From positions 1-34,671 of the forward strand of contig JADQBC010000029.1 in the NCBI GenBank assembly GCA_016903655.1: a DNA stretch of 34,671 bases, in the 5' to 3' direction. Positions 1 to 34,671 of this stretch are shown in pieces (the stretch's first letter is position 1; each line of letters begins with the position of its first letter). The position numbers were made by a program, and so were the translations under genes. The notes beneath the pieces are model-generated. The model made no database searches and was not told where the DNA came from. It saw only the letters and a list, made by a program, of their open reading frames with translations. The DNA is from Gomphosphaeria aponina SAG 52.96 = DSM 107014 (lineage in GTDB: Bacteria > Cyanobacteriota > Cyanobacteriia > Cyanobacteriales > Gomphosphaeriaceae).

Positions 1-275
1 GGAATCACAAAATTCAATTAGCGCGTGTTTTTGATTTTCTAGTTCTGTTTTTTGTTTTTTAGAAGAAACGCGACAATAAATTACAGTTTTTCTTTTTGTT
101 TGCTGATTCTGCAATCCTTTCGCCACTCTAAGATCATCCTCGGTATAATACCGAGGATTGCTAAGTGTCCTTCTTGCCACCAATTTGCCAGACTTATCCC
201 AGCACGGTTTTTGTTGATATCCCCAATTTTCGAGCAAATTCCTTTGTTCTCGTATATTTCTTTTTTCTTAGACAT
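1..275 (-). pseudogene. IS607-family serine recombinase (TnpA), frameshifted, N-terminal part only
   Basis: On the minus strand, three frames joined in order give a recognisable IS607-type transposase start. MSKKK (from ATG at 275) is followed in frame 2 by KYTRTKEFARKLGISTKTVL, a MerR-like helix-turn-helix. From about position 201, frame 3 gives WDKSGKLVARRTLSNPRYYTEDDL and then VIYCRVSSKKQKTELENQ. The last piece matches the YxRVSS active-site segment of serine recombinases, whose serine is the nucleophile. Two frameshifts, near 260 and 201, each equivalent to one extra base, break the frame, so the gene is dead as written. The 64- and 75-aa ORFs listed here are artefacts of that. The catalytic domain continues past the window start. 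Seen: frames and motifs. Known: IS607 TnpA has an HTH followed by a resolvase domain. Any partner tnpB would lie outside the window. Confidence 0.8.
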
Positions 276-360
276 TTGACCACTAATGTCTATCTTAGTC
301 TAAGAAAGTAGGGGTTAGCCCAGAACAGTTTTTGACAAAACACAGATTTAAGTGGCAAAA

Positions 361-416
361 TGAAAACCAATTAATTTTTTAACTTATACTAGAATAGTAT
401 CTCTGAAAACCAATTA
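361..416. repeat. 13-bp direct repeat and small palindrome upstream of the phosphatase gene
   Basis: TGAAAACCAATTA occurs at 361-373 and again at 404-416. Between the copies lies ATACTA-GAA-TAGTAT (about 388-402), a small dyad. The arrangement could be a regulatory site for the phosphatase gene at 526, but no regulator is implied by the sequence. Confidence 0.4.
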
Positions 417-525
417 TCAAAGAAAAAATTTGCAAATACTAAGCATAAATGCTATTTATGGGAGACTTTGTGCGTGAATTTAACCAGTATGATTTCTTAG
501 TATTCAGCTTAAAAAAACAATAAAA

Positions 526-1275
526 ATGACGAATCGCCGAATAGTGATAGGTGACGTACATGGTCACTACGATGCTCTGATGAAATTGTTAAGCGCGATC
601 GCCCCGGGCAGCGATGACGAAATTTATTTTTTGGGAGACTTAATTGATCGAGGGCCACAAAGCGCCCAGGTAGTAAGTTTTGTCATGGGCAATAACTATA
701 AATGTCTTCGTGGCAACCACGAAGAAATGTTACTGGATGTTTTGGGAAATGGAGATATAGTACCAGAAATGTTTCAAATATGGCTCTACAATGGTGGTCA
801 TGCCACCATCACCAGCTATGAAGGAAAAATCCCCCAAGCCCATATCGACTGGATGCAAACACTACCAATTTACCTAGACTTAGGAGATGTGTGGTTAGTC
901 CATGCAGGTATTCATCCAGATTTTCCCATTGAAAAACAAACATCAGAACAATTTTGTTGGATTAGAGATGAATTTCACAGCATGAAAAAACCTTATTTTC
1001 CCGAAAAGCTAATTATCACAGGTCACACAATTAGCTTTACTTTACCAGGAGTAAAACCAGGAAAAATCGCCTCTGGGAATGGATGGCTCGGCATTGATAC
1101 AGGAGTCTATCACAAAAGCAGTGGCTGGTTAACCGCCCTCGAACTGAATGAAAATCAAGTTTATCAAGTCAATAGTTACGAAGGTAATCTAAGAAAAATG
1201 TCCCTCACAGAAGCCATTAGTAAAATAGAACCATCATTAGTAGGCAGTAAGCGCAAGCGGCGTTTACGTTTATAG
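526..1275 (+). CDS. Metallophosphoesterase, PP1/ApaH-like serine/threonine phosphatase family
   Basis: A 249-aa calcineurin-like phosphoesterase. The metal-binding motifs appear in order: GDVHG (residues 9-13), GDLIDRG (37-43), GNHE (63-66), then VHAG and TGHT in the C-terminal half. This set is typical of bacterial PPP-family enzymes, which use two metal ions to hydrolyse phosphoprotein or diadenosine-tetraphosphate-like substrates in the cytoplasm. The motifs cannot separate a protein phosphatase from an Ap4A hydrolase. The length is usual for the group. The ATG at 526 places GDVHG immediately at the N-terminus, as in relatives. The basic tail (GSKRKRRLRL) may be a nucleic-acid or membrane contact, or nothing. 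The last codons overlap the 3' end of the convergent M48 gene by 6 bp. Confidence 0.9.
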   Translation: MTNRRIVIGDVHGHYDALMKLLSAIAPGSDDEIYFLGDLIDRGPQSAQVVSFVMGNNYKCLRGNHEEMLLDVLGNGDIVPEMFQIWLYNGGHATITSYEGKIPQAHIDWMQTLPIYLDLGDVWLVHAGIHPDFPIEKQTSEQFCWIRDEFHSMKKPYFPEKLIITGHTISFTLPGVKPGKIASGNGWLGIDTGVYHKSSGWLTALELNENQVYQVNSYEGNLRKMSLTEAISKIEPSLVGSKRKRRLRL

Positions 1276-2109
1276 CAAAGGGCGAATATGATTTTTATAT
1301 GCTTGTTCATTTAAACCTTGACCCAGATAAGCAGTATTTGGGTCAATTTGTTCTTGCAGCGCCACAATGCGGTCTGAAGTAGCAGGGTGTGTGCTAAGTA
1401 AAGTAGGAGCAGACCCCCCTTGTTGTTGAAGTTTCTCCATGAAAGTCACCATCGCCAGGGGAGCATAACCTGCTTGTCGTAAATTAGCCAAGCCAAGTTG
1501 ATCTGCTTCCAACTCAGCACCACGACTATGAGGGAGATGAAGTGCCAATTCAACACCAATTTGAACCGCTATCTTTTCATCAAGCCCGGCAGCAGAAAGC
1601 AAACCCTCAGCGAGGGCCCGCTGGCGCATTTGTTTCAAGGAATGACGGGCAACAAGATGGCCAATTTCGTGAGCCACCACACTTGCCAATTCAGCCTCAT
1701 TAGCCGCCGCCACCATCAAACCAGTGTGGATATAGACAAAACCCCCCATCGTGGCAAAAGCATTAATACTCTCATCATCAACTACCTGAAAAGTATAGGG
1801 AAGCTCAGGGCGATCGCTATTCTGAGCCAATTTTTGCCCAATTTCCTTCAGGTAAGCATTAATCTGAGGATCATCAGCCAGCTGAACCTCACCCTCGGAA
1901 AGTAACTGCTGATTAATTTGTTCCCCCAGTCCAACTTCCTGTTCATCAGAAATATGCGACAACTGCAAAATCTGAACTCCCCGCAAAATCAGTTCTTCCC
2001 AGGAAAAACTATAAATAGGTGAGAGATTACCCAAGTGCAAAAACAGTGCCGTAACAACACCAAGCAGCCCATATAACCAGCGCCGTCGGGAGAAAAGTTG
2101 TTTAAACAT
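1270..2109 (-). CDS. M48 family zinc metalloprotease (BepA/HtpX-type), membrane-anchored or exported
   Basis: A 279-aa protein. One hydrophobic N-terminal segment (about residues 11-34) acts as a signal or anchor. An M48 domain follows, with the zinc motif HEIGH at 147-151 and the third-ligand region GAELEAD near 198-203. The family degrades or assists folding of envelope proteins. With the N-terminal export segment, the catalytic domain is expected in the periplasm. No TPR repeats follow the protease domain, so it is a short single-domain form rather than full BepA. GAGGA lies 8-9 bp before the ATG at 2109, which supports this start. The gene converges with the phosphatase gene, and the small membrane gene upstream is only 46 bp away, so the two may be cotranscribed. 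Confidence 0.92.
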   Translation of the reverse strand: MFKQLFSRRRWLYGLLGVVTALFLHLGNLSPIYSFSWEELILRGVQILQLSHISDEQEVGLGEQINQQLLSEGEVQLADDPQINAYLKEIGQKLAQNSDRPELPYTFQVVDDESINAFATMGGFVYIHTGLMVAAANEAELASVVAHEIGHLVARHSLKQMRQRALAEGLLSAAGLDEKIAVQIGVELALHLPHSRGAELEADQLGLANLRQAGYAPLAMVTFMEKLQQQGGSAPTLLSTHPATSDRIVALQEQIDPNTAYLGQGLNEQAYKNHIRPLL

Positions 2110-2155
2110 TATTAATCGTCCTCAGTCAAGCTAGTTTTTCCGAACTTGTACTATT

Positions 2156-2464
2156 CTAGCTTTCCTCACCCAAAGATTTCAAACCACCTCTTAAAGACTG
2201 ATAACGGTAGAAGTTGTATAAATCGAACAATGCCCCCACAACAGCACAGGTAAAACCAATAGTAAAAATACCCTGCACAGGACACCCACTCCCAAACACA
2301 GCGAGAAACCCTTCTATCTGGCTTACACCAGTTTGCCCCGCAACAGCAAAACCAGGAATGTAACTTATTCCCGCCAAACTGACTAAAATCAACCCTATCA
2401 ATAAAACTGGCGCAAGAAAGCTCACAAGGGTTGTTAATAATAGAGAAATTAGAAAATTAGGCAT
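2156..2464 (-). CDS. Small conserved-looking membrane protein, unknown function
   Basis: A 102-aa protein that I do not recognise as a named family. It has two hydrophobic stretches (about residues 3-36 and 62-84) separated by a Gly-rich loop, with a short basic/polar tail (FYRYQSLRGGLKSLGEES). Two cysteines sit around the second helix (FGSGCPVQGIF and GFTCAVV). It probably lies in the inner or thylakoid membrane. It is 46 bp upstream of the M48 protease in the same direction, so a shared transcript is plausible. AAAG precedes the ATG at 2464. Good coding character and no overlap with another gene support it being real. Confidence 0.7.
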   Translation of the reverse strand: MPNFLISLLLTTLVSFLAPVLLIGLILVSLAGISYIPGFAVAGQTGVSQIEGFLAVFGSGCPVQGIFTIGFTCAVVGALFDLYNFYRYQSLRGGLKSLGEES

Positions 2465-4441
<1,977 letters not shown>

Positions 4442-4574
4442 ATTCACTGAGCAGTGAGAGTTGGGAACTGGTAACTGTGAAGAGCTGGAGTGCCTTAGGC
4501 ATAAGTGTGGCTAACGTACTTGTAGAGCCGTTAAGTCGCCAGGACAAACCTTTGAGCGGGAGAAAAAAAAACTA

Positions 4575-4991
4575 ATGACTTTAACTGTGCGGGTGATAAC
4601 TCCAGATAAAACCGTCTGGGATGAAAGTGTAGAAGAATTAATATTGCCTTCTACGACAGGACAACTAGGGATTCTGACGGGGCACGCTCCTCTATTGACC
4701 GCTTTAGATATCGGTGTAATGCGAGTACGCCCAGGGAAAGATTGGGTGGCGATCGCAGTTATGGGGGGTTTTGCTGAGGTGGAAAATAACGAGGTGAAAG
4801 TACTGGTTAATACGGCAGAACTGGGTGAGAGGATCGATCAGGAAACAGCAAAAAGTGAGTTTCTTTCAGCACAAAAAAGTTTTGATGCAGCAAGCCAAAC
4901 AGGCGATCGCCGCTCCCAAATTCTGGCAGCTCAAGCTCTAAAACGGGCAAGAGCGCGTTATCAAGCGGCTGGTGGTATGGTCGCGGCTTAA
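4575..4991 (+). CDS. atpC: ATP synthase F1 subunit epsilon (AtpC; AtpE in cyanobacterial naming)
   Basis: A 138-aa epsilon subunit. The N-terminal beta-sandwich has the typical opening [17 protein letters not shown] and the [26 protein letters not shown] segment. It is followed by a helical C-terminal pair rich in Ala/Arg (about residues 85-135). Epsilon couples the rotor to F1 and inhibits ATP hydrolysis. The length matches the cyanobacterial/plastid form. The gene is cotranscribed with atpD in related genomes, and the 133-bp gap here contains no terminator-like hairpin. A strong terminator directly follows the gene. Confidence 0.97.
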
Positions 4992-4995
4992 CCTT

Positions 4996-5032
4996 AAAAC
5001 CGAGGTTTTCGACAGAAAAGAACCTCGGTTTT
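4996..5032 (+). terminator. Rho-independent terminator of atpD-atpC
   Basis: A perfect 12-bp stem, AAAACCGAGGTT / AACCTCGGTTTT, with a 13-nt loop. It ends in a T-run and starts five bases after the atpC stop codon. Confidence 0.93.
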
Positions 5033-5197
5033 TCACTTGCCAGTTTTGATGACATTTTTACCCAAATTTGCTATGCTAGAAAGATTAAACTAAATCTATG
5101 TTTTTCTTTTAATAAAAATTAATCAAAACAGCTTGCCAAAAGATAAATCCTAAGTTATTATAGTCAGCAATTTACATCGTTTTTTGCAGGAAAAAAA

Positions 5198-6166
5198 ATG
5201 CTCAAAAAAGTGCCAACTACATCTGTGATTGCTGATCAGAGAATGAAAGCAGTCCGTAAATCAATAAAAATGTGTGCCATGACCATTTTGGGATTGGGCA
5301 TCGCCACCAGTTCAGCTCAAGCGATTACAATTACCCCCAATGATGATGGTGAGGATCTGGTAAATTCCATCCTCGGTGAAGGGATTAATGTAGTTCCAGG
5401 TAGCGTTAATTATACAGGAGCGGCAGGCGCTTCAGGAACCTTTGTAGATGGAGACTCATCCATTGGCATTGAGACTGGGATTATTATGACCAGTGGTCAA
5501 GCAGCAGCTGCTGTAGGGCCTAATGATTCTGATCAAACAAGTACTCCCAATGGAACTGCAGGAGACGCAGATCTTGATGATTTAGTTACTCAAGGAACCA
5601 ATGATGCTGTTGTCCTGGAATTTGATTTTGAATCAGAGGGAGGAGATCTTTTCTTCGAGTACGTTTTTGCGTCTGAAGAATACAACGAGTTTGTCAATAG
5701 CTCTTTTAACGATGTCTTTGCTTTCTTCTTAGACGGAGAAAATATTGCTCTCATCCCTGGAACTAACACTCCAGTGGCAATTAACAATGTCAATGGTGGT
5801 AATCCAATTGGCACAAATGCTACAAACCCCAATTTATATAACAACAACGATCCGAGCGATCCTCAATTTGATATCGAGTATGACGGATTCACCGATGTCT
5901 TTACAGCTTCGGCTGAAGGGCTCGACGCAGGCACTCATACAATTAAACTGGCGCTAGCTGATACAGCGGATTCTGCGCTGGACTCTGCTGTTTTTATTAA
6001 GGGCGGCAGTTTTACAGATGAGGGGAATGGTGGTGGAGATAATGGTGGTGGAGATAATGGTGGTGGTGGAGACCCTGAACCCATTCCCGAACCTACTTCT
6101 ATGTTTGGCTTAATGGCTGTAGCTTATTTTGGGGCTGGTTCTTTTATGAAGCGTAAAAAGCATTAA
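5198..6166 (+). CDS. PEP-CTERM-sorted choice-of-anchor L domain protein
   Basis: A 322-aa exported protein. The N-terminus is long and basic, followed by a hydrophobic signal segment (about residues 27-42, ending SSAQA). A beta-rich choice-of-anchor-L-like domain spans about 50-275; GIETGIIMTSG and FEYVFASEEYNEF with the FNDVFAFFLDG segment are hallmark stretches. Then come a Gly/Asp linker (GNGGGDNGGGDNGGGG) and a PEP-CTERM signal (PIPEPTSMFGLMAVAYFGAG, then basic MKRKKH). PEP-CTERM proteins are processed by exosortase and placed on the cell surface or exported with exopolysaccharide. The start at 5198 is backed by AGGA eight bases upstream. Later Met codons (residues 16, 25, 28) are possible alternatives. 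No exosortase gene is present in the window. Confidence 0.88.
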   Translation: MLKKVPTTSVIADQRMKAVRKSIKMCAMTILGLGIATSSAQAITITPNDDGEDLVNSILGEGINVVPGSVNYTGAAGASGTFVDGDSSIGIETGIIMTSGQAAAAVGPNDSDQTSTPNGTAGDADLDDLVTQGTNDAVVLEFDFESEGGDLFFEYVFASEEYNEFVNSSFNDVFAFFLDGENIALIPGTNTPVAINNVNGGNPIGTNATNPNLYNNNDPSDPQFDIEYDGFTDVFTASAEGLDAGTHTIKLALADTADSALDSAVFIKGGSFTDEGNGGGDNGGGDNGGGGDPEPIPEPTSMFGLMAVAYFGAGSFMKRKKH

Positions 6167-6334
6167 TACTCCCACCCCTAACCTACCTTTCTCCCACCCG
6201 AAAATGGCGGGTTTCTAGATTAGACTGTATTACAAAAAGTAACCTATAGCAGAGATGATGTTTTTTCCGACGATCTTTTTAGGCAAACAGCACAAAAAAT
6301 TGTCCTCACCATCTCTTTCTTGGCTATAACATAA

Positions 6335-6375
6335 AAAACCCGCCCCCGCCCTGTGCAGGTATTGGGGCGGGTTTT
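6335..6375. terminator. Bidirectional Rho-independent terminator between the PEP-CTERM gene and sir
   Basis: Stem AAAACCCGCCCC / GGGGCGGGTTTT (12 bp). A-tract on the left and T-tract on the right mean it can end transcription on both strands. It sits between two convergent genes. Confidence 0.9.
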
Positions 6376-6440
6376 GATCCAAGTTTTTATATTTCCTGTA
6401 ATTCTATCTCAAGTGAGCCGACAAATACATTTTTCCAGGT

Positions 6441-6478
6441 AGAGAAATAATGGCTTGAATTAAAACCATTATTTCTCT
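6441..6478. repeat. Perfect 13-bp inverted repeat
   Basis: AGAGAAATAATGG at 6441-6453 pairs exactly with CCATTATTTCTCT at 6466-6478 around a 12-nt loop, about 70 bp beyond the sir stop. It has no T-run on the sir side, so it is either an extra RNA hairpin or a trace of a small repeat element. Confidence 0.7.
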
Positions 6479-6483
6479 TACTG

Positions 6484-6530
6484 GGTTAAAACAGCCCTGC
6501 GCTCCTGCGGGGGGGTTGGGCAGGTAACAC
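6484..6530. repeat. GC-rich dispersed repeat, copy 1
   Basis: On the minus strand this reads GTTACCTGCCCAACCCCCCC, then GCAGGAGCGCAGGGCTGTTT, ending TAAC. The plus-strand segment at about 34083-34127 has the same layout (GTTA, C-tracts, then GCAGGGCTGTTT). Two copies in one window point to a dispersed family. Confidence 0.6.
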
Positions 6531-6548
6531 ATAAGATAGCCCATTGGT

Positions 6549-8498
6549 CTATTGTTTCTGGTTAGCAAAATAAGCTTCCAAAGCTTCTGCTACTATTTGA
6601 TTCATCGGGCGGTTCTCCGCTTGAGAAGCTTGCTTGAGCAGGATAAATAAATCATCAAGGATACTAACCCGATGCTGATTTTTGCGACCTTTACTGTGAT
6701 CAGGAGCTAGTGCAGGCTCTTCATCAGGCCGAGTATAATGAGCGGCAAATTCCCGCAGAGCATCAAAACCCAGGCGATCGCAAAAATCTCCAAAACTTTC
6801 CCCAGTCAGCTTATTTTCCTTGAAATTAACGAAAATTGGCTCAAAAAATGTCTCAAGTTCAGCAATGGGCAACTTATCTATATAAGGTTGAGCGAGTCTA
6901 GTCTGATTAGGAGAACCGCCCAACCAAATTTGATAAGTTTCCCGAAAGCTGCCCACAAAACCTAATTCTGCCATATAGGGTCTAGCACAACCATTGGGAC
7001 AACCAGTCATGCGAATGACAAAATGTTCTTCTTCCATTCCCAGTTGTTTTAAAAGAGCTTCAATGCGTTCAATAATACTAGGAATAACCCTTTCTGATTC
7101 TGTAACTGCCAAGCTACAAGTAGGTAGAGCAGGACAGGCCATAGAATAGCGGATGAGGGGGTTAATTTGTCCAGGTCTAGTTTGGACACCATGACTATCA
7201 AAAATTGCCTCAATTTCCTCCTGCCATTGGGGTTCAATTTCAGAAAGAATAATATTGTGGTTGGCAGTTAGAGCCATGGGTAACTCAAACTGTTGGATGA
7301 TTTTGCGCAAAGCAGTTTTGAGTTGGAAGTCTCCTTCATCTTTAACTCGGCCATTTTCCACTGAAATACCCAAGAAAAGATTACCGTCTCCCTGTTCATG
7401 CCACCCCAGAAAGTCTTGATATTTCCATGCTGGTAGAGGTTTAAAGGGTTGTAAAGATTTACCAAAATAACTTTCTACAGTTTCCCGAAACTTTTCTACC
7501 CCCCAATCATGGATGAGATATTTCATTCTCGCATGATGACGATTAAAGCGATCGCCGTAGTCTCGCTGGGTTGCCACAATTGCCTTAACCAAGTCATACA
7601 CATCTTCTTTTGCCACATAGCCAATGGGATCTGCCATTCTGGTAAAAGTTTCTTCTTTATTATGGGTGCGGCCCAAACCTCCCCCAGCCAAAACATTAAA
7701 ACCTGTTAACTCTCCCCCATCATCAGTGATGACCACTAAACTCACATCATGGGTATAGACATCGATGGAGTTATCCCCTGGCACTGTTACGCTACATTTG
7801 AATTTTCGGGGCATATAATGTTCCCCGTAAATCGGCTCTTCTTTGTCCGCTATTAGATTACCATTGCCATTACGTTGCCTTGCCGCCTTAACTGCGGGGT
7901 TTTCTTCCCCTGTAATTACCTTTTCCCCATCCAGCCAAATTTCATAATATGCCCCCGTTTGCGGTGTAAGCAAGTCGGCAATATTTTTAGCATACTCGTA
8001 GGCGTATTGATATTCAGGACGATTTTTAAAAGGAGCGGCCGGAGCCATCACATTGCGGTTGAGATCGCCACAAGCTCCCAGAGTCGAACCCATATTTCTC
8101 ACTATAGCAGATAATACGGTTTTGAGATTTTTTTTCAGAATCCCATGCACCTGAAAACCTTGACGAGTTGTTACCCTCAGTGTATTGTTTCCATATTCTA
8201 CCGACAATTGATCTAGAGTGAGATACAATTGAGGCGGTATCAAACCTCCTGGGTTTCTAGTGCGCAACATAAACTGGTAATCTTTTTCCTGGCCCTTGAC
8301 GCGGTTATCGCGGTTATCCTGCTGATAAGAGCCATGAAACTTGAGGATTTGAACTGCATCCTCGCTCAAGTGAGTAGTATCTTCTAGTAGTTCAGTTGCT
8401 AAGGGTTCCCGCAAAAAATTACTGCGTTCTTTAATCCCTTCTACCTTAGAAGTTTTGCTATTTTTTGGGCTGTTGAGTGAAATCGGCGTATGAACCAT
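6549..8498 (-). CDS. sir: Ferredoxin-dependent assimilatory sulfite reductase
   Basis: A 649-aa sulfite reductase (ferredoxin type), which reduces sulfite to sulfide with six electrons during cysteine synthesis. It contains two nitrite/sulfite reductase repeats. Siroheme/4Fe-4S cysteines are visible as C455 and C461 (ACPALPTC) and C500 and C504 (TGCPNGC). TRQGFQVHG near 111-119 and GACGDLNRN near 141-148 are typical of the active site. There is no flavoprotein partner gene, consistent with ferredoxin as donor. The last roughly 60 residues form a charged linker and a short segment ([13 protein letters not shown], then [12 protein letters not shown]) that looks like a ribbon-helix-helix motif. 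The gene is divergent from the FHA-ABC gene across a 200-bp intergenic region. Confidence 0.95.
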
Positions 8499-8698
8499 TG
8501 GAATAAAGAATCGGATTAATAGTTAATTGGTTGGAATGCTCTTTTATTTTAACGCTCTGAATCTGTTTATTTTCTTAAATTTTTGTGACATTTTACCTCT
8601 GGACTTTCCCCCATCACCTAGTTTACCATCTAGAGTCAAGCATTCCTCACCTAAAATATTATAACAGAGTAAATCCTTAATTTCTTGACATTTTGCCC

Positions 8699-11071
8699 AT
8701 GTATTCTCAATCTAACAACCAAACTGTTTTTAGTGCTACCCCCTATATTATCTTAAAAAATCAAGCAGGTGAAACCCTACCTCCCATCAACCTGACTGAC
8801 AGTGAGCATTTTTTAGGACGAGATCCACAACAAGCAGATTTAATTGTTGCTCGTGACTGGGGAGTAGTAAGTCGTTGTCAAGCTTGTTTTCGTCAAGTTG
8901 GTAATGATTACTACATTTATGATGGGGATGGAACAAATCCCAGTAGCAATAAGTTATTTATTAACAATATTGTGATTACGCCAACAGAAGGCTATCGTCT
9001 CCAAAATGGAGATGAAATTAAGATTGGTCAAGACCAAACAAAAATGGTAATTATTCAATATTTTAATCCCAATAAGATTGAAAACATTACTCCTAAAGTT
9101 AAGTCTATTTCCCTGAAAAATCAGTCAGTGATGCTGGGGCGAGATAGTAATGCTAATTTGCCTTTGGATGCACCAACAGTTTCCCGTCGTCATGCGACTA
9201 TTGATACGGATCATCAGGGGCGATATTTACTGCAAGATTATAGTACTAATGGGGTTTTTGTCAATGGGGAAAAAGTTAATGGGTCCGTGGTACTTTCTCC
9301 TGGGGCAAATATTCGCATTGGTCCCTATATTTTAATTTTACAAAATGATGAGTTAGTCTTAGTTGATCGGGGGGAGAATATTCGCTTAGATGCTGAGAAT
9401 ATCCTGCGGATAGTAAAAGATAAAAACAAGAAAAATGTAGTTTTATTAAATAAAATTACTTTACCTATTGAACCAGGACAATTTGTGGCTTTAGTAGGAG
9501 GAAGTGGGGCGGGAAAATCTACTTTTATGCGAACACTTTTAGGGATTGAACCAACAACAGAAGGGACAGTTTATTTAAATGGAGAAAACCTGAGACATAA
9601 TTTTAATATTTATCGTAACCAAATAGGATATGTGCCGCAAACTGATATTGTTCATAAAGATTTGCGAGTAGAAGAAGTGCTGAATTATGCAGCGCAATTA
9701 AGACTACCTCCCGATATAAAAGTGAAAGAAGTGGTGGATAAAACCCTAGAACAAATAGAAATGTCAGAAAGACGAAATTTGTTAGTTAAAAATCTCAGTG
9801 GAGGACAGTTGAAACGGGTAAGTATTGGGGTAGAATTGTTGGCAGATCCGAAACTTTTTTTTCTGGATGAACCTACTTCAGGTCTAGATCCAGGGTTAGA
9901 TAAAAAAATGATGTTGTTGTTAAGAAAATTGGCAGATGAAGGGAGAACTATAGTTTTAGTAACTCATGCCACCAGTAAGATAACTTTATGCGATCGCGTT
10001 GTTTTTCTAGGTCGGGGCGGAAACCTCTGTTATTTCGGGCCACCTCAAAAGGCAATGGAGTTTTTTAACATTGAAAGTGGGGATTTTGCCGATATTTATA
10101 TTAAATTAGAAAGTGAAGAAATAGTACTTGAACAAGCAGAGAAATTTAATTCTTCTCATTATAAAAAAGATTATTTAGATAATCATTTGAGTATTAAAGT
10201 AGGAGAAAATTTATCTCAAAGTTCACCTAAAAAAGTTCGACGTTCTCTCCTGGAACAATTATCTATTTTAACACAGCGCTATTTTCAACTAATTATTAGA
10301 GATCCCATAAGTCTGGGTTTAGCTTTATTAACTGCTCCCATTGGTATTATTTTAATTACCCTGGCAATTGGGAATAAAGACCCTTTAATTGTTGGAAAAG
10401 AAGCAGACCCCACCCTAGCACCTTTAACATTGCGAGTTTTATTTGTATTTACAAGTACAGCTATTTGGGTAGGATTAGGTACTTCCTTGCAAGAAATTGT
10501 TAAAGAAGCGGCAATTTATCAGCGAGAAAGGTTAGTTAATTTGGGATTATTTGCTTATTTAGGCTCAAAAATGGTGCTTCTGGGAGGATTAGCAGTTGTC
10601 CAAACTATATTAATGTCAATGGCTATTGTAATCTTCTTTGAAGACCCAAAACCAGATTTAATTCCCTGGAGCTTGGGTCTGGGAATTACTACCTACCTTA
10701 CTTTATTTACCTGTATAAGTTTAGGATTAATGGTATCAGCCAGTGTAGAAAATAGTAGTCAAGCAAATAGTGCATTGCCTTTATTATTATTGCCCCAAAT
10801 TATTTTTTCTGGGGTATTATTTAATATGGAAGGCATAGGTAAGTATATTTCTTGGTTGATGTTAAGTCGTTGGTCAGTGGGAGCTTATGGAGCTTTAGTA
10901 GAAGTCAATGAAATGGTACCTATAAATATTCCTAATTTACCATTTGCTGGTTCGGAGGTTTATGCTGCAACTTGGAGTAATATGATTTTGAATTGGGGGA
11001 TTTTATTGTTGCACGCTACCATTTATTTGGGGGTGACATTTTGGGTGCAAAAGCGCAAGGATATTTTATAG
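8699..11071 (+). CDS. ABC transporter (ABCG/White type half-transporter) with two N-terminal FHA domains
   Basis: A 790-aa fusion (numbering from the TTG at 8693 adds two residues). FHA domain 1 spans about 35-115 (FLGRD present, less typical phosphothreonine loop). FHA domain 2 spans about 140-215 with canonical LGRD, SRRHA and STNGVFVNG. The ABC ATPase spans about 238-460: Walker A GGSGAGKST (269-277), signature LSGGQ (368-372), Walker B LFFLDEP (388-393). An ABC-2 type membrane domain with about six helices covers 515-785. The order NBD then TMD is that of ABCG half-transporters, normally dimeric exporters. FHA domains bind phosphothreonine, so control by a Ser/Thr kinase is a reasonable inference. 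The substrate is unknown. I chose the ATG at 8699 over TTG at 8693; neither has a strong ribosome binding site. Confidence 0.93.
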   Translation: MYSQSNNQTVFSATPYIILKNQAGETLPPINLTDSEHFLGRDPQQADLIVARDWGVVSRCQACFRQVGNDYYIYDGDGTNPSSNKLFINNIVITPTEGYRLQNGDEIKIGQDQTKMVIIQYFNPNKIENITPKVKSISLKNQSVMLGRDSNANLPLDAPTVSRRHATIDTDHQGRYLLQDYSTNGVFVNGEKVNGSVVLSPGANIRIGPYILILQNDELVLVDRGENIRLDAENILRIVKDKNKKNVVLLNKITLPIEPGQFVALVGGSGAGKSTFMRTLLGIEPTTEGTVYLNGENLRHNFNIYRNQIGYVPQTDIVHKDLRVEEVLNYAAQLRLPPDIKVKEVVDKTLEQIEMSERRNLLVKNLSGGQLKRVSIGVELLADPKLFFLDEPTSGLDPGLDKKMMLLLRKLADEGRTIVLVTHATSKITLCDRVVFLGRGGNLCYFGPPQKAMEFFNIESGDFADIYIKLESEEIVLEQAEKFNSSHYKKDYLDNHLSIKVGENLSQSSPKKVRRSLLEQLSILTQRYFQLIIRDPISLGLALLTAPIGIILITLAIGNKDPLIVGKEADPTLAPLTLRVLFVFTSTAIWVGLGTSLQEIVKEAAIYQRERLVNLGLFAYLGSKMVLLGGLAVVQTILMSMAIVIFFEDPKPDLIPWSLGLGITTYLTLFTCISLGLMVSASVENSSQANSALPLLLLPQIIFSGVLFNMEGIGKYISWLMLSRWSVGAYGALVEVNEMVPINIPNLPFAGSEVYAATWSNMILNWGILLLHATIYLGVTFWVQKRKDIL

Positions 11072-11127
11072 TGGGTTGTAGGGGGTTGGTAAACAAACCC
11101 CTTGATAACTGACAACTGATAATTGAT

Positions 11128-12318
11128 TTAATGCCAAATAACCTGCTTTCTTTGATGTAAAATCAAACCATAAACGGCTTCAGTTTGGTTGGCTATTTTT
11201 GGCCAACTAAAACGGCGCTCTAAATCTGCATAAGCATGATCAACTAACCATTGAGCATAGTCAGGATTTTTTAATACTTCCAAAATACCCCAAGCAAGGG
11301 AATCAGCATTATTTGCTTGCGTAACAATGCCCGTTTTTGTGTGTTGCACCACTTCTGGTAAACCTCCTGTATCAGAAACTACCACAGGAACTCTAGCAGC
11401 AAAACTTTCTAAGGCTACAATACCAAAAGGTTCATAGAGACTGGGAAAAACAGCACAGTTAGCAACAGTCTGGAATTTATTTAAATCATCATCAGACATA
11501 AAACCAGTAAAATAACATTTATGCCAGATACCTAAATTCCAGGCTTGCTCCTGGAGGTGATTAATATTGCCACCACCAATAATGACAAATTTGGCATAAC
11601 CGTGCATTTCCCAGATCACCTTGGGAGCAGCGTTCAGTAATACAGAAACTCCCTTTTCGTAGGTCATGCGGCCCACATAATAGACAATTTTCTCAGCATC
11701 CTCAGCAAAGTGACGACGGAAACCCCAGTAGTCAAAATGGGGATGGCGATGCTTTTTTTCTGGTCGAATACCGTTATAAACCACATCGATTTTATCCCAG
11801 GGAGCACCCAAAACCCTGTGAACTTCATTGCGCATATAAGCACTACAGACGATTACCCGCCACGCATTATAAACCAGAGTTTTTTCCTTGCTAGCAATAT
11901 AATTATGAGTTTCATTGTGGATGCCATTGTAACGACCATGTTCTGTAGCATGGATGGTAGCAACCAGAGGAATTTTAAAATGGTGTTTGAGAGCGATCGC
12001 CCCATCTCCCACCAGCCAATCATGGGCATGAATTAGATCAAAAGGGCCATGTTCTAAAATTAACTTACCCCCATGATGCCCCATACTGTGATTCATATTG
12101 GCTACCCAGTGGAAAAAGTTCTCACCTGGAGTAACAGGGACACGATGAACATAAATCCCTTCTACCACCTCATATAGTGGTGCTGCACCAAATTCTACCG
12201 TAATTAGATGAATTTCATGGCCGAGCTTGACCAATTCTGGGTATAATTCTGCCACATGGCGCGCAATACCTCCAATAAGCCTTGGTGGAAATTCCCAAGC
12301 AAGTACCAGAATCCTCAT
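11128..12318 (-). CDS. Glycosyltransferase family 4 (GT-B fold)
   Basis: A 396-aa retaining glycosyltransferase, cytoplasmic or peripheral to the membrane. The N-terminal Rossmann domain opens MRILVLAWEFPPRLIGGIARH, where the GG-containing loop is the usual acceptor-side motif of glycogen-synthase-like GT4 enzymes. The C-terminal donor domain contains YVGRMTYEKGVSVLL and EPFGIVALESFAARVPVVVS, the E-x7-E nucleotide-sugar motif. HAHDW and HATEHGRYNG are also typical of this cyanobacterial subgroup. Donor and acceptor cannot be read from sequence; an alpha-glucan or polysaccharide role is possible. It points the same way as the GT39/DUF2079 operon but is separated from it by the 365-bp repeat island. 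Confidence 0.92.
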   Translation of the reverse strand: MRILVLAWEFPPRLIGGIARHVAELYPELVKLGHEIHLITVEFGAAPLYEVVEGIYVHRVPVTPGENFFHWVANMNHSMGHHGGKLILEHGPFDLIHAHDWLVGDGAIALKHHFKIPLVATIHATEHGRYNGIHNETHNYIASKEKTLVYNAWRVIVCSAYMRNEVHRVLGAPWDKIDVVYNGIRPEKKHRHPHFDYWGFRRHFAEDAEKIVYYVGRMTYEKGVSVLLNAAPKVIWEMHGYAKFVIIGGGNINHLQEQAWNLGIWHKCYFTGFMSDDDLNKFQTVANCAVFPSLYEPFGIVALESFAARVPVVVSDTGGLPEVVQHTKTGIVTQANNADSLAWGILEVLKNPDYAQWLVDHAYADLERRFSWPKIANQTEAVYGLILHQRKQVIWH

Positions 12319-12683
12319 GATTTTAACCTCACTTTACATACCATTGCCAATTGATAAACTTTTAACACACAATAATGGTTAATGGTTGATGGTTCATAGT
12401 TGATGGTTCATAGTTGATGGTTCATAGTTGATGGTTGATGGTTGATGGTTCATAGTTGATGGTTGATGGTTGATGGTTGATGGTTAATGCATAATGAATA
12501 ATGAATAAAAGATAATGTCTTCTATCAAGAAGAAAACTATGATCCACCGTAAAAAGTAAACAATTATACTTGTTAAACGAACCGTGCTTTAGTCAATAAT
12601 TTCTGAGATGCTTCGCTCTTCGATCACAATGACATTTTAAGAAGTTTCGCTCATTAGTCTAATCAACCATTAACCATTAACCA
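12319..12683. other. Repeat-filled intergenic region
   Basis: 365 bp without a gene. A long heptamer array (12374-12485) and a second array of the same heptamer type in inverted orientation (12665-12699, running into the GT39 gene) flank about 180 bp. That spacer holds a segment (GAGATGCTTCGCTCTTCGAT and following) that looks like a dispersed repeat. I see no promoter that I would defend. Confidence 0.6.
12374..12485. repeat. STRR heptamer island, 16 units
   Basis: Sixteen uninterrupted 7-bp units: two AATGGTT, then mixtures of GATGGTT and CATAGTT (order includes three alternating GATGGTT/CATAGTT pairs, then runs of GATGGTT). 16 x 7 = 112 bp with no indel. The two-letter alternation shows variants spread by unit duplication. 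Confidence 0.92.
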
Positions 12684-12699
12684 TTAACCATTAACCATT
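12665..12699. repeat. STRR heptamer array, 5 units, inverted, overlapping a gene end
   Basis: Five perfect AACCATT units. They are the reverse complement of the AATGGTT units that begin the island at 12374. The array overlaps the last codons and stop codon of the GT39 gene at 12684. Confidence 0.9.
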
Positions 12700-14549
12700 A
12701 ACTGATTTAAGATCCGATTTAATAATCTTGCTTTGGGTATTCGCATTAATTGATAAAGACCTTTTTGCTCCAATATCTGATAATCCTCATCCGATACACC
12801 TAATTTAGTCATATCTTTAGCTCGACTAAGAATTAAGAGCGTATCAGGGAAAGGTTGAGTTGTCACCAGATTTTTTAGATAAGCTAAATCAGCACTCTTA
12901 TCATCAAGAAAATTGCGCACTTTAAAAAAGTTAACTGGACGTTGGCTATAAAAAACCACACTAGGTTTATTAAACCCTATCATCCATAATTCTTCCCCTG
13001 ATACTTGCACTTGAGGTATGATTAAAGAAAGTTCCCTTAAAGGCAGTTGCCGAGCGGTATCTATGAAAAACATAGTAGGATAAACTAAACAAACTAAGAA
13101 AATAAAAAAGCCCACAAGATTTGGTAAAATTAGCCACTGCCATCGTTTTCTTTGTCCTAGTAACCAGCTAATTGCTAAAGCAGTGAGCAGCCAAATGATG
13201 GTGCCCCGTAAAGGCAAACCAGAGTTTTTTACTAATGCAGGTAAATTTTCTATAGCAGGATCACTACCAATAAAACTGGGAGATAGGATAAAAGCAATTG
13301 CGAGAATAACTAAGAAAAAAACATGAGCAATTCCACTAATTAGTAAACCTTGGTTTTTTCTGGGAGTATTAGTTAATTCTTCACCCCATAACTCTGCCAC
13401 CAGCAGAGCAGCAGCAGGCATGAGTGGCAACACATAACTAGGCAATTTTGTTACGGCAATGCTAAAGAAAATAAAAATAGTAGCAAACCAGAAGAAAGCA
13501 AATAAACTCAGTTGAGCAGTACGAGGTTTATTGAGCCAAAAAGAGCGTCGCCAAAAACCAAGCCGAGTCATAGCCAAAGGTAAATAAATTGACCAGGGAA
13601 AAAAGCCAATTAACACTACTAAAATATAAAAATACCAAGGAGCATCATGGCCATTGACAACACTGGTAAAACGTTCCACATTATGATAGCCAAAAAAAGA
13701 ATCTATATAAGCTCTACCATTGGCTAAAATTACTAACACATACCAGGGGATAGTAATTAAAGCAAAAATGAGCAAACCCCAGAGGATTTTCATTTCCTCC
13801 AAGACTTCCCCAAACTTGCCCACATAGAAGAGAAAAGCCAAAATAATTAAACTTGGTAAAACAATTCCTACTGGCCCTTTAGTTAAAACTGCTAGCCCAC
13901 TCAGCACATAAAAACCCAGATACCATTGATTAGGAAAAGACAAAAGGTTATTTCTCAACCCGCCCCGAGGTTTTTGACTTTCACCTGCTTGAGCATATCC
14001 CCAGAAAAAACACAACAACGCACAGCCGAGACAACCACTTAGAAGCATATCAGAAACTCCTTGACGCGCCCAAAGGAGAGTTTCCAGATTAAAAGCAGCG
14101 ATCGCCGCCCCTATCCACCCAGACAGCCACTTTTTGCGCTCAATAGAGGCTGGGTTTTCACTCTGGGTAAATTTTTGCAAGCTAAAAAAGCAAAATACCA
14201 TCAGAGCAATAGCAGAATTAGCAGATGGTAAGCGCACCGCCCATTCATTAACCCCAAATACTCCATAACCCCCGGCCATCAACCAATAAATTAAAGGTGG
14301 TTTATCAAAGCGAGTTTCCCCATTAAAATAGGGCGTGATCCAGTCACCAGTTACCGCCATTCCGCGAGCAGCTTCAGCAAAAAGCGGCTCAGTTTCATCT
14401 ACCAATCCTGTACTACCTAATTTAAACAAAAAAGCTACCCAAGCGAGTAGCAGCAACCAACAAATGGAGAAAACCCAAGTAGAGAAGGGAGCCTGCTCAA
14501 AAGATGTCCACCATCGTTTACAAGTGTCAACTGCTTTTAATTTCATCAT
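12684..14549 (-). CDS. GT39/ArnT-like membrane glycosyltransferase (PMT family)
   Basis: A 621-aa polytopic membrane protein of the GT-C fold with about 11-13 hydrophobic segments. The N-terminal loop contains the acidic motif DETEPLFAEAARGM (about residue 50), and the first-loop stretch TRFDKPPLIYW is typical of ArnT/PMT enzymes. These enzymes use polyprenyl-phosphate sugars to glycosylate lipids or proteins on the outer face of the inner membrane. The ORF could start at 14606, but that overlaps the upstream DUF2079 gene by 43 bp. The Met-Met pair at 14549/14546, 15 bp after that gene's stop, is a more natural start. The final residues MVNG and the stop codon are made of STRR heptamers. It is last in a three-gene minus-strand operon. 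Confidence 0.88.
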   Translation of the reverse strand: MMKLKAVDTCKRWWTSFEQAPFSTWVFSICWLLLLAWVAFLFKLGSTGLVDETEPLFAEAARGMAVTGDWITPYFNGETRFDKPPLIYWLMAGGYGVFGVNEWAVRLPSANSAIALMVFCFFSLQKFTQSENPASIERKKWLSGWIGAAIAAFNLETLLWARQGVSDMLLSGCLGCALLCFFWGYAQAGESQKPRGGLRNNLLSFPNQWYLGFYVLSGLAVLTKGPVGIVLPSLIILAFLFYVGKFGEVLEEMKILWGLLIFALITIPWYVLVILANGRAYIDSFFGYHNVERFTSVVNGHDAPWYFYILVVLIGFFPWSIYLPLAMTRLGFWRRSFWLNKPRTAQLSLFAFFWFATIFIFFSIAVTKLPSYVLPLMPAAALLVAELWGEELTNTPRKNQGLLISGIAHVFFLVILAIAFILSPSFIGSDPAIENLPALVKNSGLPLRGTIIWLLTALAISWLLGQRKRWQWLILPNLVGFFIFLVCLVYPTMFFIDTARQLPLRELSLIIPQVQVSGEELWMIGFNKPSVVFYSQRPVNFFKVRNFLDDKSADLAYLKNLVTTQPFPDTLLILSRAKDMTKLGVSDEDYQILEQKGLYQLMRIPKARLLNRILNQLMVNG

Positions 14550-14563
14550 ATCTTTCTTGAAGC

Positions 14564-16201
14564 TTACTGGGAAATTGTTACAATTTGTTGGCGAAATGCC
14601 AACCATGCTGCTGCTGCTGATCGATGATTAACAGCACCTTTCTGGAGCAAAATCACGCCATTTTTAAAGCCAATAATACCGTATTCATTATTAGCCGTCA
14701 TGTTGTCAATAGTAATAGTAATCTCCTTTAACATTTCCCGTTCATGTTTAAAAGCAACTTGATATTTATTTAACTGCCACAAATCAGCGATCGCATATTC
14801 TACTTTAATCACCTGCTCTTGATCATTGCGCAACTCCAAAGCTGGCAGGCGAATAATTTCCCTTCTCCCAGAAAGATGGGGAATAATATAAGTTGTAGCA
14901 GACACGCTAGCATCTGGAGGAATTTGAGCCAATAATAAATTAATTTCTTTTGTCCGCTGCCATTGTGTGGGTAAAGATACATAAACCCAGGGAGAAAAAG
15001 AATCAGGAATGAGGAAATAAAAGATCTGATTTCTCGCATCAGTCAAAGCAAAGCAAAGAGAAAGACTAATACAAAAAATCCAGAAACGGCGAAAAGAGGG
15101 AGTAAGTTTTCTAGGTGTCAGCTCTTCCAATTGAGTATTAAAATTCCGAAAACCCTGTCCTCGCCACCAAATAATAGTACCATAAAACAAACCAGGCACT
15201 ACACTCATAGCATAGCGAATGCTAATGACTAAAACAGATGTTCCCTTGCCCAACAAGAATGTAAGTAAAGGAAATCCAGCAGCCAACCAAGAAACTGGTG
15301 ATATTGCAGGAATAAAAGCCAGAGGTAACCAATGGGCTAATAAATACTGAATAGTCAAACCTGGGGGTGAAACAAGCTGCTGTAAAACCACCCCAGGTTG
15401 GCTAATCATTCCCCAAATTATCTCCAAACTAGAAGCATCTTCTCCCTCAACATATTGTCCAAACTTATCAATCATAAACCGCTTGGAAATATCCTCAGAA
15501 AATAAAGGCATCACCACATTAGTTACTAATAGTATATAAACAAAACTCAGAGTACAAACCAACAAACCCAGACGAGGATAGCGTCTGCTTAATATCAGAT
15601 AAAAGCCAATACTAAAAAGAGTTAACCCAGCATCTTCCCTTACCGCCAAAATCCAAAGAGCAAACAGAGAAAACAGCCACCAGCAGCGCTTTTCCATTGC
15701 GAGGAGCAAGGCAAAAATTAACAGAGGCAGCTCAGAAATATTGTGAAAATTAGATAAAGTCGGGCCAATTACTGCATTAGCACTGTAAAAGCTTATAGTA
15801 ATGATTGTTGCTAGGGGAGCTGCTAAATGATGTCTTGCTAAAGCATATAAAACCAAACCAGCAACTGTTACTAAAGTTACTTGTAGGATAATTAAAGTAG
15901 CTTGAGCAGGAAATAGATAATAAAGCGGCAGCCATAGTAACATAGAAGCTGTGAAATGTTGACCTAAATGGCTGTCATAAACCCGAGGAGGTTCCTCAAA
16001 ATGAGTAACAGTAGTAGAGATAGCAGAAGCCAGAGAACTATTAAAGAAATTACCGTGAATATTGTTCCAAAAGATTTGATTAAAAATCCCTTGGTCATAG
16101 GTAGAATAAAAAGTATAATGTCGGTGTAGGGCAATAATTAAGCTGAACAAAAAAAAAGTCAGGGCGCTCAAAAGCACATCTTTGGGTAATTTCCACATCA
16201 T
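14564..16201 (-). CDS. DUF2079 membrane protein, paralog B (downstream copy)
   Basis: A 545-aa polytopic membrane protein with about ten hydrophobic segments, matching the DUF2079 group: YDQGIFNQIFWN near residue 35, LGQHFTASMLLWLPLYY, then SEDISKRFMIDKFGQYVEG and a soluble C-terminal part. It is a close tandem paralog of the next gene upstream. The two share nearly all of a C-terminal stretch (PPDASVSATTYIIPHLSGRR and beyond). DUF2079 proteins resemble GT-C glycosyltransferases, but no reaction has been assigned that I know of. The start overlaps the upstream stop as TAATG, so translation is probably coupled. GT39 follows directly. Confidence 0.88.
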   Translation of the reverse strand: MMWKLPKDVLLSALTFFLFSLIIALHRHYTFYSTYDQGIFNQIFWNNIHGNFFNSSLASAISTTVTHFEEPPRVYDSHLGQHFTASMLLWLPLYYLFPAQATLIILQVTLVTVAGLVLYALARHHLAAPLATIITISFYSANAVIGPTLSNFHNISELPLLIFALLLAMEKRCWWLFSLFALWILAVREDAGLTLFSIGFYLILSRRYPRLGLLVCTLSFVYILLVTNVVMPLFSEDISKRFMIDKFGQYVEGEDASSLEIIWGMISQPGVVLQQLVSPPGLTIQYLLAHWLPLAFIPAISPVSWLAAGFPLLTFLLGKGTSVLVISIRYAMSVVPGLFYGTIIWWRGQGFRNFNTQLEELTPRKLTPSFRRFWIFCISLSLCFALTDARNQIFYFLIPDSFSPWVYVSLPTQWQRTKEINLLLAQIPPDASVSATTYIIPHLSGRREIIRLPALELRNDQEQVIKVEYAIADLWQLNKYQVAFKHEREMLKEITITIDNMTANNEYGIIGFKNGVILLQKGAVNHRSAAAAWLAFRQQIVTISQ

Positions 16202-17850
16202 TATTTTAGCTGAATTATTTGTTTTTCAAAAGCTAACCAATCCTCCAGGGATCGGGGATGATTAGCAGCACCTTTACGCAGCAAAATTATGCCATTTTTT
16301 AATGATAGAATACCATATTCATTGTCATTAATAACTTGGTTAATCAGAGCTGTGATCTCCTTTAATCTTTCTCCCTCATCACTAAAAGCCACTTGATATT
16401 CTTTTAACTGCCATAAATCAGCGATCGCATATTCTACCTTAATTATTTTCCCTTCATCATTGCGCAATTCCAGCGCAGGTAATCGAATAATTTCCCTTCT
16501 CCCAGAAAGATGGGGAATAAGATAAGTAGTAGCAGAAACACTAGCATCTGGAGGAATTTTAGCCAACAATGAATTAATTTCTTTTGTCTGCTGCCATTGT
16601 TCTGGCAAAGACACATAAACCCAGGGTTGAAAAGAATCGGGAATGATAAAATAAAGGGTACGATTAGTGGTGTCAACCAGAGTTAAAATTAGAGAAACAA
16701 TGATACAGAAAACCCAAAAACGGCGGAATGAAGGAGTTAGTTTTCTTGGTTTCAGAGTTTCTATTTTTTGCGTAAAATTGTTAAATCCCTGTCCCGCCCA
16801 CCAGAGAATCGTCCCATAAAAAATCCCAGGCACTACACTCATAGCATACCGAATAGTAATAACTAAAACAGAATCCCCCTTACCCAGAAACAGCTTCAGG
16901 AGAGGAAAACCTGCAATTATCCAAGCAGCAGGAGCAACTGCAGGAATAAAAGCCAGAGGTAACCATTGACCCAATAAATACTTAAGAGTGCCAAAAAAGG
17001 GAGTAAACAATTCCCTGAGCAGACGCCAAGGATTACTAACCATACCCCAAATTATTTCTATAGTCGAAGCTTCTTCTCCCTGAGCATACTGACCAAAACG
17101 TTCTAACATAAACCGCTTAGAAATATCCTCAGAAAATAAAGGCATAATTAAATTTGTCAGCGCAATCATATATAAAAAACTAAGACTACAGACAGCCAAA
17201 CCAACACGGGGATAACGTTTGCTCAGTACCAAATAAAAACCAATCCCAAAAAATGTAATGCCACTATCTTCTCTTACCATTAATAACAGAATACCCAGCA
17301 ACCAAAACAACCACCAGCGGCGCTTTTCCATGGCCAATAAAATCCCGAAAACCAACAGCGGCATCTGACAAATATCATGGAAATTCCCCATCGTCGGGCC
17401 AAGAATAGCGATCGCACTGTAAAAACTCACAGTAATTATCCCCGCCACTGGCGGTTTTAAATAACATTTAGCCAAAGCATAGAGTACTAAACCCCCCGCC
17501 GTCACCAGAGTCACTTGCAAGACTATGAGAGTAGCAGGGTAAGGAAAAACCGCATAAATTGGCAACCAGAGTAACAAAGCGGGGGTAAAGTGTTGTCCCA
17601 ACCGATGGTAATCTACTGCCGCAACTTCCCCACTGTGGATTACATTGGTAGAAAGTTGAGAAGAAAGAGAACTTTGAAAAAAACGACCATGAAGGCTGTT
17701 CCAGAAGACCTGATTAAAAATTCCCTGGTCATAAGAAGAATAAAAAGTAAAGTGGCGGTGCAGTGTTAACAGTAAAGTGAAAGAAAAGAAAGCGATCGCC
17801 CCCATCACTGCCCATTTTAGTCCTGGGTTGTTTGCTAGTTTCGATAACAT
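16201..17850 (-). CDS. DUF2079 membrane protein, paralog A (upstream copy)
   Basis: A 549-aa polytopic protein, first gene of the minus-strand operon DUF2079-DUF2079-GT39. The features are the same as in its neighbour: hydrophobic N-terminus, YDQGIFNQVFWN, LGQHFTPALLLWLPIY, SEDISKRFMLERFGQYAQG, and the C-terminal PPDASVSATTYLIPHLSGRR block. The pair clearly arose by tandem duplication. Short DNA stretches (for example around 14780 and 16415) are almost unchanged. They differ most around residues 55-75, the predicted first external loop, which could reflect different acceptors. This is inference. It probably acts in envelope polysaccharide or lipid glycosylation with the GT39 gene. Confidence 0.88.
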   Translation of the reverse strand: MLSKLANNPGLKWAVMGAIAFFSFTLLLTLHRHFTFYSSYDQGIFNQVFWNSLHGRFFQSSLSSQLSTNVIHSGEVAAVDYHRLGQHFTPALLLWLPIYAVFPYPATLIVLQVTLVTAGGLVLYALAKCYLKPPVAGIITVSFYSAIAILGPTMGNFHDICQMPLLVFGILLAMEKRRWWLFWLLGILLLMVREDSGITFFGIGFYLVLSKRYPRVGLAVCSLSFLYMIALTNLIMPLFSEDISKRFMLERFGQYAQGEEASTIEIIWGMVSNPWRLLRELFTPFFGTLKYLLGQWLPLAFIPAVAPAAWIIAGFPLLKLFLGKGDSVLVITIRYAMSVVPGIFYGTILWWAGQGFNNFTQKIETLKPRKLTPSFRRFWVFCIIVSLILTLVDTTNRTLYFIIPDSFQPWVYVSLPEQWQQTKEINSLLAKIPPDASVSATTYLIPHLSGRREIIRLPALELRNDEGKIIKVEYAIADLWQLKEYQVAFSDEGERLKEITALINQVINDNEYGILSLKNGIILLRKGAANHPRSLEDWLAFEKQIIQLK

Positions 17851-18007
17851 AACTCACTCAATGCTCCCTGTAATCACCTATCTTCGGTCTACCACAAGGT
17901 TTTACCCTTCTCATTCTCACCCCTTGGTGTAATGAGAGACTTATTTTAAGTTTTATTAAGTTTCCCTTTTTATTCCCCAAGTTCAGGGCAAATTTAAAAT
18001 TCTCCCT

Positions 18008-18013
18008 TACAAT
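18008..18013 (+). promoter_or_regulatory. -10 element of yfr1
   Basis: TACAAT lies 7 bp ahead of the first paired base of the Yfr1 5' hairpin, the right distance for a sigma-70-type start at about 18020. No strong -35 hexamer is visible. Confidence 0.55.
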
Positions 18014-18019
18014 AGAGAA

Positions 18020-18092
18020 AGCGGAGACAAAAGTTTCCGTTCACTCCTCACACCACACTCCGCCCGAACCCTCGAAAGTTCGGGCGGTTCCT
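18020..18092 (+). ncRNA. yfr1: Yfr1 small regulatory RNA
   Basis: The cyanobacterial sRNA Yfr1 is recognisable by its layout. A 5' hairpin (GCGGAGAC-AAAA-GTTTCCGT, 18021-18040, two G-U pairs) is followed by a single-stranded stretch with the hallmark ACTCCTCACACC at 18043-18054. Then comes a 10-bp GC-rich terminator hairpin, CCGCCCGAAC / GTTCGGGCGG (18060-18069 / 18078-18087), followed by TTCCTT. The transcript would be about 70 nt. Yfr1 is known throughout cyanobacteria, often between guaB and trxA, and here trxA is the next gene. It acts in trans by pairing its CU-rich loop with mRNAs such as those of outer-membrane porins. Exact ends are inferred. Confidence 0.92.
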
Positions 18093-18351
18093 TATGCACG
18101 AGATTTTAAACCCAGGTTCAGCTCATGCAGCCAACAAAAAATGGCTGACGCACGCATACACAGGAGTAGCAAAGAAGGGAGAAGGGAGTGGCCAGAGGGT
18201 TTGAGTTGGGTTAGTAGTTTTTGTAACCATATGTTGCATAAAGCCAAAAAATAAAAAGATTATTAAATTGTATCCTTAGACAGGTTCATTTCTTGCTATG
18301 GTAAAATTTGATAATATTAAAAAAAACGCAATCAGTTAAGGACTTTTCGGG

Positions 18352-18675
18352 ATGTCAGCAACTGCCTCAGTTACAGATGCAAGTTTTAAAGAAGATGTTT
18401 TAGATAGTGAAATTCCAGTTTTGGTGGATTTTTGGGCTCCCTGGTGCGGGCCATGCCGCATGGTAGCCCCAGTGGTGGACGAAATTGCTGAAGAATTTAT
18501 TGGCAAAGTAAAGGTTGTCAAACTAAACACCGACGACAATCCAAATACTGCCAGCCAGTATGGAATTCGCAGTATCCCAACTCTGATGATTTTTAAAGGT
18601 GGTCAAAAGGTTGATACGGTAGTGGGAGCAGTTCCCAAAACTACCTTAGCCAAAACTTTAACACAGTATCTTTAA
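18352..18675 (+). CDS. trxA: Thioredoxin (m-type)
   Basis: A 107-aa thioredoxin with the active site WCGPC at residues 31-35, preceded by VLVDFWAP, and with the cis-proline segment [11 protein letters not shown]. It reduces protein disulfides in the cytoplasm with electrons from ferredoxin- or NADPH-dependent thioredoxin reductase. The length and sequence match the essential m-type cyanobacterial TrxA. The start at 18352 gives [12 protein letters not shown], the usual N-terminus. The gene is monocistronic, ended by the hairpin at 18714. The yfr1 gene lies 260 bp upstream. Confidence 0.97.
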
Positions 18676-18713
18676 GCACGATTCACCAGGGAAGGGAAAA
18701 CCTCAAAATTACC

Positions 18714-18750
18714 AAAAAGCGTCTTAGACTAGAAAGCTAAGGCGCTTTTT
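18714..18750 (+). terminator. Rho-independent terminator of trxA
   Basis: AAAAAGCG-T-CTTAG pairs with CTAAG-G-CGCTTTTT, a 14-bp stem with one G-U pair and a 9-nt loop, ending in five T. It begins about 39 bp after the trxA stop. Confidence 0.93.
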
Positions 18751-18849
18751 GCGCTTATGTCAAAGGAAAAAGGGAGCGAAAAACACAAGCGCCAACCCCA
18801 AGGGGCATAACTTGGGTAGAATGAGTAGATAGCCACAAACAGCATATTT

Positions 18850-19911
18850 ATGGTTTTAGCTCAACAAGAAAATATAGAATCCCCAGCAGAATTAATTACA
18901 TTGATTGACCACTTACCCAAGCTCAAACATGGCAAATTGATCCAAAGGGCTCTAGAAGTATTGGTCAGAATAGCTAATGAAGAAGTTGATCGTCTCGATT
19001 GGAAAATCTTAACCTCCTCTTTAGAAGATCTAGAAAAAGGGTTTCAAACATTTTCCCCTTTCCGTCATATTCGCAAAGTGGCAATTTTTGGCTCGGCGCG
19101 CATCGCCCCTGATACCTCTGAATACCATTTAGCTGTTGAGTTTGCCCGCTGCGTGACTCAATTAGGTTTTATGGTACTCACAGGAGCAGGTGGCGGCATT
19201 ATGCAGGCAGCCAATGAAGGAGCAACTCGTCAACACTCTTTTGGCTTGAATATTCAGCTTCCTTTTGAACAAACAGCAAATAAATTTATTCTCGGAGACC
19301 AGAAGCTAATTAATTTTAAATATTTCTTTACCAGAAAGCTGTTCTTTCTGCGAGAAAGTGATGCTGTGGCGCTTTTTCCTGGGGGTTTTGGCACTCAAGA
19401 TGAAGCTTTTGAAACTTTAACTCTTTGTCAAACAGGAAAATATGGACCAGCTCCCCTCGTTCTCATTGACCAGCCAGGGGGTGACTACTGGCACTCATGG
19501 AATGACTATATCTGTAAAAACTTGATCGCCAAGGGTTTAATTAGTCCAGAAGATGTAAATCTTTATACAATTACGGATGATTTGCATCAAGCTTGTGCCA
19601 TTATTGGCGAATTTTATCGCGTCTATCATTCGAGCCGTTTTGTGGGTCAGCAATTTGTAATGCGCCTGAATGCAGAAATCCCAGATGAAGTTGTGGAGCA
19701 ACTAAACGAGGAATTTAGGGATATTTTCGAGGAAGGCTCGCTGAAAAAAACTCAAGCCTTACCAGAAGAAAAAAGTGATCCAACAGCAAATTTACCCCGC
19801 CTCATGTTTCAGTTTAACCAAAAAAAACAGGGACGCTTATATCAGATGATTGGCAGAATTAACCAGTTAGGTTCTGCTTCCCCAAAAAACCAGCATCCTG
19901 AGCGCAAGTAA
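18850..19911 (+). CDS. LOG family protein (Rossmann nucleotide-binding, YgdH-like)
   Basis: A 353-aa protein with a central LOG/TIGR00730-type domain. It contains VAIFGSARIAP at 77-87, LTGAGGGIMQAANEGA at 110-125 and the signature PGGFGTQDEAFE at 177-188. Small LOG enzymes cleave nucleoside 5'-monophosphates at the N-glycosidic bond, releasing free base (cytokinin in plants). This longer form adds about 70 residues at the N-terminus and 90 at the C-terminus and resembles the larger bacterial group (PpnN/YgdH side). A nucleotide-hydrolase role is therefore likely but not proven. It is a stand-alone gene, and its 3' end faces the end of tonB 74 bp away. Confidence 0.9.
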   Translation: MVLAQQENIESPAELITLIDHLPKLKHGKLIQRALEVLVRIANEEVDRLDWKILTSSLEDLEKGFQTFSPFRHIRKVAIFGSARIAPDTSEYHLAVEFARCVTQLGFMVLTGAGGGIMQAANEGATRQHSFGLNIQLPFEQTANKFILGDQKLINFKYFFTRKLFFLRESDAVALFPGGFGTQDEAFETLTLCQTGKYGPAPLVLIDQPGGDYWHSWNDYICKNLIAKGLISPEDVNLYTITDDLHQACAIIGEFYRVYHSSRFVGQQFVMRLNAEIPDEVVEQLNEEFRDIFEEGSLKKTQALPEEKSDPTANLPRLMFQFNQKKQGRLYQMIGRINQLGSASPKNQHPERK

Positions 19912-19985
19912 AGGATTTGAGAACGGCGTAGGCGCAGCTAGCTCTTCAGCATCCCTTCTTTGAGTGAAGATTTAGGGTATTAGTA

Positions 19986-21014
19986 CTACCGCTCTGTGTC
20001 ATCAGGAAATAAAGGTTGTAGGGGCTCTGTTCGTGGTGGGACTGGTTGGTTTTCAGGAAATAAAGGCTCAAGACGCTCAGGTGGTTTTTCTAATTCAGGT
20101 TGTGGCGGTTGCTGTGGTGGTTGCTGTTGCAGTCCTTCCCTTTCTAATTGAGCTTCTTGGCGTTTTTTCTCTTCCTCTTGAGCTTGACGCTCTCTCTCTA
20201 GTTGTTGTTGGCGATCGCGTGCTTGACGGTCAAAGTCTGACCCAGCAACAGTAAAGTTAACTGTAAGTTGCACCAAGGCGCGAGTATTACTCCCAGGAGA
20301 ACTAAATTTCATTTTACTAGCTGCGCGGAGTACCTGTTGATTGATCTGACTATTACTATTCTGTCTTACAAGAGTTACGCTAACCACATTGCCATTTTCA
20401 TCCACCACAATTTCTACAGCGGCACTACCTTCTGCTCCATCTAGTACCGATGGATAAGTAGGTTGACAGTTTTTAACACAACTTATTCCCTCTACTACAG
20501 CAGGCGGTTCAGGTTTTGCTGAAGGTTCCCTCGCAGCTATTTGTGGGCCCACTTTAGGTTTTACTTCCCCCTCATTTTGAGACACTGGAGGAGTAGAAAC
20601 AACATTTTCACTCGGAGCAACTTGAGTCATTGGTTGTGGTGCCCGCTCAACTTGCGGTTTGAGCGGTGTGGGAGTGGTAACTTTTGCTGGGGGTGTTGGC
20701 GCAGGTTTTGGTTTTTGTACCTGATTTTGAAGCGGCATCGGTTTGGGTGGAGTAACAGGTTTAGGTATTGGCTTAGGTTTTGGCGGCTCTGGTGGCTTTT
20801 CTTCCTTCGGTTTTGGTGGTTCTAGTGTAGGTTGCTCCACCATAATCAATTCAATGGGTTTTTCAGCCATGCTAGGCTTTTCGTACTGCCAACTCAGCCC
20901 AGGCAAGATGATGAGGTGTAGAAGCACCGAACCAACAAAACTCAGCGCCAGCACTTTTTGGCTCTGGTTTTGTTCTTTTTGGCGTTGATTGATACAGAAG
21001 CTTGAATTAGACAT
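19986..21014 (-). CDS. tonB: TonB energy transducer with unusual C-terminal extension
   Basis: A 342-aa inner-membrane protein linking ExbBD to outer-membrane receptors. One N-terminal helix (about 20-42) has the S-x3-H pattern (SVLLH, 29-33) typical of TonB. A long Pro/Lys/Glu periplasmic spacer runs from about 50 to 175 (repeated PPKPK). A TonB C-terminal domain lies at about 175-257 (YPSVLDGAEGSAAVEIVVDENG). The odd part is the last 85 residues: a charged, Gln-rich probable coiled coil (262-295), then a Pro-rich tail with the related units EPLFPEN and QPLFPDD. Classical TonB ends at its C-terminal domain. AGGG precedes the ATG at 21014. It is divergent from exbB, completing the Ton complex. 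Confidence 0.93.
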   Translation of the reverse strand: MSNSSFCINQRQKEQNQSQKVLALSFVGSVLLHLIILPGLSWQYEKPSMAEKPIELIMVEQPTLEPPKPKEEKPPEPPKPKPIPKPVTPPKPMPLQNQVQKPKPAPTPPAKVTTPTPLKPQVERAPQPMTQVAPSENVVSTPPVSQNEGEVKPKVGPQIAAREPSAKPEPPAVVEGISCVKNCQPTYPSVLDGAEGSAAVEIVVDENGNVVSVTLVRQNSNSQINQQVLRAASKMKFSSPGSNTRALVQLTVNFTVAGSDFDRQARDRQQQLERERQAQEEEKKRQEAQLEREGLQQQPPQQPPQPELEKPPERLEPLFPENQPVPPRTEPLQPLFPDDTER

Positions 21015-21330
21015 ATTTTCCCTGGATTGGCAAAAAGCTATTGATATTAAGTTTCAGCTTTAGTAGAGCTACAGACTCTAGCTCTCTTCTAATTTTTACA
21101 ATCTTTTGGGACTAATTTGCAATCGTCCAGCTCGACCAAGCCACAAATTTTGCTCTCCGCCACTCAAAACTACCTATTTACAAGGCTTTTGAGTCACATT
21201 TAACTTATCCTTAACCTTTTTTAACAAAAAAAAACTTGACAATTATTGAGAATCTCTTTTAATATGTTTTCTATGCTTGGCTTGAGAATAAGCTAAGAAA
21301 GTTTATCAATAAACATCGCCGACCCAGTCC
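21015..21330. other. Divergent promoter region between tonB and exbB
   Basis: 316 bp without a gene. It holds the exbB promoter with a Fur-like sequence (21236-21265) and, near tonB, a hairpin AGAGCTA / TAGCTCT (21065-21071 / 21079-21085) in the probable tonB leader. A clear tonB promoter could not be chosen. Confidence 0.6.
21236..21265 (+). promoter_or_regulatory. Sigma-70-type promoter of the exbB operon with Fur-like site in the spacer
   Basis: TTGACA at 21236-21241 and TAATAT at 21260-21265, spacing 18 bp. The spacer reads ATTATTGAGAATCTCTTT; TGAGAAT matches six of seven positions of the TGATAAT half-site of the Fur box. Binding there would block RNA polymerase under iron sufficiency. 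This fits a TonB iron-uptake operon. The operator is inferred; the second half-site is poor. Confidence 0.65.
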
Positions 21331-21999
21331 ATGCCAAACAACTTAAACAATTTATTGGAGTTATTCAAAGCAGGTGGCATTGTCGCCTGGCCCTTACTGG
21401 GATTTTCTTTGTTAGCCGTTGCTCTTAGTATTGAGCGCATCTGGTTTTGGTTTCGCATTAAGTCTCAGCAGAAAAAAGTCGTCAAAGAGGTGCTAAGGCT
21501 TTATCGCAGTGAAGATAGCGTGACGGCGATGGAAAAGCTTAAGGAAAATGCAGCCTTACCCATTGCTCGTATATTTCTAGAAGCTTTGGAGTTGGAAGAG
21601 CCTACCCCCGAAGAGTTTCGCCTTGCTCTTGAAAGCGCAACTCAAGCAGAATTACCTGACTTAAAACGGTTTAATACGCTGTTTCAGACGATTATCACGG
21701 TTTCGCCTCTATTAGGGCTGTTGGGGACAATTTTGGGGTTAATGCATTCTTTTGCAAGTCTTAATATTGGTAATGCAAGCGCAACAGATAGGGCAGGAGT
21801 CACTGGAGGAATTAGTGAAGCCTTGGTTTCGACGGTTATGGGATTGGTTGTGGCAATTTCTACTCTTCTGTTTGCTAACGCCTTCCGCTCCTTTTATCAG
21901 CGTCAAATCGGTTTGATTCAAGAATATGGCGGTCAATTGGAATTGCTCTATTGCCGTATTTATTACAAAAAAGGCGGAAAAACCTATGCGGATTACTAA
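21331..21999 (+). CDS. exbB: ExbB proton-channel subunit (MotA/TolQ/ExbB family)
   Basis: A 222-aa inner-membrane protein with three hydrophobic segments: about 16-33, 114-137 (TIITVSPLLGLLGTILGLMHSF) and 155-180 (GGISEALVSTVMGLVVAISTL). The latter two line the ExbB pentamer pore around ExbD. ExbB-ExbD use proton-motive force to energise TonB. Membership in the iron locus, pairing with exbD and the divergent tonB argue for ExbB rather than TolQ. It is the first gene of the long operon, 66 bp after the promoter. Its last 14 bp overlap exbD. Confidence 0.93.
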   Translation: MPNNLNNLLELFKAGGIVAWPLLGFSLLAVALSIERIWFWFRIKSQQKKVVKEVLRLYRSEDSVTAMEKLKENAALPIARIFLEALELEEPTPEEFRLALESATQAELPDLKRFNTLFQTIITVSPLLGLLGTILGLMHSFASLNIGNASATDRAGVTGGISEALVSTVMGLVVAISTLLFANAFRSFYQRQIGLIQEYGGQLELLYCRIYYKKGGKTYADY

Positions 22000-22390
22000 T
22001 GAATCTGAAGAATTTGCAGGAGAAATCAATATCGTGCCGATGATTGATGTTATCTTTTCTATTCTTGCTTTTTTTATCATTTCTAGTTTGTTTTTAAGCA
22101 GAACAGAAGGACTGCCAGTTAATCTTCCTTCAGCTTCAACAGCAGAAGTTAAAGATACTGCCCAAATTAACGTAACTATCGAAGCAGATGGGGATATTTT
22201 TTTGAATCGTCAACCGATTAAGCTTGAAAGTCTTAAGCAAGCAACTATTGCTGAAATAGCAAAGGAAAAAGAAGGTTTAGTAATTATTAATGCAGATGAA
22301 AAAGTAGAGCATGGTCAGGTGGTGGAGGTGATGGATATTCTGCGTCAAGTAGAAGGGGCAAAATTGGCGATCGCTGCTACTAAAAAGTAA
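21986..22390 (+). CDS. exbD: ExbD, TonB-complex periplasmic subunit
   Basis: A 134-aa ExbD/TolR protein. It has a short cytoplasmic N-terminus, one helix at about 20-40 carrying the essential aspartate (PMIDVIFSILAFF, Asp21), and a periplasmic domain. The ORF track starts at 21926, but that would extend 60 bp into exbB with unrelated sequence. The ATG at 21986, preceded by AGGCGG, gives the standard MRITNESEEFAGEINIVPMID. The 14-bp overlap with exbB suggests coupled translation. It works with ExbB in a fixed-stoichiometry motor that converts proton flow into TonB movement. Confidence 0.94.
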   Translation: MRITNESEEFAGEINIVPMIDVIFSILAFFIISSLFLSRTEGLPVNLPSASTAEVKDTAQINVTIEADGDIFLNRQPIKLESLKQATIAEIAKEKEGLVIINADEKVEHGQVVEVMDILRQVEGAKLAIAATKK

Positions 22391-22419
22391 ACAACAACTA
22401 TTAATTATTAGGGAGAAAA

Positions 22420-23157
22420 ATGAAAAAAAAAATTAAATCAGTAAAATTATTTTTTGCTTTAACTATTGCTACCACCATTAGTTTATCTAGCACTAAAACT
22501 GTTCAAGCAGTAGATAAAAGCACAAATAATAATGTGGAGACAAGGGGCGCCATCCTCTTGTTAGCGGAAACATTAAGCCCAGGAGAACAAGCTAATGCTG
22601 ATTTTCAGGACAAACTTAGTGGGGCAGAATTATTAGCTGCATTACAGCAAGGTGGTTATGTAATTTATTTTAGACACGCCCAAACTGAAAAAGATTATGC
22701 AGATCAGGTTAGTGCAGTGGTGGGCGATTGTTCTACACAAAGAATGCTGAGTGAAACAGGATGGCAACAAGCAAAAGCTATTGGTGCAGGATTTAGAGAT
22801 AATAACATTCCTGTGGGGCAGGTAATATCCAGTCAGTATTGTCGTGCTTGGCAAACCGCAGATTTAGCTTTTGGAAAGTATGAGAAAAATGGTGATCTGA
22901 ATTTTCCACCCGCAGAAGAATACACCCCAGAACAAGTAGCTCAGATGAAAGCATTATTGACGCCAATGTTAATTGCTGTACCCGCAAGTGGAACCAATAC
23001 AGTAATTGTCGGTCACGATGACCTTTTTGAAGCAGCAACAGGTATTTATCCCGATCCACAAGGAATGGCTTACGTTGTGAAACCTGACGGTCAGGGAGGT
23101 TTCGAGCTTGTGGCTAATATGCTGCCAGAAGAATGGGCGCAATTAGGCAGTAATTAA
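22420..23157 (+). CDS. Exported histidine phosphatase superfamily protein
   Basis: A 245-aa protein with a clear signal peptide (basic MKKKIK, hydrophobic 8-23, cleavage near TVQA at 30). The domain is histidine phosphatase branch 1: FRHAQTE with catalytic His86 (usual RHG replaced by RHA), SSQYCRAWQTA with Arg142, and IVGHDD with His199. The catalytic set is therefore complete. It would act in the periplasm on a phosphoester whose identity is unknown. Position between exbD (29 bp upstream) and the first PepSY gene, with a good ribosome binding site (GGGAGA), makes it part of the operon. A role in treating phosphorylated chelates or nutrients delivered by the receptors is speculation. Confidence 0.88.
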   Translation: MKKKIKSVKLFFALTIATTISLSSTKTVQAVDKSTNNNVETRGAILLLAETLSPGEQANADFQDKLSGAELLAALQQGGYVIYFRHAQTEKDYADQVSAVVGDCSTQRMLSETGWQQAKAIGAGFRDNNIPVGQVISSQYCRAWQTADLAFGKYEKNGDLNFPPAEEYTPEQVAQMKALLTPMLIAVPASGTNTVIVGHDDLFEAATGIYPDPQGMAYVVKPDGQGGFELVANMLPEEWAQLGSN

Positions 23158-23197
23158 AAGCAATCATAATGTAGAGTTGAATTTTGAATATAAGCTC

Positions 23198-24313
23198 ATG
23201 CGCAAGCAGAAAAAACTACGCCAATTAGCTTTAATTTTGCACCGTTATGCAGGCATAATTCCAGGTATTTTACTTGTTATTATTGGTATAACAGGAAGTT
23301 TACTTATCTGGGCTGAACAAATTGACAGTTTTCTCAATGCTCAGTTACTAAAAGTCACACCAAATTCAACTCAAATAAACATTCAAACAGTGATAGATAC
23401 TGCTCAAAAGTACTATCCAGATTTTCAAGTTCATCGGATTATTGTTCCTCAAAAATCCGATGAAGTTTATACAGTAATGATGATTTCTCCAGAGGATGAA
23501 TTGAGGGATGTTTATCTTAATCCTTATAACGGTGAAATTACGGGTGAGCGTCCGTGGAACGAAAGTATAGGAGGGTTTTTAATTGAACTCCATGTCAATC
23601 TTTTTGCAGGAGATATTGGGGAAAAAATAGTAGGTATTTGTGGCGGTATTTTCTGGTTAATTAGTATCACGGGAATAATGCTCTGGCGGGGTTGGTTTAA
23701 GTTGAAAAATGCGCTTAAAATTAGATGGCGATCGCCTTACCAAATCATCAACTACGACTTACATCAAGTGGTTGGCATTGTTTCTGTAATTATTTTAATT
23801 TTACTAGCTTTTACTGGTGCAGCCATGATTTTTTGGACTCCTGTTGAGAGTTTTGTTTATAGCATCACTAATACTCCATTACTTGATGCTGAAATTCAAT
23901 CAGAAATTGTAGCTAATGTTGAGCCATTAAAAATAGAAGATATTTTACAAAAAGCCAAAACAAAATTCCCTGAAGGTGAAATTTTAAAGGTTTTTCCTGC
24001 TAAACAACCAGAAGATCCAGTGGTTATTTGGATGGAATTACCAAAAGAAAATGAATTTAACAAAACCCCCTGGTTATCTTTTGACCAATATACAGGAGAA
24101 GTTTTACAGATAGATAACGGGAAAGAAAACTCTCTTGCTAGTCGAATAATGAATGGATTAGCTGTTATTCATTTTGGCAAATATGGAGGGATAGTAACAG
24201 AAATTATTTACTTTTTAGTAGGTTTAGCTCCTCTTATTCTTTTAATTACAGGTTTAGTAATCTGGCAACAACACCGCTGGCATTTAGCGAGAAAAGGCAG
24301 ATTAATTCAATGA
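23198..24313 (+). CDS. PepSY-associated TM protein 1 (PiuB/FoxB-like, probable ferric-chelate reductase)
   Basis: A 371-aa inner-membrane protein with four main helices: about 9-40 (LHRYAGIIPGILLVIIGITG), 140-165, 190-220 and 320-350. PepSY-like periplasmic segments lie between them. Histidines sit at the helix starts (LHRYAG, ELHVNLF, DLHQVVG, IHFGKYGG), the pattern of the PepSY_TM family. Members such as FoxB reduce ferric siderophores in the periplasm using heme, while PiuB is linked to iron uptake. The ORF track begins at a TTG (23177); the ATG at 23198 gives MRKQKKLRQLALILHRYAG, matching the paralog, and is preferred although its ribosome site is weak. It is followed 29 bp later by a TonB receptor, as is its paralog. 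Confidence 0.85.
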   Translation: MRKQKKLRQLALILHRYAGIIPGILLVIIGITGSLLIWAEQIDSFLNAQLLKVTPNSTQINIQTVIDTAQKYYPDFQVHRIIVPQKSDEVYTVMMISPEDELRDVYLNPYNGEITGERPWNESIGGFLIELHVNLFAGDIGEKIVGICGGIFWLISITGIMLWRGWFKLKNALKIRWRSPYQIINYDLHQVVGIVSVIILILLAFTGAAMIFWTPVESFVYSITNTPLLDAEIQSEIVANVEPLKIEDILQKAKTKFPEGEILKVFPAKQPEDPVVIWMELPKENEFNKTPWLSFDQYTGEVLQIDNGKENSLASRIMNGLAVIHFGKYGGIVTEIIYFLVGLAPLILLITGLVIWQQHRWHLARKGRLIQ

Positions 24314-24342
24314 AATTTACTTGTTATATGTTTTAAATAATT

Positions 24343-26832
24343 ATGAAAATATTTACACTTGTTTTGTTATCTGGTTTAATAATTTGTCCCGTTTTTATGG
24401 AAGTAAAACTGGTAAAAGCTGAAGCAACAACTAGCATTAAAAGAGTAAATGATTTAGATAAATACCATAGTTCAGCTAGATGGTTAGTACAAACATCAAA
24501 TCAACCTGTGGTAATAACAGGAGTACAAGTAAACCCAACAGAAACAGGGTTAGAAATTGTGTTAAAAACTCCTGCTGATTCCACTCTGCAACCTTTGATT
24601 TTTGCAGAAGAAAATACCTTAATTATTGAGATTTTGGGTGCAGTTTTACAATTACCAGAAGAGTCAGAGTTTCGGGTAGAAAATCCCAACTCAGAAACAA
24701 CAGAAGTAACAGTTACTCAATTAGATGTTAACAGTATTCGCATTACCATTACAGGAAAAGAAAGAGTACCCCGTGCTGTGGTAAAACCAAGCGAGGAAAA
24801 TTTAGTTTTGAGTGTGACTCCTTCAACAACAACAAGAGAAACTCCCCGTGAAGAAATAGAAGTGGTAGCAACAGGAGAACAAGAAGAAAGTTATTTTGTT
24901 CCCTCAGCTTCAACAGCGACAAAAACAGATACTCCTATTTTTGATACACCCGCATCAATTCAAATTATTCCGCAAGAAGTAATTCGCGATCAAGGGGCTA
25001 CCAGTGTTAGGGAAGCCTTGCGTAATATAAGTGGAGTTACATTGTCTAGTACATCAGGCGGTCGAGGTGAAAACTTTATTATTCGGGGGTTTGTTGCTGA
25101 AGAATTTATTAATGGTTTTCGGGATGATTTTTACTCTAATCGAACTCAAAGAGATTTAGCAAATATTGAACAAATAGAAGTATTAAAAGGCCCTGCTTCA
25201 GTTTTGTTTGGTAGAGCAGAACCTGCAGGGATTATTAACTACATCACGAAAAAACCTTTACTTGAGCCTTACTATGAGCTTAATTTTAGTGCTGGTAGTT
25301 ATAACTTTTATCGTTCAACCCTAGACTTTTCCGGACCAATAACAGCAGATAAAACTTTAGCATATCGGTTAAATATTGCTTATGAAAATGCTGAGAGTTT
25401 TCGAGATGGAGTAGAAACAGAGAGAATTTTTGTTGCTCCAACTTTTCAATGGGAAATTACTAATAAGACTAAGTTGCGTCTAGAGTTTACTTATCTCCAT
25501 GATGAGCGACCTGTAGATCGAGGTTTAGTGGTTTTAAGTGATAATGAAGTTGCTGATATTCCTATTAGTCGTTATCTTGGCGATCCAAGACAAATGAAGT
25601 TTGATCAAACTCGACTAACTTTATATTTTGATCATAACTTTAATGAAAACTTATTTTTAAAATCGGCTTTTCGCTACACCTATGCTTATGAAGGTGGCCC
25701 AGGTGCAACAACTCAAATTGTCGGATCATCCCCAGACGATCGCAATTTTCCGCTAGAAGATTATAGCGGGAGACAAGACTATGAAACCTGGTCATTTCAA
25801 AATGATTTAATCGCTAAATTTAAGACTGGATCTATTGAACATACTGGGTTAATTGGCATAGAATTTAGCCGCCAGTATAACTATTTTGGTTTTCAGAGTC
25901 GTTCTGCAGGAACTATTGATATTTTTGAACCTAACTATAACTTTGTTTTTGGAGAGTTTAGCCCTTTTGTAGATGGAGAAAATCAAATTACTGCTTTTGG
26001 AATCTATTTACAAGACCAAATTAGTTTATTAAAAAATCTCAAATTAGTAATTGGTGGGCGCTTTGATACATTTACCGATGAAGGGTATTTTGATGTAGAT
26101 AATTTTGAGACTAATGCTGATGCTTTTTCGCCACGAGCGGGGATTGTCTATCAACCGATTCCACAAGTTGCTCTTTATGCTAGTTATAGTCAATCATTTA
26201 CGCCTGTAAGTGGTAGAAGTGCTAATGATAAAGCTTTTGAGCCTCAAAGTGGAACAGGTTATGAAGTAGGGGTGAAAACTGAATTGTTAGAAGGTCGTTT
26301 GTTTTCTACCCTAGCTTTTTATCGCACAAATTTGAGCAATATTTTAACTGATGACCCGAATAATCCTGGGTTTTCTATTCAGGTAGGCGAACAACGTTCT
26401 CAAGGGATTGAATTAGATTTTACTGGGGAAATTTTACCTGGTTGGAACATAATTGCATCCTATGGCTATACTGATGCTTTTATTGTTAAAGATAACACCT
26501 TTCCTGAAAACAATAGTCTTAATAATGTTCCGAGAAATACTGCTAGTTTATGGACGACTTATACCCTGCAAAAAGGAACCTTAGCAGGTTTAGGATTTGG
26601 AGCAGGAATATTTTATATAGATGAACGGGCTGGGGATTTGGATAATTCTTTTTATGTCCCTAGTTATACTCGCGTAGATTTCTTGATTTCTTATGAAACT
26701 GAAAAACTGCGCGCTGCTATTAATTTCAAAAATGTTTTTGATGTTCGCTATTATGAAGGTTCTCAAAGTCGGGAAGTAGTTCAACCTGGGGCACCATTTA
26801 CAGTTTTAGGAACATTTTCTTGGAAGTTTTAA
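24343..26832 (+). CDS. TonB-dependent siderophore-type receptor 1 with AMIN domain
   Basis: An 829-aa outer-membrane receptor. It has a signal peptide to about residue 26 and the conserved stretch DLDKYHSSARWLVQTS. An AMIN-like domain (about 57-155) is followed by a Thr-rich linker, a TonB-box candidate EEIEVVATGE (171-180), a plug (about 198-310; IEQIEVLKGPASVLFGRAEP) and a 22-strand barrel ending in Phe (TFSWKF). The plug motif PASIQIIPQEVI and the overall length match siderophore/ferric-chelate receptors. AMIN at the N-terminus is a cyanobacterial habit and is thought to hold proteins to peptidoglycan or partners. The ligand is not predictable. Operon position: 29 bp after PepSY 1 and 23 bp before PepSY 2. 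Confidence 0.94.
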   Translation: MKIFTLVLLSGLIICPVFMEVKLVKAEATTSIKRVNDLDKYHSSARWLVQTSNQPVVITGVQVNPTETGLEIVLKTPADSTLQPLIFAEENTLIIEILGAVLQLPEESEFRVENPNSETTEVTVTQLDVNSIRITITGKERVPRAVVKPSEENLVLSVTPSTTTRETPREEIEVVATGEQEESYFVPSASTATKTDTPIFDTPASIQIIPQEVIRDQGATSVREALRNISGVTLSSTSGGRGENFIIRGFVAEEFINGFRDDFYSNRTQRDLANIEQIEVLKGPASVLFGRAEPAGIINYITKKPLLEPYYELNFSAGSYNFYRSTLDFSGPITADKTLAYRLNIAYENAESFRDGVETERIFVAPTFQWEITNKTKLRLEFTYLHDERPVDRGLVVLSDNEVADIPISRYLGDPRQMKFDQTRLTLYFDHNFNENLFLKSAFRYTYAYEGGPGATTQIVGSSPDDRNFPLEDYSGRQDYETWSFQNDLIAKFKTGSIEHTGLIGIEFSRQYNYFGFQSRSAGTIDIFEPNYNFVFGEFSPFVDGENQITAFGIYLQDQISLLKNLKLVIGGRFDTFTDEGYFDVDNFETNADAFSPRAGIVYQPIPQVALYASYSQSFTPVSGRSANDKAFEPQSGTGYEVGVKTELLEGRLFSTLAFYRTNLSNILTDDPNNPGFSIQVGEQRSQGIELDFTGEILPGWNIIASYGYTDAFIVKDNTFPENNSLNNVPRNTASLWTTYTLQKGTLAGLGFGAGIFYIDERAGDLDNSFYVPSYTRVDFLISYETEKLRAAINFKNVFDVRYYEGSQSREVVQPGAPFTVLGTFSWKF

Positions 26833-26855
26833 TCACCAATTAAAGGAGTTTGAAA

Positions 26856-27983
26856 ATGAAAACAAAACAAATTAGAAATTGGGCTTTTATTCTCCATCGC
26901 TATCTCGGTTTAGTCATCGGAATCATTACAGTAATTATTGGTTTAACTGGAAGCATATTAGTTTTTTATCCAGAAATGGATGAGTTTTTAATTACTCAGA
27001 AATTTGGCAAAATTACGCCGCAAGGGGAACAAGTTTCTGTGACGATTATTGCTGAGAAAATTAAAGATACTTATGGGAGTTCATTGTTACTAGAGTCCCT
27101 CAATTTTCCCGCCAAACCAGATAAACCAATGCAAGCTTGGTTAGCATCTTCTGATGGAAAATGGACAGAAGCATATATAAATCAATACACAGGAAAAATT
27201 CTAGGCGATCGCCAATGGGAAACCAGCTTGTTTGGATTTATTTATCAAATTCACTACCAACTTTTAGCAGGGGATATTGGCGTAATAATTGCGGGAATTG
27301 TGGCTTTTTTCCTATTTATTTTAAGTTTAACTGGGATAATGCTCTGGCCAGGTTGGCGCAAGTTAATTGCTGGTTTTAAAATTAAATTCAAAGCTCATCC
27401 TAAAAGAACCAATTTTGACCTGCATAAAGTAATTGGAATTGTCACAGCAATTTTCTTAGGAATGATTGGTTTAACGGGGTTTTGTTGGAATTTCTATGCA
27501 CAGACTGAACCACTAATTTATGCCGCAACCCTAACACCAAAACCCACCCCTCCAGTTTCTCAACCTTTGCCAGATAAATCTTCTTTAAGTATAGAAGAAA
27601 TACTTAAAAAATCAGATGCCGCTTTACCAGATGCAGAGACTGTTGGTTTATCCTTTCCACAAAGTCCAGAAGGAGTTTTTCGAGTGAGGAAACGCTTTCA
27701 AGAAGAACCCATAAAAGGCAGGAGTGCTGTTTATTTAGATCAATTTACAGGGAAAGTTTTACAAGTTGATAATGCGCTTCAACCCTCCAGAGCTCAAGCT
27801 GTTTTAAATTCTTTTGGCCCTTTACATTTTGGTACATTTGGTGGGTTGCCAACTCGCATTTTTTATGTGTTTGTGGGATTAGCTCCTGCTATTTTATTTG
27901 TTACTGGTTTAATTATGTGGTGGTATCGTCCCAAGCGGAATAAAAACAAGTCTATCTCAGTAAGAGAGTTGTCCAAGTTGTAA
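26856..27983 (+). CDS. PepSY-associated TM protein 2 (PiuB/FoxB-like, probable ferric-chelate reductase)
   Basis: A 375-aa paralog of the PepSY protein at 23198 with the same four-helix plan: LHRYLGLVIGIITVIIGLTG, QIHYQLLAGDIGVIIAG, DLHKVIGIVTAIFLG and LHFGTFGGLPTRIFYVFVG. The histidines in each helix start are kept. The sequences are otherwise clearly divergent, especially in the periplasmic parts, so this is an old duplication. AAAGGAG sits seven bases before the ATG at 26856, which decides the start over the TTG at 26850 listed by the ORF track. Expected to act in the inner membrane on ferric chelates arriving through a neighbouring receptor. The next receptor begins 34 bp downstream. Confidence 0.86.
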   Translation: MKTKQIRNWAFILHRYLGLVIGIITVIIGLTGSILVFYPEMDEFLITQKFGKITPQGEQVSVTIIAEKIKDTYGSSLLLESLNFPAKPDKPMQAWLASSDGKWTEAYINQYTGKILGDRQWETSLFGFIYQIHYQLLAGDIGVIIAGIVAFFLFILSLTGIMLWPGWRKLIAGFKIKFKAHPKRTNFDLHKVIGIVTAIFLGMIGLTGFCWNFYAQTEPLIYAATLTPKPTPPVSQPLPDKSSLSIEEILKKSDAALPDAETVGLSFPQSPEGVFRVRKRFQEEPIKGRSAVYLDQFTGKVLQVDNALQPSRAQAVLNSFGPLHFGTFGGLPTRIFYVFVGLAPAILFVTGLIMWWYRPKRNKNKSISVRELSKL

Positions 27984-28017
27984 AAGTGTGATTTTTAATT
28001 GTGGTGTGATAATAAAC

Positions 28018-30591
28018 ATGAAAGTATATAGATTTTTCCTTTTATTCGGACTAATAATTTGTCCCTTTGTAATGGAGGTAAAACCCGTTAAAGCTGACAA
28101 GGGGCTGACTCCCCTTGTCTCACCGCCCAGAGTAAGTGATTTAGATAATTACCATACTCAAGCCAGATGGTTAGTACAAACATCAACTGTAATAGTCACA
28201 GGAGTGCAAGTAAACCCAACAGAAACAGGGTTAGAAATTGTGTTAGAAATTCCTCCTGACCAAACTGTACAACCATTGATATTTTCAGAAGAAAATACTC
28301 TAATTATTGACATTTTGGGTGCAGTTTTACAGTTACCAGAAAGCGAAGAATTTCGGGTTGAAAATCCCAACTCAGAGACAACAGAAGTAACAGTTACTCA
28401 ACTAGATGCTGAGAGTATTCGCATTACCATCACGGGGAAAGAAAGAGTACCCATAGCAGAGGTAAAACCATCGGCAGATAACTTAGTTTTGAGTGTGACT
28501 CCTTCTTCTTCAACAAGAGAAACTCCCCGCGAAGAAATAGAAGTAGTAGCAACAGGAGAACAACAACAAGAAAGTTACTTTGTTCCCAATGCCAGCACAG
28601 CTACTGGAACTGATGCACCTATCATGGAAACTCCTTTTTCTGTGAAGGTTGTACCCCAAGAAGTTATCCGCCAACAACAGGCGATTCGCATTCAGGACGT
28701 ATTAAGCAATGTAAGTGGTGTAGTTTCTGGGGGGAGTTCTCAAGGACGAGGTATTAACTTCAATATTCGCGGGTTTGGCACTCCTTCAGGCTCTTCTGTT
28801 CCCGTTTTAAAAGATGGGTATCGAATCTATGGGGTTTTTGTTCCTGCTCCTGAAACTGCTAACCTCGAACAGGTAGAAGTTCTCAAAGGCCCTGCTTCAA
28901 TTCTGTATGGAGAGATTGAACCTGGGGGTATTATTAATCTGGTGTCTAAGAAACCATTACCTCAGTTTTTTAATGAAATAGAACTTCAAGTTGGGGAGTG
29001 GGGACTGGTGCGCCCCAGATTTGATCTTACAGGGCCAATAGATAGCAATGGCAATTTATTGTACCGCTTGAATGGGTTATATAAACACGAGTGGAGTTTT
29101 AGGGACTTTGACAGGGCAATGGAGCGGTATTCAGTTGCGCCAGTTTTGGCCTGGAAAATTGGTAATAACACTGATGTACTGTTTTCTGTGGAATATATCA
29201 ACGATACTGGCCCTGCGGATTTTGGGCTTGTGAAATATGGTGATGGTGTGGCACCGATTCCAAGAACGCGGGTTATTAACAACCCAGATGATACAGTTGA
29301 CACAGACTCTCTGAGTGCTGGCTATAGCTTTGAACACCGCTTTAATGAGAACTGGAAACTGCGCAATAGTTTTCGCTATCTCAGCTATAACTTTGACTTC
29401 AGTGTTGTTGCTCTTCCTGGTTTTTTTGCTGATGATAGGACTTTTGTCCGCTTTTGGGCCAATCAAGGTGGTCAACAGCGCTCCTATTCTTTTTACACTA
29501 ATGCGGTGGGCAAATTTGCCACAGGTTCTATTAACCATGAGTTGTTAGTAGGAATTGACTTAAATCATAGTGAGGATAGGATTACCACACGCTTTGGCGA
29601 GGAGTCTCCCATCGATATCTTTAACCCAGACTACAATATAGTTCCAAAACCATTACGCTCTGAGTTACCCCTCTTTGGTGATACGACTAACGAAGCCGAT
29701 CGCTTGGGAATTTATCTCCAAAACCAAGTTTATTTCTTGGATAATTTGATTTTGGTCGCAGGGGTCCGTTATGACACTGTTACCCTAAAAACCACCAATG
29801 CCCAAACCGATTTGACTGATGCAGGTGAGTCGGAACAAACCGATGATGCTTTTATCCCCAGGGTAGGTCTGCTTTATCGCCTCATTCGCGAACTTTCTCT
29901 GTTTGCTAATTATTCTCAGTCTTTTAGGCCGAGCACACAAACAACAGCTAGTGGTGAAGCCTTAGAACCTGAAAGAGGAAAAGGCTTTGAAGTGGGTGTG
30001 AAAACAGAATTATTTCAGAAAAAGTTACTGGCAACACTGACTTATTTTGATATCACCAAAGAGAATGTTGTGGTTACAGATCCAGCTAATCCTTTTTTCT
30101 CCATTGCAGCGGGAGAACAACAGAGTCAAGGGTTTGAATTGGATGTTACTGGGGAGATTTTACCAGGTTGGAAGATTATTGCATCTTACTCATATATTGA
30201 TGCCAAGGTGACAGAAGATACGGATCCTAGTTTGGTTGGCAATCGTTTATTTGGTGTGCCTTACAACATGGCGAGTTTGTGGATGACTTATGAAATTCAA
30301 TCAGGAGCTTTACAAGGTTTGGGTTTTGGAGCAGGTTTGAATTATGTGGGCGATCGCTTTGGTGATTTAGCAAATACTTATACAGTGGGTGACTATTTTA
30401 TTGGTAATGCAGCTATTTTTTATCAGCGCGATTGCCCAAGGGGCAAGGCCTGCGGCCATCGCTATCGTTTCGCTCTTAATTTCAGAAACATTTCCGATGC
30501 TGATTACATTGAAGCAGTAGCAGGAATTGATAGCAGTATTGAACCAGGTCAACCGTTTACCGTAATTGGTTCATTTTCAGTGGAATTTTAA
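28018..30591 (+). CDS. TonB-dependent siderophore-type receptor 2 with AMIN domain and in-frame repeat insertion
   Basis: An 857-aa receptor starting at the ATG 28018 (MKVYRFFLLFGLIICPF); the TTG start at 27988 in the ORF track adds ten unlikely residues. The order is signal peptide, AMIN-like domain, TonB box EEIEVVATGE, plug (ETPFSVKVVPQEVI, LEQVEVLKGPASILYGEIEP) and barrel ending SFSVEF. Compared with receptors 1 and 3, it carries about ten additional residues (CPRGKACGHR) near the C-terminus. These are encoded by a palindromic repeat at 30428-30462. The barrel remains open. It lies between PepSY 2 and the 230-aa exported protein (15 bp). The ligand is unknown. Confidence 0.93.
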   Translation: MKVYRFFLLFGLIICPFVMEVKPVKADKGLTPLVSPPRVSDLDNYHTQARWLVQTSTVIVTGVQVNPTETGLEIVLEIPPDQTVQPLIFSEENTLIIDILGAVLQLPESEEFRVENPNSETTEVTVTQLDAESIRITITGKERVPIAEVKPSADNLVLSVTPSSSTRETPREEIEVVATGEQQQESYFVPNASTATGTDAPIMETPFSVKVVPQEVIRQQQAIRIQDVLSNVSGVVSGGSSQGRGINFNIRGFGTPSGSSVPVLKDGYRIYGVFVPAPETANLEQVEVLKGPASILYGEIEPGGIINLVSKKPLPQFFNEIELQVGEWGLVRPRFDLTGPIDSNGNLLYRLNGLYKHEWSFRDFDRAMERYSVAPVLAWKIGNNTDVLFSVEYINDTGPADFGLVKYGDGVAPIPRTRVINNPDDTVDTDSLSAGYSFEHRFNENWKLRNSFRYLSYNFDFSVVALPGFFADDRTFVRFWANQGGQQRSYSFYTNAVGKFATGSINHELLVGIDLNHSEDRITTRFGEESPIDIFNPDYNIVPKPLRSELPLFGDTTNEADRLGIYLQNQVYFLDNLILVAGVRYDTVTLKTTNAQTDLTDAGESEQTDDAFIPRVGLLYRLIRELSLFANYSQSFRPSTQTTASGEALEPERGKGFEVGVKTELFQKKLLATLTYFDITKENVVVTDPANPFFSIAAGEQQSQGFELDVTGEILPGWKIIASYSYIDAKVTEDTDPSLVGNRLFGVPYNMASLWMTYEIQSGALQGLGFGAGLNYVGDRFGDLANTYTVGDYFIGNAAIFYQRDCPRGKACGHRYRFALNFRNISDADYIEAVAGIDSSIEPGQPFTVIGSFSVEF
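30428..30462 (+). repeat. Palindromic cyanobacterial repeat inserted inside a receptor gene
   Basis: GCGATTGCCCAAGGGGCAAG followed by GCCTGCGGCCATCGC. Outer arms GCGAT/ATCGC pair; internal TTGCCC/GGGCAA and GGCC-TGC-GGCC also fold. The GCCTGCGG core resembles the repeat at 34593-34625. The sequence is far more GC-rich than the surrounding gene. Confidence 0.75.
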
Positions 30592-30606
30592 TTTAAGGAG
30601 ATCAAC

Positions 30607-31299
30607 ATGAAATCTATTTCTCTATTTTTACCTCTAATCTCTCTGTTGCTAATTTTCGGATATCAGTCTAATTCTACTGCTAATTCTAGTGGAGAAAGTT
30701 TTAATGAGGAAATGTATCTTTTTGCTAATCCTGATGTTGCTGAGTTGATTAAACAGGGTAAATATGAATCAGGATTAGATCATTATATCCAAGTTGGACA
30801 AACTGCCACAAAACCTGATGGGGAACATTATGCAAGTTTCTTTACAGGAACAGATGGTAATGATATGGTTCGCGTAGTTGGAACAGGACAACACAATCAT
30901 GTTATGGGAGTAGGTTTGGAAATTGTTTCAACTCAAGAAGATGATGATTTTCCCGTGGGTTTCAAGAGTTTAGGTGAAGGTGAAATTGATGTTTTGATCG
31001 GCACAATAGGAGGAGTAAATGAGTTTGTTTTAGGGAGTTTTATTACTTCTGTTAATCCTACTCCTCAGCCATTTTATGTCGGTCAAGGTGATCAAGATTA
31101 CGCAAAGATTCAAAATTTTACGAAAGGAAAAGATATGATTGTTTTAGCAGGAAACCCTGACCAATATCAATGGGAATCTATTGATGGTAATGTGCGCATT
31201 TCTACAAGCAGTGGCGATTTAGTGGCAATTGTTGAGGCGATGGACAATTTAGAAATAGAAGAAGTGTACGAAGATGTTGGCATATTTATTTTGAAATAA
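30607..31299 (+). CDS. Exported RTX-like protein of unknown function in the TonB operon
   Basis: A 230-aa protein with a signal peptide (hydrophobic 5-19, then Ser/Thr/Asn-rich). Residues about 34-66 (YLFANPDVAELIKQGKYESG, then LDHYIQVGQ) match the short module known from many cyanobacterial secreted proteins with the pattern YLxxNPDVA..G..SG..HY...G. Residues about 78-230 look like a single degenerate RTX-type, calcium-binding-protein C-terminal unit: GTDGND (81-86), GEGEIDVLIGTIGGVNEFVLG (123-143), YAKIQNFTKGKDMIVLAG (165-182) and SGDLVAIVEAMDNLEI. Asp/Asn-rich turns could bind calcium. It lies 15 bp after receptor 2 and 25 bp before receptor 3, so it is cotranscribed with them. Ligand capture near the receptors is an inference. 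Confidence 0.82.
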   Translation: MKSISLFLPLISLLLIFGYQSNSTANSSGESFNEEMYLFANPDVAELIKQGKYESGLDHYIQVGQTATKPDGEHYASFFTGTDGNDMVRVVGTGQHNHVMGVGLEIVSTQEDDDFPVGFKSLGEGEIDVLIGTIGGVNEFVLGSFITSVNPTPQPFYVGQGDQDYAKIQNFTKGKDMIVLAGNPDQYQWESIDGNVRISTSSGDLVAIVEAMDNLEIEEVYEDVGIFILK

Positions 31300-31324
31300 A
31301 AAAAACATTAGGTGTGAGTAAAAA

Positions 31325-33838
31325 ATGAAACTATATCGACTTTTGCTGTTGTCTGGATTAATAATTTGTCCCTTTGTAATGGAGGTAAAACTGGTAAGAT
31401 CTGAACCAATCAAATCAAAAGAAATAACCGAAATAAAGAGAGTTAATGATTTAGATAATTACCATACTGAAGCCAGATGGTTAGTACAAACATCAACTGT
31501 AATAGTCACAGGAGTGCAAATAAACCCAACTGAAACAGGGTTAGAAATTGTGTTAGAAACTCCTGAAAAAACAGGACTCCAGCCCTTAATTTTTGCTGAA
31601 GAAAATACCCTAATTATTGACATTTTAGGAGCAGTTTTACAGTTACCAGAAGGAGAAACTTTCAGAGTAGAAAATCCAAACTCAGAGACAACAGAAGTAA
31701 AAGTAAATCAATTAGATGCTAACAGTATTCGCATTACCATAACAGGGAAAGAAAGAGTACCCATAGCAGAGGTAAAACCATCAGAAGATAACTTAGTTTT
31801 GAGCGTGACTCCTTCTTCTGCAACAAGAGAAACTCCCCGCGAAGAAATAGAAGTAGTCGCAACAGGAGAACAGGAAGAAAATTACTTTGTTCGCGATGCA
31901 AGTACAGCTACTGGAACTGATACACCTATTTTTGATATTCCCCAATCAATTCAAGTTGTACCTCAAAGAATAATTAGGGACCGTAACGTTACCGAGTTAG
32001 GAGACGCTTTAGAAACCGTACCAGGTGTAGTTTCAGCAGGTGGAAGAGGAACAAGTGCTTTTGGGCCAGGGTTAATCATTCGTGGTTTTCCAGTTACAGA
32101 GAGTATTTTTCGGGATGGTATCCCTTTCTTTTCTTTATCACCTCTGAGTACCAATGATATCGAAAGCATTGAGGTATTAAAAGGGCCAGCTTCAGTATTA
32201 TTTGGGGATGGGGAACCAGGAGGAACTATTAATTTAGTTTCCAAAAAACCCTTAGCTGACCCCTTTTATTCTGCATCATTTACCGCAGGAAATTTCAACA
32301 CTTATCGAGGGGATATAGATATTTCTGGACCGCTGAATAAGGCAAAAACAGTTAAATATCGTTTGAATTTATCTTATGAAAACTATGGAAGTTTCCGCGA
32401 CTTTGTAGATGGAGAGCGCTGGGTTGTTTCTCCTACTCTTACCTGGGATATTGGCCCCAAAACCTCGATAAATTTTTACGGTCAATATACATATAACAAT
32501 GAAACCATAGATGAGGGACTTCCCGCATCAGGAGATAGAATAGTTAATGTACCGCGCGATCGCTTTTTAGGAGAAGATTTTGCAGAATTTGAACAAGATC
32601 AATTTAATCTGGGCTATACATTTAATCATCAATTCAATGAAAATTTGGAAGTCAGACACGCTTTACAATACTTACAATACGAGCCTGTAAGATACGCTCC
32701 CTTGTTTGATTTCTTTGATGAAGAAACAGGGGAACTTTCTCGGCTTGAATATGCCGCTGGCGGAACTTACAAAAGATTTTTTACCAATGCAGAAGTTATT
32801 GGCAAATTCAACACAGGTTCAGTTAAACATCAAGTTTTGTTTGGGGTTGAGTATCGCAACTATAGTGAAGATCCAAGTTTTCAATTCAGCAATCTTTACA
32901 CCTCAATTAATGTTTTTGACCCAATTTATACTGGCATACCTTTTGCCATTGCTCCCGAATTTTTTCGGGATGATAATATTGACAGAATTGGGGTTTATAT
33001 TCAAGACCAAATTGATTTATTACCCAATCTCAAACTATTAGCAGGAATCCGTTATGATTATGCTAGTCAATTTAGGACTACACGAAATTTAGGCGAACCA
33101 AGAGAAGAATTTGAGCAAACAGACGATGATTTTTCCCCGCGAGTTGGAATTGTCTATCAACCCATTCCCGTCCTGGCAATTTATGGGTCTTATACAACCT
33201 CTTTTAATCCTGCCTTTGCTGCAAGTCGTAACCCTGATGATTCCACTTTTGACCCAGAAACAGGAGAACAATTTGAAGTAGGAATTAAAGCGAATTTAAG
33301 CGAACAAGTAAGCTTAACTTTTGCCGCTTTTGAGATTAAAAAACAAAACCTATCTACACAAGATCCAAATAACCCAGCTTTCTCTATTCAAACAGGAGAA
33401 CAAACAAGTCGGGGAATAGAAATTTATTTTGGTGGAGAACTTTTACCAGGTTGGAACTTAATTGCAGGTTATACTTATTTAGACGCTTATGTTAGTAAAG
33501 ACAATACAGAAATAGAAGGAAATAGTCTGGAGAATGTGCCAGATTATCAATTTAGTTTGTGGACAACCTACGAAATTCAACAAGGAAATTTAGAAGGTTT
33601 AGGCTTTGGTTTAGGACTATTTTATGTTGATAAAAGACCAGGAGATTTAGATAACAGTTTTACTATTCCTAGCTATTTGCGCACCGATGCTGCTTTATAT
33701 TACAGACGAGATAGATGGGGACTTCAGTTAAATATTGAAAACCTTTTTGATGTGGAGTATTTTTCCTCAGCAGGTTTTAGAAGTGCAACCCCTGGGGCAC
33801 CTTTTACGGTTTCAGGGAAAGTTACTGTTGAATTTTAG
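31325..33838 (+). CDS. TonB-dependent siderophore-type receptor 3 with AMIN domain
   Basis: An 837-aa outer-membrane receptor and the last gene of the operon. It has a signal peptide (MKLYRLLLLSGLIICPF), the shared DLDNYHTEARWLVQTS stretch, and an AMIN-like domain almost identical to those of receptors 1 and 2. The TonB box candidate is EEIEVVATGE. The plug contains DIPQSIQVVPQRII and IESIEVLKGPASVLFGDGEP, and the barrel ends GKVTVEF with the terminal Phe required for assembly. The barrel is clearly different from its paralogs, so a different ligand is likely. There is no PepSY gene directly in front; the 230-aa exported protein takes that place. Confidence 0.94.
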   Translation: MKLYRLLLLSGLIICPFVMEVKLVRSEPIKSKEITEIKRVNDLDNYHTEARWLVQTSTVIVTGVQINPTETGLEIVLETPEKTGLQPLIFAEENTLIIDILGAVLQLPEGETFRVENPNSETTEVKVNQLDANSIRITITGKERVPIAEVKPSEDNLVLSVTPSSATRETPREEIEVVATGEQEENYFVRDASTATGTDTPIFDIPQSIQVVPQRIIRDRNVTELGDALETVPGVVSAGGRGTSAFGPGLIIRGFPVTESIFRDGIPFFSLSPLSTNDIESIEVLKGPASVLFGDGEPGGTINLVSKKPLADPFYSASFTAGNFNTYRGDIDISGPLNKAKTVKYRLNLSYENYGSFRDFVDGERWVVSPTLTWDIGPKTSINFYGQYTYNNETIDEGLPASGDRIVNVPRDRFLGEDFAEFEQDQFNLGYTFNHQFNENLEVRHALQYLQYEPVRYAPLFDFFDEETGELSRLEYAAGGTYKRFFTNAEVIGKFNTGSVKHQVLFGVEYRNYSEDPSFQFSNLYTSINVFDPIYTGIPFAIAPEFFRDDNIDRIGVYIQDQIDLLPNLKLLAGIRYDYASQFRTTRNLGEPREEFEQTDDDFSPRVGIVYQPIPVLAIYGSYTTSFNPAFAASRNPDDSTFDPETGEQFEVGIKANLSEQVSLTFAAFEIKKQNLSTQDPNNPAFSIQTGEQTSRGIEIYFGGELLPGWNLIAGYTYLDAYVSKDNTEIEGNSLENVPDYQFSLWTTYEIQQGNLEGLGFGLGLFYVDKRPGDLDNSFTIPSYLRTDAALYYRRDRWGLQLNIENLFDVEYFSSAGFRSATPGAPFTVSGKVTVEF

Positions 33839-33967
33839 GGATTTAATCCACATAATTGCAAGTCAATTAAGTAGATAAGCTTGCATTATTTACACAATTT
33901 CTTACGGGGCGGGTTTAGCCTTGATCGAGCTGAGTAATTAGATCTAAGAGCGAAATTACGAAAAACT

Positions 33968-34026
33968 GTCATCAGTCTGCGCCAGCGTTGGATCTCGGAG
34001 ATCCAACGCTGGCGCAGACTGATGAC
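33968..34026. repeat. 59-bp near-perfect palindrome (29-bp arms, 1-nt centre)
   Basis: GTCATCAGTCTGCGCCAGCG continuing to GGATCTC is followed after a single G by its exact reverse complement. All 29 bp pair. No T-run follows, so it is not a standard terminator, although an RNA copy would fold strongly. Confidence 0.95.
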
Positions 34027-34040
34027 CATTTTAAGTTTGG

Positions 34041-34079
34041 ACTTTCGCACTCATGTCTATTAGACATGAGTGCGAAAGT
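34041..34079. repeat. 39-bp perfect palindrome (19-bp arms, 1-nt centre)
   Basis: ACTTTCGCACTCATGTCTA, one T, then TAGACATGAGTGCGAAAGT. It lies only 14 bp after the 59-bp palindrome and is unrelated to it in sequence. Confidence 0.95.
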
Positions 34080-34110
34080 AGTGTTAACCCCCCCTACCCC
34101 CCCCGAGCCC

Positions 34111-34356
34111 GCAGGGCTGTTTCATTTAAAAATTTAAGGCTTTTTAAAACCCTTAAAATCTAACGGTTTCAGGCTTATATTTCTAACAATTTGGGTAAAA
34201 TTAACAAAAATCGTTATTATTGCTTTTATATTTACAAAAAACTACATATGCTTAAGCATTGATTTATAAAAATTAGTTATTTAAGTATTTAATTTAAAAT
34301 ATGCTGATTTAGATTAATAATCTATTTAACTGCAAGCGTAAAATGAAACAGCCCTG
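34111..34356. mobile_element. MITE-like element with 17-bp terminal inverted repeats
   Basis: GCAGGGCTGTTTCATTT (34111-34127) and AAATGAAACAGCCCTGC (34340-34356) pair perfectly and enclose about 210 bp of very AT-rich DNA without an ORF. No target-site duplication is obvious in the direct flanks. The left end also belongs to the GC-rich repeat seen at 6484-6530. Confidence 0.55.
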
Positions 34357-34444
34357 CCAGTAAATGGGGAAGTTGGGAAGAATGAGAAAATCTGGCTCAA
34401 GAAAGCTCACCAAAATCTGATGCTTGAATGGATTTTTAAACCTT

Positions 34445-34668
34445 ACATTCCGCACTTCAAAATTTAGCCTAATTGATTCCCCAACATTTCCATTTGATTA
34501 CAGAATTTAGGGTAGATTTTGACAAATTTGCGATCGCCAATATCTTAAATAAGCTAAGTATAAGTACTTAATTAGCCTCTAAAAATAGTTGTCTGCGTAG
34601 GCGCAGCCCGCCGCAGGCATCGCCGATTTCGTCTGAATTGGTATATTGCAAAATGACGTGCGGAATGT
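34445..34668. mobile_element. Second inverted-repeat element, reaching the window edge
   Basis: ACATTCCGCACTTCA (34445-34459) and TGACGTGCGGAATGT (34654-34668) pair at 14 of 15 positions. About 194 bp of non-coding DNA lies between them. This is the size and form of a MITE or an internally deleted insertion sequence. The transposase family is not identified, and the right flank is cut by the window end. Confidence 0.5.
34593..34625. repeat. GC-rich interspersed cyanobacterial repeat
   Basis: CTGCGTAGGCGCAGCCCGCC then GCAGGCATCGCC. This CTGCGTAGGCGCAG / GCCGCAGGCATCGC pattern is common between genes in filamentous cyanobacteria. A fragment (CGTAGGCGCAGCTAG) also lies after the LOG-family gene near 19926-19940. 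Confidence 0.65.
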
Positions 34669-34671
34669 GGG

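Follow-up and report, generated by a model that had tools for sequence, protein, structure and literature searches.

A palindromic repeat inside a TonB-dependent receptor gene

The window, i.e., the whole stretch of 34,671 nucleotides of Gomphosphaeria aponina DNA analysed here, carries at 19986–33838 a gene cluster whose products resemble TonB, ExbB, ExbD and two PepSY-type membrane proteins (these five recognized by eye), together with three AMIN-type TonB receptors sharing around 50% mutual identity. The receptor genes are the following:

24343–26832, forward strand: receptor 1, a paralogue without the insert
27988–30591, forward strand: receptor 2, a TonB-dependent siderophore receptor (AMIN, plug and barrel), from Pfam, NCBIfam and Foldseek
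31325–33838, forward strand: receptor 3, a paralogue without the insert

Receptor 2 more likely starts at the ATG at 28018 than at the GTG at 27988. It contains the Pfam domains TonB_dep_Rec_b-barrel (3.3e-71), Plug and AMIN, exceeds the cut-off of NCBIfam TIGR01783, and its model matches FhuA, FoxA and enantiopyochelin transporters in Foldseek.

At 30428–30462, in frame within this second receptor gene, the letters read GCGATTGCCCAAGGGGCAAGGCCTGCGGCCATCGC. The initial annotation had seen there an interspersed 35-bp palindrome, and the repeat is real: in the whole genome (3.67 Mb in 146 contigs, 76% complete) we counted 7 exact copies and 32 with at most three mismatches, the reversed pattern giving none. 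Within the window the unit is single (one match versus none in 100 shuffles). Not all of the 35 bp is inserted DNA, as had been supposed: 27 nt are inserted, and the outer eight belong to their target, the HIP1 octamer GCGATCGC. The unit is built as follows:

30428–30462, forward strand: 35-nt palindromic unit, a HIP1 octamer split by a 27-nt element, with an outer 5-bp stem and two hairpins (from the sequence, the 7 exact genomic copies, the fold and covariation)
30428–30432, forward strand: GCGAT, left part of the split HIP1 target (by analogy with a nucleosidase pair on contig C140, one paralogue of which has the octamer intact)
30433–30459, forward strand: inserted 27 nt, TGCCCAAGGGGCAAGGCCTGCGGCCAT, nine whole codons C-P-R-G-K-A-C-G-H (from homologues without the nine residues and a filled and empty mini-transposon pair)
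30433–30445, forward strand: hairpin 1, TGCCC-AAG-GGGCA (from covariation of pairs 6-18 and 9-15, numbered within the 35-nt unit)
30447–30457, forward strand: hairpin 2, GGCC-TGC-GGCC (closing pair 20-30 covaries)
30460–30462, forward strand: CGC, right part of the split HIP1 target (from the same nucleosidase pair)

The block is missing in all 13 aligned homologues of receptor 2 and in the further homologues compared, and none of these, distant orthologues included, has the residues without the repeat DNA. The alignment also bears out that receptors 1 and 3 lack it. Relative to receptor 2, the gap measures nine residues in cyanobacterial homologues and eight or nine in proteobacterial ones; empty sites read YNRNRYRFALN, YQRDKYRVALN, YQRDRWRAAIN and, in one relative (L028), GCGATCGT, cyanobacterial ones being of the type YQRD|RYRFALN. 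When the 27 nt are removed from receptor 2, TAT CAG CGC GAT CGC TAT CGT remains, i.e., Y-Q-R-D-R-Y-R. About ten added residues, CPRGKACGHR, had been proposed; nine of them (CPRGKACGH) are indeed added, while the final R belongs to the target site.

In the model of receptor 2 (mean pLDDT 81), the insert occupies residues 804–812 of the 855-aa query and fits exactly between two strands, 791–803 and 813–821; pLDDT is below 50 at 806–810. Two cysteines and several basic residues are thereby added in a short turn, as first described. The C-terminus of TonB-dependent receptor barrels is periplasmic and, counting strands back from it in the model, the nine residues probably lengthen a periplasmic turn. 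Hence, where the turn had been said to face the periplasm or the medium, barrel topology makes the periplasm the likelier side.

Filled and empty sites

Insertion can be read directly where a filled site has an empty counterpart. On contig C140, two nucleosidase genes share around 92% identity over 626 nt, and at the site the only difference between them is the 27 nt: the filled copy reads GAACGGGCG-27 nt-ATCGCTTATTTC, its octamer being split as GCG-27 nt-ATCGC, and the empty one GAACGGGCGATCGCTTATTTC, with HIP1 intact. Close homologues of the nucleosidase in other genomes likewise lack the nine residues; a comparison with the PDB gave matches not strong enough to cover the insert. Another host gene of the same genome has a paralogue on contig C7 without the nine residues, and at a further locus (L062) insertion is probable, the insert lying within a variable linker. 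For the host ORF on contig C114 (L092) no homologue was found in relatives, so that insertion is unproven there, and the MobC homologue that we compared is too diverged to give a clean gap. A pair of related genes, on contigs C28 and C96 (L060 and L061), has the element at the same site; the C28 copy is decayed, and the insertion is thus probably older than the duplication.

A second filled and empty pair is provided by a mini-transposon with ends ATTAGACATCTCC and GGAGATGTCTAAT, of which 16 copies contain the same 27 nt and 2 do not. Its junction is CTCGCT-[TGCCC...GGCCAT]-CGTAG when filled and CTCGCTCGTAG when empty (CTCGCT joined to CGTAG). At HIP1 itself, the registers 3/4, 4/5 and 5/6 are indistinguishable, but the mini-transposon pair favors 4/5 or 5/6; register 3/4, the one reported for SDR5, would demand extra changes in this pair. 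In receptor 2, an insert at 30432–30458 is equally compatible with one at 30433–30459, and 30431–30457 is disfavored by the same pair.

A constrained two-hairpin structure

We examined covariation in 54 distinct variants, comprising the Gomphosphaeria family of the repeat and its relatives. Paired cells made up 97.2% of the total, with 44 double-side changes against a shuffled mean of 14.4; none of 500 shuffles reached the covariation score, which falls in every slid version. Pair 9-15 is GC in 29 variants and CG in 19; pair 6-18 is UA in 38, CG in 4 and GC in 1; and pair 20-30 is CG in 28, UA in 12 and GC in 7. The two-hairpin structure is thus supported by covariation and its compensatory changes. 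The window copy folds as RNA into exactly the proposed shape (−16.1 kcal/mol, z −1.44), single-sequence folding being modestly better than that of shuffles (z −1.4 to −1.7). Length varies little: with hairpin 1 free to vary and 32–40 nt permitted, 131 of the 137 matches, which come from 18 genomes, measure 35 nt.

Pair 6-18 (columns 6 and 18 of alignment A1) is often broken by a change from T to C on its left side. As this change restores GCGATCGC at the left edge of the element, it agrees with a bias that repeatedly generates HIP1.

Distribution and target sites

HIP1 is abundant in this DNA, with 21 occurrences in the window against around 0.2 expected from base composition by our arithmetic, and 0.65 per kb over 133 kb of stretches from the same genome. 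The repeat had been called intergenic; some copies do lie between genes, and others are found in ORFs and inside two longer repeats. Around ten copies flanked by HIP1 share nothing beyond it, their surroundings being unrelated. Non-HIP1 locations are also used, i.e., TCGCTCGT of the mini-transposon, with 16 copies, and a few other sites, so that the target looks looser than HIP1.

The inner 30-mer is present in 36 copies in the Gomphosphaeria aponina genome and in none of 59 other genomes of the order. When pairs 6-18, 9-15, 10-14 and 20-30 were left free, 64 of the order's 391 genomes gave matches, spread over 42 of 150 genera, and the reversed control gave none. Among the 391, the version of stem and loop sequences described here (G-C closing pair, GGCCTGCGGCC hairpin) occurs only in this genome. 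Annotated plasmid records show mobC, MobF relaxase and peptidase M23 genes with copies inside or overlapping them.

A probable SDR5-like mobile repeat

A repeat that is dispersed, inserts as precisely 27 nt, keeps a constrained structure and is tolerated in genes is very probably a non-autonomous, very small mobile element of the SDR5-like kind, which entered HIP1 at, or directly beside, the centre of its dyad and is tolerated in receptor 2. The element would enter at GCGA^TCGC or GCGAT^CGC. Its moving form may be a structured single-stranded nucleic acid, placed in trans by a putative host or transposon function acting at HIP1. When the HIP1 site lies within a gene, entry of the 27 nt would add nine residues and leave the gene unbroken.

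SDR5 reportedly occurs exclusively in HIP1 and is said to measure 21–27 nt. According to the account in PMC4390886, which cites Elhai et al. (2008, Genome Res 18:1484), this small dispersed repeat of Nostoc punctiforme and relatives is inserted precisely within HIP1, between the third and fourth nucleotides. Our element resembles it as a very small structured dispersed repeat inside HIP1, its 27 nt fit that size range, and its secondary structure shows compensatory changes. Moreover, a 35-nt unit that splits HIP1 and shares the two-hairpin layout is found on nostocacean plasmids, e.g., in Trichormus variabilis ATCC 29413. On the other hand, the stem and loop sequences of our repeat, with the G-C closing pair and hairpin given above, are different; its register seems to be 4/5 or 5/6 instead of 3/4; and it is not exclusive to HIP1. 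Because this exclusivity is lacking, the register seems shifted and the sequence family is confined to one genome, we set the repeat apart, by description, from SDR5 itself: it is a lineage-specific SDR5-like family whose closest known relative by description is SDR5.

Other small repeats are more remote. The Rickettsia palindromic elements (RPE) reportedly go back to Ogata et al. in 2000. They are palindromic mobile repeats found in frame in genes, at least one host gene being still functional; they measure around 105–150 nt, and the reviews PMC2229807 and PMC10969869 describe no octamer target. Our repeat shares with them the dispersed palindrome in frame in genes whose homologues lack it, but it is 27 nt long, targeted to HIP1 and open in six frames. 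Cyanobacterial MITEs such as Nezha are likewise non-autonomous dispersed repeats, and some of our copies ride in one; however, the 27-nt element is far smaller, and neither terminal inverted repeats beyond the split target nor a target duplication was seen.

REP/REPIN palindromes, moved by a RAYT (IS200/IS605-like) transposase, are the alternative that fares best, even if it is unlikely. Such palindromes are short, reach high copy numbers and are presumed to be mobilized in trans; our repeat is also short, structured and dispersed, and apart from the split target it shows no terminal inverted repeats. Nevertheless, the two large REP superfamilies are marked by GTAG or CGTC tags (PMC3733652), which are missing from the sequence of the 35-nt unit, and REPs are mainly extragenic, which the 27-nt element is not.

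Reading frame and tolerance in genes

The window copy of the insert is free of stops in all six frames, as are the inserts of 47 of the 54 variants. With nine codons and no stop in any frame, entry into a genic HIP1 stays in frame and adds nine residues; that receptor 2 has kept its reading frame, as initially noted, is thus not luck. Since 35% of shuffled inserts are open in six frames too, this openness is partly due to GC-richness, and we considered and dropped the idea that it is an adaptation in itself.

Different host genes read the element differently. The frame DCPRGKACGHR is used in receptor 2 and in a TonB_C protein on contig C8, and other frames of the same genome give AIAQGARPAAIA (nucleosidase), RLPYGQGLRPS (C96) and GRWPQALPLGR (C130). 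In the TonB_C protein (L051:1296–2408), the element, read in the frame of receptor 2 (GDCPRGKACGHRF), lies directly past the membrane anchor.

Copies in other genomes lie within open frames of at least 200 aa in 38 of 51 cases (75%), against 48 of 61 for HIP1 (79%) and 75% for random positions, in samples that are small and non-random, many being the first copies listed per genome. Neither excess nor depletion in genes was found for these 51 copies, and most of them are genic because most HIP1 sites lie in genes. The earlier view that intergenic repeats rarely enter genes without disruption is not supported for this class. Off-length copies (33, 34 and 36 nt), however, were not in gene interiors by the criterion applied (0 of 6, versus 39 of 69 copies of 35 nt; Fisher p = 0.0097, in a similarly small, non-random sample). 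Hosts of the related repeats include NRPS, PKS, Cas3, WD40, Uma2 and histidine kinase genes. A dTMP kinase with the insert exceeds the TIGR00041 equivalog cut-off, and its nine residues, located immediately before DRIEQE, are missing in PDB homologues.

The insert had been called domesticated. The nine residues might have been retained as helpful, e.g., through a Cys-x5-Cys disulfide or a basic patch altering behavior on the TonB side. The two cysteines and the basic residues of a probably periplasmic turn, and the same peptide read in the same frame by the TonB_C protein on contig C8, would suit this idea, and a disulfide between the cysteines can be speculated upon. But copies fall in genes at the same rate as HIP1 sites and random positions do, unrelated genes obtain different peptides from different frames, and the insert is a low-confidence part of the receptor model. 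Domestication is therefore very unlikely: nothing shows a benefit, and related elements are genic as often as HIP1. We infer that the nine residues are tolerated in receptor 2 rather than useful.

Beyond this genome, SDR5-type repeats could constitute a cyanobacteria-wide, frame-safe mobile DNA, with a nine-codon length, a mostly genic octamer target, inserts mostly free of stops in six frames, and selection against off-length genic copies. We advance this tentatively, at a little short of an even chance. If true, such repeats would put nine-residue tags into proteins, even into essential enzymes; they would rank among about the smallest known mobile elements that code for protein, and would provide cyanobacterial proteins with a steady supply of short loops. 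That nine residues are added by such repeats in proteins of many cyanobacteria bears on annotation, on protein alignment and on the interpretation of clade-specific inserts.

Copies inside longer repeats

The mini-transposon is around 80–120 nt long and has at least 18 copies, on contigs C140, C65, C1, C2, C31 and others (L053, L063–L079, L173). A second, longer dispersed repeat (GGGCGGGTTTGGATTTTTTGCTCAATTGCGATCGCC ... AACCCGCCCC...AAAATTGTGTAAATAAT) contains the element in its middle, and there the stems are more diverged (L057, L059, L067, L072, L087, L088 and L089).

With 16 copies in the former and around seven in the latter, one may ask whether the element spreads only as a passenger of larger mini-transposons, helped by gene conversion and without any insertion of its own. 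The HIP1-flanked copies with unrelated flanks, and the nucleosidase pair that differs at the site by nothing but the 27 nt, make this highly improbable. There is virtually no chance that the residues are an old native loop of this receptor branch, palindromic in its DNA by accident: the frame is intact and such residues would suit a turn, but the identical 35-mer stands at six other places of the genome in unrelated contexts, and the residues are missing from every homologue compared. An SDR5-like element inserting by itself thus stays the preferred reading, and its base-exact filled and empty sites make the movement of such tiny elements testable, as to target register, structure and host factor.

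Other repeats of the window

The window contains further repeats. Tandem heptamer arrays (ATGGTTG or ATAGTTG, and complement) lie at 12361–12500 and 2865–2909 and are typical cyanobacterial short tandem repeats. Downstream of receptor 3, a near-perfect inverted repeat with 35-nt arms and a 1-nt spacer (33962–34032) is followed by another (ACTTTCGCACTCATGTCTA / TAGACATGAGTGCGAAAGT). Finally, a GC-rich stretch (AAACAGCCCTGCG...) is present in two copies in inverted orientation, at 6489–6530 and 34081–34122, and is probably another dispersed repeat.
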